Source: an uncultured bacterium
GTDB lineage: Bacteria > Verrucomicrobiota > Kiritimatiellia > RFP12 > UBA1067
Assembly: GCA_902764415.1 (NCBI GenBank)
Contig: CACWVU010000006.1
Location: 1-64,000 of the forward strand
Direction: 5' to 3'
DNA length: 64,000 nucleotides
Below, one piece after another: positions 1 through 64,000 of the stretch. The position numbers and the translations under genes are program-made. The notes beneath the pieces are model-generated. The model saw only the letters and a program-made list of their open reading frames with translations. It did not search any database and was not told the DNA's origin. The stretch's first letter is position 1. Each line of letters opens with the position of its first letter.

Positions 1-263
1 AGGGAATCACTCAACGGAGAAACCGCATATGCTTACGATTCACGTATGGCCAAGGTGGCTTAAGGCGTTTTTGCTGGCCCACCCCCTTTACAAGTCACCT
101 AGCACATCCCCACCCGCTTTGTCAACCCCAGCGACATCGGTCCATGATCGACGGGATTCGTTTTGATGCCTGCGCCCGAGCTGCACGCACCCAGCATAGC
201 GCCCGCTTCGCGGCGCGCTTCATCCGCGGCAAAAGTGAAAATCCTGGCCTTGCACTATTCCGC
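1..263. other. left-end stretch without a confident gene
   Basis: No gene is recognised here. A plus-strand frame is open from the window edge to about 177 with an ATG at 29, but it has no family resemblance. A TTGACA hexamer lies on the minus strand at 120-125, with only a poor -10 (CTAGGT) 17 bases further on. A GC-rich hairpin (199-218) lies just after the uppP stop and could help end that transcript. Confidence 0.3.
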
Positions 264-1055
264 CTATTTCGCGACGAAAATCGTAACGATTCCCGCGACG
301 ACGCAGTAGGGACCGAACAGCCAGAACTTGTCGCTCCGGAGCGACCGCAAGAGCAGCGCCAGCGCGAAGTACCCGACCACCGCCGCCAGCGCCGCGCCGT
401 AGATGGTAAGTCCCCACGAAACCTCGGCGACGGCCGGCGCCGATTCCTTCAGCGACTTGACGATCTCCAAAAGCGCCGCGCCGGCGATCGGCGGAACGGA
501 CATGAGGAAGGAGAACTCCGCCGCCTTCTCCGGCTCCACCTTCGACGCGCGCGCCGCCGCGAGCGTCATCCCCGAGCGCGACACGCCGGGCAGGATGGCA
601 ATCGCCTGCGCAATGCCCATCACGACCGCGTGGAAGAACCCGACGCCGTCCTTGCCGCGCGACAGAAAGCGGGTCGTGGTGAGCACAAGTCCCGTGAAGA
701 CGAGCGCCGCGCCCACCAGCTTCGGCGAGGCAAAGGCCTCCTCGATCCGGTCCTTGAGCAAAATCCCAACCACCGCCGCAGGCACCGCGCTCACGACGAT
801 CTTCGCGCAGTAGAGCCACGCCTCGCGCGGCGACTCGCCGCCGAGCCCGAACGCGCCGAGCGCGATCCGGCGGATGATGCGCCAGTAGAACGCGCAGACC
901 GCGAAAAGCGTGCCGACGTGAAGGAAGATGTCGAGCCGGATGCCGACGTCTCCGAGCCCGAGCAGCGACTTGCCGAGCACGAGATGCCCCGAGCTCGAAA
1001 TCGGCAGAAACTCGGCGACTCCCTGCAGCACGCTCAAGATAGTGACTTCCAGCAT
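264..1055 (-). CDS. uppP: undecaprenyl-diphosphatase UppP/BacA
   Basis: Integral-membrane phosphatase that converts undecaprenyl diphosphate to the monophosphate, so that the lipid carrier can be reused for peptidoglycan and surface-glycan synthesis. The protein has 263 residues, the normal family length, and is hydrophobic throughout with several membrane helices. Both family signatures are visible: EFLPISSSGH at about residues 15-24 and PGVSRSG in the middle of the protein. The ATG at 1055 is chosen because it gives the usual MLEV-type N-terminus and has GGAG upstream; a TTG at 1076 would overlap the kinase stop. It is the last gene of a four-gene operon after yhcH, nadK and a uridine-kinase-family gene. 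Confidence 0.95.
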   Translation of the reverse strand: MLEVTILSVLQGVAEFLPISSSGHLVLGKSLLGLGDVGIRLDIFLHVGTLFAVCAFYWRIIRRIALGAFGLGGESPREAWLYCAKIVVSAVPAAVVGILLKDRIEEAFASPKLVGAALVFTGLVLTTTRFLSRGKDGVGFFHAVVMGIAQAIAILPGVSRSGMTLAAARASKVEPEKAAEFSFLMSVPPIAGAALLEIVKSLKESAPAVAEVSWGLTIYGAALAAVVGYFALALLLRSLRSDKFWLFGPYCVVAGIVTIFVAK

Positions 1056-1072
1056 CGTCTTCCACTCCTCTC

Positions 1073-1999
1073 TCAATACTCCAGCAGACTGCCGCCTATC
1101 GTCTCGCGTAGGATCGAGTCGCCAGGCACCATGGTCGGATCCACGGGCATGACCACCGAGAGCATCCGTCGCAGATTGACGATCTGCTGCGTATCACCGA
1201 GCTCCTTGCGGGCGCGCTCGAGCAGTCCGCCGACGTAGTTCTTCAGAACCGGCATCTCGTAGACGAGGTAGGAGTCGAAGGTCGCGTCGGCATTGCCGCG
1301 GAACGGCTCGATCCACTTCTTTTCGCCGGCGATTACGCTCGGCCAGCGCAGAATGGTGTTGGCCGGACTCACCTTGCGGAACTGGTTGTCCCTGACGAGC
1401 CGCCGCAGCAGCCGCGCGTCCTCCGCCGACGGCCTGAGGTCGAGAAAGAGTTCCACCGACGGCTGCGGAGATATGTAGATGCGGTACTTGACCGCGTCGT
1501 CGATCAGTTCGGTAAGCCGTGGATTGAGCGCGTGGATGCCTTCGAGAACCAGCACGCCGCCTGGCGGCAGCAGGAACCAGTCGCCTGGGTGCACCGGCTG
1601 GTGGTTCACGAAGTCGAACCTGCGGCGCAGGATGCTGTCACCGCGGATGAGCGCGGTGATGTCGGCGGTCAACGCGGCGATGTCCACGCACTCGATGTGT
1701 TCGTAGTCGAGCGAGCCGTCGGGATTGCGGGGAGTGTCCTCGTCGCCGACAAAATAGTCGTCGGTCGAGAGCCTGACCGCAGCGCGGTCGTCCACCATCA
1801 GCTGGGTGCAGATGCGCGAGGCGGTGGTCGTCTTGCCTGACGACGACCCGCCCGCGAGCAGCACCAGCCTGACCCCCTGACGCGCGCAGATGTCGTCGGC
1901 TATCCGCGAAAGCACCTTGCACTGGCGCGCCTCGGCGACGCGGATGACCTCGTCGATCGTCCCGTCCTCGATGTGCGAATTAAGTTCCCCTGCCGTCAT
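1073..1999 (-). CDS. uridine kinase / phosphoribulokinase family P-loop kinase
   Basis: A 308-residue P-loop kinase. The Walker A motif GGSSSGKTTT sits about 45 residues in, and STDDYF and LEGIHALNP follow, as in uridine kinase-like nucleoside kinases of the PRK/URK superfamily. The substrate cannot be fixed from sequence; phosphorylation of a nucleoside such as uridine is the family expectation. Its ATG overlaps the nadK stop (ATGA), so the two are probably translationally coupled. It is longer than E. coli Udk (213 residues) because of an N-terminal extension of about 40 residues and a C-terminal extension. Alternative: the kinase domain of a bacterial threonyl-tRNA-synthetase-like/uridine kinase fusion that has lost its partner. 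Confidence 0.8.
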   Translation of the reverse strand: MTAGELNSHIEDGTIDEVIRVAEARQCKVLSRIADDICARQGVRLVLLAGGSSSGKTTTASRICTQLMVDDRAAVRLSTDDYFVGDEDTPRNPDGSLDYEHIECVDIAALTADITALIRGDSILRRRFDFVNHQPVHPGDWFLLPPGGVLVLEGIHALNPRLTELIDDAVKYRIYISPQPSVELFLDLRPSAEDARLLRRLVRDNQFRKVSPANTILRWPSVIAGEKKWIEPFRGNADATFDSYLVYEMPVLKNYVGGLLERARKELGDTQQIVNLRRMLSVVMPVDPTMVPGDSILRETIGGSLLEY

Positions 2000-2793
2000 T
2001 TTACGCTGCTCCCAGACCAGCCGAGCTTGCGCGCGAGAACGTCGTACGGATCGTACCCCTCGAGCTCGACGAACCGCGCCGACACATCGGCGCGCGAAAC
2101 CGAAACCGAATCGCCCTCGCCCATCTCCATCGCGAGCGCGCCGTCGGCGTAGACGCCGATGCGCACCGGGTTGCCAGGCGTGCGCGCGCGGGCGACGGCG
2201 ACAAAGCGCACATCGTCGCGGATTACGATCGGCCGCACGCCGAGCGCGTGCGGGTTCATCGGGGTGACGACAAGGCACGAGGAGTCGGGCAGCAGCACCG
2301 GTCCGCCGGCAGAAAGCGAATAAGCGGTGGAGCCGGTCGGGGTGGCGAAAATGAGTCCGTCGGCGAGATAGCTCGTGACCTCGCGCCCGTCGGCGGAAAG
2401 ATCAATACGCACCGACCGGCCGCTCATCTCGCGCGAAAGCACCACGTCGTTGAGCGCCACCGCGGCGGAAGCGCCTGCCTTCACCACCTTGAGCATCCGC
2501 CGCTCGGCGACGGAGTAGCGCCCCGCGGCCAGCGCCGCGAGCGCCGACTCGAAGTCGTCCCGGCCGACCGCGGCGAGATAGCCGAGCCCGCCGAGGTTGA
2601 ACCCGAGGACAGGAGTCTCCGGGAACTCGTGCACCGCGCGGAGGATGGTGCCGTCGCCGCCAAGCGCCACCACCGCATCCGCCGCGCCGCGTTCAACCGG
2701 CTTTAGCCCGAGCTCGCGGGCGCGCGTCGAGAGCGCGGCAGCGCACTCGGCGGCCTCAGGTTTCTCGAGATTGGCGTAGAAGCGGATTTTCAT
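1996..2793 (-). CDS. nadK: NAD kinase
   Basis: ATP-dependent NAD kinase making NADP+. 265 residues, cytoplasmic. The diagnostic GGDGT motif (ALGGDGTILRAVH, about residues 55-65) is present, followed by NLGGLGYLA and LNDVVLSR, which form the NAD-binding and conserved family core. The ATG at 2793 gives the normal MKIRFYAN start; an upstream in-frame ATG at 2811 would overlap yhcH. The stop overlaps the start of the downstream kinase by four bases. Second gene of the yhcH-nadK-kinase-uppP operon. Confidence 0.95.
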   Translation of the reverse strand: MKIRFYANLEKPEAAECAAALSTRARELGLKPVERGAADAVVALGGDGTILRAVHEFPETPVLGFNLGGLGYLAAVGRDDFESALAALAAGRYSVAERRMLKVVKAGASAAVALNDVVLSREMSGRSVRIDLSADGREVTSYLADGLIFATPTGSTAYSLSAGGPVLLPDSSCLVVTPMNPHALGVRPIVIRDDVRFVAVARARTPGNPVRIGVYADGALAMEMGEGDSVSVSRADVSARFVELEGYDPYDVLARKLGWSGSSVK

Positions 2794-2800
2794 CGTTAGG

Positions 2801-3307
2801 TCAGTCGGCAAGCACCTTCACCACCACCTTGCGGATCCGCCGTGGTCCGTCCAGCGAAAGACACGGCGCATGTGCGCCGCGCGGCGGCATGAAGACCGCG
2901 AAATCGCCGGGCCGCAGGGTCCTGAGCTCGCAGTCCATGTCGACGAAGCCGGCGTCCTTCTCCTCGTCGAAGGCGAAGTCCGGCCGCGCGGGGTCGAGCT
3001 CGGCCACGCCGAACGTCTCCTCGCCGGAAAGCGGAGCCTGGACGTCGATGTACCTGCCGTGGGCCTCGAGGCGCTGCGGCCCCGGCACCACCGCCTTCAA
3101 ATCGACCTCCTGCACCATCGCGAACACCGCGGCCTTCTCGCCCGGCGCGCCGCCCTCGAGCTCGTAGGTGCCGCAGGCAAGCGTGGCGAGGCCCTTCCGC
3201 CTCAGGAAGTCGAAAGCGGCCTTCAGCCGCGGATGAACCTTCTCCAGCTCCGCGGTGTCCGATATCCTGCCGAAATAGTGCTGCATCTCTGATTCGTTCT
3301 TCATCAT
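2801..3307 (-). CDS. YhcH/YjgK/YiaL (DUF386) family sugar-metabolism protein
   Basis: A 168-residue cytoplasmic cupin-like protein of the YhcH/YjgK/YiaL family, members of which include the EbgC beta-galactosidase subunit and proteins of sialic-acid and gulonate catabolism. Recognisable features are HGRYIDVQ, the EETFGVAELDPARPDF segment and the late MPPRGAHAPC metal-binding stretch. The precise substrate is unknown; an isomerase or lactonase-like role on a sugar is the family inference. It opens the operon with nadK downstream. Its first ATG lies eight bases after a perfect TATAAT, so the message is probably leaderless; two adjacent ATG codons make 3304 an alternative start. Confidence 0.85.
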   Translation of the reverse strand: MMKNESEMQHYFGRISDTAELEKVHPRLKAAFDFLRRKGLATLACGTYELEGGAPGEKAAVFAMVQEVDLKAVVPGPQRLEAHGRYIDVQAPLSGEETFGVAELDPARPDFAFDEEKDAGFVDMDCELRTLRPGDFAVFMPPRGAHAPCLSLDGPRRIRKVVVKVLAD

Positions 3308-3315
3308 GTACGTGA

Positions 3316-3324
3316 ATTATACCA
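3316..3324 (-). promoter_or_regulatory. extended -10 promoter, leaderless, for yhcH operon
   Basis: TGGTATAAT on the minus strand, followed by TCACGTAC and then the ATG at 3307. The hexamer ends eight bases before the start codon, so transcription would begin at or within about two bases of the ATG. No TTGACA is visible; the -35 area is occupied by the heptamer repeat array. Confidence 0.65.
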
Positions 3325-3326
3325 TA

Positions 3327-3369
3327 TTCGTGGTTCGTGGTTCGTGGCTCGTGGCTCGTGGTTCGTGAA
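3327..3369. repeat. 7-bp tandem repeat array (CGTGGTT units)
   Basis: Six head-to-tail copies of a degenerate heptamer (CGTGGTT/CGTGGCT; CACGAAC-type on the other strand) between the yhcH promoter and the GH36 stop. The same unit recurs at about 10819, 15129, 31881 and 41747. Confidence 0.85.
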
Positions 3370-3381
3370 TAGTTATAACAA

Positions 3382-3444
3382 ACGGATTTGCTCAGGTCTA
3401 CGACCTTCGCCATCTGTGAGCGACGTAGTCGCGAACAAATCCGT
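3382..3444. repeat. 63-bp imperfect inverted repeat
   Basis: Arms of about 21 bases begin and end with ACGGATTTG / CAAATCCGT and match at about 17 of 21 positions; the resemblance continues weakly into the flanks (GTTATAAC / GTTAAC). It lies 3' of the GH36 gene and 5' of the yhcH promoter region. It could fold as a long hairpin in the operon's 3' end or be a REP/MITE-like element. It lacks a clear T-run, so I do not call it a terminator. Confidence 0.6.
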
Positions 3445-3474
3445 GTGTTAACACTCCCTCACGATTCTTCCCGA

Positions 3475-5328
3475 CTACCGGGCGACCTCGACGAACCCGC
3501 CGCGCGGAACCTGGATCTCGGCAAGCCCGGCGGGAATCTCCACGTCGCCGCGGCGCGAGCCGTCCGGCCCGTAGACCACGCCCTTCGCCGCCGCCGCGAA
3601 GCGCACCGCGACGCGCGGCGTCCCCGTGCAGTTCAGGACGAACACCCGCCGGTCAGGCGCGCCGCAGTCCGCCACGAACCCCGGCTTGTACGCGCCGACG
3701 ACCCGCTCCTCCGCCGTCTCGCCGACAAGCACCGGCGCATCGGAGGAAAGCCCCTGCACGCGGAAATCGCCGCGGTAGAGCGCGGCGGAATGCTCGCGGG
3801 TGAAGGCCACCCAGTGCTTCAGGACCCGGAGATGCTCCGGCGGAGCCTTGGTCAGACGGACCGAATACTGACCGATGCCGAAGATCGAGGCGAGCACGGA
3901 CTCGGCCACCTGCTCCGCGGTCGCGTCGCGCGCCCACTGGATCGGGTCGGAGTGGACGGCGTTCGGCCCGCAGGTGAGGCGCAGATTGGCAATGCCGATG
4001 CGCATCTCGGCGAGCGAACCGGGACAGTCCTGCACGCGCACCTGCGTGCAGCACTTGAGCATCCGCGGGCCGATGTAGCACTGGCGGAACTCGATGGCCG
4101 CGTCGGGGCGGAACCCCGAGACGATCTCCCTTGCCTCGGTCATCGTCTTCTCCACCGCCGGCATCAGGTCGCGGATGTCTCGTCCGCCCAAACCCTGCGA
4201 AACGTCGGGCAGCGTGAACGGATCGTAGTCCGGGCTCCAGGAATCGACGAAATCGAGCTTGAGGCCGTCTACCTTCCAGTCGCGCATCGCCGCGGCGATC
4301 CGTCCGTGGAAGAACGCGCGGCGGGCGGGGAACCGAGGATCCCATATCTGCGGCCCCCAGGAGCGCCGGTAGAGCATCTGCCCGTCGTAATCGGCGATAT
4401 TCGGCGCGTTGTCCGTGACCAGCGTGACCGGATACCACAGCACCACCTTCGTCCCTGCGTCGTGGAGCCGCCGCACGTGCGCGGCGAAGTCCTTCGAGTA
4501 GCGCTGGGACGGGAGGTTCTCGCCGTCGCAGAACGGGAGTCCCTCCGGCACCTGCCAGCCGTCGTCTATGATGATCGCGTTCAGCCCGACCGATCGGGCG
4601 ACAGCCGCCTCACGCTCGACGATCTCCCCAGTGATGCTCGAATGGTACGCGCACCAGGACGACCAGACCGGCTCGAACGCAAGGTCGGGCACGGGGCGCT
4701 CCGGCGCCGGGTCCGCCGCACGCATCCAGGCGGACGCCGCGGGAAGGACGCGGTCGGCGGCGAGCCGGCGCGTGTCGAACCTCACCGTCACCTCGGCGCG
4801 GTTCGTTGGCGTCTCGCAGTCCATCGTGTTGAAGGTGAACTCGGCGACGAGCGTGTTCGGGCCCTCCTCGGTTCCGCCGCGGAAGACGACGCGGTCGCGT
4901 GACTCCGACGACGCGAGCGTCAGGATGTTCACGTCCTCGGCGTCCAAGAAGGCGTAGAGCGGCATCCACTGTGCGCCGCAGCTCATGAACCTGGCATGCG
5001 ACTCGTATGGCATCACACCTGCCTTGTCGTGCCTGCGGAAGCCGCACGAAGGCCGCCAGAGCGAACGCGCCTCGCCGCCGGGGATCCGCACCTTGACCGA
5101 GAACACGGGCTTCTTCGCCGGGCTCTCCGACTTGGCGGAGACGCGCACCAGCGAGACGCCATCCTCGCCGGACGGAACCGCCGCCGCGGTCAGCTTCCAG
5201 CCGCCGGGGCTGTCGCACCTGACGGCGGCGGCGCCGCCAAGCGCCCAGTCGCCGACGTTGACCTCGGCACCCGCCGCAACGACCGCGGCGAAGCACATCG
5301 CAATGCAGCAGGACGGAGACATGGACAT
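3475..5328 (-). CDS. secreted clan GH-D glycosidase, GH36 alpha-galactosidase-like
   Basis: A 617-residue exported glycosidase with a hydrophobic, Cys-containing N-terminal signal sequence. A beta-sandwich-like first half leads to a TIM barrel carrying WSSWCAYH, IIDDGWQ and DGLKLDFVD; the Asp in KLD matches the clan-D nucleophile position, which points to GH36-type alpha-galactosidase or a close relative. Substrate is inferred only from family and context. It is the last gene of the fucP-phosphoesterase-GH29-GH36 operon, 15 bases after the GH29 stop, so alpha-galactosyl caps on fucosylated host glycans are plausible targets. The start at 5328 preserves the signal peptide; the Shine-Dalgarno before it is weak. 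Confidence 0.8.
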   Translation of the reverse strand: MSMSPSCCIAMCFAAVVAAGAEVNVGDWALGGAAAVRCDSPGGWKLTAAAVPSGEDGVSLVRVSAKSESPAKKPVFSVKVRIPGGEARSLWRPSCGFRRHDKAGVMPYESHARFMSCGAQWMPLYAFLDAEDVNILTLASSESRDRVVFRGGTEEGPNTLVAEFTFNTMDCETPTNRAEVTVRFDTRRLAADRVLPAASAWMRAADPAPERPVPDLAFEPVWSSWCAYHSSITGEIVEREAAVARSVGLNAIIIDDGWQVPEGLPFCDGENLPSQRYSKDFAAHVRRLHDAGTKVVLWYPVTLVTDNAPNIADYDGQMLYRRSWGPQIWDPRFPARRAFFHGRIAAAMRDWKVDGLKLDFVDSWSPDYDPFTLPDVSQGLGGRDIRDLMPAVEKTMTEAREIVSGFRPDAAIEFRQCYIGPRMLKCCTQVRVQDCPGSLAEMRIGIANLRLTCGPNAVHSDPIQWARDATAEQVAESVLASIFGIGQYSVRLTKAPPEHLRVLKHWVAFTREHSAALYRGDFRVQGLSSDAPVLVGETAEERVVGAYKPGFVADCGAPDRRVFVLNCTGTPRVAVRFAAAAKGVVYGPDGSRRGDVEIPAGLAEIQVPRGGFVEVAR

Positions 5329-5343
5329 CTCAACCCCGCCTTG

Positions 5344-6813
5344 TCACTGCTTGAGCCAGCACTCGATCACCGGAATCTCCACCGCCGGCTTGACGACGGG
5401 GAGCTCCATGCCGCCCATGACCCCGAACTGCTCGCCGTCCGCGGCCTCCGCGAGCGGCGGCTTGGCGCGGAACTTGATCTCCGAGCCGTCGTGCAGGAAC
5501 TGCGCGTACTCCACCTTGTCGATGAAGGCGACGGGCAGGTAGCCCATCGGGTAGTCGAAGAGGTGGATGTAGAGCCGGCCAGTCTTCTCGTTCCAGGTGA
5601 GCGCGGCGCCGTCGGGCGCGGCGAAGCCGTCCGGCGCCATCGTGCAGCCGTAGATGGAGCGCGAGTTCACCTTCATCCACTTCGCGAAGCCGTCGAGCCG
5701 CTCCAGCGCGCGGTCGTCGAAGGTGCCGCGGGCGGTGGGGCCGACGTTCATGATCAGGTTGCCGCCCTTGGAGACGGAGTGGACCAGCAGCTCGACGAGC
5801 TGGTGCACGCCCTTCCACGTCGTCTCGTCGCGGCTGTAGCCCCAGCTGCCGGAGAACGTCTGGCACGTCTCCCAGGGCACGCGCCGGCCGCGCACCGTCG
5901 GCCAGATCTGCACCTTGAACTGCTCGGGGCAGATGAAGTCCCAGCCGTCCTCGGTCTCCATGAGGTCGAGGCGGTTGTTGATGATCGCGCCGGGCTGCAG
6001 CTCGCGCGTCATCTTCACGACCTTGACCGCGTCCCAGTCCTTGTACGTCTTGCCGAACTTCTCGGCGACGGGGGTGAAGTCGTACCAGATGATGTCAATC
6101 TTGCCGTACTCGGTCAAGAGCTCGCGGATCTGCGCGTGCATATACTCGCGGTAGCGGTCCATGTTCCGCGTCGCGTTGAGCGCGGCGACGGCGTCCTCGA
6201 GCTCCTTGTCCTTCTTGCCCTCGTTCCTGAGCTTCTTCATCAGCGGATGCGGGTTGTCCACCGTGTAGTCGGGGTGGTGCCAGTCCATGATCGAGAAGTA
6301 GAACCCGACCCCGAGCCCGGCGCGGCGGCAGGCGTCGACGTACTCGCGCACGAGGTCGCGCCCGAACGCGGTCTTGGTGATCTTGTAGTCGGTGGTCTTC
6401 GTGTCCCACATGCAGAAGCCCTCGTGGTGCTTGGTGGTGAGCACGATGTACTTCATCCCGGCGCGCTTGGCCTGCGCCGCCCACTCGTCCGCGTCGAAGA
6501 GGTCGGGGTTGAACCGCGGCAGGTACTTCGAGTCGTAGGTCTCGTTGTCGATCCCCTCCACGGACCTCACCCACTCGTGGCGGGCCGGCGCGGCGTAGAG
6601 GCCGAAGTGGATGAACATGCCGAAGCGGGCGTCGCGCCACCACGCCATCCGCGCCTCCTTCTGGGCCGGGGTCTCCGCCGTGATCCTTTCCGGCAGCTCC
6701 GGATAGCGCCGCTTGTACCCTTCCTCCGCCGCCGAAAGCGCCGTTGCCGACACGACCGCCGCGCACGCAACCGCAAGCGCCGCCATTCCCGTATTCGCCT
6801 TGTCCAAGTTCAT
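5344..6813 (-). CDS. secreted GH29 alpha-L-fucosidase
   Basis: Removes terminal alpha-L-fucose from glycans, probably in the periplasm or outside the cell. 489 residues with a signal peptide over about 1-30. GH29 landmarks in order are WWRDARFGMFIHFG, YIVLTTKHHEGFCMWD, FYFSIMDWHHPDY and DIIWYDF, where the Asp is at the expected nucleophile position. The ATG at 6813 is favoured over one 21 bases upstream because AAAGGAAC precedes it by a good distance. It sits between a lipoprotein phosphoesterase and a GH36 enzyme in an operon that begins with a fucose permease, which supports fucose as the product. A second, divergent GH29 lies at 24.8-26.2 kb. Confidence 0.9.
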   Translation of the reverse strand: MNLDKANTGMAALAVACAAVVSATALSAAEEGYKRRYPELPERITAETPAQKEARMAWWRDARFGMFIHFGLYAAPARHEWVRSVEGIDNETYDSKYLPRFNPDLFDADEWAAQAKRAGMKYIVLTTKHHEGFCMWDTKTTDYKITKTAFGRDLVREYVDACRRAGLGVGFYFSIMDWHHPDYTVDNPHPLMKKLRNEGKKDKELEDAVAALNATRNMDRYREYMHAQIRELLTEYGKIDIIWYDFTPVAEKFGKTYKDWDAVKVVKMTRELQPGAIINNRLDLMETEDGWDFICPEQFKVQIWPTVRGRRVPWETCQTFSGSWGYSRDETTWKGVHQLVELLVHSVSKGGNLIMNVGPTARGTFDDRALERLDGFAKWMKVNSRSIYGCTMAPDGFAAPDGAALTWNEKTGRLYIHLFDYPMGYLPVAFIDKVEYAQFLHDGSEIKFRAKPPLAEAADGEQFGVMGGMELPVVKPAVEIPVIECWLKQ

Positions 6814-6839
6814 TTCGTTCCTTTCCGGCCCCACGGCCT

Positions 6840-7781
6840 TTATCCGATTGTCACCTTTAAAACGTCCCCCACGGCGGCGAGCGGCGCCGTCGCGTGCGCG
6901 AGTCCACCGTCCGACACCACGTCGAGCTTGTGGAGATGCCCCGCGAGCACCGCAACGAGGCCTTCCGCCTCGTCCGTCGCACGCCGGAACTCGAAAGTGG
7001 TGTCATCCTGGCGTTCGGCCCAGCGTTGCCGCCGCTCGATCTGCCAGTACTTGTCGGTATCCGCCCCCCAGTCGGGGCAGGCGCAGGTAAACACCCCCCA
7101 CCCCCGGTGCCAGAAGGGAATGTGCATCGCCAGGACACAGGGACCGCCCTTCGCCGTCTCCGCGCGAAAGAACTCAAGCTGCCGTTCGTCCACGTTGTAG
7201 GTGGAGTTGTCGATCATCAGGAACTTGACGCCGCCGATCGTCTTCGCGTACGCCATCGGGTCCTCGCCTTTGTAGAGCGGCAGCAGCCGCTTCTCGATCC
7301 ACCGCTCGCGCTGCTCCGCGTCCGACCCCGAGTCGCCCTCGAAGTGCCAGTCGTGGTTGCCAGCGGTGTAGAGCCACGGCACCCCGCACGCGTCGAGCCG
7401 CTCGACCGCGAACTCAACGTTCTTCAGCGTCGGGAACGAAATGAGGTCGCCGGTGACGAGCAGAAGGTCGGGACGCTCGCCCTTGGCCTTCTCGAGGATG
7501 CGCTCGAACGCCTCGCGCGCGGTAAGCCCGGGGTTCCACTCCCCGCCCATGCGCGCGTAGAAGTCCTTGTATTCGTCGTCCCGCGAGTCCCGCAGGTTGA
7601 GGTGCGAGTCGCTCACCAGCCAGACGCGGAGCGGGCGCTCCAGCCCCCCGCAGGGGATGTGCAACCCGGTGGAGGCGTTGTACCAGAAAAGCCCGTCGCG
7701 CCGCGGACGCAACGCGCAGCCGGACAGGGCGGCGGCAGAGGCCGCCGCCGCGCAGGACGCGATGAACTCCCGCCGATTCAC
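6840..7781 (-). CDS. Tat-type lipoprotein calcineurin-like metallophosphoesterase
   Basis: A 313-residue exported phosphoesterase. The N-terminus (NRREFIAS, then a hydrophobic run ending LSGC) looks like a Tat signal with a lipobox, so it is probably membrane-anchored in the periplasm. All metallophosphoesterase metal motifs are present: SDSHLN, VTGDLIS, GNHDWH, AMHIPFWH and AGHLHKLD. The start is GTG at 7781, which overlaps the permease stop as GTGA, so translation is probably coupled. The substrate is unknown; its place in a fucose operon suggests a phosphorylated or sulfated/phosphodiester glycan group, but that is inference. A much longer reading frame continues upstream with no family similarity. 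Confidence 0.85.
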   Translation of the reverse strand: MNRREFIASCAAAASAAALSGCALRPRRDGLFWYNASTGLHIPCGGLERPLRVWLVSDSHLNLRDSRDDEYKDFYARMGGEWNPGLTAREAFERILEKAKGERPDLLLVTGDLISFPTLKNVEFAVERLDACGVPWLYTAGNHDWHFEGDSGSDAEQRERWIEKRLLPLYKGEDPMAYAKTIGGVKFLMIDNSTYNVDERQLEFFRAETAKGGPCVLAMHIPFWHRGWGVFTCACPDWGADTDKYWQIERRQRWAERQDDTTFEFRRATDEAEGLVAVLAGHLHKLDVVSDGGLAHATAPLAAVGDVLKVTIG

Positions 7782-9160
7782 CGATCCGCCCCCGGCTTCG
7801 CCTTCCGGCGGAACGCGAGCGCGTAGGCGAGGACGACGGCGAAGCAGATCACGGGCACGATGAAGCTCGCGCGAAGCGACTGCGAGGATGCGTGGAGGTT
7901 GGTGTCGACCGCCGCGTCGAACATCGGCACCAGCTTCGCCCAGAAGCCGGGCGCGTCGATGATCGACGCCATCCAAGGCGTCAGCAGCGCGCCGCCGACG
8001 ATCGCCATGATGAGGCCGGCCGCGCCGAGCTTGTGTGCGCGCGGGTCGATGCCGCCCAGTCCGATGCCGTAGATGGTGGGGAACATGAGCGACATGAAGC
8101 CGCTCATCGAGCAGAGCGCGATCACGTTCCAGCTGAACGGCAGCGAGCCGACGGTGAAGACGACGTCGCTCCTGAGGTACATCACCCCGAAGCTCGAAAG
8201 GATCGCGCCGAAGGCGAAGAGGGCCATCATCTTCGCCGGCTCGAAGTACTTCATGAGGAAGGTGCAGAGCCAGCGGCAGGCGATGAAGAGGCTGAGCGCG
8301 ATGAGGTAGTAGGACGCGCCCTGCGCCGGCGTGACCCCGAGCTCCTTCTGGCAGTAGACGTTCATCCACGTCCACGCCGCAATCTGCACGCCCACGTAGA
8401 ACACCTGCGCCACCACGCCGCAGTACCACTTCGGGGAGTGCGCGAGGATGGAGAGGATCTCGCCGAGGTTGGACTTCTCCGCCGCCACGTGGTCAATCTC
8501 CGTCGGCTTGCGGAAGAAGAAGAAGAACCAGATCGCCGCGGCGATTGCGCAGAGCCCCACGTACGGCACGCACACCCAGAAGAGCTCGTGGTGGACGATC
8601 GCGGTCAGCTCCTCGGCCGGCATCGCCATGCGCTCCTCGGTCGTCGCGGGATTGAGGTTGGCGAGGATGAGCTGCTGCGCGAGGACGATGCCCGCGAGCG
8701 AGCCGAGCGGATTGAACATCTGCGCGAAGTTGAGGCGCCTAACCGCAGTCTCCTCGTCGCCCAGCGCAAGCACGTACGGGTTGCAGGTGGTCTCGAGGAC
8801 GGCGCACCCGCCCGCCACCACGAAGATCCCCACGATGTACGTCCAGAAGCTCTGCAGCACGCACGCCGGCACGTAGAGGAGCGCGCCGATCACGTACACC
8901 CCGAGCCCGAACAGCACCCCCACCCGGTAGCCGGCCTTCTGGATCAGCAGCGAGGCGAAGATGGCGATCACCGAGTACGCGCCGTAGAACGAGATCTGCA
9001 CGAACCCGGCGGTCGACTGGCTGGTCATGAAGATCTTCTGGAAGGACGGCACGAGGTTGTCCGTCATGTTGTTCAGGAGCCCCCAGAGCGCAAAGCAGCT
9101 CGTGAGCATGATGAACACGGCGAGGTATTTCTTCGGAACGACAGGGGTATCTGTTTTCAT
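7778..9160 (-). CDS. fucP: L-fucose:H+ symporter, FucP-type MFS permease
   Basis: A 460-residue twelve-helix inner-membrane transporter of the FHS (fucose-galactose-glucose) branch of the MFS. The FALWGLLNNMTDNLVPSF segment in helix 1 and NPYVLALGD in the middle are typical of FucP, which imports L-fucose with protons. It is the first gene of the operon with a phosphoesterase, GH29 and GH36, giving uptake of the released sugar. No fucose isomerase, kinase or aldolase is in the window, so catabolism must be encoded elsewhere. The start is fixed by a TATAAT only eight bases upstream of the ATG and the lack of room for a Shine-Dalgarno. Confidence 0.9.
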   Translation of the reverse strand: MKTDTPVVPKKYLAVFIMLTSCFALWGLLNNMTDNLVPSFQKIFMTSQSTAGFVQISFYGAYSVIAIFASLLIQKAGYRVGVLFGLGVYVIGALLYVPACVLQSFWTYIVGIFVVAGGCAVLETTCNPYVLALGDEETAVRRLNFAQMFNPLGSLAGIVLAQQLILANLNPATTEERMAMPAEELTAIVHHELFWVCVPYVGLCAIAAAIWFFFFFRKPTEIDHVAAEKSNLGEILSILAHSPKWYCGVVAQVFYVGVQIAAWTWMNVYCQKELGVTPAQGASYYLIALSLFIACRWLCTFLMKYFEPAKMMALFAFGAILSSFGVMYLRSDVVFTVGSLPFSWNVIALCSMSGFMSLMFPTIYGIGLGGIDPRAHKLGAAGLIMAIVGGALLTPWMASIIDAPGFWAKLVPMFDAAVDTNLHASSQSLRASFIVPVICFAVVLAYALAFRRKAKPGADR

Positions 9161-9168
9161 AAGTGCGA

Positions 9169-9177
9169 ATTATACAC
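9169..9177 (-). promoter_or_regulatory. -10 promoter, leaderless, for fucP operon
   Basis: GTGTATAAT on the minus strand, then TCGCACTT and the ATG at 9160. The spacing of eight bases from hexamer to ATG implies an mRNA that starts at the initiation codon. This copy lacks the TG of the extended -10. Confidence 0.6.
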
Positions 9178-9215
9178 TAATTCGCGGAATCGGGCAACGG
9201 GGGTGAGACGCAGAC

Positions 9216-9276
9216 GCGGCTCGCGGGGGAGCTGGTGCTCGGTCTCGTCACGGGTGACTTTGTCGCCTTCCGCGCT
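9216..9276. repeat. 61-bp direct repeat, copy 1
   Basis: Matches 17617-17677 at about 55 of 61 positions, with an invariant core GGGTGACTTTGTCGCCTTCC. Both copies lie about 40 bases 3' of the stop of a surface-protein gene, and both are upstream of the next operon's promoter. The motif GTCACGGGTGAC inside this copy is a perfect inverted repeat. Confidence 0.75.
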
Positions 9277-9319
9277 TAGGACAACTGGCCTGGTTTACCC
9301 TGGCAGCCCAAAACGGTGG

Positions 9320-11611
9320 CTATAGGATGTAGTACACCGTACCCGCCGGTCTGAAGAGCATATCGTCGTAGTAGTGCCCCTCGGGCCCGGCGGTGAAGGT
9401 GCCTTCTCTGGTCAGCGTCGCCGGATCGTCGCAGATGTCCACCATCGTCGCCTTGCCGTTGGATGCCTTTATGCACGGCACGAAGTAGTGAACGAGCTTG
9501 CCCGAGTACCAGACCTTGAAGGAATAGAGCCTGAACTTGCCCCAGCTCGTCGGGGTATAGCTTGGCAAGCCTTTGTCGTAGGCGGAGAACAGAACCAGCG
9601 GGCCGCCGGCAGTGAAGTCCGCGACCTTGTCTGGAGAAGTGGCATGGGTCTGGCCGTTCGTGCCGGACGAGCGGAACTCATTGCCCTCGGCCGTGACCGT
9701 GTATTTCACCCCCTCGACAAGAGCGGGTGAAAGCGTGGCGCTTACAGCACTTGGAGAGCCGTAGTCGAAACGGTATTGACTGTCGTCGCGGACGAAAAGA
9801 GTCCAGGTTGTATTCTGCGCATTATAACGCGCACACCAGACCACCTGGTTCGCGCCGAGCGTCTCCGACGGGAATTCAATCACCGCCTCGATCTTGTCGG
9901 CGTTCGGTGTCGGCGTGTAGTCGGTGATGAAGCGAGCGTCCGTGCCGTTGCCCTGGATGTATTCTACTTCGGTGTAGTTGTTCGGCCACCGCCCCTTCTT
10001 GGCGTTGCTAACAAGCGCGTCATCGTAATAGTGGCCTGCTTCACCCGCCGAAAAGGTACCGGCGACCGTAAGCTGCGTGGTATTGTCATAGACGTCCACA
10101 AGCATCGCCTTGCTGTCAGATGTCCTTATACAAGGAACGAAGTAGTGGAGCAGCTTGCCCGAGCGCCATACCTTGAAAGAGTAGAGCCTATGCTTGCCGT
10201 AGCTGGATAGGTTGTTGTTGGGATTGCCGTTGTTGTAGGAGACGAACAGCTCCAGCGGGCCTCCGGCGGTGAAGTCCGCGACTTCGGCGGGGGAGAAGGA
10301 ATGCGTCTGGCCGTTCGCGTCAAACGAGCGAAACTCGTTGCCTTCGGCCGTGACCGTGTATTTCACCCCCTCGGTAAGCGCAGGTGAAAGCGTGTCGCTT
10401 AAGGAACTTGGCGAACCGTAGTCAAACCGGTACTTGCTGTCATTGCGGACGAAAAGCGTCCACGTTGTATCCTGTGCACCATAGCGCGCGCACCAGATCA
10501 CCTGGTTCGCGCCGAGCGTCGACGAAGGGAACTCTACTACCGCCTCGATCTTGTCAAGGTTCGGCTTTGGAATGTAGTCGGTGACTATCCGGGCGTTCGA
10601 GCCGTTGCCCTGGATGTATTCGACTTCGGTATAGCCGTCTGGAATTCCATCCGCCTGTGCGCTCTTCGTCAGAGCTGCTGACGCAGCGAGCATCGCGCCC
10701 GCCGCCATCGCCTTGACCGCGACAGATTTGACCATCTGGGTGTTCATGGTGGTTTCCTCGTTGTTGGTTTCAGAATTGGCAGTTATCGCCTCAAATCCCT
10801 GGGGACTGTCCCCATTGGTTTCGTGGTTCGTGGTTCGTGATTCGTGGTTCGTTGGGTCTGCACCCAAACTCAAACACTCTTCATCCAAACCCTCAAACAC
10901 TTCCAAAGAGCTCTCTGTGTCCTCTGTGCTCTTTGTGTTAAAAACAACCACATCTTCTGCCGCAGGCTCTGCCGCGACGAATGGCGATGGCGCGAGACCG
11001 GTGGCGACTGCAGCGGCGTAGAGCAGCGTGCCGCCAAAGATGAGCGCGGCAATAGCGAGCGTGGTGCGGCCCAGCGCCTTGGCGAGCCGATTGGCCAGCA
11101 CCTTGCGGGCATAGTAGAGGCGCTGCTTGACCGAATTCTCCGAGATGCATAGCGACCTTGCAACCTCCATCAACGGCAGGCACTCGAAATAATGCAGCAC
11201 GACCGCTGCACGGAGCTTGGGCGAGAGAGAGTCCACCGCCTCTACTATAAGCCGCTCCTCCCGCGCCTTCTGCTCGGGGTCCTCGTCCGGCACTGCCGCG
11301 TTCTGTCCGTCCACCACCCGCTCGATCTCGTCTGGCGACATCAAGACCTCTTCGACCCTCCGCTTGCGCAGCGAATCCGTATGCAGGTTGCGCATCACCG
11401 AACGAAGCCAGGCAAGCAGACTGCCGCGTTGGGGATCGTAGCTGGGGCGCCTGGAGAAATAGCGCTCAAACGTGCGCATGACCAGGTCTTCCGCGGCAGA
11501 TTCGTCCCGGCACAGGCGCATGGCCTCGGCCATCAGCCGGCCACTGTACTCCTCCAGAAGCTCAGTGGCCGACAGTTCCAATTCGGCCCGGATATTCGAC
11601 ACTATTCCCAT
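9320..11611 (-). CDS. ECF sigma factor in frame with a secreted two-domain YTEV surface protein
   Basis: One open frame of 763 codons joins two things that are normally separate. Residues 1-180 are an ECF sigma factor with region 2 (about 15-85, including SAAEDLVMRTFERYF and LRSVMRNLHTDSLRKRR) and region 4 (about 128-178, SISENSVKQRLYYARK-like helix-turn-helix). A membrane helix follows at about 183-205, then a low-complexity linker built from three kinds of DNA repeat. At residue 289 a new protein seems to begin: MNTQMVKS with a classical signal peptide ending AQADG, preceded by a good GAGGAAA Shine-Dalgarno. After it come two copies of a domain of about 215 residues starting YTEVEYIQGNG, lectin/LamG-like by eye, ending GTVYYIL. 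Either this is two genes without a stop between them or a genuine sigma-TM-surface fusion. The promoter is leaderless. Confidence 0.75.
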   Translation of the reverse strand: MGIVSNIRAELELSATELLEEYSGRLMAEAMRLCRDESAAEDLVMRTFERYFSRRPSYDPQRGSLLAWLRSVMRNLHTDSLRKRRVEEVLMSPDEIERVVDGQNAAVPDEDPEQKAREERLIVEAVDSLSPKLRAAVVLHYFECLPLMEVARSLCISENSVKQRLYYARKVLANRLAKALGRTTLAIAALIFGGTLLYAAAVATGLAPSPFVAAEPAAEDVVVFNTKSTEDTESSLEVFEGLDEECLSLGADPTNHESRTTNHETNGDSPQGFEAITANSETNNEETTMNTQMVKSVAVKAMAAGAMLAASAALTKSAQADGIPDGYTEVEYIQGNGSNARIVTDYIPKPNLDKIEAVVEFPSSTLGANQVIWCARYGAQDTTWTLFVRNDSKYRFDYGSPSSLSDTLSPALTEGVKYTVTAEGNEFRSFDANGQTHSFSPAEVADFTAGGPLELFVSYNNGNPNNNLSSYGKHRLYSFKVWRSGKLLHYFVPCIRTSDSKAMLVDVYDNTTQLTVAGTFSAGEAGHYYDDALVSNAKKGRWPNNYTEVEYIQGNGTDARFITDYTPTPNADKIEAVIEFPSETLGANQVVWCARYNAQNTTWTLFVRDDSQYRFDYGSPSAVSATLSPALVEGVKYTVTAEGNEFRSSGTNGQTHATSPDKVADFTAGGPLVLFSAYDKGLPSYTPTSWGKFRLYSFKVWYSGKLVHYFVPCIKASNGKATMVDICDDPATLTREGTFTAGPEGHYYDDMLFRPAGTVYYIL
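10753..10759 (-). promoter_or_regulatory. internal Shine-Dalgarno for the surface-protein half
   Basis: GAGGAAA on the minus strand, five bases before an in-frame ATG at 10747 that begins a signal peptide. It indicates that the 475-residue surface protein (9320-10747) can be translated on its own even though no stop separates it from the sigma factor. Confidence 0.65.
10800..10814. repeat. 15-bp palindrome TGGGGACTGTCCCCA, copy 1
   Basis: Perfect palindrome apart from the central base. It lies inside the coding linker between the sigma-factor and surface-protein halves and directly abuts the heptamer repeat. The second copy is at 17686-17700. Confidence 0.75.
10819..10854. repeat. 7-bp tandem repeat array inside a reading frame
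   Basis: About five CGTGGTT-type heptamers, translated on the minus strand as a [12 protein letters not shown]-like peptide in the linker of the sigma/surface frame. Same family as 3327-3369. Confidence 0.85.
10909..10938. repeat. 9-bp tandem repeat (CTCTGTGTC units)
   Basis: Three degenerate nonamers (CTCTGTGTC, CTCTGTGCT, CTTTGTGTT) within the same linker; nine bases keep the reading frame and encode a Thr/Ser/Glu-rich stretch. It is a different family from the heptamer. Confidence 0.7.
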
Positions 11612-11618
11612 GCATAAT

Positions 11619-11627
11619 ATTATACGA
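11619..11627 (-). promoter_or_regulatory. -10 promoter, leaderless, for the sigma-factor gene
   Basis: TCGTATAAT on the minus strand, then ATTATGC and the ATG at 11611; seven bases between hexamer and start. Confidence 0.55.
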
Positions 11628-11721
11628 AAAAATCAGCCCGTGGTTAGGCGATTGTTTCACGCTGCCAGTGTTGCTCAATCTCACGGTGCGAATTTTACCT
11701 ATACCAAAAGTGGCGGTCGCG

Positions 11722-11756
11722 CCGCGCGGTGCGGCGGAGGGCGGGGCGAGCGCCCC
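11722..11756. repeat. GC-rich repeat module with hairpin, possible terminator
   Basis: CCGCGCGGTGCGGCGGAG (11722-11739) is followed by a GGGGC-GAGC-GCCCC hairpin (11743-11756). It lies 3' of the M20 peptidase gene, so it may end the yceD operon, although the T-run after it is short. The same two modules occur in swapped order at 22402-22456. Confidence 0.5.
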
Positions 11757-11807
11757 AGCCCGACGCCGCGAGATGTGCTGAAAGCCAGCCCGACGGCTTA
11801 TGCAGAG

Positions 11808-13223
11808 TTACGCCAAGCGCGAAACGATGCTCGCGCCCCACTTCTTCGCCAGAAGGAACTGTCGCACGGAGAACGACTCGTTCGGCGAGTGGATGCGGTC
11901 GCCGGACTGCCCCCAGCCGACCAGGATCGGCGCCGCCCCGCTCGTCTCCTTGAGCGCCGCGACGACCGGGATGGACGCACCTTCCCAGCGGAACACCGGC
12001 CCGCGCACATCCATCTCCGATAGCACCTCCTCCGCCAGGTGCATCGCCGGCGAGCCGAGCGGCAGCTTGAGCGCCGACGAAAGACCGCTGTCCTCGGGGA
12101 ACGAGATGCGCATCCCGCCCGGGCAGCGCGCACGCAGGTGCTCCTTGACGAGCTCGAAGCAGCGCTGCGGATTCTGCCCCGGCACCAGCCGCATCGAAAG
12201 CTTCGCCACCGCCTCGCACGGAATCACCGTCTTCGAGCCGGGGCCGCCGTAGCCGGAATGAACGCCGTTCACCTCGATCGTCGGATCGAACCCGCCGCGG
12301 CGCACCGGCTCCACCCCGCGCTCGCCGCCGCACGGATCGGTGCCGATCTCGCTCGCAATCTCCGCCGCGGACGCAGCCCCGGCCGTCGCGGCCTCGAGCT
12401 CCTCCGCCGTCGGCTCGACGGCGCCGTCGCGGAAACCCGCGACCGCGATCGCGCCCCGGGCATCGTGGAGCGAGGCGAGAAGCTCGCACATCCCCTGCGC
12501 CGCGTTCGGAGCCACCCCGCCAAATTCGCCGGAGTGGAGGTCGCGCGACGCGGCCTCTAGCCGCACCGTGAAATGGCACACCCCGCGCATCCCCGCGACA
12601 ATCGCGGGCCGCAGGTCCGATGCGGCGGAAGTGTCGCACACCAGCATCACGTCCGCCGCGATCCGCCGGCGGAACTCCGGCTCGCCGAGGAGACGAAAGA
12701 GGCCGGTCGAGCCCGACTCCTCCTGTCCCTCGAGAAGAATCTTCACATTGGGCCGTGCGCGCCCAGCCGCGCCGGCCTCGCGCCAGAACTCCCTCAATCC
12801 GCAGAGGAAGGCGAAGAACTGTCCCTTGTCGTCCTGCGCGCCGCGGGCATAGACGCGGCCGTCCCGCGGCGTCGGCTCGAACGGCGGCGTCTCCCACTGC
12901 TCCAGCGGGTCCGCCGGCTGCACGTCGTAGTGGCCGTAGAACAGGAGCGTCGGCGCACCTTCGGTCCCCTTCAGCTCGGCGAACACCACCGGCACCGAAA
13001 GCGCCGCGGCCTTCTCCTCGGAGACGCCGCGCTGCGGCGGCAGCACCAGCTCCGCCTCAGCCCCGATCCCTTTCAGCCATTTTTTCAACCACGTCGCGCA
13101 CGCCACGCAGTCCCGCAGCCGGGCCGGATCCGCCGCGACGGTCGGAAACGCCACGAGCTCGAAGTATTCCCTCGAGTCGCTTGATTTCAGCCACTCTTGC
13201 ATCTCGTCGCTCGTAGTCTCCAT
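11808..13223 (-). CDS. M20 family metallopeptidase (dipeptidase)
   Basis: A 471-residue cytosolic zinc peptidase of the M20 group (CNDP/PepV/ArgE-like dipeptidases). Metal and catalytic motifs appear in order: YGHYDVQPADP (His, Asp), YARGAQDDKGQ (bridging Asp), LLEGQEESGS (catalytic and metal Glu pair), DTSAA and the late HSPNES (metal His). A lid/dimerisation domain separates the two metal-binding halves (LHSGEFGG). The start at 13223 has AGGAA about six bases upstream and leaves 19 bases after the leuS stop; a second ATG at 13202 is possible. It ends the yceD-rpmF-plsX-leuS operon. Peptide turnover is the family role; exact specificity is unknown. Confidence 0.85.
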   Translation of the reverse strand: METTSDEMQEWLKSSDSREYFELVAFPTVAADPARLRDCVACATWLKKWLKGIGAEAELVLPPQRGVSEEKAAALSVPVVFAELKGTEGAPTLLFYGHYDVQPADPLEQWETPPFEPTPRDGRVYARGAQDDKGQFFAFLCGLREFWREAGAAGRARPNVKILLEGQEESGSTGLFRLLGEPEFRRRIAADVMLVCDTSAASDLRPAIVAGMRGVCHFTVRLEAASRDLHSGEFGGVAPNAAQGMCELLASLHDARGAIAVAGFRDGAVEPTAEELEAATAGAASAAEIASEIGTDPCGGERGVEPVRRGGFDPTIEVNGVHSGYGGPGSKTVIPCEAVAKLSMRLVPGQNPQRCFELVKEHLRARCPGGMRISFPEDSGLSSALKLPLGSPAMHLAEEVLSEMDVRGPVFRWEGASIPVVAALKETSGAAPILVGWGQSGDRIHSPNESFSVRQFLLAKKWGASIVSRLA

Positions 13224-13242
13224 CTGCCATTCCTGCCGCGGC

Positions 13243-15878
<2,636 letters not shown>

Positions 15879-15882
<4 letters not shown>

Positions 15883-16934
15883 TTCTGCTTCTGGTCCTCG
15901 GCGTTCTCGGCGATTGCCTTGGCGATGAGGCCGGTGACGTCGTTGGTCGCCGCCGCGACGCCGGCCTTGACTGCGTAGTAGATCGCCTTGTGGCTCGAGC
16001 TGCCGTGGCCGATGATCACCGCACCGGAGACGCCCAGGAGCGGCGCGCCGCCGTAGATCTCGGGGTCGAGCTGGTGCTTGAGGGAGTGGAAGGCCCCTCT
16101 CAGGAGCAGCGCGCCGAGGAAGCGGAGCGGGCCCTTGAAGCATTCCTTCTTGAGCCAGTACACGATCGCCTTGGCGATCGACTCGGTGGTCTTGAGGATG
16201 ACGTTGCCGACGAAGCCGTCGCACACGGCGACGTCGATGTGGCCCTTGTAGAGGTCCTTGCCCTCGATGTTGCCGACGAAGTTGATGTCCTTCACGTCCT
16301 TCAGGAGCGGGAAGGTCGCCTTCGTCATCTCGTTGCCCTTGCAGTCCTCAGTGCCGATCGAGACGAGCCCGACCGCCGGGACGCCGCGGCCGAGCACCGC
16401 CTTCGAATAGGCGTTGCCCATGATTGCGAACTGCACCAGCCACTCGGGGTGGCAGTCCATGTTCGCGCCGGCGTCCAGGACCAGCAGCGGGCGCTTAGGG
16501 TTGCGGTTGGGCATCACCGTGGCGATGGCCGGGCGCTTCACGCCCGGGACGCGCCCGAGGATGAGGATTGCGCTCGTCGCCACCGCGCCGGAGTTGCCGG
16601 CCGAGACGAACGCGTCGGCCCGCCCCTCCTTGACGAGGCGCATCGCGACGTTGATCGAGCAGTCCTTCTTCTTCTTGACCGACTCCACCGGCGACTCGTC
16701 CATCTCCGCCACGTCGGGCGCGTGCACGATCTCCAGCGTGCCGTTCTCGATCGCCGCCTGCGACGCGGCCTTCAGCTTCGGAGGCAGGCGCGCAAGCTCC
16801 TCCTGGATCGGGGCGAGCTGCCCCACCAGGAGGATCTTGACATCGGGAAGGCCGGCGGCGGACTCCACCGCGCCGACCACGATTTCGCCGGGGGCGTTGT
16901 CGCCGCCCATGGCGTCAAGCGCTATCCGCGTCAT
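15879..16934 (-). CDS. plsX: phosphate acyltransferase PlsX
   Basis: Makes acyl-phosphate from acyl-ACP, the first committed step of the PlsX/PlsY route to phospholipids; peripheral membrane enzyme. 351 residues, normal length. It opens with the family hallmark [45 protein letters not shown] and VCDGFVGNV follow. The ATG at 16934 gives the conserved N-terminus; upstream codons in this frame belong to no family. It lies in the very common yceD-rpmF-plsX cluster, with leuS downstream in place of the fab genes seen in many bacteria. Confidence 0.96.
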
Positions 16935-16951
16935 GCCCCTGCCCCGGCGGG

Positions 16952-17134
16952 TTACGCCTTCGCCGCGACGACCTTGCGGCCGCGGTAGGTGCCGCACTTC
17001 GGGCACGCGCGGTGCGAGCGGACCGCCGCGCCGCACGCGGGGCAGGTGCCGACCTGCGCGATGATGGGCTTCTCGAGCGAAGCTACGCGTTCGCGTTTGC
17101 GGCGCTTGGACACACGGTTCTTGGGACTGGCCAT
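16952..17134 (-). CDS. rpmF: 50S ribosomal protein L32
   Basis: 60-residue ribosomal protein of the large subunit. It begins MASPKNRVSKRRKRER and has a zinc-ribbon pair CPAC and CPKC (residues about 30-48), the C+ form of L32. It sits four bases after yceD and 17 bases before plsX, the conserved order. Confidence 0.96.
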   Translation of the reverse strand: MASPKNRVSKRRKRERVASLEKPIIAQVGTCPACGAAVRSHRACPKCGTYRGRKVVAAKA

Positions 17135-17138
17135 GGCT

Positions 17139-17585
17139 CTATTCTCCTTGCTTCTTTGCTTCTTTTAGCTTTTCCAAGACATTCCATCTCTCGTCCGGAA
17201 GCTCTTGCGTCTTCAGGACGACCCCCGGGCAGGTCTCGGAACAGACCGGGTAAGTCGGTAGGGCGAGTATTATACTCTCTCTGAGCTCGTTAGTCAAATC
17301 GACCTCGGTCGTCTTTTCGCCGATTTCGACCGAAGTCGTGAAGTCCTCCACCTTCACCGTGTCGTCGAAGTCGCGGCCGCAGCGCGAGCAGACGAGGTCG
17401 AAGTCCTGCTCCAGCGAGCCCCGCACCAGGAGCTCGGTGCCGAAGGCCTGCGCCCGCAGCCGGTAGCGCACGCCGCCGAAGGCCTTCACAAAGCTCTCGT
17501 CGAGGTCAACGCAGGCGACCTCGCCCTCGAAGTCCTCGCCTTCGGGGTCGAGCCGCGCTACATCTATGACCAGCTTCTCGTCCAT
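17139..17585 (-). CDS. yceD: YceD / DUF177 family protein (23S rRNA accumulation)
   Basis: 148-residue cytoplasmic protein of the DUF177 family, whose members are needed for normal 23S rRNA levels. The signature CSRCGRDFD and the second C...C pair (YPVCSETCPG) are present. It is the first gene of the yceD-rpmF-plsX-leuS-peptidase operon. A TATAAT lies eight bases before the ATG, so the mRNA is probably leaderless. Confidence 0.9.
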   Translation of the reverse strand: MDEKLVIDVARLDPEGEDFEGEVACVDLDESFVKAFGGVRYRLRAQAFGTELLVRGSLEQDFDLVCSRCGRDFDDTVKVEDFTTSVEIGEKTTEVDLTNELRESIILALPTYPVCSETCPGVVLKTQELPDERWNVLEKLKEAKKQGE

Positions 17586-17593
17586 TTGTGCGT

Positions 17594-17602
17594 ATTATAC
17601 CA
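17594..17602 (-). promoter_or_regulatory. extended -10 promoter, leaderless, for yceD operon
   Basis: TGGTATAAT on the minus strand, then ACGCACAA and ATG at 17585; eight bases to the start. One of the cleanest examples in the window. Confidence 0.65.
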
Positions 17603-17616
17603 AAAATTGTGGTGTC

Positions 17617-17677
17617 GCGGCTCAGCGGGGAGCGGGTGTTCGGTCTCGTCGCGGGTGACTTTGTCGCCTTCCGCGCT
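17617..17677. repeat. 61-bp direct repeat, copy 2
   Basis: Second copy of the repeat at 9216-9276, same orientation, here ending 37 bases before the stop codon position of the beta-helix surface-protein gene and beginning about 15 bases upstream of the yceD -10 element. Confidence 0.75.
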
Positions 17678-17685
17678 AAATCATA

Positions 17686-17700
17686 TGGGGACAGTCCCCA
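17686..17700. repeat. 15-bp palindrome TGGGGACAGTCCCCA, copy 2
   Basis: Lies 14 bases 3' of the surface-protein stop. It could fold as a stem at the end of that message. It is the reverse complement of the copy at 10800-10814. Confidence 0.7.
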
Positions 17701-17714
17701 GCAATGATTACCCA

Positions 17715-20700
17715 TTACCGGAGGTAGTAGACCGACCCGATGCCGGTCGCGGCCTCATAGCAGCCGATGTCGATGATTTTGCCCTGGATGCGCGGATTGC
17801 CGTCGAGGTCGAGTGCCGAAGTTGCAGACGACGCGTAGCGCTCGTTGTCGCCCGCATTGAAGAGCACGCCTCTGCATCTCGGGCGGTAGTCGCCGGCCGC
17901 GACGCTCTTAAAGGCCGCGTCCGTGAGGTTCGTCACCGTGGTGTTGGCACCGGTGAAGGCGGCGTCCGCCGCGAATGCGCAGCTGTAGAACGTCGGCGCG
18001 TTCTTGTTGGCCCATTCTGCCAAGGCCGAGCCGCCGTTGCCGTAGACGACGCAGTTCACGACGAGCGCCGACGCGCTGTTCACATAGACGCCGCCAACGC
18101 CGGCGCCGGAGCCACTAACGGGCGTGTTGCCGACAATGGTACAGTTGACGGCCCTGGCGGAAGCGGCGTCCAGATAGATCGCGCCCCTTCCAGCTTTGTT
18201 GCCGCGAACGAGGCAATTCTCGATGACGCCGCCCTTCAGGTACGCGCCGGCGCCAAGCGGCGTATAGGTACCTCCCTTCACTGGCGCCTTTTCGATGATG
18301 CAGCGCGAAACGACGCCGCCCGCGATGTACGCGCCCGGGCCGAACGACCCATTTCCCACCAATGGGCTGGTCAGCAGGCTGTCAACGACCATGCCGCCGC
18401 CGATGTAGAGGTTCCCGCCCTTGTCGTCCGTAAGCGAGGAGTTTCCGCCTCCCGTCAAGACGCAGTTCGTCACGGTTCCATTTTCCAGCCGGACGTTGCC
18501 GCCGGCGTCTACCTCGTTTTTGGTCGTCACCGTCCCGTTCTGGACGGTGAGGTTCCTGAGCACCGCCTCCTCGTCGGCGAGACGGAAGATTCGCGCCCCC
18601 GACTTGCCGATCTTGACGGCGGTGCGGTCAGAGGCAATGCCCTCGACCGTCACCCCAGAACCGATGGCAGGAAGATTGTTTTCCGCGTATGTCCCGGCGG
18701 CGACGTGGACCGTGACCCCGTCAACGTCGGTTGCGCACGAAGAGCTCACGTTCGTGAGCGTGGCAAGGGCGTGGGCGACCGTAAGGAACGGCGCGGCGGC
18801 AGTGCCGGCATTCGCGTCGTTGCCTTCGGGCGACACGTAGATGTCGGCTTCCGCCACGCAGATGGGTACACTCACGGCAACCCAGTCGCCGTATTCACCG
18901 CTTCCTTCCCTGCCCCTTATCCTCACGTTGAAGAAGCCCGCGACGTCGAATCGGCGGGAAATCTGGGAATCGGTCGTCACGAGATGGGCGGAGCCATCCC
19001 CAAAGTCAAGTTCATACGTCACCACATCCATAGCGCCGGCAGCGTAGCAGACAAAGTCAACCGTGGCACCCTTCAACACCGACGGATGGGACTCCACCGT
19101 GGCAGCGACGTTGAAGCTGTTCTGGTCGAGCTCGCTGCACCCGATGTCGATGTGGCTACCGGAAATGCGTGCATTCCCGGCAATGTCAGTCTGGGAACTG
19201 ATGGACGGATAGCGCGAGTCGTCACCGCCGTCGACCATTGGGGATCCGAGCAACGGCGTCCAGTATTCGTCGTCCGCGAAGTAGGACGACCGGTTGGTGA
19301 GCGGCAGCTTGATCCAGTTTACGCCGTTGGCGTTGTCAACTGTCGAAACGCAGTTGAAGAAGCGCGCGCCAGACTGGTTCGCCCACTCGGAGGTCGCCGT
19401 GCCACCATTGTCGAAGATGACGCAGTTGATGACCGAAGCGTTACTGCCAGTAATCATGACGCCAGCGATGCCGCCGCCTTGGAAGGACTCGGGAATATTG
19501 TTGACGATGGTGCAGTTTATGGCCTTGGCGGAGTTGTATAGGGCGATGGTGCCGCGTCCTGCGTAGTTGCCGCGAAGAAGGCAGTTCTCGATGACGCCAC
19601 CGATCAGGCACGCGCCGGCGCCAATCGCCGTCCACGAGGAAGTCTTCGGCGCGTTTTCGAGGATGCAGCGCGAAACTACGCCGCCGGCGATGTAGGCGTT
19701 TGCGCCATACATGCCCGGGCCTGCTAATGGGCTCGTCATAAGGCAATCAACAACGCTGCCGCTGCTGATGTAAAGATTTCCGCCCCTGTAGTCCGTAAGC
19801 GAGGCTTTTCCGCCTCCCGTCAAGACGCAGTTCGCCACTGTTCCCGCCTCCAGACGGACATTGCCGCCGGCGTAGGCCACGTCTACTGCCGTCACCGTTC
19901 CGTTCTGGACAGTGAGATTTCTGAGCACCGCGTCGGCATGGGCAATGCGGAAGACACGCGCGCCAGACGTGCCGACCTTGACAGCAGTGCGGTCTGCCGC
20001 ATTGCCCGAGATGACAATCGCATTCGTGACCACGAGGCCGTTTTCGGGATAGGATCCATCCGCGACATTGATTTTCACGCTCTGCGCGCCGCCCGCGATG
20101 GCTGCATCCGCCTTTTCGATTGCATTTGAAATCGTGGCGAACGGCTCCACCTCGGTGCCTGGGTTGTCGTCGTCGCCGGTCGTCGCGACGCTGAAGCATG
20201 TGCCAAAGTTGGCCGTCATCTCAAACGGCGCGGTCGGCGTGAAGGTGACAGACGCTGACGCAGCGGAGATGCCGGATGGCAGCGTTCCGGTCCAGTCGAC
20301 AAACTCCTTGCCGGAGTCTGGCGTCGCCGTCACGGTGAGCGGCGTGTCAATCGCATACCAGGCGGTGCCGGACGGCGAAACCGAGCCGCCGGCATCGGCG
20401 TCAACCGTGCCCTTCACCTTACTCGTCTCCCACTGCCACTCGAGCCGACGATACGCTGCCGGATCTGGGTGCGTGTAGTCGAATGACGTTCCCGCGCCCT
20501 GCGAAACAATGTCGCCGTCAATGCTGTAGAGCTTCCAACCCGCACAGGAATAGACAACCGTTTCGGCCGCGTTCGTACACTGTGTCTCGCCGCATGAGAC
20601 GGATTTCGTCTGACCCGCGGCAAGTCCATAGACCCTGCCGTATGCCGGCGAAGGTGTCCCCGCCGCGTCTGGCGAACCTGTCACGTCAAGTGTGGTTGCC

Positions 20701-21392
20701 AGCGTCTCGTAGCCAAAGCTTCCGCCTGAGCCGGCGTTGGGGTAGAAAGCCTTCCTAACCGTATCGTAAAGCCCGGCAACGGAATCGGGATTCAAGCACG
20801 GCACGAAGTCCGCCACGATGGCGCCGCTCTCGATGATCTTGAACGAGTAGAGTTTCATGCCGACGACGGCCTTGACGCCGGAGTAGAGACTGCCGTTGTT
20901 ATTCAGTCGGAATAGGAACATGTTCGGCATGCGCCCAGTCCCTGTCGCAGCTACGAAATTAACCTTCTGTCCATTGACCGTGAAAGTGTTGTCCGTCTTG
21001 TTGTCCACGAATTTAGTCGAGTAAAAGATGTCGGTCGATGTCAGATAGTCGGGAAGCTCGGTCTCGACCGAGCCGCTGCCGTCAGACGACCGATACGCCC
21101 GGACTTTGTTCGTCTTGGTCGGGTCGGATGTATTGGCCTTCGTTATGAAGGCGAAAGAACCTGAATTTCGTGTCCAGTAAAGAATATTCTGGCCGCTGAA
21201 GTTCGGCACCGAGAAATGCGCCTCGATGTCGGTCATCCAATAAGGCGTAAAGCCGGTGTTGATGTATTGCTCCTGGTCGGTCACGGTGATGCACGCGACC
21301 TCCGTATAGCCGTCAGGTAATGTTGCCGCCGACGCAACCGCCGCGGCAAATGCGCAGCCTACGCTGCCCACGAGTTTACTCACAATGCTCAT
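17715..21392 (-). CDS. large secreted surface protein with LamG-like, repeat, PKD and twin beta-helix domains
   Basis: 1225 residues with a signal peptide (about 1-23, ending ASAATL). Order of parts: a YTEV-type lectin-like domain (about 25-230) like those in the protein at 9.3-10.7 kb; an InlB/bacterial-repeat-like segment (KGTVDADAGGSVSPSG, about 325-400); a first right-handed beta-helix (about 405-780, NCVI and NLTVQNGTV coils); a PKD-like beta-sandwich (LDFGDGSAHLVTTD); and a second beta-helix (about 885-1215) nearly the same as the first. It ends GSVYYLR, echoing GTVYYIL of the other surface protein. No enzyme active site was identified, so adhesion or glycan binding is the inference. 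A normal leader with GGAGG precedes the ATG. Confidence 0.75.
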   Translation of the reverse strand: MSIVSKLVGSVGCAFAAAVASAATLPDGYTEVACITVTDQEQYINTGFTPYWMTDIEAHFSVPNFSGQNILYWTRNSGSFAFITKANTSDPTKTNKVRAYRSSDGSGSVETELPDYLTSTDIFYSTKFVDNKTDNTFTVNGQKVNFVAATGTGRMPNMFLFRLNNNGSLYSGVKAVVGMKLYSFKIIESGAIVADFVPCLNPDSVAGLYDTVRKAFYPNAGSGGSFGYETLATTLDVTGSPDAAGTPSPAYGRVYGLAAGQTKSVSCGETQCTNAAETVVYSCAGWKLYSIDGDIVSQGAGTSFDYTHPDPAAYRRLEWQWETSKVKGTVDADAGGSVSPSGTAWYAIDTPLTVTATPDSGKEFVDWTGTLPSGISAASASVTFTPTAPFEMTANFGTCFSVATTGDDDNPGTEVEPFATISNAIEKADAAIAGGAQSVKINVADGSYPENGLVVTNAIVISGNAADRTAVKVGTSGARVFRIAHADAVLRNLTVQNGTVTAVDVAYAGGNVRLEAGTVANCVLTGGGKASLTDYRGGNLYISSGSVVDCLMTSPLAGPGMYGANAYIAGGVVSRCILENAPKTSSWTAIGAGACLIGGVIENCLLRGNYAGRGTIALYNSAKAINCTIVNNIPESFQGGGIAGVMITGSNASVINCVIFDNGGTATSEWANQSGARFFNCVSTVDNANGVNWIKLPLTNRSSYFADDEYWTPLLGSPMVDGGDDSRYPSISSQTDIAGNARISGSHIDIGCSELDQNSFNVAATVESHPSVLKGATVDFVCYAAGAMDVVTYELDFGDGSAHLVTTDSQISRRFDVAGFFNVRIRGREGSGEYGDWVAVSVPICVAEADIYVSPEGNDANAGTAAAPFLTVAHALATLTNVSSSCATDVDGVTVHVAAGTYAENNLPAIGSGVTVEGIASDRTAVKIGKSGARIFRLADEEAVLRNLTVQNGTVTTKNEVDAGGNVRLENGTVTNCVLTGGGNSSLTDDKGGNLYIGGGMVVDSLLTSPLVGNGSFGPGAYIAGGVVSRCIIEKAPVKGGTYTPLGAGAYLKGGVIENCLVRGNKAGRGAIYLDAASARAVNCTIVGNTPVSGSGAGVGGVYVNSASALVVNCVVYGNGGSALAEWANKNAPTFYSCAFAADAAFTGANTTVTNLTDAAFKSVAAGDYRPRCRGVLFNAGDNERYASSATSALDLDGNPRIQGKIIDIGCYEAATGIGSVYYLR

Positions 21393-21428
21393 CTTGATTT
21401 ACCTCCATAGTCTCATCATTGTGGCGGA

Positions 21429-21437
21429 ATTATAGCA
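21429..21437 (-). promoter_or_regulatory. extended -10 promoter with leader, surface-protein gene
   Basis: TGCTATAAT, then about 30 bases of leader containing ATGGAGGTAAATCAAG before the ATG at 21392. It has the same promoter type as the leaderless genes but a conventional Shine-Dalgarno. Confidence 0.6.
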
Positions 21438-21481
21438 TAATCCACCACGCACGGCTTGCAAATAAGACTATGAATTTGCAA

Positions 21482-22345
21482 TTATCGCCTGTTGCGAAAA
21501 ACCGAAGGCGCGCACCCGTATTCGCGGGCAAAGCTGTTCGAGAAGGCCGACAGCGAGCAGAAGCCGGACTGAAGCGCGATCTCCGTGACCGGACGGTCCG
21601 TCGACTGGAGCATTTCCGCCGCGCGGGCCAGGCGCTGAGTAAGCTGGTACCGCTTCGGAGAAAGCCCGGTTGCCCGGCGGAACACCGTCCGCATCCACGA
21701 TGCGCTTCGCTGCGTCGCCGCGACCGCCGAGGCGACGGAACCGACTCCTGCGGAAGCGCCGCCACCCAATGCCATCTGCATCTTCTTGACAGCAGCCCTG
21801 GGACGCCCATCCGCCGCCAGTTCGTCGAACGCCATCGCCACCGTCTCGTAGGCACGGGCGGCGAGGATGACTTGGCCAGCGCCGTTGCGACCGAGGTCGA
21901 AAAGTCGGCGGAACTGGCGCAGCATAAACGGAGAATCGCCGATCTGCACAACTGGGGACGCCGGGGAAACACCAGCTTGCCCGAGAGCCGACAGCAAGCC
22001 GTCGGACGCCTCGATCTCGACCCATTCGTCGTCCCCTCCCGCGCTCTTCCGGCAATGATACCAGTGGCGGACTTTGGGAAACACGAAGATCAGCGAACCA
22101 GGCGGGACCTCCATGTTCCCGGACTCCTTCGACTTGAAGTTCCACCAGCCGCGGACGACATGGACCATCGTCAGCGTCTCAAGGACACGCCATTGCTTTT
22201 CGTCCATCCAATGGTGATACGGATGCTGCAGCATGACGTTCCCTGCATTGGGCGGAATTCGGTTGAAGCCAAGGGAATGCACGGCCATTGGCCACGACGA
22301 ACCCTTGACCTCAAAATACCGAGACCAGCAGTCACACTTCTTCAT
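21482..22345 (-). CDS. AraC family transcriptional regulator
   Basis: 287-residue DNA-binding regulator. An N-terminal cupin-like sensing domain (HPYHHWMDEKQW, VPPGSLIFVFPKVRHWYHC) is followed by an AraC double helix-turn-helix in the last 100 residues (VTEIALQSGFCSLSAFSNSFAREYGCAPSVFR). The ligand is probably a sugar. It lies directly upstream of, and in the same direction as, the beta-helix surface-protein gene, so control of that gene or of a nearby glycan locus is a reasonable guess but not shown. Confidence 0.9.
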   Translation of the reverse strand: MKKCDCWSRYFEVKGSSWPMAVHSLGFNRIPPNAGNVMLQHPYHHWMDEKQWRVLETLTMVHVVRGWWNFKSKESGNMEVPPGSLIFVFPKVRHWYHCRKSAGGDDEWVEIEASDGLLSALGQAGVSPASPVVQIGDSPFMLRQFRRLFDLGRNGAGQVILAARAYETVAMAFDELAADGRPRAAVKKMQMALGGGASAGVGSVASAVAATQRSASWMRTVFRRATGLSPKRYQLTQRLARAAEMLQSTDRPVTEIALQSGFCSLSAFSNSFAREYGCAPSVFRNRR

Positions 22346-22401
22346 GCAGTGCGGTCAGTGTCAAGAATCCCGAGCGAGACACTTTAGGAGGCAGAGTGTT
22401 C

Positions 22402-22456
22402 GGCGGGGCGAGCTCCCCGCCAGAAGCCGCGCAAAGAGCCGCGTGGTGCGGCGGAG
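22402..22456. repeat. GC-rich repeat module with hairpin, possible terminator
   Basis: A GGCGGGG-CGAGCT-CCCCGCC hairpin (22402-22421) and CCGCGTGGTGCGGCGGAG (22439-22456), 3' of hicA. The same modules occur in the opposite order at 11722-11756, which argues for a dispersed element rather than chance. Confidence 0.5.
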
Positions 22457-22471
22457 CTGGATTCTCGCTCT

Positions 22472-22681
22472 TCAGAACTCCGACTCGGGAATGCCAGACT
22501 GTCTGGCGACACTCTTCAAGATGCCAACTTTTATCATCGAATTGCGCCCATGGTACGGCACGGTCACAATCAGGACTCGGCCAGGCATATGGAACTGCCG
22601 ATGCGATCCAGACGAACGAACGTACTCGAACCCATGTTTGCGCAGCACCGCGACGACCTGCGCGTATGTCCTCGGCTTCAC
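22472..22681 (-). CDS. hicA: HicA-type mRNA interferase toxin
   Basis: 69-residue toxin of the HicA/YcfA family: a small double-stranded-RNA-binding fold that cleaves mRNA. The catalytic His is in RSSGSHRQF, with GFEYVR before and VPYHGR after. The start is a GTG at 22681 overlapping the hicB stop (GTGA), so it is coupled to the antitoxin. Order is antitoxin first, the less common arrangement for hicAB. Confidence 0.88.
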   Translation of the reverse strand: MKPRTYAQVVAVLRKHGFEYVRSSGSHRQFHMPGRVLIVTVPYHGRNSMIKVGILKSVARQSGIPESEF

Positions 22682-22908
22682 GCAAACACCGGCTCCATGA
22701 TGTCCGTCTTCGCGAGCTTGCGCCGACGCCCTCGCATGGCAAGCGCCCACGCCGCCTCGAACCAACCGTTCACGGCGTCACGGATCATAGCGCGCACCTC
22801 GTCAAGAGTCTCGCCCTGTGTGACGCATCCAGGCAGGGACGGGACTTCAGCCCAGTACCCAGTCTCCGGCGCTTCACACTTGTGTATGATAGCCTGTATC
22901 TGCTCCAT
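22678..22908 (-). CDS. hicB: HicB-type antitoxin
   Basis: 76-residue partner with the partial RNase H fold of HicB (AIIHKCEAPETGYWAEVPSLPGCVTQGETLDEV). It neutralises HicA. No C-terminal ribbon-helix-helix or Xre DNA-binding domain is present, so autoregulation would need another factor. The start is seven bases after a TATAAT, so the toxin-antitoxin message is probably leaderless. Confidence 0.88.
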   Translation of the reverse strand: MEQIQAIIHKCEAPETGYWAEVPSLPGCVTQGETLDEVRAMIRDAVNGWFEAAWALAMRGRRRKLAKTDIMEPVFA

Positions 22909-22915
22909 GCCGCGT

Positions 22916-22924
22916 ATTATAGCA
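22916..22924 (-). promoter_or_regulatory. extended -10 promoter, leaderless, for hicBA
   Basis: TGCTATAAT on the minus strand, then ACGCGGC and ATG at 22908; seven bases to the start. Confidence 0.6.
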
Positions 22925-22969
22925 AAATTTCCCTGCGAGAATCAATGGCAGCGAAAGGCAACGGAAGGA

Positions 22970-24361
22970 TCAGAAGCGGTAGGTGACGGAGAAGCCGCCG
23001 GCGTGGCAGAATCCCCAGTCTGTCTCCAGGTCGTACATCGCGCCGTTGGCATCCATTATATGCATGTCGCGGCCGTCCATGAAGATGCACGCGTAGGAGA
23101 TGGAAAGCTCCAGCCCCTTCCAGCAGTTCCAGGTGAAGCCGGTGGCGAGGATGTGGCGGTTCGCCGGCGGCAGCATCACCGACTGCTGCGTCGCCTGCGT
23201 GCAGTCCATGTCGTAGGTGTACGACACCATCCACTTCCAGTCCTCGGCGAAGTCCCAGCACGAGCCGAACGACGCGCGCCAGGTGTCGCGCCAGTCGAGG
23301 CGCGTGTCCTTGTTGCCGCCCTGGAGGTCGAAGTGGAGGACGTCGAACTTCGACCACTGCGTCCACGAAACCGCCGCGCCGACGTGCCAGGTGGGAAAGA
23401 CGTCCCAGTTGAAGCCGCCGGTGATCGACTGCGGCAGCGTGATGTCCGCCGCCGCCGCGCCCGTGCGCGACCGCGCCGTCGACGAGACCGTCTGGCGGAT
23501 CGTCGCGTCCGCCTTGCTCACATACTGCTCGAACATGCTCGAGGGAATCCCGGCGATCTGCGCGGGCGTGAGCCCCTGCTCCAGCATCTGCTGGTACGTC
23601 GCCCCGCGCGCGGCCGCCCTGACGCCGGCGTCGTTCATGTAGAGGACGTCGTTCGAGGTCTTGCCCTTCACATGCACCTCGATCGGCGACTTGTAGACGA
23701 GACCGACCGAGAAGGTGTCGGTGATGTCGTACTTGGTGCCGATCTGGAAGCCGAAGTCCTTCATCTTGTTGTCGCCGCGCAGCCGGTTGGAGAAGCGCCC
23801 GAGCTCGTAGCCGCTGGACGCGACCTGCGGCGTGGAGAACTGCTCGAACTCGAAGTAGGTCCACCTCAGACCCACGCCCACCGACCAGCCGTCGAGAATC
23901 TCATAGGCGATGTTGGGCGTGAGGACGAAGCTCTGAATCGTCGTCTCCTTGGCGCTGAAGTTCAGGAGCCAGCCCTCGTCATACGCCGTGCCGAGGCCGT
24001 AGTCCGGCTCCATGCCGAAGCCGAACGAGAATCCGTGCGGCAGCGGCACCGCCAGCTGGAAGTGCGGCAGCATGAACATCCCGGGGTCCATCGGATACTC
24101 GCTGTACGGCGTCCCCCACTTGCGCGCATCGACCCGCCCGCGCGGATGCTCGGTGACAAAGCCGACCGTGACCTGGATGTTGGTGAGGTCGGTGAGCGTC
24201 GCGGGGTTGTTGAAGTTGGCGGAAGCATCCATCGCCTTGCCCACCAGCGCACCGCCCATCGCGTGCGAAACCGTGGAGGGCTGATAAAGCCCAAAGCCGC
24301 TGCCAAAGGCAAGGGAACTGACCGAACATGCCAGGGCGAGCGACAGAACTTTGCTTTTCAT
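22970..24361 (-). CDS. FadL/OmpP1 family outer-membrane channel
   Basis: 463-residue outer-membrane beta-barrel for hydrophobic compounds (fatty acids, hydrocarbons). Signal peptide about 1-20. The N-terminal hatch has the typical GFGLYQPSTVSHAMGGA and NFNNPATL; the chain ends in YRF, the aromatic C-terminal signature for BAM insertion. Substrate is not predictable. It shows that the organism has an outer membrane. The leader carries AAGGA before the ATG, with two or three tandem promoters upstream. Confidence 0.88.
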   Translation of the reverse strand: MKSKVLSLALACSVSSLAFGSGFGLYQPSTVSHAMGGALVGKAMDASANFNNPATLTDLTNIQVTVGFVTEHPRGRVDARKWGTPYSEYPMDPGMFMLPHFQLAVPLPHGFSFGFGMEPDYGLGTAYDEGWLLNFSAKETTIQSFVLTPNIAYEILDGWSVGVGLRWTYFEFEQFSTPQVASSGYELGRFSNRLRGDNKMKDFGFQIGTKYDITDTFSVGLVYKSPIEVHVKGKTSNDVLYMNDAGVRAAARGATYQQMLEQGLTPAQIAGIPSSMFEQYVSKADATIRQTVSSTARSRTGAAAADITLPQSITGGFNWDVFPTWHVGAAVSWTQWSKFDVLHFDLQGGNKDTRLDWRDTWRASFGSCWDFAEDWKWMVSYTYDMDCTQATQQSVMLPPANRHILATGFTWNCWKGLELSISYACIFMDGRDMHIMDANGAMYDLETDWGFCHAGGFSVTYRF

Positions 24362-24389
24362 TGAGTATCCTTTTTTAGGTGTTGCGACA

Positions 24390-24456
24390 ATTAGACACTT
24401 TTCGTCTTTTTGTCAAGTTGGTGCGTAGTATACTCTTTTCTTTGCCCGCTTGTCAA
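24390..24456 (-). promoter_or_regulatory. tandem promoters for the fadL-type gene
   Basis: Distal: TTGACA (24451-24456), an 18-base spacer, TATACT (24427-24432) followed by ACGCAC, the same discriminator seen after other -10 boxes here. Proximal: TTGACA (24411-24416), a 15-base spacer, TCTAAT (24390-24395). These are the only clear TTGACA -35 boxes found next to -10 elements in the window. A further CATAATACAC lies at about 24463-24468. Confidence 0.55.
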
Positions 24457-24508
24457 TAGGGTGTATTATGATTTCTGAATTTTGTAGAAGCCTTAGCAGC
24501 GTAGCATA

Positions 24509-24777
24509 GAAAACTCCGATCCGTGGGGCTCTCGCTACCGCTCCGCAGAATGGACAATGCTTCGCGCGCAACATTCGTCTTGCACGGACAATCTTACCTC
24601 ATTTTATATCTGCGGCTTCGCCGCAGTCACTCGTGGGGGTCTGGGGGCACGCCCCCAGATATAAGACTATCCCAAGGTGACAATGGATTGCGGTTGTCAG
24701 ATGCGAAGCAGTGAAGCGGGACAGCCGAGCGAAGCGAGACAGCCGAAGGCCGCGAGAACCCCAACCATCGGAGTTTC
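24509..24777. mobile_element. MITE-like element with 28-bp terminal inverted repeats
   Basis: The left end (24509-24537) and the reverse complement of the right end (24749-24777) share CTCCGAT, TGGGG and TCTCGC with the same spacing. Inside are a cruciform (TTATATCTG at 24604-24612 pairing with CAGATATAA at 24656-24664) enclosing two GC-rich hairpins, and an 18-bp tandem duplication (GAAGCGRGACAGCCGA core, about 24711-24747). It encodes no transposase. No convincing target-site duplication is seen. Confidence 0.55.
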
Positions 24778-24792
24778 AATTCAAAATCACAA

Positions 24793-26181
24793 TCAGCGGA
24801 CAATCTTGAGGACCGGCGCGAACTCGCACGGGCATTCGCCGGCGGCGAACGCAGGCGGCACGACGGTAAGGACGCCGTCCTTCACCGACCAGTCGACCTT
24901 GGCCGACGGCGCGCCGAGGACCGTGACCGACTTCACCGCGCCCGTCTTCACCGACAGCGGCGCGCGGCCGGCGAGGAAGGAGATGAGATAGAGGTCGCCG
25001 CCCTTGCGGGTGAAGTAGACGCTCTTGAGGCCCTTCGGCGCCTCGTCCCATTTCACCGTCGCGTAGATCGCCTCGCCGTTCACCTCCAGCCAGCGGCCCA
25101 TCGCAAGCAGGCGGTCCTGCATGATCGCCGGGATGCGGCCGTCGGCCGTCGGCCCCACGTTCAGGAGCAGGTTGCCGCCGCGCGAGACGCAGTTGACGAG
25201 CGTCTCGACGCACTTCTCGCGGCTCATGTAGTGGTCGGGCGTCTCGTAGCGGTTGTAGCCGAACGAGCTGCCGATGCCGCGGCACTCCTCCCAGGGATGC
25301 ACCGCCGAGTCGCCGGACGCGTCGCCGCCCTCGAGCAGGTACTCGGTGGTGTAGTGGCCGCCGTGCTTTCCGCGGCAGTCCTTGCCCCAGCGGTCGTTCG
25401 CGACCACCGTGTCCTTCACCGGCGACTCGTTGTAGAGCCAGGCGAGGAACGCCTCGCTGCCGTGCTCGGCCGAGGTGTAGTCCCACTCGCCGTCGGGCCA
25501 GATGATGTCGGCGCGGTACTTCTCGGCGAGCTCCCTGAGCTGGGGCATGTTCACCCTGCGGTTCCACTCGCCGATCGAAAGCGCGCCTTCGCCGGCGGCG
25601 CCGTCGCGCTTCGCGGGATAGAGCGGGTTCGCGTATTCGAGCATCGAGAAGTAGAAGCCGCGCTTCAGTCCCTCCGCCGCCATCGCGTCGCAGTACTCGC
25701 GGGCGAGGTCGCGCCCGGGGCCCATCGCCACCGCGTTGTAGTACGGCGACTCGGGGCTCGGCCACAGCGCGAAGCCGTCGTGGTGCTTCGAGGTGAGCAC
25801 CACGTACTTCGCGCCGGCGCGGCGGAAGAGCTTCGCCCATGCCTTAGCGTCGAAGTTCTCCGCCCGGAACTGCGCGGCGAAGTTGCCGTATGGCGCGTCG
25901 TGGTAGAGTTTCTGGTGGTGGTCGAGAAACGGCTTCTTGCCATTGAGCATAAAGCCCTGGTACCACTCGGAATAGCCGTCCCAGTGGAACTTGCCGTTCT
26001 CGGCGACCGGCGCGTACGCCGGAACCGCGTACGGGCCCCAGTGGATGAAGATGCCGAACTTCGCGTCCTGCCACCACTGCGGCACCGGACGGGAGTCGAG
26101 CGACTCCCACTTCGCCTCGTACTCGGCGGACGCCATGGACGCACACGCGGCGATAGCCGCAGCAAACACCAGTTTCCTCAT
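24793..26181 (-). CDS. secreted GH29 alpha-L-fucosidase, second paralogue
   Basis: 462 residues with a signal peptide (about 1-19, ending ASAEY). GH29 motifs: WWQDAKFGIFIHWGPYAVPAY, YVVLTSKHHDGFALW, FYFSMLEYANP, DIIWPDGEWDY (Asp nucleophile in PDG) and RGGNLLLNVGPTADG. Cleaves terminal alpha-fucose, or another deoxy-sugar in some subfamilies. It differs substantially from the GH29 at 5.3-6.8 kb, so the two may act on different linkages. Its ATG overlaps the pseudouridine-synthase stop (ATGA) and has GGGGAGA upstream, an odd coupling of a housekeeping RNA enzyme with a secreted glycosidase. Confidence 0.9.
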   Translation of the reverse strand: MRKLVFAAAIAACASMASAEYEAKWESLDSRPVPQWWQDAKFGIFIHWGPYAVPAYAPVAENGKFHWDGYSEWYQGFMLNGKKPFLDHHQKLYHDAPYGNFAAQFRAENFDAKAWAKLFRRAGAKYVVLTSKHHDGFALWPSPESPYYNAVAMGPGRDLAREYCDAMAAEGLKRGFYFSMLEYANPLYPAKRDGAAGEGALSIGEWNRRVNMPQLRELAEKYRADIIWPDGEWDYTSAEHGSEAFLAWLYNESPVKDTVVANDRWGKDCRGKHGGHYTTEYLLEGGDASGDSAVHPWEECRGIGSSFGYNRYETPDHYMSREKCVETLVNCVSRGGNLLLNVGPTADGRIPAIMQDRLLAMGRWLEVNGEAIYATVKWDEAPKGLKSVYFTRKGGDLYLISFLAGRAPLSVKTGAVKSVTVLGAPSAKVDWSVKDGVLTVVPPAFAAGECPCEFAPVLKIVR

Positions 26182-27065
26182 CTTCTCCCCTTTCCGCCGG
26201 ACGCGGCCGGCTTCGATTTCCTTGTTCTCCTGGGCGCCTTGCCCCTTCCCATCCCGAAAAGCCCGAGCGCGGCGCGGAAGTCGGCCGGCAGCGGCGAATG
26301 GACGCTGATCTCGGTGTGCGGGTCGAGCGGGTTCGGCAGCGAAAGCGTGGAAGCGTGCAGCATCTGGCGCGGCACCTGCATGAGGCGCGGGTCGCGCGCG
26401 CGCTTGATCCCGAAGACCCGGTCGCCCACCACCGGGCAGCGCACCGAGGCGAGATGGCGGCGGATCTGGTTGGTGCGCCCGGTCTCGATGCGCACCCTGA
26501 GGAAGCAGGCGCCGTCGCCCTGCATCTCGCGCGTCACGTAGGAGACCGCGCTCTCGCCGTCCAGCTCCGCGTCGATCTTCTGGTGCTGGTATTTGAACTC
26601 GCCCGCGCCGATCGCGTGGTAGGTCTTGGACACCCGCCGCGTCTTGAACATCTCCACCGCCGCCTCGCGCGCCGCCTCGGTCTTCGCGAAAAGCACGCAG
26701 CCGGTGGTGTCGCGGTCGAGCCGGTGCACCGCCGCGAGGCCGGGAAGCGACTCCTGGGCGCGTAGGATCGCCTCCGCCGACAGCTCGTCGCCGCAGGTGA
26801 GGACGCCCGCCGGCTTGTCGCAGACGAGGTAGTTCGCGTCGGACCACAGAACGCGCACGTGGAACTTGACCGGCGCCTTGGGGACCGCCTTCGCGGTCTC
26901 AACCTCGTCGCCGCCGTTCAGCGCGTAGCCTGCGATCCAGACGCACTTGCGGTTGACCCAGACGAGGCGGCGGTCCACCAGGTCCTTCGCCGCGCGGCGC
27001 GAAAGCTTCAGCTTCGCCGCGAGAAAGTCCTGCAGCCGCCGGGGGTCTCCGGGACCGACCCTCAT
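26178..27065 (-). CDS. RluA/RluD family pseudouridine synthase
   Basis: 295-residue RNA-modifying enzyme. An N-terminal S4-like RNA-binding segment (LAAKLKLSRRAAKDLVDRR, about 14-60) precedes the catalytic domain with HRLDRDTTG, which carries the catalytic Asp (about residue 115). The usual GRTHQIR motif reads GRTNQIRRHL. It pseudouridylates rRNA or tRNA; the target is not clear. Basic C-terminal tail rich in Arg/Lys/Gly. The start overlaps the PAS gene stop. Middle gene of PAS-rlu-GH29. Confidence 0.88.
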   Translation of the reverse strand: MRVGPGDPRRLQDFLAAKLKLSRRAAKDLVDRRLVWVNRKCVWIAGYALNGGDEVETAKAVPKAPVKFHVRVLWSDANYLVCDKPAGVLTCGDELSAEAILRAQESLPGLAAVHRLDRDTTGCVLFAKTEAAREAAVEMFKTRRVSKTYHAIGAGEFKYQHQKIDAELDGESAVSYVTREMQGDGACFLRVRIETGRTNQIRRHLASVRCPVVGDRVFGIKRARDPRLMQVPRQMLHASTLSLPNPLDPHTEISVHSPLPADFRAALGLFGMGRGKAPRRTRKSKPAASGGKGRR

Positions 27066-27775
27066 GCCTTGAGCAGGCTCCCCACCACGCCGATGACCTT
27101 GCGCGCGACCAGGTTGGGCGCCAGGACCACCTCGACCTCCTCCTCGGAGCCGTCGTCGCCCTCGGCGACGATTCCCGTCACCGTGCGCTCGCCGGCGAGC
27201 GCCTTGCGGAAGTTCTCGGGCAGCGGGTCGTCGTTCATGAAGTCGGAGAACGACTTCGTCTTCGCCGCCTCCTCGTCCGCAAGGTCGAACATGTCGAGGA
27301 AAGCCTGGTTGACCTCGAGGATCCTGCCGTCGGCGTCGCAGGCGAAGAGCGCGGCCTGCGAAAGCTCGAAGGCGTTCGAGCGCGTCTTGTAGGAAGTCAT
27401 GATCTCGCGCCGGCGCTCGATATTGCGCACGGTGAAGACGAGGTCGCCGGGGTTCATGAGGTCGATCACCGACACCGTCACCTCGCAGGCGAACTTGGCG
27501 CCGGCCTTGTTGACGCCGTAGGCGTTCACCATCACGCGGTGGTCGCCCTCGATGCCGTGGCGGATGCGCTGCACCACCTCGGGACGCAGCCCCGGGATGA
27601 GCGTCGAGACCGGCTGGTCGAGGACCTCGTCGAGGTCGCGGCCGAAGTGCTCGACCGCCCGCGGGTTTACGTCGAGGATGTGCCCGTTGGGGTCGGCGAT
27701 GATTACGGCGTCGTACATTCCCGTCAGAAACTGGCGGAAAAGCGAGCGGCGGTCTTTGGGTACAAAGAGTGACAT
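27062..27775 (-). CDS. tandem PAS domain protein without output domain
   Basis: 237 residues with two PAS domains (about 12-125 and 130-235). The first contains DAVIIADPNGHILDVNPRAVEHFG; the second contains AALFACDADGRILEVNQAFLDMF. There is no kinase, GGDEF, HTH or membrane helix, so it would have to work as a soluble sensor or adaptor through a partner. Its cofactor, if any, is not evident. First gene of a coupled three-gene unit; its start lies seven bases after a TATAAT. Confidence 0.8.
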   Translation of the reverse strand: MSLFVPKDRRSLFRQFLTGMYDAVIIADPNGHILDVNPRAVEHFGRDLDEVLDQPVSTLIPGLRPEVVQRIRHGIEGDHRVMVNAYGVNKAGAKFACEVTVSVIDLMNPGDLVFTVRNIERRREIMTSYKTRSNAFELSQAALFACDADGRILEVNQAFLDMFDLADEEAAKTKSFSDFMNDDPLPENFRKALAGERTVTGIVAEGDDGSEEEVEVVLAPNLVARKVIGVVGSLLKA

Positions 27776-27782
27776 ATTGTGG

Positions 27783-27791
27783 ATTATACCA
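27783..27791 (-). promoter_or_regulatory. extended -10 promoter, leaderless, for the PAS gene
   Basis: TGGTATAAT on the minus strand, then CCACAAT and ATG at 27775; seven bases to the start. It lies within the 18 bases between queA and the PAS gene, so there is no room for a long leader. Confidence 0.65.
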
Positions 27792-27793
27792 AA

Positions 27794-28906
27794 TCAGACT
27801 ATGAGCATGCAATCACCATAGGAAAAAAACATGTACCCCGCCCGGACCGCCATCGCGTAGGCGCAGAGGACCCTTTCGCGTCCGGCGAGCGCCGAGACCA
27901 TCATCAGCAGCGTCGACTGCGGCAGGTGGAAGTTGGTCAGCATCGCGTCGCAGACGCGGAACCGGTAGGGCGGGTGGATGAAGATGTCGCTCGCGCCGCT
28001 CCCCGCCGCCACCACGCCCTCGCCGCCGTCCGCCGCCACCGCCGCCGCCACCGTCTCGAGCGTGCGCACCGTGGTGGAGCCGACGCAGAACACCCTGCCG
28101 CCGCGCGCCTTGCACTCGTTGACCGCCGCCGCCGTCTCCGGCGGCACCGTGAACGCCTCGAAGTCCATGTGGTGGTCCTCGATGTCCTCGGCCTTCACCG
28201 GACGGAACGTCCCGGGGCCGACGTGGAGCGTCACCGCGACGCGCCGCACCCCCTTCGCCTCCAGCGCGGCGAAGATCTCCGGCGTGAAGTGGAGCCCGGC
28301 CGTCGGCGCGGCGACCGACCCCACCTCGCGCGCATAGATCGTCTGGTAGCGCTCGCGGTCCTCGAGCTCCTCCTCCCGCGTCCCCTCGCGCTTCACGTAG
28401 GGCGGCACTGGGGTGCGCCCGAACTCGTCCAGGAGCTCCATCAGCGGACGCTCGCACTCGAACTCGACCTTCCACATGCCGATGCCGCCGAGCGGCTTGA
28501 TAAGCCGCGCCTTCAGCTCGCCCCTGGGGCCGAACACCGCCACCTGGCCCTCGCGGCACTTCCGCCCCGAGCCGATCATGCAGTTCCACCGGAGCGAGCC
28601 GGAGTCCGCCGCCATGTCCGGGATGTCCGTCTCGGCGTCCATCGGCGCAGCGTTGACCATCAGCACCTCGACTGCGCCGTGGGTGTCGGGCCATTCGCCG
28701 ATGATCCGCGCCGGGAAGACCTTGGTGTCGTTGACGACCAGGAGGTCGTCCGGCGTCATGTACTCCACGATGTCCGCGATGTGGCGGTGCTCGATGACCC
28801 CGGTGTCGCGGTGCAGCACCATCATCCGCTCGGTGCCGCGCCGTTCGGCGGGGTGCTGGGCGATTAGCCGCTCAGGAAGCGGATACCAGAACTGCCGCGT
28901 CTTCAT
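27794..28906 (-). CDS. queA: S-adenosylmethionine:tRNA ribosyltransferase-isomerase QueA
   Basis: Adds the ribosyl moiety of SAM to preQ1 in tRNA to form epoxyqueuosine. 370 residues, a little longer than usual. Family segments: LIAQHPAERRGTERMMVLHRDTG, NDTKVFPARI, GSVAAPTAGLHFTPE, ALTLHVGPGTFRPV-like and TNFHLPQSTLLMMVSALAG. Its start overlaps the ABC-F stop by four bases. Last gene of trpS-ABC-F-queA. Confidence 0.95.
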   Translation of the reverse strand: MKTRQFWYPLPERLIAQHPAERRGTERMMVLHRDTGVIEHRHIADIVEYMTPDDLLVVNDTKVFPARIIGEWPDTHGAVEVLMVNAAPMDAETDIPDMAADSGSLRWNCMIGSGRKCREGQVAVFGPRGELKARLIKPLGGIGMWKVEFECERPLMELLDEFGRTPVPPYVKREGTREEELEDRERYQTIYAREVGSVAAPTAGLHFTPEIFAALEAKGVRRVAVTLHVGPGTFRPVKAEDIEDHHMDFEAFTVPPETAAAVNECKARGGRVFCVGSTTVRTLETVAAAVAADGGEGVVAAGSGASDIFIHPPYRFRVCDAMLTNFHLPQSTLLMMVSALAGRERVLCAYAMAVRAGYMFFSYGDCMLIV

Positions 28907-30891
28907 GTCGCTCCCTCCCCCTCCGCGTCGTCGCGGCCGAGCTGCTCGAGCTCGGTGCCAGCCGCCTCCCAGTCGGCGGTGTAGCGGTCGATCTCGAACT
29001 GGAGCGTGCGCACCTGGCGGTTCTTCTCGGCGAAGTCCGTGGTCGGAGTGGGGTTGAAGAGCTCCGCGCTCGCCTCGTCGAGCGCCTGCTGGAGCTCGTC
29101 GATCTTGCGCTCCGCCGCCTCCATCCGCCGCTTGAGCTCCTTCACCTTCGGGGCGATCTTCGCCCGTTCCGCCGCGCGCTGGCGGCGGAGCTCCTTCGGC
29201 GAGAGGCGCGCGCCGCCCTCGCCGCCGGCCGGCCTCTGTGCACGCGGCTCGGCGGCCTTCCCGGTGGCGGCGGCCCCGCGCGCCTCGCGCTCGGCCTTCT
29301 TCTCGCAGTAGTAGTCGTAGCCGCCGGGGTACTGGAACACGCCCTCGCGGGTTATCTCGACGACCGAGGTCGCCACCTCGCGCACGAAGTCGATGTCGTG
29401 CGAGACGAGGAAGAGCGTGCCGCGGTACTTCTTGAGCGCGTCCTGCAGGAGACGGCGCCCGTCGAGGTCAAGGTGGGTGGTCGGCTCGTCGAGGAGCAGG
29501 AAGTTCGGCGACGAGATGAAAAGCCGGAGGAACGCGAGGCGGATCTTCTCGCCGCCGGAGAGGACGCCGGACGGCTTCTCGACGTCGTTCTCGTCGAACC
29601 CGAAGGCGCCAAGCTGGTTTCGGAAGACCTTCTCGGGGCCGCCGCCGCGCGCGTCCCAAGCGTTCTTGGCGACGCGGTAGACGGAGAGGTCCGGTGGAAT
29701 CGTCTCGGCGAACTCCTGGCTCAGGTAGCCGGGGACGACGTTGTGGCCGATCACCGCCTTGCCCTCGGTCGGCTCCCTCACGCCGGCCATGATGCGCATC
29801 AGCGTCGTCTTGCCGAGGCCATTGTAGCCGATGAGCGCCACCTTGTCGCCGCGGGCAACGTTGTAGCTGACGCCGCGGAAGACGAACTTCGGCAGCTCGT
29901 AGGCGAAGCCGAGCTTCTCGCAGCGGAACATCTCCACGCCACTCGGCGGCGGCTCGGCGAGGCGCAGTCGCCCGGAATTGGTGTAGCGCTTCGGCAGCAC
30001 GATGCGCTCCTCGTCGATCTTGTCGATCAGCTTCTGGCGGCTCTGGGCCTGCGCCGCCTTGGTGGCCTGGGCGCGGAAGCGGTCCACGAAGCGCTGCAGT
30101 TGCTCCCGGCGGTGGTCCTGGTTCTCCTTGGCGGCCTTGAGATGCTGGTAGCGGACGTCCCGCTCGGCGAGGTAGTAGTCGAGCGAGCCCTCGTAGCGGG
30201 TGGCGGTGCCGGCGTCGACCTCGACGATGACGCTGGTGAGCGTCCGCAGGAGATAGCGGTCGTGGGAGATGAGCATCAAGGTGCCGTCGTACGCCTTGAG
30301 GAACTTCTGCAGCCAGTCGACGGCGGGGAGGTCGAGGTAGTTGGACGGCTCGTCGAGGAGCAGCAGGTCCGGCCGCGAGGCGAGCACGCGCGAGAGCTCG
30401 GCGCGCATCCGCCACCCGCCGGAGAAGGAGGCGAACGGGCGCGCGAAGTCGTCCGTCGCGAAGCCGAGGCCGCCGAGGGCGATCTTCACCCGGGTCTCGA
30501 TGTCGTAGCCGCCGAGGTGCTCGAACGAGGACTGGAGCTCGCCGTAGCGGCGCATCTTCGCGGGGTCGGCGAGGTCGTCCTCGAGCTCGCGCATCTCCGC
30601 CTCCATCTCGGCGAGGCCGGGGATGCCGCGGAGCGAGTACTCCAGGAGCGTCTCCTCCGGCGAGTCCGGCTCGGGGCTCTGGCGCGTCCAGCCGATGCGG
30701 GGGCTGCCCTCGACCACCAGCTCGCCGGTGTCGGTGGACATCTCGCCGAGGACGATCTTGAACAGCGTCGACTTGCCCGAGCCGTTCGGGCCCACCACGC
30801 CGACGCGGTCGCCCTTGTTGACGCGGAAGGTGACGTTCGTCAGGACGTCCTGGTGCCCGTAGTGGACCGATATGCCGCGGAAGTCGAGCAT
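28903..30891 (-). CDS. ABC-F family ATPase
   Basis: 662-residue soluble protein with two ABC cassettes and no membrane domain, the ABC-F class that acts on ribosomes (EttA/Uup/antibiotic-resistance group). Cassette 1: Walker A GPNGSGKST, signature FSGGWRMR, Walker B LLLLDEPSNYLDL. Cassette 2: GYNGLGKTT, LSGGEKIRLA, FLLLDEPTTHLDL. The inter-cassette linker is rich in Gln/Arg (about 235-300) and the C-terminus carries a charged coiled coil (about 560-655), which favours the Uup-like branch. Translation factor is the likely role. Confidence 0.9.
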   Translation of the reverse strand: MLDFRGISVHYGHQDVLTNVTFRVNKGDRVGVVGPNGSGKSTLFKIVLGEMSTDTGELVVEGSPRIGWTRQSPEPDSPEETLLEYSLRGIPGLAEMEAEMRELEDDLADPAKMRRYGELQSSFEHLGGYDIETRVKIALGGLGFATDDFARPFASFSGGWRMRAELSRVLASRPDLLLLDEPSNYLDLPAVDWLQKFLKAYDGTLMLISHDRYLLRTLTSVIVEVDAGTATRYEGSLDYYLAERDVRYQHLKAAKENQDHRREQLQRFVDRFRAQATKAAQAQSRQKLIDKIDEERIVLPKRYTNSGRLRLAEPPPSGVEMFRCEKLGFAYELPKFVFRGVSYNVARGDKVALIGYNGLGKTTLMRIMAGVREPTEGKAVIGHNVVPGYLSQEFAETIPPDLSVYRVAKNAWDARGGGPEKVFRNQLGAFGFDENDVEKPSGVLSGGEKIRLAFLRLFISSPNFLLLDEPTTHLDLDGRRLLQDALKKYRGTLFLVSHDIDFVREVATSVVEITREGVFQYPGGYDYYCEKKAEREARGAAATGKAAEPRAQRPAGGEGGARLSPKELRRQRAAERAKIAPKVKELKRRMEAAERKIDELQQALDEASAELFNPTPTTDFAEKNRQVRTLQFEIDRYTADWEAAGTELEQLGRDDAEGEGAT

Positions 30892-30904
30892 CGCCGCCGG
30901 AGCA

Positions 30905-31861
30905 TCAGAGGCCGACGGCCGCGCGGACCTTCTCCATCTGCACGGCGGCGGCGGCGCGGGCCTTCTTCGCGCCCTCGCGGAGGATGTCCTCGAGCGCGTC
31001 GGGGTCCTTCGCGAGCTCGGCGCGGCGCGCGGCGAACGGGTCGAAGAGGCGGTGGTAGGCGGCGAGGAGCGCCTTCTTCGCGCTGCCGTAGCCGTAGCCG
31101 CCGGCGCGGAACGCCGCAGCCATCTCGGCGACCTCCTCCGGCGTCGCGAAGAGCTTGTAGAGCTCGTAGATGGAGTTGCCCTCCGGCTCCTTCGGATCCT
31201 CCATCGGCGTCGAGTCGGTGACGATGCCCATCACCTTCTTCTTCGCGGACGGGTCGAAGAGCTCGATGGTGTTGTGGTACGACTTGGACATCTTCTGGCC
31301 GTCGGTGCCGGGGATGGTGGCGACGGAGTCGGGGATGTAGGCGTCGGGGAGCTTGAAGATCTCGCCGAAGGCGTTGTTGAACTTCTGGCAGAGGTCGCGC
31401 GTCACCTCGAGGTGCTGCTTCTGGTCCTTGCCGACGGGCACGAGGTCCGCGTTCATGATGAGGATGTCGGCCGCCATCAGGACCGGGTACGCGAAGAGCC
31501 CGTGGGTCGCCTCGAAGCCGTGCGCCATCTTGTCCTTGTAGCTGTGGCAGCGCTCCAGGAGCCCCATCGGCGTCAGGCACGAGAGGTACCACGCGAGCTC
31601 CTGCACCTCGGGGACGTCGCTCTGGCGGTAGACGGTGGTCTTCGCCGGGTCGAGCCCGCAGGCGAGGTAGTCGAGCGCCACCTCGCGCGTCGCCTCGCGG
31701 AGCGCGGCGCCGTTGCGGACAGTGGTCATGGCGTGGAAGTTCGCGATGAACATGAACATGTCCTCGCCCTTCGCCTGAAGGTCGAACATGGACTTCATCG
31801 CGCCGAAGTAGTTGCCCCAGTGCAGCTTGCCCGAGGGCTGGATGCCGGTAAGGATTCTCAT
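30905..31861 (-). CDS. trpS: tryptophanyl-tRNA synthetase
   Basis: Charges tRNA-Trp. 318 residues. Class I motifs: LHWGNYFGA (HIGH position) near residue 13 and KMSKSYHN near 190; QPSGKLHWGN and LVPVGKDQKQHLE are typical TrpRS stretches. First gene of the trpS-ABC-F-queA unit. A TATAAT lies nine bases before the ATG, so the message is leaderless or nearly so, despite a heptamer array immediately upstream. Confidence 0.96.
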   Translation of the reverse strand: MRILTGIQPSGKLHWGNYFGAMKSMFDLQAKGEDMFMFIANFHAMTTVRNGAALREATREVALDYLACGLDPAKTTVYRQSDVPEVQELAWYLSCLTPMGLLERCHSYKDKMAHGFEATHGLFAYPVLMAADILIMNADLVPVGKDQKQHLEVTRDLCQKFNNAFGEIFKLPDAYIPDSVATIPGTDGQKMSKSYHNTIELFDPSAKKKVMGIVTDSTPMEDPKEPEGNSIYELYKLFATPEEVAEMAAAFRAGGYGYGSAKKALLAAYHRLFDPFAARRAELAKDPDALEDILREGAKKARAAAAVQMEKVRAAVGL

Positions 31862-31870
31862 AGAGACTAT

Positions 31871-31879
31871 ATTATACCA
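31871..31879 (-). promoter_or_regulatory. extended -10 promoter, leaderless, for trpS
   Basis: TGGTATAAT on the minus strand, then ATAGTCTCT and ATG at 31861; nine bases to the start. Confidence 0.6.
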
Positions 31880-31880
31880 T

Positions 31881-31898
31881 AATCGTGGTTCGTGGTTC
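31881..31898. repeat. short 7-bp repeat array upstream of trpS
   Basis: Two and a half CGTGGTT heptamers directly upstream of the trpS -10 element, the same position relative to the promoter as the array upstream of yhcH. Confidence 0.75.
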
Positions 31899-31919
31899 AG
31901 CGCTACGCAAAAAGATTTT

Positions 31920-32714
31920 TCACTCGGCGATGAGGTCGAGCTCGTCGAGGTCGATGACGCCCTCGAAGACCTTCTTCACCGGGCCGGTCAGGGTGACGGA
32001 CGAGAACGCCTTGCCGTCGAACTCGCCGTCCACCACCAGCTCGTAGCCCTCGGAGGTGGACACCTGCACCGGGAAGGAAAGCCCGTGGCCCGCCACGCCG
32101 ACGCAGGCGACAGCCACCGCGCCGGTGCCGCACGCGCCCGTCTCCGCCTCCACCCCGCGCTCGTAGGTGCGCACCGAGACCCGGTGCGGCGGACGGTAGA
32201 CGACGAAGTCCACGTTCGTCCCGTGCGGCGCAAACCGCTCCGAAAGCCTTATCCTGCGCCCCTCGCCGTCGACGTCGGTCTTGGCGAGGCTCTCCACCGG
32301 CACGATGAAGTGCGGAACGCCCGAGTTCACGAAGTCGCCGTCGAGCCCCTTCGGGTCCGGCATCCACACCTTGACCTGGCTCTCGTCGAGAATTTCCGCG
32401 TCCACCAGCCCCGCCGCGGTCTCGAAGCACATCACCTTGCCCTTCGCCGCGCCGATCTCGCGGGCGAAGGCGGCGACGCACCGCGCGCCGTTGCCGCACA
32501 GCTCCGCCTCGGAGCCGTCGGGGTTGAAGAACCGCATCGAGAAGTCGGCGCGGGAGGACTTCCCGACCAGGATCACCCCCTCGCAGCCGACGCCGATCCG
32601 CCGCGCCGCGATCGCGGCGATCCGCCGCCCGTCGCAGGGGAAGGAGCCGTCGCGGTCGTCGACCATGACGAAGTCGTTGCCGGCCCCATGCATCTTCGTG
32701 AACTTCATCTTCAT
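31920..32714 (-). CDS. dapF: diaminopimelate epimerase
   Basis: Converts LL- to meso-diaminopimelate for lysine and peptidoglycan. 264 residues. Both active-site Cys regions are present: AELCGNGARC (about residue 75) and ETGACGTGA (about 205), plus MHGAGNDF at the N-terminus. The ATG at 32714 shares one base with the prc stop (TGATG); a second ATG six bases later is equally possible. Last gene of the long run from 45.3 kb. Confidence 0.95.
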   Translation of the reverse strand: MKMKFTKMHGAGNDFVMVDDRDGSFPCDGRRIAAIAARRIGVGCEGVILVGKSSRADFSMRFFNPDGSEAELCGNGARCVAAFAREIGAAKGKVMCFETAAGLVDAEILDESQVKVWMPDPKGLDGDFVNSGVPHFIVPVESLAKTDVDGEGRRIRLSERFAPHGTNVDFVVYRPPHRVSVRTYERGVEAETGACGTGAVAVACVGVAGHGLSFPVQVSTSEGYELVVDGEFDGKAFSSVTLTGPVKKVFEGVIDLDELDLIAE

Positions 32715-34885
32715 CAGAACCACCATCCTTTCGGCTGCGGAATCTCCTCGCCGTGCGTCATGCGCACGACGTCCATAAGCACGTTGAAAGCCTCCTCGAG
32801 CACCACGTCGTCGCGCGGATGCCCGCCGCGGCGGCGGCGCGCGGGACGGTCCTCGTCCTCCTCGTCGTCCCCAGCGTCGGCGCCGTCACCAGCGGCGACC
32901 TCTGCCGCCGCCTCGTCCTCGTCGACGTCGCCGATGCCGTCGTCCAGGTCACGAAGCGCACGGTCGGCCTCGGCCATCTTCCGCCGCGCCGCGTACTCGA
33001 GCGGCACCTCCTCGCGCTCGGAGAGCTCCTTCATCCCCTTCACGCTCTCGACGTGGCGGAGATAGCGCGCGTTGTCCGCGAGCCGCAGGCCGGAGAGCCG
33101 CTTGAGTTCCGGCACATAGGAGTGCATGTTCCACGCGAGCCGGTAGTCGGCCGGGGCGATCTGCGAGAACGGCAGCGCGTAGGTCAGCTTGTCCTCGCCG
33201 ACATCGAGCGAGTCGAGGAGCGAGGGCAGGTGGATGTCGGAGGAGACGCCCTGGAGCTGGGTGGACCGCCCGTCGATGCGGTAGAAGCGCGCAGTGGTCA
33301 CCTTGCAGGAGCCGTACTTGTCGGGACCGAGCCCGCTCACCGTCTGCACCGTGCCCTTGCCGTGGGTGCACCGGTCGCCGACCACCACCGCGCGCCCGGT
33401 GTCCTGCAGGTGGCCCGCCACGATCTCCGACGCGCTCGCGCTCGCGCGGTCGACCAGCACCACCAGCGGACGCCGGAACGCGACCGGGTTGCCGGGCGGG
33501 ACCGGCAGGCAGCCGGTCTGGCGGACGTCGCGGATCTGCACCACCGGACCGGATGGGACGAAGAGCGCGGAGAGCATCACCGCCTCGCGCAGCGAGCCGC
33601 CGCCGTTGCCCCTGAGGTCAAGCACCAGCCCCGCCACCCCCTCGGCGTTGAAGTCGGCGATCAGCTTGGCGACGTCCATCGAGCAGCTGCGGTAGCCGTC
33701 CTCGAACGGACGCTTCTCGAAGGTGCCGTAGAAGCCGGGCAGGTCGATGTAGCCGAGGCGGTTGGTGACGCCGCCGAGCGCGACCACCTCCACCCGCCCG
33801 GTGGCGGCCTGGTCCTCGAGCTTGATCTCGTCGCGGACGAGCTCGATCAGCTTCTTCGTCGCGCCGGTCGGGTCGGAGCGGGGGATGATCTCAAGGGTGA
33901 CGCGCGTCCCCTTGGGCCCGCGGATCTTCTTGATGGACTTCTTCATCGGCTGCCACATGATGTCCTCCATCTCGCCGTCGCCCTGCCGCACCCCGACGAT
34001 CTTGTCGCCGCGCTTGATCCGCCCGTCGCGGTCGCAGGGGCTGCCGGGCATGATGTCCACGATCTTCAGCGCCCCGTCGTCCATCGACAGCGTCGCCCCG
34101 ATGCCGCAGAGGGTGAGGTTCATCTCCATGTCGAAGTCCTCGCGGGTCGTAGGGCTCATGTAGTCAGTGTGCGGGTCGTAGGCGTGGCAGAACGCCGAGA
34201 GGTAGCGCTGCAGCACCGCCTCCTCGTCCGGCTCGGTCATCACCACCGCGTACTGGCGGTACTTCTTGATCAGGTCGGCGGCGATCGTGCCGACGCGGTT
34301 GGTGGCGACGGCGACGGCGTTGGTGGCGGAGACGGCATTGGTGGCGGACGCGTTCTTCGCCGCGTCGATATCCTGGCTGACGAGGATCGACAGCACCTCG
34401 TTCTTCATCCGCCGCCGCCAGTGGTCCTCTGCCTCGGCCGTCGTCGCCGGCCATGGCGCGTCCTTGCGGCGCACGCGGTACGTCTCGTTGGTGGAGAAGT
34501 CGAACTCTGCCGCCGCCAGCAGGTTGGTGGCGAAGGCGAGGCGCTCGGCGAGCCGGCGGGCGTAGAGGTTGTAGACCTCGAAGCCGAAGGCGGCATCGCC
34601 GGCCTTGAGCTCGTCGTCGAGCGTCGTCTGCCGCGGCGCGAGCCGGTCGAGGTCCTCCTGGAGGAACACGGAGTGGTCGAAGTCGTAGTAGGAGACGAGG
34701 TTGGTCCACGCCCGGCGCGAGATCTCGTCGTCCGCGACGCGCTGCAGCACGTGCATCTTGGTCAGCGTGTTCACCAGCCGCTCCGCGATGCGCCCGTCGT
34801 AGTTGCGCGGCGCGAGGTCCGCCGCCGCGGCGGCCGCCGCCAGGCACGCGACCGCGAAAAGCGCTGCTGTCGTCTTCGTCTCCAT
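32714..34885 (-). CDS. prc: periplasmic tail-specific protease Prc/Ctp
   Basis: 723-residue exported S41 protease. A signal peptide (about 1-22) is followed by an N-terminal helical domain as in E. coli Prc, a PDZ domain (about 240-330: IVDIMPGSPCDRDGRIKRGDKIVGV) and the catalytic S41 domain with LDLRGNGGG, the Ser in DRASASASE and the Lys in THGKGTVQ. Oddities are an Ala-Thr-Asn-Ala-Val repeat (ATNAVSATNAVAVATN, about 188-204) and a long acidic stretch near the C-terminus (about 650-685) before a basic RRRR patch. Trims or degrades periplasmic proteins. The start shares a base with the NERD gene stop. Confidence 0.92.
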   Translation of the reverse strand: METKTTAALFAVACLAAAAAAADLAPRNYDGRIAERLVNTLTKMHVLQRVADDEISRRAWTNLVSYYDFDHSVFLQEDLDRLAPRQTTLDDELKAGDAAFGFEVYNLYARRLAERLAFATNLLAAAEFDFSTNETYRVRRKDAPWPATTAEAEDHWRRRMKNEVLSILVSQDIDAAKNASATNAVSATNAVAVATNRVGTIAADLIKKYRQYAVVMTEPDEEAVLQRYLSAFCHAYDPHTDYMSPTTREDFDMEMNLTLCGIGATLSMDDGALKIVDIMPGSPCDRDGRIKRGDKIVGVRQGDGEMEDIMWQPMKKSIKKIRGPKGTRVTLEIIPRSDPTGATKKLIELVRDEIKLEDQAATGRVEVVALGGVTNRLGYIDLPGFYGTFEKRPFEDGYRSCSMDVAKLIADFNAEGVAGLVLDLRGNGGGSLREAVMLSALFVPSGPVVQIRDVRQTGCLPVPPGNPVAFRRPLVVLVDRASASASEIVAGHLQDTGRAVVVGDRCTHGKGTVQTVSGLGPDKYGSCKVTTARFYRIDGRSTQLQGVSSDIHLPSLLDSLDVGEDKLTYALPFSQIAPADYRLAWNMHSYVPELKRLSGLRLADNARYLRHVESVKGMKELSEREEVPLEYAARRKMAEADRALRDLDDGIGDVDEDEAAAEVAAGDGADAGDDEEDEDRPARRRRGGHPRDDVVLEEAFNVLMDVVRMTHGEEIPQPKGWWF

Positions 34886-35556
34886 CAGCCGTTCTCCATC
34901 AGCCTCACCAGCCGGTCGAGCTCCGCCGGCGGCAGCACCGTCCTCACCGACGCGAAGCTCGCCTCCAGCGCGTTCGAGTTGATTATCACCACGCCGCCCG
35001 ACTCGGCGATCTTCGCCTCGAAGGTGTCGGACGCGAAGGCGAGGACCGGCGTCACCTCCCCCTTCCAGCCGCGCTTGGCGAGCTCGTTCCTTACCGCCTC
35101 CGCCTCCTTCAGCACCTGCCTGAGCGGCGGGCGGTCGGTGAGCTGGCCGTCGAGCAGGATATGCCCGTCCTCGAGCGTGACCCGCCCGAGCCAGAACTTG
35201 GTCTCCACCGCGAAGACGCCGCCGGAGCCGACCACCACGTGATCGACGTGGCGGCCGCAGGCGACGAAGTCGTTGAAGACGTGGTAGCCGTCCGGCAGGT
35301 GCTGGAGGATGCCGGCGACGCGCTCCTCGCCGCGTGCGCCCTTGAAGTAGCGCTCGACGTGCCTGAGCCCGCGCGCAAGCGACACCGCGCACCAGACCGC
35401 GGCGACCACGAACAGCGCGCCGCCGACCGCCGGGTCGCAGAACGCATACGCCGCGGAGCAGCCGGCCGCGAACACCCCGGCGAAAAGCGGCCACAGCCCC
35501 AGCACCGTCCCCTTCACCCGGGCCCACTCGCCCGCGACTCCGTGTATACTGGCCAT
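34885..35556 (-). CDS. NERD-domain membrane-associated protein
   Basis: 223 residues. Two N-terminal hydrophobic helices (about 18-62) anchor it, followed by a NERD (nuclease-related) domain with KGARGEERVAGIL, DHVVVGSGGVFAVETK (the restriction-like ExK motif) and a tail. NERD proteins are suspected nucleases, but the function is unsettled. It lies three bases after dxs and overlaps prc, so it is part of the long operon rather than a defence locus. Confidence 0.82.
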   Translation of the reverse strand: MASIHGVAGEWARVKGTVLGLWPLFAGVFAAGCSAAYAFCDPAVGGALFVVAAVWCAVSLARGLRHVERYFKGARGEERVAGILQHLPDGYHVFNDFVACGRHVDHVVVGSGGVFAVETKFWLGRVTLEDGHILLDGQLTDRPPLRQVLKEAEAVRNELAKRGWKGEVTPVLAFASDTFEAKIAESGGVVIINSNALEASFASVRTVLPPAELDRLVRLMENG

Positions 35557-35559
35557 CCG

Positions 35560-37281
35560 TCAGCCTCCCCTCTCCCTTTCGCCGACGAGCGCGGCGGCGA
35601 TGGCGCCGGCGTCGAGCGAGTACTTGCGTTCCAGTTCGTCGATCCGCCCGTGCGGCACGAAGACGTCCGGCCAGCCGAAGCGCAGGTCGGCGCCGATCGC
35701 CTCCCCGAAGCCGCCGGCGAGAGAGCCGTTCTCGATCGACACGATCTTCATCCCCGCAGCGCGCTGGCGCGCGAGCCGCTCCGCGTCGAACGGCTTGAGC
35801 GAGCGCGCGTGCACCACCTCGCAGCCGCCGACCTCGCCGGCGACGGCAATCGCCTTGGCGAGCGCGTCGCCCGGCGCCCAGACCGCGAACTTCGCCCCGG
35901 CCGGCGGCGGCGGCACCTCGAGCGAGGACGGCGCCGCGCCGCGCGGATAGCGGACCACCGTCGGCCCGCCGCGCTCCAGCGCCTCGCCGAGCGCGGCGGC
36001 GAGGTCGGGCGCGTCCTTCGGCTGCACGATCTCGAGGTTGGGCAGGCACCGGAGCATCGCGTAGTCGTAGAGCCCCTGGTGGGTCGCGCCGTCCGCGCCG
36101 ACGATTCCCGCGCGGTCCACGCAGATTACCACCGGCAGCCGCGAGATGCACACGTCGTGCATCACCTGGTCGACCGCGCGCTGGAGGAAGGTCGAGTAGA
36201 CCGCCACGAACGGACGGAGCCCGCCGGCCGCGAGCCCCGCGGCGAAGGCGACGAGGTGGCCCTCGGCGATGCCGACGTCGAAGAACCGGTCCGGAAACTC
36301 GCGCGCGAAGCCGGCGAGCCCGGTGCCGTCGCGCATGCCCGCCGTGAGCGCCACCACCCGCTCGTCCTTGCGCGCCAGCTCCGAAAGCGCCGCGCCGAAC
36401 TCCTCCGACCACGTCCGCGGTCGCTCCCCCGGCGCGACCGGGGCGACCGGCGAAACGCCGTGGTACTTCACCGGGTCCTGCTCGGCCGGGGCATACCCCT
36501 TGCCCTTGCGGGTCACGACGTGCACGACCACCGAACGCGGCTCCGCCTTCGCCGCCGCCAGCGCGGACGCGAGCGCGGCCGGGTCGTGTCCGTCCACCGG
36601 GCCCAGGTAGTGGAGCCCGAACTGCTCGAACCAGAGGTCGCCGAGGACCATCGTCTTGAGGATGCGCTTCAGGCCGTGGACCGGCCGGTAGAGGAACGAG
36701 AGCCGCAGCGCCCGGCCCGCCGCCTTGACCGCGTTCTTCGCCCGGTTGTAGCGGACGCCGGAGGTGAGGCGCGCGAGGACGCGCGAAAGGCTGCCGACGG
36801 AGCGCGAGATGGACATCTCGTTGTCGTTCAGCACCACGATCAGCTTCTTCGTCTCGGCCGCGCAGTTGTTGAGCGCCTCGAGCGAATGTCCGTTGGCCAT
36901 CGACGCGTCGCCAACCACCGCCACCACGTGCTCGCTGCCGCCGCGGCGGTCGCGCGCGGCGGCGAGGCCGAGCGCCACCGAGAGCGCCGAGCCGGCGTGG
37001 CCCGAGACCGCCGCGTCCGCCGGACTCTCCGCCGGATCCAGGAACGGCGAAAGCCCGCCAAGCGTCCGGATGGAGCCGAACCTTCCGCCGCGGCCGGTCA
37101 GGATCTTCCACGCATACGCCTGGTGGCCGACGTCCCACACCACCCGGTCGCGCTCCGGGTCGAACGCCTCGACGAGCGCCATCGAAAGCTCCACCGCGCC
37201 GAGCGAGGAGGCGAGGTGTCCGCCGTTCCTCAGCACGGTCGCGATTATCTCCTCGCGGATCTCTCGCGCGGACCGCGTCAC
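35560..37281 (-). CDS. dxs: 1-deoxy-D-xylulose-5-phosphate synthase
   Basis: TPP enzyme joining pyruvate and glyceraldehyde 3-phosphate, the entry to the MEP isoprenoid pathway. 573 residues, about 50 shorter than E. coli Dxs, mostly at the N-terminus. Landmarks: GGHLASSLGAVELS, DVGHQAYAWKILTGR, GDASMANGHSLEALNN (TPP site; GDG is replaced by GDA), YLGPVDGHD, and DVGIAEGHLV, which carries the catalytic Glu. The start is GTG at 37281, overlapping the upstream stop (GTGA). Confidence 0.92.
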   Translation of the reverse strand: MTRSAREIREEIIATVLRNGGHLASSLGAVELSMALVEAFDPERDRVVWDVGHQAYAWKILTGRGGRFGSIRTLGGLSPFLDPAESPADAAVSGHAGSALSVALGLAAARDRRGGSEHVVAVVGDASMANGHSLEALNNCAAETKKLIVVLNDNEMSISRSVGSLSRVLARLTSGVRYNRAKNAVKAAGRALRLSFLYRPVHGLKRILKTMVLGDLWFEQFGLHYLGPVDGHDPAALASALAAAKAEPRSVVVHVVTRKGKGYAPAEQDPVKYHGVSPVAPVAPGERPRTWSEEFGAALSELARKDERVVALTAGMRDGTGLAGFAREFPDRFFDVGIAEGHLVAFAAGLAAGGLRPFVAVYSTFLQRAVDQVMHDVCISRLPVVICVDRAGIVGADGATHQGLYDYAMLRCLPNLEIVQPKDAPDLAAALGEALERGGPTVVRYPRGAAPSSLEVPPPPAGAKFAVWAPGDALAKAIAVAGEVGGCEVVHARSLKPFDAERLARQRAAGMKIVSIENGSLAGGFGEAIGADLRFGWPDVFVPHGRIDELERKYSLDAGAIAAALVGERERGG

Positions 37282-38852
37282 TGCGGAGTCCCCTTTCCGG
37301 CGGACGCCTTGCGCCGCAACACCAGGAGCGTCGTCGCGTTCTGCCCGAAGGCCTCCTCGCGGTCGACCAGCTCGTAGTTGCGCTTGAGCGCCTCCCAGTA
37401 CTCGATCTGGCGCTCCACCGGCCGCTCGTCGCACTTCGGCGGGTCGATGGCGAAGGCATAGCCCGAGAACGCGGCGATTTCGCAGGGGGCGGACGAGAGG
37501 AGCTCGCGCCAGCGCTCGTCGCTGAGCATCGAGAACGGTCCCATCTCCAGCCCCGCCGGCACCTTGCGCCCGGTCTCTACGGCGAGGTACAGGTCCTGGG
37601 TGAAGATCTCGCGGCCGCCCGGGTCGAGCGCCTCGATCCGCCGCGCCACGTCGCGGAGCTGCTTCAGCTCGAAGGCGCTCTTCTTGAGCGACCAGAAGCG
37701 GTCCTGCCCGTTCGTCGTCCACCGCTCCAAAAGCGGCGAGCCGAAGGTCGACGCCCACGCCAGCCCCAGCACCAGCACCATCCGCAGGGTCTGCGTCCCC
37801 GCGCCGCCGCGCGCGAACTTCGCCGCGGCGAACGCCGCGATGATTCCCATCACCGGCACCTGGTAGTCCTCGTAGGGAAACGGCGCGAGCATCTGCACCA
37901 GGAAGACCGCGGCAAAAGAGACCAGGAGCAGCGGCGCAATGGCGCGCGGCGCCGCGGACTCGTCGTTCTCCCCGTCGCCGCCGGCGCGGCCGGACGCCGC
38001 AAACGCCACCCCCATGCCGAGGACGACAAGCACCGGCAAGTACCAGCGCACCAGGCGCGAGACGCTGCCCACCGTCCAGACCGGATCGAAGCCGCCGCGC
38101 GCGGCGTGGTAGCGCTGCGCGGCGACGAGTCCGGCGAAGGCGTCGGCGTCCAGGAGGAACGGACCGTAGACGAGCGCGAGGCCGCCGAAGCCGCCGACGC
38201 AGAATGCGACGAGCTCGCGCCAGCGGCGGGAGACGAGCAGCCAGGTGCCGGCCGTGCAGAGGAGGATGCCGAGCGAGATGCGCGTCCCCGCCGCCAGCGC
38301 AAGGCTCAGTCCCGCGCCGATCCCGAAGGCGAGCGCGCGCGCCCACGAGCCGCCGCCGGCGCGCGCCGGCAGGAACGAGAGGAAGAAGAAGCCGACCACC
38401 ACGAAGAGCGACGCGAGCGCGTAGGTCTTGGGGATCGCGATATAATAAAGGTGGTAGAGGTTGGAGCCGAGGAGCAGCGCCACCGTCAGCGCGGCGGCTG
38501 CTTTCCGCCCCCGAGGCGCGAGCCGGGCGGCGAGCGCACAGGCGAGCACGACCCCCGCGAACCCGAGCGAGAGCGTGAAGACTCGCGCGCCGAGGATACC
38601 GAAGCCCTTCCAGACCGCGGTGAAGGCGGAGTAGACGATCGGCATCAGCGGACCCTGGGTGTAGAAGAAGTCGCGGTAGAGCATCTTTCCCTCGGCGACC
38701 AGGTTCGCCGCGTAGAGGTACCAGCCCTCGTCCTGGTTGAGCCCGCCCATCCAGACCGCCGCGAAGGACAGCACCGCCGCCGCGAACACCGCGAGCGCGG
38801 CAAACACAAATCCGCCCTTCAGGCCGCCGCCGTTGTTCTCGCCGTCATCCAT
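37278..38852 (-). CDS. GT-C superfamily membrane glycosyltransferase (GT39-like)
   Basis: 524 residues with about ten membrane helices. The first periplasmic loop has the conserved LNQDEGWYLYAANLV and FFYTQGPLMP typical of polyprenyl-phosphate-dependent GT-C enzymes of the PMT/ArnT type. It would transfer a sugar from a lipid-linked donor outside the inner membrane; acceptor and sugar are unknown. It overlaps tsaD by eight bases and dxs by four. Supply of polyprenyl carrier from the dxs pathway is a loose functional link. Confidence 0.75.
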   Translation of the reverse strand: MDDGENNGGGLKGGFVFAALAVFAAAVLSFAAVWMGGLNQDEGWYLYAANLVAEGKMLYRDFFYTQGPLMPIVYSAFTAVWKGFGILGARVFTLSLGFAGVVLACALAARLAPRGRKAAAALTVALLLGSNLYHLYYIAIPKTYALASLFVVVGFFFLSFLPARAGGGSWARALAFGIGAGLSLALAAGTRISLGILLCTAGTWLLVSRRWRELVAFCVGGFGGLALVYGPFLLDADAFAGLVAAQRYHAARGGFDPVWTVGSVSRLVRWYLPVLVVLGMGVAFAASGRAGGDGENDESAAPRAIAPLLLVSFAAVFLVQMLAPFPYEDYQVPVMGIIAAFAAAKFARGGAGTQTLRMVLVLGLAWASTFGSPLLERWTTNGQDRFWSLKKSAFELKQLRDVARRIEALDPGGREIFTQDLYLAVETGRKVPAGLEMGPFSMLSDERWRELLSSAPCEIAAFSGYAFAIDPPKCDERPVERQIEYWEALKRNYELVDREEAFGQNATTLLVLRRKASAGKGTPQ

Positions 38853-39984
38853 TCGCAGCCTCCTTCCCGTTCCCGTCGCCGACCTCGAGCGACGGCTCCG
38901 CGTCCATCCGCATCGCCGCCTCGCCGTCCACGCGGCGCCGCAGGCAGGCGAGCCCGGCGACCATCGCGCCGTTGTCGCCGGTGTACTTCGGCAGCGCCGT
39001 CAGCATCGGCACCCCGGCCGCGCGGCACTCCTCCGAGAGCGTCTCGCGGATGCGCGAGTTGAGCGAAACGCCGCCGCCGAGCACGAACGCCGCGTAGCGC
39101 CTCCGCCGCAGCGCCGCGCGCACCCGCTCCGCGATTGCCGCGGCGATCGCCTCCTGGTAGCTGGCGACGACGTGCGCGACGGCGTCTGACACCTCGTACC
39201 CGCCCCAGCCGCGCACCGGCGCGGCGGCGTCAAGCACCTCGGGATGTCCCTGCACGTATCGGAGCAGCGACGTCTTGAGCCCGGAGAAGGAGACGCACAG
39301 CTCCGCCGGCAGCCCGGAGAGCGCCGCCACGCCTTCGCGCGGCCGCCCCTTCGGGAACGGCACCAGCGCGGCGCCCGGGTTCGCCTTGCGCCAGGCGGCG
39401 GCGATGCGGTCGATCTTGAGCCCGCCGGGATAGCCGAGGCCCAGGAGCTTCGCCGCCTTGTCGAACGCCTCGCCGGCGGCGTCGTCCAGCGTCTCGCCGA
39501 TCGTCTCGTAGCGCCCGTACTCCGGCATGTCGACAAGCAGGGTGTTCCCGCCCGACACCACCAGCCCGAGCGCGTGGCCGAGCTTGCGCGGATCCGGCGC
39601 GGCGAATGTGGCGTCCGCCGGCGAATCAAAGAGGAACGGGGAATGGAGATGCGCCTCGATGTGGTTGACGCCAACGAGCGGCACGCCGAGCGAAAGCGCG
39701 AGCCCCTTCGCGAAGTTGACGCCCACGATGAGCGCCGGCGCGAGGCCGGGTCCGTAGGTGACCGCGACCGCGTCCACCTGGCCGCCGGCCGCGTCGAGCG
39801 CGGCGCGCGCCACCTGGCCGATCTTCTCGACGTGGGCGCGCGAGGCGATCTCGGGCACGACTCCGCCGTACGGACTGTGCAGCGGGATCTGGGTGTAGAC
39901 GACGCTGGAGAGGACCTCCCTCGCGTCCCTCACCACCGCCGCCGCGGTCTCGTCGCAGCTCGTCTCTATGCCGAGAACCGTCAA
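38845..39984 (-). CDS. tsaD: tRNA N6-adenosine threonylcarbamoyltransferase TsaD
   Basis: Catalytic component of t6A37 tRNA modification. 379 residues. ASKHA fold with GIETSCDETAAAVV at the start, the metal pair in GVNHIEAHLHSP, LGLVVSGGNTLLV, the GETLDDAAGEAFDKAAKLLGLGYPGG stretch in two halves, and LGGGVSLN. It has an extension of about 30 residues at the C-terminus. Located between the secreted hypothetical gene and the GT-C gene. Confidence 0.96.
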   Translation of the reverse strand: MTVLGIETSCDETAAAVVRDAREVLSSVVYTQIPLHSPYGGVVPEIASRAHVEKIGQVARAALDAAGGQVDAVAVTYGPGLAPALIVGVNFAKGLALSLGVPLVGVNHIEAHLHSPFLFDSPADATFAAPDPRKLGHALGLVVSGGNTLLVDMPEYGRYETIGETLDDAAGEAFDKAAKLLGLGYPGGLKIDRIAAAWRKANPGAALVPFPKGRPREGVAALSGLPAELCVSFSGLKTSLLRYVQGHPEVLDAAAPVRGWGGYEVSDAVAHVVASYQEAIAAAIAERVRAALRRRRYAAFVLGGGVSLNSRIRETLSEECRAAGVPMLTALPKYTGDNGAMVAGLACLRRRVDGEAAMRMDAEPSLEVGDGNGKEAANG

Positions 39985-40002
39985 CTTGCCGCTCCCCTTC
40001 CG

Positions 40003-40884
40003 CTACCAGAACTTCCACCAGGGGTTCTGCTTCGGCTTCACCCCGCCGTCGCGGTAGAGCTCGCGCACGCTCTGGGTGCCGGCCGTCTCCGGATCGAGCA
40101 CCGAGCTGCGCCCGCGGAACTCCAGCGCGTCCGGGAGCGACCAGAACTCGCTGCGCACGAACTGGTCCTGGTTGAGGCGGTGCAGGACGAACACCTTGCC
40201 GTCCGCGCAGACGCTGATCTCCGGCTTGTCGATGCGGAGGATCGGGCCCAGGTCGGTGGTGCGCCACTGCCGTCCGTTCGAGTCCTTCGCCTTCAGAAAG
40301 ACGTGCTCGCTGCGGCCGCGCGCCCAGTAGACGAGCGAGAACTCGCGCTGAAGAGACTTCCGATTGGCGAACATCTGCATCGCGGCGACGGCGCGCACGC
40401 CCTCGACCATGTCGAACACCCGCGGCTGCCCCTCGTAGCGCACGCCTGCGTGCACGAACACCGGCTTGGCCATGTAGCGGTTCGGCTCGCCGAGCGCAAA
40501 ATGGTCCCCGATGAAGGTCTCGAGCTTCTGTCCCTCGCCCGTCTCAACCGCGAAGTCGGCCACGAACGCGCCCTTGGAGATCTTGGCGAGCTGCGACATG
40601 TCGCCGGTGCGGTAGACCTCGATGAAGAACCGGTCGTTGACGTCGTACTCGGCCCTGACCACGCGGTTCGAGCCCTCTTTGCCCCAGACCCGCACCTTGC
40701 CGCCGATGCCGATCGTGTCGGGCGACGAGTTGACGATGTCCACCACCGCCCGCACGCGCTCGCCGACCACGTAGTCCGAGGCGTCCATCCTCAGGTCCAC
40801 CGAGATCTCGCTCATCGACGCGGCCGCCGCGGACATGACCGCCGCGAGCGCCGGCAATAGCACCGCAAGAATCGCCTTCCTCAT
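40003..40884 (-). CDS. exported protein of unknown function
   Basis: 293 residues. Signal peptide (about 1-21, ending SAAAASM), then a beta-rich region that opens like an immunoglobulin-type or arrestin-like sandwich (ISVDLRMDASDYVVGERVRAVVDIVNSS) and ends PWWKFW. No enzyme motif is seen. The ATG at 40884 has GGAGGTGGAAG directly upstream and overlaps the MBL gene stop (ATGA). Family not recognised. Confidence 0.8.
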   Translation of the reverse strand: MRKAILAVLLPALAAVMSAAAASMSEISVDLRMDASDYVVGERVRAVVDIVNSSPDTIGIGGKVRVWGKEGSNRVVRAEYDVNDRFFIEVYRTGDMSQLAKISKGAFVADFAVETGEGQKLETFIGDHFALGEPNRYMAKPVFVHAGVRYEGQPRVFDMVEGVRAVAAMQMFANRKSLQREFSLVYWARGRSEHVFLKAKDSNGRQWRTTDLGPILRIDKPEISVCADGKVFVLHRLNQDQFVRSEFWSLPDALEFRGRSSVLDPETAGTQSVRELYRDGGVKPKQNPWWKFW

Positions 40885-41735
40885 CTTCCACCTCCGTTTC
40901 CGACCTCGACCTCCAGCCCGTCGTACGCCGGCTCGGCGCAGGTCCCCGCAAGGCGCGAAAGCCATTCGACGTGCGAGAGGTCGTGGCACATGTGGACGAA
41001 ATACGCCCTCTTCGGCGCGATCCGGTCGAGATACCCAAGCGCCCGCTCGAGGCTCAGGTGCGTCGGGTGCTCGCGCTCCCGGAGGCAGTTGAGCACCATC
41101 ACTTCCACGCCCTTCACGCGCTCAATCGTCTCGTCGCTGAGCTCGTGGCAGTCGCTGATGTAGGCGATGCGGGCGCCGCCCTCGGAGAAGAGATAGCCGC
41201 AGCAGGGAAAGCCGTGCTCGACCTTGAGCCGCTCGACGCGGACAGAGCCGACCGAGAACGCCTCGGCGGAGTCGAACTCGATCTGGGGACGGAAGAGCCC
41301 GTTCGCGCCGCCCTTCCCGCTGATGTACGGGAAGATCCGGTGCATCTGCTCGATCGTCTCCACCATCGCGTAGCAGGGCATCGGCTTGCCGACGATGCGG
41401 TAGGGCAGCCCGCGGTAGAGCGGGTCGCCCGGCTCGCACGGCACCTTCTCGCCGTTCAGCGTGTTGAAGCGGCGAAGGTCGTCGAACCCGGCCACGTGGT
41501 CCATGTGCGCGTGGGTGAGGACTACCGCGTCGACCTTGGAGACCCCCAGCTCCACGCACGCGAGCCGAAGCTCCGGCGGGGTGTCGACGAGGAACGCCGC
41601 GCCGTCCGCCGCCGTGACGTACGCACCGCAACGCCGGCGCCGGTCGCGCGGATCCGCGGAAGTGCAGACGGGGCAGCCGCAGCCGATCTGCGGCACCCCG
41701 ACGCTCGTCCCGGTTCCTAAGAAACTAAACTTCAC
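40881..41735 (-). CDS. metallo-beta-lactamase fold hydrolase, PhnP-like
   Basis: 284 residues. It begins FLGTGTSVGVPQIGCGCPVC, the N-terminal Cys cluster of the PhnP/phosphoribosyl cyclic phosphodiesterase group, and carries the HxHxDH metal motif THAHMDHVAG (about residue 75), SDCHEL and a late VHMCHDLSH. Probably a phosphodiesterase; the exact substrate is unknown. No phosphonate C-P lyase genes are near. It follows the sugar porter gene by 38 bases that hold a heptamer array. Confidence 0.85.
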   Translation of the reverse strand: MKFSFLGTGTSVGVPQIGCGCPVCTSADPRDRRRRCGAYVTAADGAAFLVDTPPELRLACVELGVSKVDAVVLTHAHMDHVAGFDDLRRFNTLNGEKVPCEPGDPLYRGLPYRIVGKPMPCYAMVETIEQMHRIFPYISGKGGANGLFRPQIEFDSAEAFSVGSVRVERLKVEHGFPCCGYLFSEGGARIAYISDCHELSDETIERVKGVEVMVLNCLREREHPTHLSLERALGYLDRIAPKRAYFVHMCHDLSHVEWLSRLAGTCAEPAYDGLEVEVGNGGGR

Positions 41736-41746
41736 CTCTCACCAAT

Positions 41747-41776
41747 CACGAGTCGCGAACCACGAACCACGAATCA
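41747..41776. repeat. 7-bp repeat array overlapping the sugar-porter stop
   Basis: CACGAAC-type heptamers in the opposite orientation to the other four arrays. The sugar-porter stop codon (TGA at 41774-41776) is part of the array's terminal CGTGATT unit. Confidence 0.8.
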
Positions 41777-43297
41777 CTTCTTCTCCGGCATCTTGCCGGT
41801 GGTGAAGTACTGCTCCACTTCCTCCAAGGTCCGGCCCTTGGTCTCCGGCAGGAAGAACGCGGCGGTTATGAAGTAGATGACGGTGAAGCCGGCCAGCACG
41901 AAGAACACCGTGCCGTTGTCGTTCGTAGCCGCGCACCACTTCGGGAAGATAGTCGCGATTCCGGCCGAGACGCCCTGGTTGATGATCATCGCGATCGCCA
42001 TGCCGTTGGCGCGTATGCGCGTGGGCATGAGCTCCGTCAGGGCCAGCCACACGCACACGCCCGGCCCCACCGCGTAGAAGCCGATGAACATGAAGAAGAA
42101 CACCGTCGCCAGGACGCCCGTCGTCATCGACGGCATGACCCACTGCTTAGAGATGGCGAGGAATATCGCGCCGACGCCGCAGAGGCCGATGATTATGCCG
42201 CTGGTGCCCAGCTTGAGCAGGAACTTGCGGCCCTTCTTGTCCACCAGCGCGCAGGCGACCACGGTCATCACGCAGTTCATGATCTTGATCGCGACGTCCG
42301 ACACGTTCGCGAACGCGCCCTGCATGCCGGTCTTCTGGAAGATCGTCACCGTGTAGTTCAGGACGGAATTGATGCCCGTCGTCTGGTTGCAGGCGAGTAT
42401 CACCACCGCGAGGATGAACGGGATGACGTACTTCTTCTGCAGGAGCGAGTCGGTCGCCGCGGCGTTCTTCGCCTTCTCGGCCGCCGCCGCCTCGTCCGCC
42501 GCGATCATCTCGGCGAGGATCTCCTTCGCCTTCTCCTCGCCGTTGTTGGCGGCGAGCGAGGCGAGCGCCTCGTCCTTGCGGCCCTTGCGGTAGAGCCAGC
42601 GCGAGGACTCCTTCAGCCGGAACGCGCCGAGGAAGAGGATGATGCCCGGGACGCACGAGAAGAGGAAGATCATCTGCCAGGCGTGGACCCACGAGGAGAT
42701 CTGCGCCGGCTCGACCCAGCTCTTGATCATCTCGAAGGTGACCGCGGCGGCCTCGACGCCGTTGGCGACGGCCTTTCCCTCGACCACCTTGACGGAGTCG
42801 CCAACGAACGAGGTGACCACAAAGCCGATCACCGCCACGAACACAAGCCCGATCGTGAGGAGCAGCTGGAACATGCCCGTACCCTTGCCGCGCGAGTCGG
42901 CGTCGAGGCATTCGGCGAGGTACATCGGCACGATGACGCCGAAAAGGCCCGCCGCCGCGCCCTGCATCGCGCGCCCGCCCACCATCATCCAGAAGTTGCC
43001 GCCCTCGAAGAAGCCCGAGGCGCAGATGACGGGGATGGATATGAGGAACAGCAACGCCGAGGCGACGATCATCTTCTTGCGCCCAAACCACTCGGCCAAG
43101 AGGCCGGCGACGAGCGACGAGGGCAGCGACCCCCAGAGCGCCATGCCGACGATCCAGCCGATCTCGGCCTGGTTGAACGTCGAGGTCCTCTCGATGTACG
43201 GCAGCGCCGCGGCGATCACGCCGACGTCGACGCCGTAGAGCAGCCCTCCGAGCCCCGCCATGATGAGCAGGAACTTCGCATATCCCTTTACCGTCAT
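41774..43297 (-). CDS. sugar porter family MFS transporter
   Basis: 507 residues, twelve helices, inner membrane. Sugar-porter signatures: GVDVGVIAAALPYI in helix 1, GRKKM after helix 2, RLKESSRWLYRKGR at the start of the central loop, QTTGINSVLNYT in helix 7 and PETKGRTLEEVE at the end. Imports a monosaccharide with protons. It follows rmlC by 47 bases with AAGGAGGA before the ATG. Paired with the upstream ROK kinase it could form an uptake-and-phosphorylation unit. Confidence 0.9.
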   Translation of the reverse strand: MTVKGYAKFLLIMAGLGGLLYGVDVGVIAAALPYIERTSTFNQAEIGWIVGMALWGSLPSSLVAGLLAEWFGRKKMIVASALLFLISIPVICASGFFEGGNFWMMVGGRAMQGAAAGLFGVIVPMYLAECLDADSRGKGTGMFQLLLTIGLVFVAVIGFVVTSFVGDSVKVVEGKAVANGVEAAAVTFEMIKSWVEPAQISSWVHAWQMIFLFSCVPGIILFLGAFRLKESSRWLYRKGRKDEALASLAANNGEEKAKEILAEMIAADEAAAAEKAKNAAATDSLLQKKYVIPFILAVVILACNQTTGINSVLNYTVTIFQKTGMQGAFANVSDVAIKIMNCVMTVVACALVDKKGRKFLLKLGTSGIIIGLCGVGAIFLAISKQWVMPSMTTGVLATVFFFMFIGFYAVGPGVCVWLALTELMPTRIRANGMAIAMIINQGVSAGIATIFPKWCAATNDNGTVFFVLAGFTVIYFITAAFFLPETKGRTLEEVEQYFTTGKMPEKK

Positions 43298-43344
43298 TTT
43301 TGTTCCTCCTTAGGTTTTGGTTGTCTTACACTTGCAGTCTTGGC

Positions 43345-43896
43345 TCAGCCCTCCCAGGGCTCGATTTCCGCGAGCCCCGGGTGCCGCGTGTCCTTCTCCG
43401 ACAGCAGCGGCGGCACGCCGAGATCCGGCCACTTGATGCCCAGGGCCGGGTCGTCGTATCTCATGCCGCGCTCGGACTCCCTGCAGTAGAGGTTGTCGCA
43501 CTTGTAGCTGAAGAGCGTGTCGTCCTCGAGCACCACGAAACCGTGGGCGAAGCCGCGCGGGACGTAGAACTGGCGCCCGTTCGCCGCCGTGAGCTCGCAG
43601 GCGACGTGGCGGCCGAACGTCGGCGAGCCGCGGCGGATGTCCACCGCCACGTCCCACACCGCGCCGCGGACGACCCTGACGAGCTTCGCCTGCGCGTGCT
43701 CGCCGGCCTGCCAGTGGAGCCCGCGCAGGACGCCGCGCGACGAAAGGCTTTCGTTGTCCTGCACGAACTTCGCGGCGATCCCGGCGCGGACGTAACGCTC
43801 CTCGTTGTAGGTCTCGGCGAAATAGCCGCGAGCGTCGCGGTGGAAGTCGGGGACGACCACCTTCACGTCGGGTATCTCCGTCGCCAAGACCTCCAT
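43345..43896 (-). CDS. rmlC: dTDP-4-dehydrorhamnose 3,5-epimerase
   Basis: 183-residue cupin epimerase of dTDP-L-rhamnose synthesis. Conserved RGVLRGLHWQ (active-site His), FYVPRGFAHGF and KCDNLYCRESE. Starts at 43896, four bases after the ROK gene stop, with AGGAGGAAG upstream. RmlA, B and D are not in the window, so it is separated from the rest of its pathway. Confidence 0.92.
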   Translation of the reverse strand: MEVLATEIPDVKVVVPDFHRDARGYFAETYNEERYVRAGIAAKFVQDNESLSSRGVLRGLHWQAGEHAQAKLVRVVRGAVWDVAVDIRRGSPTFGRHVACELTAANGRQFYVPRGFAHGFVVLEDDTLFSYKCDNLYCRESERGMRYDDPALGIKWPDLGVPPLLSEKDTRHPGLAEIEPWEG

Positions 43897-43900
43897 CGCG

Positions 43901-45307
43901 TCACTTCCTCCTGCGGATGACCGGAATCTGCGCGGCGGCCACGGACTGGCCGAGCCGGCGCGCCTTCTCGTCGGGCATGAAGAGGTCGATCTTCTCCGCC
44001 CACTCCGGATAGACGTCGGCAAGGATCCGCTTCGCGGTCTCGAGGATGATTTCGCCGCCCAGCCCGGAGGTGACGCGCCCGAGGATCATCATGTTCTCGT
44101 AGTCGAAGAACTCGTTGTACCACGGCATCGCGTGGGCGAGGAAACGGCCGATCTCGAGGTAGACCTTGAGCGCCTTCGCGTCGCCCTTCTCCATCGCCGC
44201 CTGCACCACCTTGAGCCGCTCCGGGAGCTTCATCGCCTTCGGGAACTTGAAGCCGTACTTCTCGGCGAGCCAGTTGACCGCCTGCTGCGAGAACGCCATC
44301 GCGCCGACGCCGTAGTCGCCGGACCACTCGTCCTTCGGCGCGCACGGGTTGAAGTCCACCGGCGCGAACGCGAGCTCGCAGATGCGGCCGGTCATCCGGC
44401 GCTTCGGGTCGACGTAGCCGACCGCCTCCGAGGAGCCCATCGCCACGCCGAGGATGCCGTTCTTGCCCATCGAGATCATGCCCGCGAGCGCCGTCACGTC
44501 GCCGTCGTTGTATACGGCGAAGGGAACGCCCCAGTCCTTCTCGATGCGGTAGAACATGTTCTGCGCCTCCGGGAACTTCGCAGGGTTCTTCTCCTTCACC
44601 GCGCGGAAGAGCGAGGCGAGCCCCATCTTCTGGCCCACCAGCACGCCGGCGGTGGACCCGCCGATCGCGTCGACGCGCGGCAGCGCCGCCGCGGCCTCCT
44701 TGAGCCCCGCGGTCAGCTTGGAGTAGTGGTACTCAGGGTCGGCGTTGTTCCTGGGGTCCCAGGGGAACTCCTTGGAGAAGACGACCTTGCCGTTCCTGAG
44801 AGCGGAGATCTTGAAGTCGCTCGCGCCGAGGTCGAAGCCGATGCGGCAGCCGTCCGCCACCGTCTTCACCTGGCTGAGCCTCTCGGAGAACTCCGGCATC
44901 CTCCGCTGCGGCACCACCACGGCCTCGACCGGGCGTCCATAGATGGACGAGAAGAAGTCGAAGTCGAACGCGCGCGCGCCCTTCTTGGTGTATGCCCTGG
45001 CGATTGGCTTCACCACCGCGTCGGGCCCGGAGAGGTAGAGCTTCCAGCCGCCGGCCGCCCAGAGCGCGAACTTGGCGATGCGCTCCACGACGTGCGAGAC
45101 GAACTTCGCGGCCGCGGGGTCGAGCCGCTTCGGCACCGGCAGGTCGTAGCGGAAGACCTTGCCTTCCTCGCGCTCCCACGCCACCGAGACGAGGTCCGCC
45201 GAGTCCTTCGACGCAATCCCGTCGTATACCTGCCAGAGCGCCGCCATCGGCGCGCAGAACCCGCCGCCGCAGTCGCCGCAGCCCTTCTTACCGCATGCAC
45301 ATGCCAT
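43901..45307 (-). CDS. ROK-family sugar kinase-like protein with Cys-rich N-terminus
   Basis: 468 residues, longer than typical ROK kinases (about 300). The ASKHA core has RIGFDLGASDFKISALRNGK (phosphate 1), GGSTAGVLVG, NDGDVTALAGMISMGKNGILGVAMGSSEA and a C-terminal GGEIILETAK. The extreme N-terminus is MACACGKKGCGDCGGGFC, six Cys in 18 residues, followed by about 140 residues not found in small ROK proteins. Phosphorylation of a hexose is the family inference. First gene of the long operon, with a conventional leader (GAGGAGG). Confidence 0.78.
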   Translation of the reverse strand: MACACGKKGCGDCGGGFCAPMAALWQVYDGIASKDSADLVSVAWEREEGKVFRYDLPVPKRLDPAAAKFVSHVVERIAKFALWAAGGWKLYLSGPDAVVKPIARAYTKKGARAFDFDFFSSIYGRPVEAVVVPQRRMPEFSERLSQVKTVADGCRIGFDLGASDFKISALRNGKVVFSKEFPWDPRNNADPEYHYSKLTAGLKEAAAALPRVDAIGGSTAGVLVGQKMGLASLFRAVKEKNPAKFPEAQNMFYRIEKDWGVPFAVYNDGDVTALAGMISMGKNGILGVAMGSSEAVGYVDPKRRMTGRICELAFAPVDFNPCAPKDEWSGDYGVGAMAFSQQAVNWLAEKYGFKFPKAMKLPERLKVVQAAMEKGDAKALKVYLEIGRFLAHAMPWYNEFFDYENMMILGRVTSGLGGEIILETAKRILADVYPEWAEKIDLFMPDEKARRLGQSVAAAQIPVIRRRK

Positions 45308-45351
45308 GTTTGTCCTCCTCGTTGACCTTTGTGGTTGAAGTCGATGTGTGA

Positions 45352-45360
45352 ATTATACCC
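45352..45360 (-). promoter_or_regulatory. -10 promoter with leader, ROK operon
   Basis: GGGTATAAT on the minus strand, then TCACACATC and about 40 further bases including GAGGAGG before the ATG at 45307. It may drive the whole run to dapF. Confidence 0.6.
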
Positions 45361-46821
45361 CTATTCCGCTTTTTCTGCAACGCGGTGCGGGCAGTTCGGG
45401 CAGCCGCCGCGGCAGGAGACGTCCTCGCCGGTCCAGCAGTAGGTGCAGAGCTTCTCGCGCGGCAGCCCGATCGCGGCGACGAGGTCGTCCACCGTCTGGA
45501 ACTTGAGCGAGGTGAGGTTGAGCTCCTTGCGGATGTACTCCACCATCCCCTTGTACGGCTCGCCCTCGGGGTCGACGTACTTCGACACGTCCGCCCCCTC
45601 GCCCTCCTTTTCGCGGATGTAGCGGCGGGTTATGAGGTCGTACTCGTTCTTCGAGCGCGAGTAGTTGATGAACCTGCACGGGAAGAGGAGCGGCGGGCAG
45701 GCGATGCGCACGTTTACCTCGCTGCAGCCCTCGGCGTAGAGGCGGTCGGCCTGCTTGCCGAGCTGGGTTCCGCGCACGATCGAGTCGTCGCAGAAGACGA
45801 GCCGGCGGTTGCGGATGAGCCCCGGGATCGGGATGAGCTTCATCGAGGCGACGTGCTCGCGCTCGCGCTGCTCCGAGGGCATGAACGACCGCGCCCAGGT
45901 CGGGGTGTACTTCACGAACGGGCGCGAGTACTTGACCCCCTTCTCGTGCGCGTAGCCGAGCGCGTGGGAGGTGCCGGAGTCCGGGATGCCGCAGGCGACG
46001 TCGGGCGTGAACTCGTCGCGCTTCGCGAGCGCCGAGCCGCAGCGGTAGCGGGCCATCTCCACGTTGCGCCCCTCGTAGGACGAGGCCGGGAAGCCGTAGT
46101 AGACCCAGAGGAAGGAGCAGATCGCCATCTCCACGCCCGGCTCGATGAGCGTCTTCGCGCCCTCCGGCGTCAGCTCCGCCATCTCGCCGGGGCCGAGGTC
46201 CCGCACGTGCTCGTAGCCGAGGTTGAGGAGAGCGCACGACTCCTGGACCGCGATCATCGCCCCGTCCTTGCGCCCCAGCACCACCGGCGTGCGCCCGTAG
46301 CGGTCGCGCACGGCGAAGAGCCGCCCGTCGCCGGAGACGATCATCATCGAGCAGCTGCCGCGGATGCGGCTCTGCACGTACTTGACGCCCTCGACCAGGC
46401 TGTCCTTGGTGGCGATCAGCGCCGAGACGACCTCGGTCGGGCCGACCATCTTGCTCGTCGTCGAGTACTGCAGCTGCACGCAGCTGGTGGCGAAGAGCTC
46501 CGCCTTGAGCTCCTCGATGTTCTCCAGAAGACCCACCGTGACGATCGCGAAGGACCCGGTCCGGGTGAACATGACGAGCGGCTGCGGGTCGGTGTCGGAG
46601 ATGACGCCTATCCCCACGCCGCCCTCGAACCGCGTGACGTCGTGCTCGAACTTCGAGCGGAACGGCGCGTTCTGGATGTTGTGGATCGACCGCCTGAAGC
46701 CGTCCGGCCCCAGCACCGCCATTCCGCCGCGGTGCGTCCCCAGATGCGAATGATAGTCGGTCGCGTAGAAGAGATCGCCAACGCAGTCCCCCTTCGCAAC
46801 CACCCCGCAGAATCCTCCCAT
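45361..46821 (-). CDS. purF: amidophosphoribosyltransferase
   Basis: First step of purine synthesis: PRPP plus glutamine to phosphoribosylamine. 486 residues. The short propeptide MGGF precedes the nucleophile Cys (FCGVVAK), so N-terminal processing is expected. The PRTase loop reads FCDDSIVRGTQLGKQADRL. The C-terminus has a four-Cys cluster (CTYCW, then CRGGCPNC) of the kind that binds zinc or iron-sulfur. A normal leader with AGGAGG precedes it. Confidence 0.93.
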   Translation of the reverse strand: MGGFCGVVAKGDCVGDLFYATDYHSHLGTHRGGMAVLGPDGFRRSIHNIQNAPFRSKFEHDVTRFEGGVGIGVISDTDPQPLVMFTRTGSFAIVTVGLLENIEELKAELFATSCVQLQYSTTSKMVGPTEVVSALIATKDSLVEGVKYVQSRIRGSCSMMIVSGDGRLFAVRDRYGRTPVVLGRKDGAMIAVQESCALLNLGYEHVRDLGPGEMAELTPEGAKTLIEPGVEMAICSFLWVYYGFPASSYEGRNVEMARYRCGSALAKRDEFTPDVACGIPDSGTSHALGYAHEKGVKYSRPFVKYTPTWARSFMPSEQREREHVASMKLIPIPGLIRNRRLVFCDDSIVRGTQLGKQADRLYAEGCSEVNVRIACPPLLFPCRFINYSRSKNEYDLITRRYIREKEGEGADVSKYVDPEGEPYKGMVEYIRKELNLTSLKFQTVDDLVAAIGLPREKLCTYCWTGEDVSCRGGCPNCPHRVAEKAE

Positions 46822-46847
46822 CAGTCCCTCCTTTTCATAGGAAGTGT

Positions 46848-46856
46848 ATTATACCA
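46848..46856 (-). promoter_or_regulatory. extended -10 promoter with leader, purF
   Basis: TGGTATAAT, then ACACTTCC and a short leader with AAAAGGAGGGACTG before the ATG at 46821. Confidence 0.6.
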
Positions 46857-46871
46857 TATCGCCCGCGGTTC

Positions 46872-47807
46872 CTACACCAGTTCGCCGAGGTATCCCATCT
46901 CGGCAAGCAGGCGCTTGTTCTTCATCCAGCCGGGCTCCACCTTGACCCAGAGCTCCATCTCGGCCTTGACCCCGAAGAGCTCGCCCACCTCGCGCTCCGC
47001 GCACTTGCGCACGTACTTAACCGTCTCGGCCCCGCGGCCGATCACGATCGGCTTCTGCGAGGCGCGGTTGACGAGGATCTCGACCGCGATCTGCCAGGTC
47101 CTGCGGCCGCCGCGCTCCGACTCGTCAATGCGCTTCACCAGCACCCCGAGCTCGTGAGGCAGCTCCTGGTGAAGCTTCGCGAGGTACTTCTCGCGGATCG
47201 AGTCCGCGATCGCCAGCCGCCGCGGGTAGTCGGTGACCGTGTCCTCGTCGAAGAGGAGCTCGCCCTCCTCGGCGAAGTCGAAAAGCGCGTCCATGACGTC
47301 CTTCGCGCCACCGGGCGTGGAGGCGATGCACTTCACCCACCTCGGCTCCGGCGCGGCGCCGCCCTCGCCATCCGGCGCACCGGACTTCGCCTCCTCCCAC
47401 GCGTCGCGGAACATCTGCTCGTAGAACGGCGCGCGGTCCGCCTTGTTGAGCACGAAGAGGACCTTCTCCGGGCGCTCCCGCGCCACCCGCTGCATCCAGC
47501 CGACGTCCTCGAGCCGCGGCTCGTCGCCGGCGTCGAAGACGACGCACACGACGTCCACCCCCGCCGCGCTCCGCCGCGCCATGCGGTTAAGGAGCCGGCC
47601 GAGCTCGCCCTCTGCCTTGTGGAGGCCGGGCGTGTCCAAAAGCACCAGCTGCCCGCGCGCGTCGGAGACGATTCCGCGCACTGTGTTGCGGGTCGTCTGC
47701 TCGACCGGCGAGACGATCGACACCTTCTCGCCCACCAGGGCGTTCACGAGCGTCGACTTGCCGGCGTTCGTGCGCCCCACCACACCTACTGTCGCGACTT
47801 TCGCCAT
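46872..47807 (-). CDS. era: GTPase Era
   Basis: Ribosome-assembly GTPase acting on 16S rRNA. 311 residues. G1 GRTNAGKST, G2 TTRN, G3 DTPGLH, G4 NKAD; the C-terminal KH domain has VIGRGAETVKYVRKCAE. It starts one base after the rpiB-glyA stop, so it is in the same operon. Confidence 0.95.
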   Translation of the reverse strand: MAKVATVGVVGRTNAGKSTLVNALVGEKVSIVSPVEQTTRNTVRGIVSDARGQLVLLDTPGLHKAEGELGRLLNRMARRSAAGVDVVCVVFDAGDEPRLEDVGWMQRVARERPEKVLFVLNKADRAPFYEQMFRDAWEEAKSGAPDGEGGAAPEPRWVKCIASTPGGAKDVMDALFDFAEEGELLFDEDTVTDYPRRLAIADSIREKYLAKLHQELPHELGVLVKRIDESERGGRRTWQIAVEILVNRASQKPIVIGRGAETVKYVRKCAEREVGELFGVKAEMELWVKVEPGWMKNKRLLAEMGYLGELV

Positions 47808-47808
47808 C

Positions 47809-49488
47809 TCAGGGCACGGGGAAGCCGGCGACGAGCTTCGCCGCCTCGGCCTTGACCCGCGCCTGGACGGACTCGTCGGCGATGTTGTCCAGCACGTCGG
47901 CGATCCAGGTGCCGATCTTGATCATCTCCGGCTCCTTCATGCCGCGCGTGGTGGCGGACGCCGTGCCGACGCGGATGCCCGAGGTCTTGAACGGGCTTTC
48001 GGTGTCGAACGGGATCGTGTTCTTGTTCACGATGATCCCCGCCGCGTCGAGCGCCGCCGCGGCCTCCTTGCCGGTGATGCCCTTGGACTTCTTCACGTCC
48101 ACAAGGAAGAGGTGGTTGTCGGTCCCGCCCGAGACGATCCGGTAGCCGCGGTCCTGCACCGTCTTGCACATCACCGCGCAGTTCTTGACCACCTGCTGCG
48201 CGTAGCCCTTCTTCGCCTCGCACATCCACTCGCGGAACACCACCGCCTTCGCCGCGATTATGTTCTCCAGCGGGCCGCCCTGCATGCCCGGGAACACCGC
48301 CGAGTCGAGCGCCTTCGCCCACTTCTCCTTGCAGAGCACCATGCCGCCGCGCGGGCCGCCCAGCGTCTTGTGCGTCGTGGTGGTCACGAAGTCCGCGTAG
48401 GGGACCGGCGACGGGTGCGCGCCGCCGGCGACCAGCCCCGCGATGTGAGCCATGTCGACCATCATGATCGCGCCGCACTTGTCGCAGATCTCGCGGATGC
48501 GCCTGAAGTCGATCGTGCGCGGATACGCCGACGCGCCGGTCAGCAGGATCTTCGGCCTCACCTCCATCGCCTGGCGCTCCATCGCGTCGTAGTCCAGCAT
48601 CTCCGTCTGCGGGTCGACCGTGTACGGCACGATGTTGTAAATCTTGCCCGAGAAGTTCACGCTCGAGCCGTGCGAGAGGTGGCCGCCCTGGTCAAGCGAC
48701 ATCGACATGATCGTGTCGCCGGGCTTGATCGTCGCAAAGTAGACCGCCATGTTCGCCGCAGAGCCGCAGTGCGGCTGCACATTCGCGTGCTCTGCCCCGA
48801 AGAGCACGCAGGCGCGCCGCCGCGCGAGCTCCTCCGCCGCGTCGACCGGCAGGCAGCCGGAGTACCAGCGCTTCCCCGGGTATCCCTCGGCGTACTTGTT
48901 CATCAGCACCGACCCCGCCGCCTCGCGGCAGGCACGCGACGACGTGTTCTCGGAGGCGATCAGGTTGATCTCCGCGTCCTCCTGCCTGGTCTGCGCCTCG
49001 ATCGCGGCGAACACCTCCGGGTCGTCGCGCATCAGCCCCGAGCAGTCGGAGAGGCGCTCGGCGCGCTCGAGCTTCCAGCGCCGGCGCGCGTGGCGCTCGT
49101 CCATGTCCACCGGCGTCGCCATGAACGCCTTCGCGATCTCCAGCGCGTACTGGGCCGACACCGTGTCCGCCCCCAGGCAGAGCACGTTCGCCCCGTTGTG
49201 CTGGCGCGTGAGCGTCGCCGCCTCGGTCGTCGCGCACATCGCCGCGCGCACGTTCTGGTAGCGGTTGGCCGCCATCGCCATGCCGATGCCCGAGCGGCAG
49301 ATGAGAATGCCGAAATCCACCGAGCCGGCGGCGACCTCCCTGGCCACCGCCGCCGCGTAGTCGGGGTAGTCGCAGCTCTCCCGACCAGCCGGGCCCTTGT
49401 CGAACACCGTCGCCGACGCCGCGAGCTCCTTCGCGAGGAATGCCTTGAGCTCCACCCCGCCGTGATCCGAACCGATTGCGATCTTCAT
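47809..49488 (-). CDS. RpiB-GlyA fusion: ribose-5-phosphate isomerase B plus serine hydroxymethyltransferase
   Basis: 559 residues containing two complete enzymes. Residues 1-145 are RpiB: IGSDHGG, a Cys in [16 protein letters not shown] and the [10 protein letters not shown] stretch. Residues about 150-559 are Gly[55 protein letters not shown] (PLP lysine) and the NHLFLVDV end region. It would interconvert ribulose and ribose 5-phosphate and make glycine and 5,10-methylene-THF. Both products feed purine synthesis, and purF is nearby. No internal stop or shift is visible. Leader with GAAGGAG. Confidence 0.93.
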
Positions 49489-49520
49489 GTTGTCTATGGT
49501 CTCCTTCGTAAAATTAGTGT

Positions 49521-49529
49521 ATTATACCA
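49521..49529 (-). promoter_or_regulatory. extended -10 promoter with leader, rpiB-glyA operon
   Basis: TGGTATAAT, then ACACTAATT and a leader with GAAGGAGACC before the ATG at 49488. Confidence 0.6.
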
Positions 49530-49556
49530 TATTTTGGGCCATGGGGTTTGGCTGCG

Positions 49557-50735
49557 TCACCGGCGGCGGAAGGAGGCGGCGAAGGCGCCGTCGTGTCCAG
49601 TCTCAAAGGGAATGCTCTCCTTTGAGTCAACTGCCGCGAAATCGGGGTTGCGGCGAAGAAACGCCTCGGCCTGGAGCGCGTTCTCCTCGGGCTCGTTCGA
49701 GCAGGTCGAGTAGACGAGCAGCCCGCCGGGCGCGACCAGCGCCGCGGCGCGGTCCAGGATCTCCGCCTGCAGCCGCGTCAGCTGCGCGAGCTTCGCCGGA
49801 GACCAGTTCCAGCGCGCGTCGGGCCGGCGGCGGAGGACGCCGGTGTTGGAGCATGGCGCGTCCACGAGCACCTTGTCGTAGCGGACTGCCCGCCCTTCCG
49901 CGTCGCGCAGCGTCTCGGGCTCGGCGACCACCGCGACGCGCCCGGCGAGCCCGGTACGTTTCAGGTTCTCCTCCAGCCGACGACGCCGCGCCGGGTTCAC
50001 CTCGCAGGCGGTCACCGCGGCGCCCCGCCACGCAAGCTGCACCGTCTTGCCGCCCGGCGCGGCGCAGAGGTCGAGCACGCGCTCGCCTGGATGCGCGTCA
50101 ACCAGGTCGACCGCGAGGCGCGTCGCCGGGTCCTGGACGACGAACGCGCCCTCGGCGAAGCCCGGGACGTCCTCGACGCGCGAGCCGCGTGCGAGCTTCT
50201 CGAAGCGGTCGGGATAGGCGAGAAAGGTCTCCGCCGGCTCGTTGTGCCACGCGCAGAGCCGCGCCGCGCCGTCATCCCCGAATCGCGCGCGCCAGCGCCG
50301 GACGAGCTCGCTCGGATATCCCTCGCGCACCTCAAGCGGCGCTGCGGCGAGCTTTGCCTCGACTTCCGCGCGGCTGCGGACCAAATTCCTCAGGACTCCG
50401 TTCACGACCCGCGCCACGTTCGGGTTCGGACTCGCCTTCGCCGCCTCGACCGTCTCATTCACCGCGGCGAAGTCCGGCACCTCCGGCATGTAGAGGACCT
50501 GCGCCGCGCCCACGTAGAGCAGCGCCTCCAGCTCGCCCTTCGGCCAGGTCTTCACGAACCCGCCCAGCGCCGCCCGGAGCGGACGCAGCCGGCGGAGGAC
50601 CGTGTACACGAGGTCCTGCACGAACGCGCGGTCGGGTCCCGCGGGCAGCAGGTTCGCCGCGAAGTCCTTCGTCGCCAGCCAGCGCGCTACCGCAAATGCC
50701 GCGGCACGGCGCGAGTTCCCGATTTGGACGCCCAT
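49557..50735 (-). CDS. rsmB: 16S rRNA m5C967 methyltransferase RsmB
   Basis: 392 residues. N-terminal NusB-like RNA-binding domain (about 1-130), then a SAM-dependent methyltransferase domain with VLDLCAAPGGKT, the catalytic Cys in DAPCSNTGVLRRRPDARW and the release Cys in YSTCSNEPEEN. The ATG at 50735 gives the normal N-terminus and follows the upstream stop by seven bases. Confidence 0.9.
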   Translation of the reverse strand: MGVQIGNSRRAAAFAVARWLATKDFAANLLPAGPDRAFVQDLVYTVLRRLRPLRAALGGFVKTWPKGELEALLYVGAAQVLYMPEVPDFAAVNETVEAAKASPNPNVARVVNGVLRNLVRSRAEVEAKLAAAPLEVREGYPSELVRRWRARFGDDGAARLCAWHNEPAETFLAYPDRFEKLARGSRVEDVPGFAEGAFVVQDPATRLAVDLVDAHPGERVLDLCAAPGGKTVQLAWRGAAVTACEVNPARRRRLEENLKRTGLAGRVAVVAEPETLRDAEGRAVRYDKVLVDAPCSNTGVLRRRPDARWNWSPAKLAQLTRLQAEILDRAAALVAPGGLLVYSTCSNEPEENALQAEAFLRRNPDFAAVDSKESIPFETGHDGAFAASFRRR

Positions 50736-50742
50736 CTCCAGG

Positions 50743-53700
50743 TCATTCCCCGGCGACGGACGCCAACTGGTTGAGCGCATCGGCGCCGGCGAGCGCACAG
50801 TTCGGCCAGTCCTCGCAGGTTTTCATCCAGAACGTCGGGAGGTATCCGTCGTCGTGCGTCTCGCGGATTATCGCGTCACCGAGAGCGCGGGCCCGCGCGA
50901 GGTCGAGCGGGTTCTTCGTCGCGCGGAACATTGCGAGATAGGTGCGGATCAGCTTGGCGGAAGAGGCGTCGATCGGCACATAGCAGTTGTACTGCTCAAG
51001 GACGGCGGGGCAGCGCCAAGAATCGCAGTCCCAGACATGCAGCTTGCAGCGCGGGTCCTGCTTGCCGTGCATAGGACGCTCCCAGCATACGAACTGGTCT
51101 TCGGCAAAGCGCACGATCTCGCGCGCCTGCGCAATGCGGCGCTGGTCTGACGGGAAACGCCTGACGAGATACATCGCCGTATCGCAGGCGTCGTGCTTCG
51201 TCAGGTTCTGGTAGGGCGAAGTGGGCGCGACGTCCTCGAACTGGCCCTCCCAGTTCCAGGTCGTGAGCGGGCCCTTCTCGATGTACGCGAAGGCCCGGTC
51301 CGCCGCTTTCCGGTACTTGGCGTCGCCAGTCAGCGCGTACATCCGCTCGAGGAAACCGAGCATGTGCGCCGGAACAAGCCGGTTCCGCTCGACGCTCTGG
51401 CCGTCCTTCAGCCACACGTTGAGCGGCCAGGAGCCGTCCTCGCCCTGCAGTTCCAGGTAGCGGTCGGCAATGCGCACCGCCGCCGCCTTGAGCTCCGGAT
51501 CCTTCGTCACCTCGTAGAGGTCGAGATAGGCGTTGGCGACCGCGCGGGGGTAGACGAGCATTATCTTGCCGTTGTTGTTCCCGACCACTTTCGCCGGATG
51601 CCAGACCAGCGCGGGATGCGCCTCGTATGTCCGCGGGAAGCCGGCGAGCGGACGTCCTTCGGGCTCGGTTATCGACATCAGCTTCGCGACCGCGCCTTCG
51701 GCGAGCCGCCGCGCGGCCTTCGCCTCGTCGGTATCGCCGGCGGCAAGTTTGGCCATGGCGGAGACGACCGCCGCGCCCATCTTCGAGGGATAGGCAATGA
51801 ACACCTGGTTGCTGGGGCTCACCATTTCCGCCGGCACCGGCTTGCCGCTCAGGTAGTTGGCCTGGACGATCGGCTGGTTCATCACATAGCGTGCAATCAG
51901 CTTCGCCGACTCCTTCGGCGAACGCTTCGCGGCGGGATACGACCCCGGGACGAAAGGAGCCTGCTTCCAGAAACTGCGCGAGCCGACGTTAGTGATGACG
52001 CCGCCCTGCGCGTCCAGCGCCTCGCAGCGGAGGTCCATCCAGCCAGAGAGCGGCAGCTTCCCCCAGATCGGCGCGAGGGAGTCGTTCGGCGAGCGCCCGG
52101 TGAACGACTGCTCGACGCCGGACTCGTCCTTCACCGTGAAGCGATAGGACGCCGCCCCGTCGCAGCGCGCGAAGCCGAAGGTCGGCGGATACATGAAGAA
52201 CACCGACTTGACGTTCCACTCCGGCTGACCGTCGACGCCGATCGGACGCACCGGCTTGGCGTAGTCGGCGGCGGCGAGCGCGCGCACCTCGTCGTCGTCG
52301 CCGACGGCCGCGGCCAGCTCGGCCAGCGCCGACAGCGCGGCGCAGGAGCAGTTGAGCCAGCCCTGGTTCGGGTCGTCGCGCTTCTCGACGAGCGCGTACT
52401 CGGTCGGGATGTAGCCGTTCGGGCGCTGGATGCGCACGAGCGCGTCCCCGAGCGCCCGCGCCTTCGCGAGGTCGAGCGGGTTCCTGCCGGCGCGGTAGAG
52501 GGCGAGGTAGGTGCGGATCAGCTTCGCGTTCGAGGCGTCGACCGGCACGTAGTAGACGTACTGCTCGAGCACGCAGGGGTAGAACCAGTCGTCGTAGCGG
52601 TTCTGCTGGATGGACGGCACCCCGATCGGCGTGTTGACGCCGTGGCCGTTCGCCGCGCACGGCTTCTCCCAGCAGACGAACTGGTCCTCGGCGTAGCGCA
52701 GGATGTCGCGCGCGACCGCCAGCCACTTCTGGTCGCCGGGGAAGCGCTCCAGCAGGTAGAGCGCCAGCTCGCAGGCCGGGTGCTTCGACGGGTTCTCGTA
52801 CTTCTGCACCAGCGGCGAGTCCTCGAACTGCCCTTCCCAGAACCAGTCCTTGAGCGGATGCGCCTCGATCCACGCGAACGCCCTGTCTCCGCACGCGCGG
52901 TACTTCTCGTCGCCGCAGGTCCGGTAGAGCCGCTCGAGGAAGGTGATGACGCCGGTCGGCTGCACGCGGTTCTCGTTCAGCACCTTGCCGTCCGACTCGC
53001 GGATGAAGATCGGCCAGGTGCCGTCCGCCTCCTGGAGCCTCACGTATGTGTCGGCGATGCGCTTCGCGGCGTCCAGGTATTTCGCGTCCTTCACGCGGTC
53101 GTAGAGCGCCAGGTACGCCGTGCCGACGCCGCACGGGTAGATGAGCATGTTCTGCCCGTAGCGGAACGACCCCGCCTCGCGCTTGTCCGCGTACGTCGGC
53201 GGCCAGTACTCAAGCGGCGCGCCCTTGGGCTGCGAAATCGAGATGAGGAAGTCCGCCGCGTTGCGCGCGAGCTTCAGCGCGTCAGCCGCGCGGTCGGGAC
53301 GCCGCTCGGCGTAGCCGAGCATCCCGAGGATGAGCGCGGAGTGCATCTTCGCCGGATAGCAGTTGTGCTTGTAGTCGGGATCTGGCTTGCCGGTCCTGAG
53401 GAAGTACTGCGTCGCCGGGCGCTCGAAGATCTCGTCGCCGCACTTCGCCACCGCCTCGGCGTAGGATCGCGGCGCGGGCGGATACGTCCCGGGACGGAAC
53501 GGCGCCGAGCGCCAGAACGTGCGCGAGAAGCGGTCGCGCGGCCAGTCGGGGATGCCGTTGACCTTGCCGTCCTTGTCCACCGCCGAGACGTACACCCAGG
53601 CCTGGCCGGGGGCGACGTCGTTCCAGACCGGCGTCAGCGGCGACTGCGACGACGGCGCGTCGAAGACGTGGGTCTTCCCGGCCGCGTCGAAGACGGTGAA

Positions 53701-53946
53701 GCGGTACTTCACCGTGCCGGGACCGCCCTTCGAGAAGTCGAACGCCGGCGGATACATGAACATCCGGGCGTATATGTTCCAGAACGGGCTGCCATCTACG
53801 CCGCCGGGGCGGACTGCGTGCGCGTAGTCCTCCCGCGCGAGCGCGCCGAGGTCTGGCGCGCCGTCTCCGAAAGCGGCCATGGCCGGCGCGCCAAACACCA
53901 GCGCCGCCGCCATCGCCGAAGCCATCATCGCATTTGTCGTCTTCAT
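50743..53946 (-). CDS. large exported protein with duplicated alpha-helical toroid-like halves
   Basis: 1067 residues with a signal peptide (about 1-24). Two homologous halves (about 30-550 and 551-1067) each begin with a small beta domain (NIYARMFMYPPAF / NVKSVFFMYPPTF, then YRFTV) and continue with an (alpha/alpha)-barrel-like helical region rich in Trp and Tyr (WFWEGQFED / WNWEGQFED, EDQFVCWE in both). The layout resembles glycoside hydrolases or polysaccharide lyases with helical toroid folds, but no catalytic pair could be assigned. It lies alone between rsmB and rsfS with its own promoter and a start codon only six bases after TATAAT. Confidence 0.75.
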   Translation of the reverse strand: MKTTNAMMASAMAAALVFGAPAMAAFGDGAPDLGALAREDYAHAVRPGGVDGSPFWNIYARMFMYPPAFDFSKGGPGTVKYRFTVFDAAGKTHVFDAPSSQSPLTPVWNDVAPGQAWVYVSAVDKDGKVNGIPDWPRDRFSRTFWRSAPFRPGTYPPAPRSYAEAVAKCGDEIFERPATQYFLRTGKPDPDYKHNCYPAKMHSALILGMLGYAERRPDRAADALKLARNAADFLISISQPKGAPLEYWPPTYADKREAGSFRYGQNMLIYPCGVGTAYLALYDRVKDAKYLDAAKRIADTYVRLQEADGTWPIFIRESDGKVLNENRVQPTGVITFLERLYRTCGDEKYRACGDRAFAWIEAHPLKDWFWEGQFEDSPLVQKYENPSKHPACELALYLLERFPGDQKWLAVARDILRYAEDQFVCWEKPCAANGHGVNTPIGVPSIQQNRYDDWFYPCVLEQYVYYVPVDASNAKLIRTYLALYRAGRNPLDLAKARALGDALVRIQRPNGYIPTEYALVEKRDDPNQGWLNCSCAALSALAELAAAVGDDDEVRALAAADYAKPVRPIGVDGQPEWNVKSVFFMYPPTFGFARCDGAASYRFTVKDESGVEQSFTGRSPNDSLAPIWGKLPLSGWMDLRCEALDAQGGVITNVGSRSFWKQAPFVPGSYPAAKRSPKESAKLIARYVMNQPIVQANYLSGKPVPAEMVSPSNQVFIAYPSKMGAAVVSAMAKLAAGDTDEAKAARRLAEGAVAKLMSITEPEGRPLAGFPRTYEAHPALVWHPAKVVGNNNGKIMLVYPRAVANAYLDLYEVTKDPELKAAAVRIADRYLELQGEDGSWPLNVWLKDGQSVERNRLVPAHMLGFLERMYALTGDAKYRKAADRAFAYIEKGPLTTWNWEGQFEDVAPTSPYQNLTKHDACDTAMYLVRRFPSDQRRIAQAREIVRFAEDQFVCWERPMHGKQDPRCKLHVWDCDSWRCPAVLEQYNCYVPIDASSAKLIRTYLAMFRATKNPLDLARARALGDAIIRETHDDGYLPTFWMKTCEDWPNCALAGADALNQLASVAGE

Positions 53947-53952
53947 GCGTGA

Positions 53953-53961
53953 ATTATACCA
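53953..53961 (-). promoter_or_regulatory. extended -10 promoter, leaderless, for the 1067-residue protein
   Basis: TGGTATAAT, then TCACGC and ATG at 53946. Six bases to the start is the tightest spacing seen, leaving no room for any leader. Confidence 0.65.
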
Positions 53962-54001
53962 TATTCCGCGGCTGGCGGCTCGCGGCACGGTCCGCGGCGC
54001 C

Positions 54002-54298
54002 CTACGCCCAGAGCTTCTCGAGCGCGTAGTAGGCGCGGGCCTCGGGCGAGAAGACGTGCACAACGACGTCCACGTAGTCCGCCACGATCCAGCCGCTCTC
54101 GGGGTCGCCGGAGACACGATACGCACCCCTGGGCAGCGCCTTCACCAGCGCCTTCAGGTGCGGGGCGGCCGCGCCGGTCGCGACGACGAAGAAGTCCGCC
54201 AGCGACGACTTGCCGCGGACGTCGTAGACCTTCACGTCGACGGCCTTCGCGTCCTCGAGCGCCTTCGCCGATTCCTCTGCCTGCTCCTGCGGGGTCAT
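54002..54298 (-). CDS. rsfS: ribosomal silencing factor RsfS
   Basis: 98-residue protein that binds L14 and keeps subunits apart in starvation. Typical VYDVRGKSSLADFFVVATG and VVVHVFSPEARAYYALEKLW. Ten bases after glgA; last gene of oadA-glgA-rsfS. Confidence 0.94.
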   Translation of the reverse strand: MTPQEQAEESAKALEDAKAVDVKVYDVRGKSSLADFFVVATGAAAPHLKALVKALPRGAYRVSGDPESGWIVADYVDVVVHVFSPEARAYYALEKLWA

Positions 54299-54308
54299 CG
54301 TTCCTCCT

Positions 54309-55802
54309 TCACTTCACCAACGGACGGTCGAGCATCTTCTCGTAGAGCTCGATGTACTTCTTCGCGCACTCGGCGTGGTTGAAACGCTTGAGCGACTCCG
54401 CCATCACGCGCGCGATCTCGCGCTCCTTGACCTCCGGCGGCAGGTGGTAGAAGTCCATCGCCCGGTCCATCGCCCAGAAGAGGCCGTTGGAGTCGTAGGT
54501 GTCGAAGATGAACCCGTTGCCGGTCGAGGCGTCGGGGTCGATCATCTCCACCGTGTCGTGGAGTCCGCCGGTATTGTGCGCCACCGCGAGCGAGCCGTAG
54601 ATCGGCGCCTGCATCTGGGGAAGCCCGCACGGCTCGAAGAGGGACGGCATCAGCGTGAAGTCCGACGCCGCGAAGCCGAGCTGCGAGAGGCGCCCGTCGA
54701 AGTCGTGCACGCCGATGCGGGACTGCAGCCCGTGGAACTCGCGGATGTCCCAGAACGGCTGCTGGAACGGGCCGCTGGCGACGATGGCGAGCTGCGCGTC
54801 GGGGTGCTTGTCGAGGAAGCGGTAGGTGATGTCGGTCAGGAGCTGCGGCCCCTTCTGAATCGGGTCGAGGCGGCTCGGCCAGAAGAAGAGCGCGCGGTCG
54901 GCGTTTTCCTCCAGCCCCAGCGCGTGCTGGAGCGCGAGCTTGTTCTTGCGCTTGGCCGCGACGTGGTCCTCGGGGCCGTACTTGAACGGGATCTTGTCGT
55001 CCGTCGCCGGGTTGTCCGCCGAGTCCGGCGCGTTGAGGATGCCCGCCGCGCAGCCGGCGTTGTACTTGTTGCGGATCTCGCTGCGGATCGAGTCCGGCAC
55101 GAACGAGTGCCAGCCGTTGACGATCTCGGTGAGGAAGGTGGGCGAGACGGTGTTGATGAAGTGCGCGCCGAAGATGCCGGACGCCTGCAGGTCGATCTGG
55201 TTGCGGTCGCGCGACTCGAAGTAGTTGTACGGCGGATAGGAGTAGTAGAGGTGCATCCAGAACTCCGCCGCGTCGATGCCGGCGTCCTCGATCTGCGCGA
55301 GGGTGAGCTTCTGGGTGTGGATATTGTGCACCGTGAAGAGGCACGGGATCCCCTCGCGCCTGGCCGCCGCGGGCACCAGCCCGGTCATCCAGTCGTTGCA
55401 GTGCACCAGGTCCGGCTGCACGTGGGGGATGATGTTGTTGATGACCTCGCGCTGGAACGCGAGCGCGAGCTTGATGTTGCCGTCGCCGCGCGAGTAGACG
55501 GTGTCGCGGTAGTAGAAGCAGCGGTCCTCGGCGAGGTGGATGCGCTCGTCGGGGAGGTGGCTCTTGTACTTCCGCAGCTCGTCGGCGACCAGCTGCGCGG
55601 TCTCGACGTGGAACATCCGCCGGTAGTGCGGCAGCGCCACGTGCACGTCGGCGCCGAGCTCGTGCAGCGCCTGCACCAGCGACGCCGAGACGTCGGCCAT
55701 GCCACCGGCCTTGGCGGACATCTTGCCGGCGAGGTTGCCCATTCCCTCCGGAAGATAGGTAATCTCCGGCGTGACGATCAGGATTCTCGGGTTCTTGGCC
55801 AT
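54309..55802 (-). CDS. glgA: glycogen synthase, GT5
   Basis: 497 residues, cytoplasmic; elongates alpha-1,4-glucan from ADP- or UDP-glucose. The N-terminal motif KxGGxxD is KAGGMADV, later than usual because of an insertion after the first strand (YLPEGMGNLAGKMS). HCNDWMTGLVP, LFTVHNIHTQ and the C-terminal PSLFEPCGLPQMQAPIYGS are GT5 hallmarks. It starts two bases after oadA. The other glg genes are not in the window. Confidence 0.92.
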   Translation of the reverse strand: MAKNPRILIVTPEITYLPEGMGNLAGKMSAKAGGMADVSASLVQALHELGADVHVALPHYRRMFHVETAQLVADELRKYKSHLPDERIHLAEDRCFYYRDTVYSRGDGNIKLALAFQREVINNIIPHVQPDLVHCNDWMTGLVPAAARREGIPCLFTVHNIHTQKLTLAQIEDAGIDAAEFWMHLYYSYPPYNYFESRDRNQIDLQASGIFGAHFINTVSPTFLTEIVNGWHSFVPDSIRSEIRNKYNAGCAAGILNAPDSADNPATDDKIPFKYGPEDHVAAKRKNKLALQHALGLEENADRALFFWPSRLDPIQKGPQLLTDITYRFLDKHPDAQLAIVASGPFQQPFWDIREFHGLQSRIGVHDFDGRLSQLGFAASDFTLMPSLFEPCGLPQMQAPIYGSLAVAHNTGGLHDTVEMIDPDASTGNGFIFDTYDSNGLFWAMDRAMDFYHLPPEVKEREIARVMAESLKRFNHAECAKKYIELYEKMLDRPLVK

Positions 55803-55804
55803 GT

Positions 55805-57496
55805 TCACTCCACCGCGGCGACTACGTCGCCCTTGACTACCTGGGCGCCGTGCTTGGCGAGGAACGTAATCCTGCCGGACGCAGACGCCTTGATCGGGTT
55901 GAAAAGCTTCATCGCCTCGACGACGCACACCGCGTCGCCGGCCTTGACCTGCGCGCCGTCCGCCGCCAGCGGCGGCTTGCCGGGGGCGTCGCTGCGGTAG
56001 AAGGTGCCGTTGAGCGGCGCGAGGACGGGGGTCCCCTTCGCCGCCGCCGCTGGCTTCGCGGCAGGAGCGGCGGCAGCCGCGGCGGGCGCCGCTGCAGGCG
56101 CGGCGTTCGCGGCCTCCTCCTGGTCGGCGGGGATCGGCCCGCCCTCCTTCCGCCACTTGAAGTAGCCGAGCGCGACCTCCGGGAAGAGCGCGTAGGAGAG
56201 GATGTCCTCCTCGGCGCGGATCGTGTTCGGCGGCAGCTCCGCCGCGGCCTTTTCGAGCCCCGGCTCAAGCAGGTCGGCAGGACGGCACGAAATCGGCTTC
56301 AGCCCGCCGCAGAGGCGCTTCCTCAGCTTCGGCGCGATCGGCGCCGGCGTCGCGCCGTAGTAGCCCGCGGCATAGCGCTTCGTCTCGTCGGTCACCATCG
56401 AGTAGCGCTCGCCGGAGAGCACGTTGAGGACGCTCTGCACGCCCACGATCTGCGAGGTCGGCGTGACCAGCGGCGGATAGCCGAGGTCGGCGCGCGCGCG
56501 CGGCAGTTCCGCGAGCACCTCGTCCAGCCGGTCGAGCGCGCCCTGCTGGGCGAGCTGCGAGCGGAGGTTGGAGATCATGCCGCCGGGGATCGCGTGGACG
56601 AGCACGCCCGCATCCACCGGCTCGACGCCGCGGGACGACGCCGGCTGGCGCCTCGCCTTCAGCTCGCGGAAGTACGCGTTGATCTTCGCGAGCGCCGCGC
56701 GGTCGAGACCGCAGTCGTAGCCCTCGGACTCGAAAATGGAGAGCATCGACTCGGTCGGGGGCTGGGACGAGAACGACGAGAGCGTGGAGATCGCGCAGTC
56801 GAAGCAGCCCGCCCCGGCCTCCGCCGCCGCGAGGTACATCGCCGCGGCCATGCCGCTGGTCATGTGCGAGTGCAGCTCGATCGGCATCTTCGGCATCGCC
56901 TTGCGGAGCGCCTTCACCAGCGCACGCGCGGCGCCCGGGGTGAGGATGCCCGCCATGTCCTTGATCGCCAGCGAGTCGATGCCCATCGCCTCCTGCGCCT
57001 TGGCGAGCTCGACGTACTTCTCGACCGTGTGCACCGGCGAGGTGGTGTAGCAGAGTGTGCCCTGGGCGTGGCCGCCGTACTTCTTCACCGCGGCGACGGC
57101 GGTCTCGAGGTTGCGCGGGTCGTTGAGCGCGTCGAAGACGCGGAAGATGTCCATGCCGTTCTCGCGCGCGAGCGCGACGAAGCGGTCCACGACGTCGTCG
57201 GGATAGTGGCGGTAGCCGAGCAGATTCTGGCCGCGGAGCAGCATCTGGAGCGGGGTCTTGCGGCACACCGACTTGATGCGGCGGAGCCGTTCCCACGGGT
57301 TCTCCCTGAGGAAGCGCATGCACACGTCGAAGGTGGCGCCGCCCCAGCATTCGAGCGCGTAGTAGCCGGCGTTGTCGATGGCCTCGGCGATGCCGAGGAT
57401 GTCGTCGGTGCGCATTCTCGTCGCCCACAGCGACTGGTGCGCGTCCCTGAGCGTCGTGTCGGTGATGCGCAGGACGTTCTTCTTCTCTTGCTTCAT
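55805..57496 (-). CDS. oadA: oxaloacetate decarboxylase alpha / pyruvate carboxylase B-type biotin protein
   Basis: 563 residues. HMGL-like carboxyltransferase domain (about 8-300: ITDTTLRDAHQSLWATRM, AIKDMAGILTPG, ELHSHMTSG metal His pair), the PYC/OADA conserved domain (about 300-450), an Ala/Pro linker (about 460-495) and a biotinyl domain with the attachment Lys in VEAMKLFNP. Transfers carboxyl between oxaloacetate and biotin, either as the sodium pump alpha subunit or as a pyruvate carboxylase subunit. Beta and gamma subunits are not in the window. The promoter is leaderless, nine bases from the ATG. Confidence 0.9.
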   Translation of the reverse strand: MKQEKKNVLRITDTTLRDAHQSLWATRMRTDDILGIAEAIDNAGYYALECWGGATFDVCMRFLRENPWERLRRIKSVCRKTPLQMLLRGQNLLGYRHYPDDVVDRFVALARENGMDIFRVFDALNDPRNLETAVAAVKKYGGHAQGTLCYTTSPVHTVEKYVELAKAQEAMGIDSLAIKDMAGILTPGAARALVKALRKAMPKMPIELHSHMTSGMAAAMYLAAAEAGAGCFDCAISTLSSFSSQPPTESMLSIFESEGYDCGLDRAALAKINAYFRELKARRQPASSRGVEPVDAGVLVHAIPGGMISNLRSQLAQQGALDRLDEVLAELPRARADLGYPPLVTPTSQIVGVQSVLNVLSGERYSMVTDETKRYAAGYYGATPAPIAPKLRKRLCGGLKPISCRPADLLEPGLEKAAAELPPNTIRAEEDILSYALFPEVALGYFKWRKEGGPIPADQEEAANAAPAAAPAAAAAAPAAKPAAAAKGTPVLAPLNGTFYRSDAPGKPPLAADGAQVKAGDAVCVVEAMKLFNPIKASASGRITFLAKHGAQVVKGDVVAAVE

Positions 57497-57505
57497 GTTG
57501 TGCGT

Positions 57506-57514
57506 ATTATAGCA
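57506..57514 (-). promoter_or_regulatory. extended -10 promoter, leaderless, for oadA operon
   Basis: TGCTATAAT, then ACGCACAAC and ATG at 57496; nine bases to the start. The discriminator ACGCACAA is identical to that of yceD. Confidence 0.6.
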
Positions 57515-57551
57515 TATTTCCGTCGAAATTGGATGCTGGCCGCTGGCCAAT

Positions 57552-58457
57552 TCACGCGCGGGGGTGGTGCTGGCGGTGGACGGCGGCGAAGCCGGCGGCG
57601 TCCACGTGGGTGTAGATCTGGGTGGTGGAGATGTCGGCGTGGCCGAGCAGCTCCTGGATGGCGCGGATGTCGGCGCCGTGCGAAAGCATGTGCGAGGCGT
57701 AGGAGTGGCGCAGGACGTGCGGGGAGATGCGCTCGGGCGCGATGCCGACCGTGGCGGCGCGCTCGCGCACGATCTTGAAGATGCCCTGGCGGGTGAAGGG
57801 ACGTCCGAGCCGCGTCAGAAAGACGTGCGTCTCAGCAGAACTGCCGCGGGCGAAGGTGCCGCGCGCGCCTTCAAGGTAGCGCGCGAGCGCGCGACCCGCC
57901 GCGCCGCCGACCGGCACCAGGCGGTCCTTCGACCCCTTGCCGCGGATGCGCATGAGCTCGCCGTCGGCCTCGAAATCGCCGATCTTGAGCGCCGCCGCCT
58001 CGCTCACGCGCAGTCCGCATCCGTAGAGCGTCTCGAGGAGCGCGCGGTCGCGCAGGTCGCGCGGGTCGTCGCCGGCGACGGCGTCGAGCATCGCCGCAAC
58101 CTCGGCCTCGGAAAGGACGCGCGGCAGCGTAAGCCCCTTGCGCGGCGAGTCGAGGAGGTCCGCCGGGTTCGCCTTGATCGCGCCGCGCGCGGCGAGATGG
58201 CGCAGGAACGAGCGGATCGCCGCGGTGCGCCGCGCGCGCGTGCGCTCGGCGCGCCCGGCCGCGCGCAGGGCGGAGAGGAAGGCGACGATGTCGTCGCGGG
58301 TGATGGCGGCGACGGACGCGACGCCGCGCGCGGCGAGGAAGGCGCCGAAGTCGCGCAGGTCGGAGATGTAGGCCGTGCAGGTGTTGCGCGAAAGTCCGCG
58401 CTCGAGCAGCAGCGAGGACTCGAACAGCCCGAGCTCAGAGTCTAAGCACGAAGTCAT
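57552..58457 (-). CDS. xerD: tyrosine recombinase XerC/XerD
   Basis: 301-residue site-specific recombinase for chromosome-dimer resolution. Catalytic residues are in place: Arg in GCGLRVSEA, Lys in GKGSKDR, HxxR in HVLRHSYASHML, His in LGHADIST and Tyr in TQIYTHV. The N-terminal SAM-like core-binding domain is present. It overlaps pnp by 23 bases. It is the usual Xer length, and there is no tRNA or attachment repeat nearby, so it is more likely chromosomal than phage-derived. Confidence 0.9.
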   Translation of the reverse strand: MTSCLDSELGLFESSLLLERGLSRNTCTAYISDLRDFGAFLAARGVASVAAITRDDIVAFLSALRAAGRAERTRARRTAAIRSFLRHLAARGAIKANPADLLDSPRKGLTLPRVLSEAEVAAMLDAVAGDDPRDLRDRALLETLYGCGLRVSEAAALKIGDFEADGELMRIRGKGSKDRLVPVGGAAGRALARYLEGARGTFARGSSAETHVFLTRLGRPFTRQGIFKIVRERAATVGIAPERISPHVLRHSYASHMLSHGADIRAIQELLGHADISTTQIYTHVDAAGFAAVHRQHHPRA

Positions 58458-59253
58458 CGATAAGGTCGGCCATGCGTGGCTTGGCGGCTTCGGCGGCGGC
58501 GATCACGTCGGCGTGGCTCAGCGGCGTGCGCGCGATGCCGGCGGCGAGGTTGGCGACAAGCGAGATGCCGGCGAGCTTCATGCCGCACGCCTTCGCCACC
58601 ACCGCCTCGGGCACGGTGGACATGCCGACGACGTCGGCGCCCTGCGCCTTGTAGGCCTGGATCTCCGCCGGCGTCTCGTAGGCGGGGCCGGAGTTGTAGG
58701 CGTAGACGCCGTCCATCATCCGCAGGCCGAGCCGGTTGGCGCCGGCGTGGAGCAGGTCGGCGAGGTGCTTGGAGTAGACGGCGGTCATGTCCGGGAAGCG
58801 CTCGCCCCAGTCGGGGTTGTGCGGGCCGATGAGCGGAGTGACGCCGGCCAGGTTGATGTGGTCGCGCAGGACCACGAAGTCGCCGGCGCGCAGCGCGGGG
58901 TTGATGCCGCCGGAGGCGTTGGTGAGGAGCAGCGTCTGGCAGCCCATGCGCCGGAGCATCTCGACCGGCAGCACCACCGGCTCCCAGCCCGCGCCCTCGT
59001 ACCAGTGGCGGCGGCCGCACCAGGCGGCGACGAGCCTGCCGCCGCGGCGGTAGAGCACGAACTCGCCGGCATGGCCCTTCACGGTGGAAGCGCCGAGGCC
59101 GGGGATGTCGGCGTAGGATATCCGCGCGACGACCTCGTCGGTCCTGAGCGAATCACCCCAGCCGCTGCCGAGCACAATGCCCAGCGCCGGCGGCTCCCGG
59201 AAGCACGCGTCGGGGAAAACCGCCGCGGCCGCGTCGAATGTCTGTCTGTTCAT
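58435..59253 (-). CDS. purine nucleoside phosphorylase
   Basis: 272 residues, PNP/UDP family I. LGIVLGSGWG at the N-terminus (phosphate loop), KGHAGEFVLY, LTNASGGINP, YNSGPAYETPAE and GADVVGMSTVPEAV. Phosphorolysis of guanosine and inosine for purine salvage. The ATG at 59253 lies seven bases after a TAGACT -10 element. The neighbouring xerD overlap suggests co-transcription. Confidence 0.93.
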   Translation of the reverse strand: MNRQTFDAAAAVFPDACFREPPALGIVLGSGWGDSLRTDEVVARISYADIPGLGASTVKGHAGEFVLYRRGGRLVAAWCGRRHWYEGAGWEPVVLPVEMLRRMGCQTLLLTNASGGINPALRAGDFVVLRDHINLAGVTPLIGPHNPDWGERFPDMTAVYSKHLADLLHAGANRLGLRMMDGVYAYNSGPAYETPAEIQAYKAQGADVVGMSTVPEAVVAKACGMKLAGISLVANLAAGIARTPLSHADVIAAAEAAKPRMADLIDDFVLRL

Positions 59254-59260
59254 GGCGTGT

Positions 59261-59269
59261 AGTCTACCA
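59261..59269 (-). promoter_or_regulatory. extended -10 promoter, leaderless, for the purine nucleoside phosphorylase gene
   Basis: TGGTAGACT (two mismatches to TATAAT), then ACACGCC and ATG at 59253; seven bases. It keeps the same TGN and CRC flanks as the stronger members. Confidence 0.5.
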
Positions 59270-59298
59270 TACCACGCCGCCGCGCGCAAGTGCCGCGG

Positions 59299-59365
59299 AG
59301 CGTGAACTCCTTCGCCACGTGGAACCCGATGAAGCCGGCCGAACCGGTGATCAGTATCTTCCTTG
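59299..59365 (-). pseudogene. N-terminal remnant of an NAD-dependent sugar epimerase
   Basis: Immediately after the GT2 stop the minus strand encodes RKILITGSAGFIGFHVAKEF, the Rossmann nucleotide-binding start (GxxGFIG) of GalE/UDP-glucuronate-epimerase-type enzymes, and then breaks off: within about 15 codons it runs into the pnp promoter and a stop. No initiator ATG is present. About 20 codons of a gene of roughly 330 remain, so this is a deletion scar at the end of the glycan cluster. Confidence 0.75.
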
Positions 59366-59367
59366 TC

Positions 59368-60345
59368 CTATTCTCCAGTCAATGCCTTGAGGCGCTTCGC
59401 CGCGAAGGCGAGCGCAACCGCTGCGCGCGTGCGCATGATGCGGCGGCGGAACGAAAGCCCCAGATCCGCGAAAGCCTTCTCCACCTCGGGAAGATCCAGC
59501 AGCGCGCGCACCTTCTCCATCCGCGACACGCCGTCCCGCACCGGCGCGGAGCAGGCAACGAGATACATGTTGCGGACGTTGCGCACCACCCACGCGGCCA
59601 TGACCCCGCCGTCGCAGTCCCCGCCGGCCAGCCGCGGCAGGAACTTCTCCCGGAAACGGATCGCCTCCCGGAGGTCAGAGACGTTCTTGAGCCGGAAGTT
59701 CCTCACGCTGCTGCCCGGGTTCACGTCATAGCGGTAGAGTCCCTCGTGGAGATAGCCGACGCGCTCCGCCCCGACGAAAAGCTGGAGGTTGATCGCCAGG
59801 TCATCGAACATCATGATGTCCGACGGCTCGAACCCGGTGCCGCCGAGGCGGTTGCGATAGAGCTTGTCCCAGACCGAGACCGCGCCCTCGCCGCGCAGGA
59901 GCCGCGGCAAAACCACCTTCTCGCGCACCTCCGACTCGCCGAGGAACAGCTCCGGGCCGCCGCCGGCGGACGCGCCGACCGCGTCGCACTGCGCGATGTC
60001 GAGGTCGTTCGCCCTGGAAAACGCGAGCAGCCGCTCGTACATCGACGGCTCCACGGCGTCGTCCGCGTCGACGAAGGCGAAGTAGGGCGTCTCGACTCCG
60101 GCGAGGGCGCGCACACGCGCGGTGTAGGCGCCGGCGTTGGCCTGGCGCACGAGCCTGAAGGACGAGCCGCGCTCCGCGGCGCATTCCGCGGCAGCCTTCT
60201 CCGCGGCCGCGGCGGTAGCGTCGGACGAGCCGTCGTCCACCACCACCACGTCCACCGTCACCGTCGAGGCGAGCACGCTCTTGACCGCCCTCCCGACCGT
60301 CCGCTCGGCGTTGTACGCCGGAATGATGACCGTCACCTCGTTCAT
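59368..60345 (-). CDS. family 2 glycosyltransferase
   Basis: 325 residues. GT-A fold: VTVIIPAYNAERTVGRAVKSVL at the start, VVVDDGSSDAT and the DxD motif as FVDADDAV (about residue 90). Transfers a sugar from a nucleotide donor to a growing surface glycan in the cytoplasm or at the membrane face. The ATG overlaps the acyltransferase stop. Basic helical C-terminus. Followed at once by the epimerase remnant. Confidence 0.9.
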   Translation of the reverse strand: MNEVTVIIPAYNAERTVGRAVKSVLASTVTVDVVVVDDGSSDATAAAAEKAAAECAAERGSSFRLVRQANAGAYTARVRALAGVETPYFAFVDADDAVEPSMYERLLAFSRANDLDIAQCDAVGASAGGGPELFLGESEVREKVVLPRLLRGEGAVSVWDKLYRNRLGGTGFEPSDIMMFDDLAINLQLFVGAERVGYLHEGLYRYDVNPGSSVRNFRLKNVSDLREAIRFREKFLPRLAGGDCDGGVMAAWVVRNVRNMYLVACSAPVRDGVSRMEKVRALLDLPEVEKAFADLGLSFRRRIMRTRAAVALAFAAKRLKALTGE

Positions 60346-60857
60346 GCGCGCGCAACCGCCTTTGCCGGGACCCCCGCCCACATTCCGCCCGGGCGGTCGG
60401 AGACCGACCTGACCACCACCGCCCCCGCAGCGACCACCGTCTGCGGCGGGATGTCCACTCCCTTCAAGACCGTCGCCCGGGTGCAGAGCCAGCAGCCATC
60501 GCCAACGACGACCGGGGCCGAGCAGCCGCGCCCGGCCGCGCGCTCGGCGCCGACGGCGACTTCGTGGCTGCCGGTGACTATCATCACCTCGGGCGCGAGG
60601 TCGACATTCGAGCCGATGGAGACGTCGCCCCCGCCGGTCGGGTAGATGCGGCAGCCGGGCCCGATCCAGACATTGTCGCCGATCCTGAGTCTTGCCGTGC
60701 CCGACACCACCGCCGACGAGTTGATCCGCACGTTGCGTCCGACTTCGGCGCCGCACCACCTGAGCAGCCTGGCCTTGAGCCCGAACGCGCGCGTCTCGGG
60801 CAGACGCGCCGCGACGATCCGATACAGCCAAAGGCGGAATGGGGAAAGCCTCTTCAT
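60342..60857 (-). CDS. left-handed beta-helix acyltransferase
   Basis: 171 residues of hexapeptide repeats (VRINSSAVVSG, IGDNVWIGPGC, VSIGSNVDLAPEV, VVVGDGCWLC) ending in the VPAKAVARA-type tail of sugar O-acetyltransferases (WbbJ/CapG-like). The MIVTGSHE segment holds the likely catalytic His. Adds an acetyl or other acyl group to a sugar in the surface glycan. Confidence 0.9.
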   Translation of the reverse strand: MKRLSPFRLWLYRIVAARLPETRAFGLKARLLRWCGAEVGRNVRINSSAVVSGTARLRIGDNVWIGPGCRIYPTGGGDVSIGSNVDLAPEVMIVTGSHEVAVGAERAAGRGCSAPVVVGDGCWLCTRATVLKGVDIPPQTVVAAGAVVVRSVSDRPGGMWAGVPAKAVARA

Positions 60858-60863
60858 GTCGAT

Positions 60864-61601
60864 TCACCTCCCGGTTAGACGGAAATAAAGTTCGTCCATC
60901 GCGTGCCCGTACAGGCGCCAGGCGCCCCAGGCAAGGCGGCGCAGGCCGGTTCTGCCGCGGACGATGGTGTCGTAGCCAAGACTGCTCTGGAAGTCCTTGC
61001 GGTTCTGGATGGCCACGCTGGGCTTGGCGTGATAGAGCTCGATGTGGCCGCGCTTCGTCCAGCGCGGATACGAGTCGCAGGTGACGACCATCGGGCAGTT
61101 GATGCGCAGGATCTCCTTCGCCGCGGCCTGGGTTATGATGTACGCCTCGGTGCAGAAGTCGTAGCCGATGCGCTCGAGGCGAGGCTGTTCGTCCGACGCC
61201 TTCACCTCGGCCGCATGCCCGCGCGAATGATCGGAGAGCAGCACCCACTGCGGCTTTTTGCAGTCGATTGCCTCTTCCGCGAAAGCGATGACGCGGGGAG
61301 CGTCTTCGGAAAGCGTGACGTCGTCCTCGAGGACCAGCGCGGCGGGGATGCGCTCGGCGAGCATGCGGCGGTAGATGCCGGTGTGGGAAAGCCAGCATCC
61401 GATCTGTCCCGGGGTGTACATCGAGCCGTTCGCCCAGAGCGCGCGCGTGCGCGCGACGTTCCGGCGGATCTCGGCGCGAGAGAGGTCCTTTCCGTCCACC
61501 GCCTTGACCCGCTCGTAGGCGATGCCGAGCCGCCTGAGCTGCGCGTCAGCCGCCGCCAGTCGCTCGGTGTCCCGGTCCAGGTTGATCAGAAAGGCCTTCA
61601 T
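60864..61601 (-). CDS. family 25 glycosyltransferase (LPS-type)
   Basis: 245 residues. Begins KAFLINLDRDTERL, the GT25 N-terminus; SHTGIYRRML and the DxD-like LVLEDDVTLSE (about residue 105) follow. Members add galactose or glucose to lipooligosaccharide. The ATG at 61601 lies two bases after the truncated upstream frame. First intact gene of the cluster. Confidence 0.9.
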   Translation of the reverse strand: MKAFLINLDRDTERLAAADAQLRRLGIAYERVKAVDGKDLSRAEIRRNVARTRALWANGSMYTPGQIGCWLSHTGIYRRMLAERIPAALVLEDDVTLSEDAPRVIAFAEEAIDCKKPQWVLLSDHSRGHAAEVKASDEQPRLERIGYDFCTEAYIITQAAAKEILRINCPMVVTCDSYPRWTKRGHIELYHAKPSVAIQNRKDFQSSLGYDTIVRGRTGLRRLAWGAWRLYGHAMDELYFRLTGR

Positions 61602-61603
61602 GA

Positions 61604-61813
61604 CTACGAGACCATCAACATGAAATCGCCAAGGAATTTCTCCGCCCCGCAAAGCCCATATGCCGCGCCATCATTCGCGGCAATCACGTGGTTGTCACCG
61701 CACGTGTCGGTGACATACGCGCAGAAGCTCTTCAGCAGCGAATCCGGCACCCCGGTGAAGAACTCAACCCCCACCGACTTCATCACCCCAACAAATTTCT
61801 CAACATCAATCAT
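61604..61813 (-). pseudogene. truncated phosphonopyruvate decarboxylase (N-terminal fragment)
   Basis: 69 residues that match the start of Ppd/AepY: FFTGVPDSLLKSFCAYV and NHVIAANDGAAYGL. The full enzyme has about 370-380 residues and decarboxylates phosphonopyruvate with TPP; here everything after the first quarter is gone, and the TPP-activating Glu of the usual NEG motif is Asp (NDG). It keeps an ATG and GGAG upstream. It suggests that the locus once decorated its glycan with aminoethylphosphonate. Confidence 0.75.
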
Positions 61814-61922
61814 TACTTCGCTCCATCATTAAGCTTCAATCAGCAACACAGGCGTGTGGCACATAGTACTCCCACCCCATGCGAAAAAAAATTATCCGAG
61901 CTTTCGTTCAAGCAACCTCGCA

Positions 61923-62810
61923 TCAGCTATTATTGCAACAATCAACTCTTTTCACCATGCCCAACCGCATAGGGGCGGCAGACTCTACTAGTTTTTCTGC
62001 CCAATCGGGGAATGCCCGATAAACAGTCTTATCCAAATACGCCTGGACGAATGGTGCAACATCATACTGACAACCCTCAGGAGGAGGCATGCCACATTCC
62101 ATATGATCCCTATAATCCGATGACATCATATAAACTGGTTCTAAGCAAAATACGCAGGTGGCGTGGAACATGGAAATTCGATCAAAGGCGTGCTTTAATT
62201 CATCAACGGCTGACTTCCGTTCGCTATCTATGCAAAGCAATCCATCGTTCAACGGGATGGCCTTATAATAATTCAGATGAACAGCATCATTCAACCATTC
62301 ACGAATATCCTTGCATTCTGAAGAATCAAGATACTCCACAACTCCCGCTATACTTGCCTCCCTCTTTAAGAAGTCCCGCATATCTTCATATCGAAGCGCT
62401 TTCTTCAGAGACTTTGTCTTGTTGTCTGCCAACCAATCAGATACATTAATATCAAACATTTTCTCAGGTTGAAGCCCCTGAATTAAGGGCCCTTCGTCAG
62501 TAATTGAATTTATAAATTCATCGTCTTTCTTCTTGAGTCTCGCCATAAAATACAAATTCACGATTGTCTCATCAAATAAGTTTCGAAGCAATGCTTTTGC
62601 GTCTGTTATATGACCCAATTCCAGGATTGCCTTAATAGATACAATCGAATTGGCTAACGATCCAAAAAAATAAGAATCATAGTTTATAATTGGATGAGCC
62701 TTGACCCACTTTGGAACAAAACACATAACGTTATCTGATAGGCAACGATAGAATTCCGATGCTTCGTTTAGCGATTTGAAAATTGCATGACCAAGGTATT
62801 CCTTGCCCAT
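61923..62810 (-). CDS. helical protein of unknown function in the AT-rich island
   Basis: 295 residues, mostly alpha-helical, no signal peptide or membrane helix. The segment HITDAKALLRNLFDETIVNLYFMARL resembles the helical core of DUF5677-like proteins often found beside defence genes, but this is by eye only. The start at 62810 is preferred because GGGAAGG precedes it at a proper distance; an ATG 39 bases upstream lacks one. Codon use is AT-rich and unlike the rest of the window, so horizontal acquisition is likely. Confidence 0.65.
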   Translation of the reverse strand: MGKEYLGHAIFKSLNEASEFYRCLSDNVMCFVPKWVKAHPIINYDSYFFGSLANSIVSIKAILELGHITDAKALLRNLFDETIVNLYFMARLKKKDDEFINSITDEGPLIQGLQPEKMFDINVSDWLADNKTKSLKKALRYEDMRDFLKREASIAGVVEYLDSSECKDIREWLNDAVHLNYYKAIPLNDGLLCIDSERKSAVDELKHAFDRISMFHATCVFCLEPVYMMSSDYRDHMECGMPPPEGCQYDVAPFVQAYLDKTVYRAFPDWAEKLVESAAPMRLGMVKRVDCCNNS

Positions 62811-62886
62811 TACAACCTTCCCGCCCTTATCGTTATATCCCCTAAACATAATTCCAACGACCTGCCTGCAGTAACGAAAACCAATT

Positions 62887-63518
62887 TCATTTATACCGCA
62901 GGAGTTTCTTAACCCGTTTGTCCCTGCGAATACCTTGCTTTAACTTTTCATATATTGCATTTAGATGCGAGAACTCCTCTACGACAAATGGCTCAAACTT
63001 ATTTACGCTATTGGCGAGACGTTGGGATGCTTGGCTTAGCTGCTCTGCAGACAAATGGCCATCCACTTGACCCGAATTTCGTTTAACATTGCGACAAAAT
63101 CCGACATCTCCTTCATCATCGGCCTCACATCTCTAGACGGGAAATCAGTGTAAACAACAACTCCAGACAAATCTCCATCTTGTTACACATTCTCGCCCAA
63201 CTTTACGAACCATGCCAACACCATAACAATCCTCGCCTTAAGAAGCACGGCGTCCCCAATTGTCTCCTTCAACTGCGGCAGCGACGCCAAGATATTTGCA
63301 TAGATATTCAGTTTCAATGACAATTGGCGCATTGCCTTTTCGTATGCCTCAAATCGGCGTACACATAGCATTTTCTGTAGATCCAAGCCGCTTGTGATCT
63401 TTGCTATTACTATAGAAGTTACAAATCCAGCAACAGCAATTATCAGCGCAGAATTCTGGCCACACCAATTAAGACCTTCGCGCAAAAATGCCTTACACTC
63501 ACTGCAACATGTTATCAT
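62887..63518 (-). pseudogene. broken membrane-protein gene (premature stop plus frameshift)
   Basis: The intact first part (63183-63518, 111 residues) has one membrane helix (about 23-45, ALIIAVAGFVTSIVIAKIT) and an RRFEAYEKAMRQLS helix. After its TAA the same frame stays open for 48 more codons (VVVYTDFPSRDVRPMMKEM). A -1 shift then gives another open stretch ending FEPFVVEEFSHLNAIYEKLKQ... and a natural stop at 62887. Read together, the three pieces look like one protein of about 210 residues with a TM anchor and a cytoplasmic helical domain. AAGGA lies before the ATG. Sequencing error is the alternative explanation. Confidence 0.6.
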
Positions 63519-63578
63519 AATATATCCTTAATTCGCAATAGTTGACTCTACAAAAAACGCAACACTGAATTCATGCGA

Positions 63579-64000
63579 TTACGCTCTATCAGTAATAGCT
63601 GCTTCTATCCCACAATAATTCTTCTCATCCGGTCGTTTGTAAGAATTAGCAGGCGCCTTGTCTTGGCGATACTCCGAAACCTCCATGTCTTCACTAATAA
63701 TGCCCGCCCTAGGCTTAAATAGGGCTAGCTGATACCTATCTTTTATATCTCGTCGCAATGTTTTGCTAATCGCATAAAACACATGTGTCCTATACGAATC
63801 GCTTTTTACAACGAAAGAAAATTGTGCTTTGCACAAATTGTCAAACAATTCTTGTATATTCTTTCCTTTCATCATGCGCTCATAGAGTTTACGCGAGAAA
63901 CCAACCGCAGACGAATCGTTAAGAGCCCCTTTCCCATATATCACAATTCCCACTCCAGTTTTGCGAATTATCTTCTTGGCGAATTTCTCCGCATTACAGC
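63579..64000 (-). CDS. C-terminal part of a CHAT-like (caspase-family) protein, runs off the window
   Basis: The frame is open to the window edge, so only the last 140 residues are visible. FAKKIIRKTGVGIVIYGKG, then NDSSAVGFSRKLYERMMKGK and NIQELFDNL, follow the pattern of the C-terminal end of CHAT/caspase-like domains (Gly-hydrophobic strand, ND..SA..F...LY..+..G, then an AL-type helix). The catalytic His-Cys would lie upstream, outside the window. About 65 extra residues follow the motif. AT-rich like its neighbours. The assignment is by pattern only; a GTG at 63953 would give a short independent protein instead. Confidence 0.5.
   Translation of the reverse strand, partial: CNAEKFAKKIIRKTGVGIVIYGKGALNDSSAVGFSRKLYERMMKGKNIQELFDNLCKAQFSFVVKSDSYRTHVFYAISKTLRRDIKDRYQLALFKPRAGIISEDMEVSEYRQDKAPANSYKRPDEKNYCGIEAAITDRA

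Follow-up and report, generated by a model that had tools for sequence, protein, structure and literature searches.

A low-GC defence island with a divergent CHAT protease gene beside a broken single-TM membrane-protein gene: possible protease-gated membrane killing

We analysed a stretch of DNA (the window) that makes up the leftmost 64.0 kb of contig C6, which is 70.7 kb long and comes from a 2.6-Mb metagenome-assembled genome of 92% completeness. An earlier note on the window had described an abrupt drop in base composition at about 61.8 kb, with AT-rich DNA from there to the window end, and this holds: the G+C content falls at 61.8 kb from ~0.65 to ~0.40, the flank up to 61.6 kb lying mostly at 0.60-0.73 and the DNA beyond at 0.36-0.50. 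The low-GC stretch continues past the window for a total of nearly 8 kb, to ~69.2 kb of the contig, where a GC-rich (0.67) region starts. This is an IS element with an rve-type transposase and 24-28-nt inverted repeats, and it forms the right border of the block. At the left border lies a fragment of the N-terminal part of a TPP enzyme, whose G+C content (0.54) is between those of the chromosome and the island. The truncated glycan gene that had been suggested for this boundary is plausible, since the fragment overlaps a glycosyltransferase-25 gene (E 1.4e-26), the assignment of the fragment itself to the TPP enzymes staying sub-threshold (Table 1).

All genes of the low-GC block are on the minus strand. 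From upstream, they encode a 65-aa protein, a PDC-M13-like protein, a DUF3990 protein, a second PDC-M13-like protein, the PD-T4-4_A and PD-T4-4_B proteins, and then a last set of four which, in order of transcription, are YbjN-like, CHAT (caspase-like) protease, single-TM membrane protein and helical protein. The gaps within this set are 19, 60 and ~37 bp, and the four genes have one G+C content (0.40-0.44). The YbjN-like gene and the PD-T4-4 and DUF3990 modules were outside the view of the earlier note. Predicted promoters and terminators were not above those in shuffles.

Table 1. Features of the island and its borders. Plain numbers are window positions, numbers after C6 are contig positions, and L003 coordinates are in parentheses.
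Feature	Position	Strand	Remarks
TPP-enzyme N-terminal fragment, 69 aa	61604..61813	-	left island border; PF02776 E 0.045, below cut-off
76-nt direct repeat, copy 1	61834..61909 (L003:3835-3910)	.	80% identity to copy 2
Helical protein, 308 aa	61923..62849	-	aberrant member of ~262-aa family; motif RCND[HN]xH (WLNDAVH here)
Remainder of broken TM gene past stop	62887..63182	-	same-frame codons, then frameshift; aligns to intact relatives
Single-TM membrane protein, first 111 codons	63183..63518	-	TM helix ~residues 24-42; ended by TAA stop
CHAT (caspase-like) protease, C-terminal part	63579..64000	-	full gene C6:63579-64643, 354 aa
YbjN-like protein, 200 aa	C6:64663-65265, beyond window	-	first gene of four-gene operon
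76-nt direct repeat, copy 2	C6:65379-65454 (L003:7380-7455), outside window		far side of four-gene block
PD-T4-4-like operon	C6:65680-67695 (L003:7681-9696)	-	ABC-ATPase + PD-(D/E)xK nuclease; just past window
37-nt direct repeat, first copy	C6:67754-67790 (L003:9755-9791)		89% identity between copies
DUF3990/PDC-M13 module	C6:67909-69085 (L003:9910-11086)	-	DUF3990 protein + small genes
37-nt direct repeat, second copy	C6:69115-69151 (L003:11116-11152)		
IS element	C6:69280-70697 (L003:11281-12698)		right border of low-GC block

Two different pairs of direct repeats are found in the block, each with two copies only in the whole genome. The 76-nt pair brackets exactly the YbjN-CHAT-TM-helical genes, and the 37-nt pair brackets the DUF3990/PDC-M13 module. 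We considered an integron attC reading of both repeats, and rejected it as no attC core could be recognised by eye; a tRNA or Rfam reading was likewise rejected, there being no Rfam match and no tRNA match. Copy 2 of the 76-nt pair showed no stable fold.

The operon next upstream of the four genes has the ABC-ATPase and PD-(D/E)xK nuclease pair that defines PD-T4-4, and its genes match PADLOC models for that system (PD-T4-4_A at E 6.2e-111; the B gene PDC-M47B at E 3.4e-25 and PD-T4-4_B at E 2.7e-8). PD-T4-4 was discovered in E. coli, in a functional selection for protection against phages (PMC9519451), and resembles WonAB (PMC12137116). Since a published phage-defence system is the immediate neighbour, the AT-rich block is, with good support, a horizontally acquired phage-defence island, and the defence context guessed at in the earlier note stands. 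We regard the PD-T4-4-like operon as a separate system and not as part of the four-gene operon. Its A gene was absent from all 20 relatives that we searched, which fits a recent gain. The DUF3990 protein (E 3.8e-47) and its small neighbours, which match the PADLOC candidate PDC-M13, look like a toxin-antitoxin-type module.

At the right edge of the window 139 residues of the second protein of the operon are visible, and the CHAT-like C-terminus that had been seen in them was borne out when the gene was followed past position 64,000. It is complete at 354 aa and has the CHAT His-Cys pair, H172 and C216, which alignment places on the catalytic columns of CHAT proteins and which sit in the [SG]xH and xxC contexts of that domain; the C216 codon (63996-63998) is the final full codon of the gene inside the window. 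The upstream sensor domains that had been expected of the full protein did not appear, as it has no large sensor domain. For the whole protein no Pfam family was reported even at E 10, the stock model PF12770 misses it, and searches of Pfam, NCBIfam, PADLOC and PHROGs gave nothing useful, so that annotation by single models overlooks it.

More sensitive comparisons do place the protein. Against a profile of six CHAT domains, query excluded, it scored E 1.8e-15 (the best among 2000 shuffles reached 0.11), and hhalign gave a probability of 97%, with H172 and C216 on the catalytic columns. As four of the six domains had been found with the query, that test was biased, and a second profile was therefore built solely from CHAT proteins found by the Pfam model; here the score was E 0.0036 (versus 1.2 for the best shuffle). 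Judged by its sequence, the 354-aa protein is a divergent CHAT protease. No close relatives of it were found in 84,980 species genomes, the viral collection, the plasmids or our order and phylum samples; what matches there were, among them one in the samples at E 0.0085, were weak and distant. A tblastn search of the plasmids (E<=10) returned eight records. The annotation of three of them is CHAT, and three of the eight encoded proteins have a length of 353 aa, near the 354 aa of the query.

The similarity of the first gene product to the YbjN family (PF10722) came from tblastn and alignment. Its plasmid tblastn matches are annotated as YbjN (E 3e-6 and 2e-4), and for a relative in a genome of the same order (G136) the PF10722 match falls slightly short of the cut-off (E 0.001); the protein of the operon itself is not matched by PF10722. 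Relatives elsewhere in the phylum lie in other kinds of locus, one set adjoining dynamin-like, AAA and DO-GTPase2 genes. One such locus in G136 (L018:1947-8814, contig C105) has two YbjN-like genes, one of them AAA-fused, beside dynamin-like and DO-GTPase2 proteins, and is a candidate NTPase-based conflict system. On an Oscillatoria plasmid (L015:5248-7107) a YbjN domain protein lies within a phage-tail-like cluster (baseplate, gp25, DUF4157). We found no YbjN-CHAT association in the literature that we searched, and it is a guess of ours that the YbjN-like protein is a sensor or partner of the CHAT protease.

Downstream of the CHAT gene is the single-TM gene, whose interruption the earlier note had recognised. 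It carries two lesions, a TAA stop after 111 codons and a frameshift ~36 codons further on, and we treat both parts as one broken gene because the alignment with two intact relatives (201 and 227 aa) continues across both lesions. The family was searched with a protein query bearing X at the lesions, the relative in a genome of the same genus (G198) being reached through an alignment. The G136 relative (201 aa) matches at E 5.4e-37 with 37-38% identity over nearly its full length, and the G198 relative (227 aa) at E 4.1e-85. All three proteins have one strongly conserved N-terminal membrane helix (GFVT[AS]I..AKIT.G) and a soluble part, in which a conserved helical domain finishes in DKRxKxLL. 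There were no usable relatives in viral contigs or plasmids, and hmmscan (E<=1) gave no match to a gasdermin family. The lesions could be sequence errors, as this is a 92%-complete metagenome-assembled genome; unless they are errors of assembly, the gene is broken and the pathway is probably disarmed here. Of the proposal that an inactivated toxic effector lies at this position, the interruption is confirmed in the sequence, and a toxic role may be supposed for the intact protein.

In G136 the TM gene (L116:259-864) lies 13 bp downstream of a gene (L116:878-3466) for an 862-aa protease with BspA-type leucine-rich repeats (LRR_5, 6e-29) and a trypsin-like domain (Trypsin_2, 8.5e-23), the protease gene itself following one for a DUF4062 protein; the trypsin part also matches the PADLOC models RT-Protease_XI (5.9e-23) and LmuA (2.9e-10). 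Thus in two genomes, that of the window and G136, the TM gene immediately follows a protease gene and shares its strand, and the two proteases are of unrelated families. In G198 the TM gene is 33 bp upstream of HsdM/HsdS/HsdR genes, a type I restriction-modification set that includes additional genes, and no protease adjoins it. That relative heads the restriction-modification island (L122:9271-18929, contig C69), in which a 424-aa gene lies between HsdS and HsdR. Two of the three family members found in the searched genomes adjoin a protease, and with three members only we regard the TM-protease pairing as a lead, short of proof.

The last gene of the operon encodes an aberrant member of a family found at 62 loci in genome contigs (L029-L090; Bacteroidota, Pseudomonadota, Chloroflexota, an Asgard archaeon and others), on two plasmids and on one viral contig (L125). 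The window protein itself had no match in phages. One family match is in a genome (G048) sampled as of the same phylum as the source genome. Members are ~262 aa long, those aligned being 41-64% identical to one typical member, and no Pfam or PADLOC model matches the family above threshold. The earlier note had taken the window protein for a soluble helical protein like DUF5677 or HEPN. The helical part of this stands, as good AlphaFold2 models of the window protein (pLDDT 81; all-helical) and of a typical member (pLDDT 88) were obtained; the likeness to DUF5677 and HEPN is remote. DUF5677 (PF18928) matches the window protein at E 0.0079 with 16.7 bits, below the curated cut-off of 27.1, and seven of 48 family members match it at E<=0.01 (best E 0.0022).

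The active-site motif of HEPN RNases is R(x4-6)H. The near-invariant family motif fits this pattern, and HEPN proteins have roles in abortive infection (PMC3710099). The place of the motif arginine is taken by R or K in 54 of 58 sequences and by L or W in the remaining four, the window copy having Trp and so falling outside the pattern; it also has 22 of 61 conserved columns changed, versus at most 10 in any other member. Foldseek comparison of the family models with solved structures gave no match below E 0.001. Second-look structural alignments listed HEPN (4nqf, 6tug) and Roquin ROQ (4qik) structures at Z 7.4-9.9 (for the typical member, 4nqf at 8.1 and Csm6 6tug at 7.4), values that are common for helical bundles and within their noise range. 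Probably the window gene is a HEPN-type hitch-hiker, separate from the other genes, whose product has lost the RNase arginine.

The part of the locus that we think defensible is narrower: next to a single-TM protein there is a divergent CHAT protease, and a relative of that TM protein is paired with an LRR-trypsin protease, an arrangement that would fit protease-gated membrane killing. The pairing of the same TM protein with an unrelated protease in a relative suggests a defence in which a protease switches on a membrane effector. From the genes of the operon, the CHAT motif and profile match, the TM family with its lesions and the defence neighbours, we infer a pathway in which infection would be sensed, perhaps via the YbjN-like protein, whose gene is the operon's one other intact gene that does not encode an effector. 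The CHAT protease, whose domain and His/Cys pair are evident, would then be switched on and would cleave or otherwise release the single-TM protein, whose conserved N-terminal helix could damage or depolarise the membrane and so stop the infected cell. We put the probability that the island's four-gene operon is such a protease-gated membrane-effector defence, with gasdermin-like logic in a different protein family, at roughly 0.4. The wider proposal, that the TM protein is the first of a new, non-gasdermin family of protease-gated effectors, paired interchangeably with CHAT and LRR-trypsin proteases in the defence islands of one order, is rather unlikely on present evidence.

With somewhat lower probability, the island is instead a scrapyard of unconnected defence genes and selfish genes, in which the CHAT, TM, YbjN and helical genes were joined by chance and form no single pathway. 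The earlier note's three-gene unit of protease, membrane effector and helical partner is not conserved as far as our searches reached, which favours this alternative: the trio was never found together elsewhere in those searches, no close CHAT relatives were found in them, the 62 helical-protein loci have mixed neighbours (some of them defence genes) with no CHAT, YbjN or TM relatives near them, and the TM protein occurs elsewhere without a CHAT or helical gene and, in G198, without any protease. One of the four genes, moreover, is broken (TM) and another aberrant (helical). Against a chance assembly are the shared strand and short gaps of the four genes, their uniform G+C content, the 76-nt repeat that brackets exactly these four, and the co-oriented protease gene that precedes the TM gene in two genomes, this being the part of the proposed unit that recurs once, with a different protease. 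The G198 locus would also suit a TM gene that may be a general passenger of defence islands.

Other bacterial caspase homologues cut host or phage proteins, and the CHAT protease here might do likewise, the TM protein then being no substrate but a sensor or membrane anchor by which the protease is recruited or held back. One TM helix with a conserved soluble helical domain would also suit such a role, and for Csx29, a CHAT protease, the cleaved target is a specific soluble partner, Csx30 (PMC10028731); we consider this role of the TM protein improbable. That the helical protein is the real effector, an HEPN RNase activated by the CHAT protease, is very improbable, for although the family motif and the listed HEPN structures point that way, the window copy has Trp for Arg and many altered columns, the Z values fall in the noise range of helical bundles, and the family has no CHAT partner elsewhere.

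Returning to protease-gated membrane killing, bacterial and animal immunity have in common the theme of a protease activating a membrane-acting partner. If our reading is true, the TM protein would change partners between two unrelated proteases and so offer a small, easily tested case outside the gasdermins, and the intact relatives in G136 and G198 allow a test without the broken window copy.

The operon resembles Csx29 of type III-E CRISPR (PMC10028731) in having a CHAT His/Cys protease that adjoins partner genes; unlike Csx29, the window protein has no TPR part and no CRISPR genes beside it, and ~100 aa at its N-terminus carry no domain assignment. Trypsin-like proteases activate pro-nucleases in several defence systems, and the nuclease-protease pairs of Hachiman, AVAST, Lamassu, DRT and Canu (PMC12799240) are similar in that a protease and effector pair has been acquired by different immune loci, and in that the G136 trypsin domain matches the PADLOC models LmuA and RT-Protease. 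They differ in that the partner here is a membrane protein and not an MBL-fold nuclease, and that the window protease is CHAT and not trypsin-like. Bacterial gasdermins, which work with caspase-like and trypsin-like proteases (PMC9079055), differ from the TM protein of the operon, which has a single clear helix at its N-terminus and a soluble part that is helical, and whose activation by cleavage is putative. They share with our operon and its G136 counterpart the gene for a small membrane-acting protein beside that for a protease of either of two unrelated folds, in defence loci.
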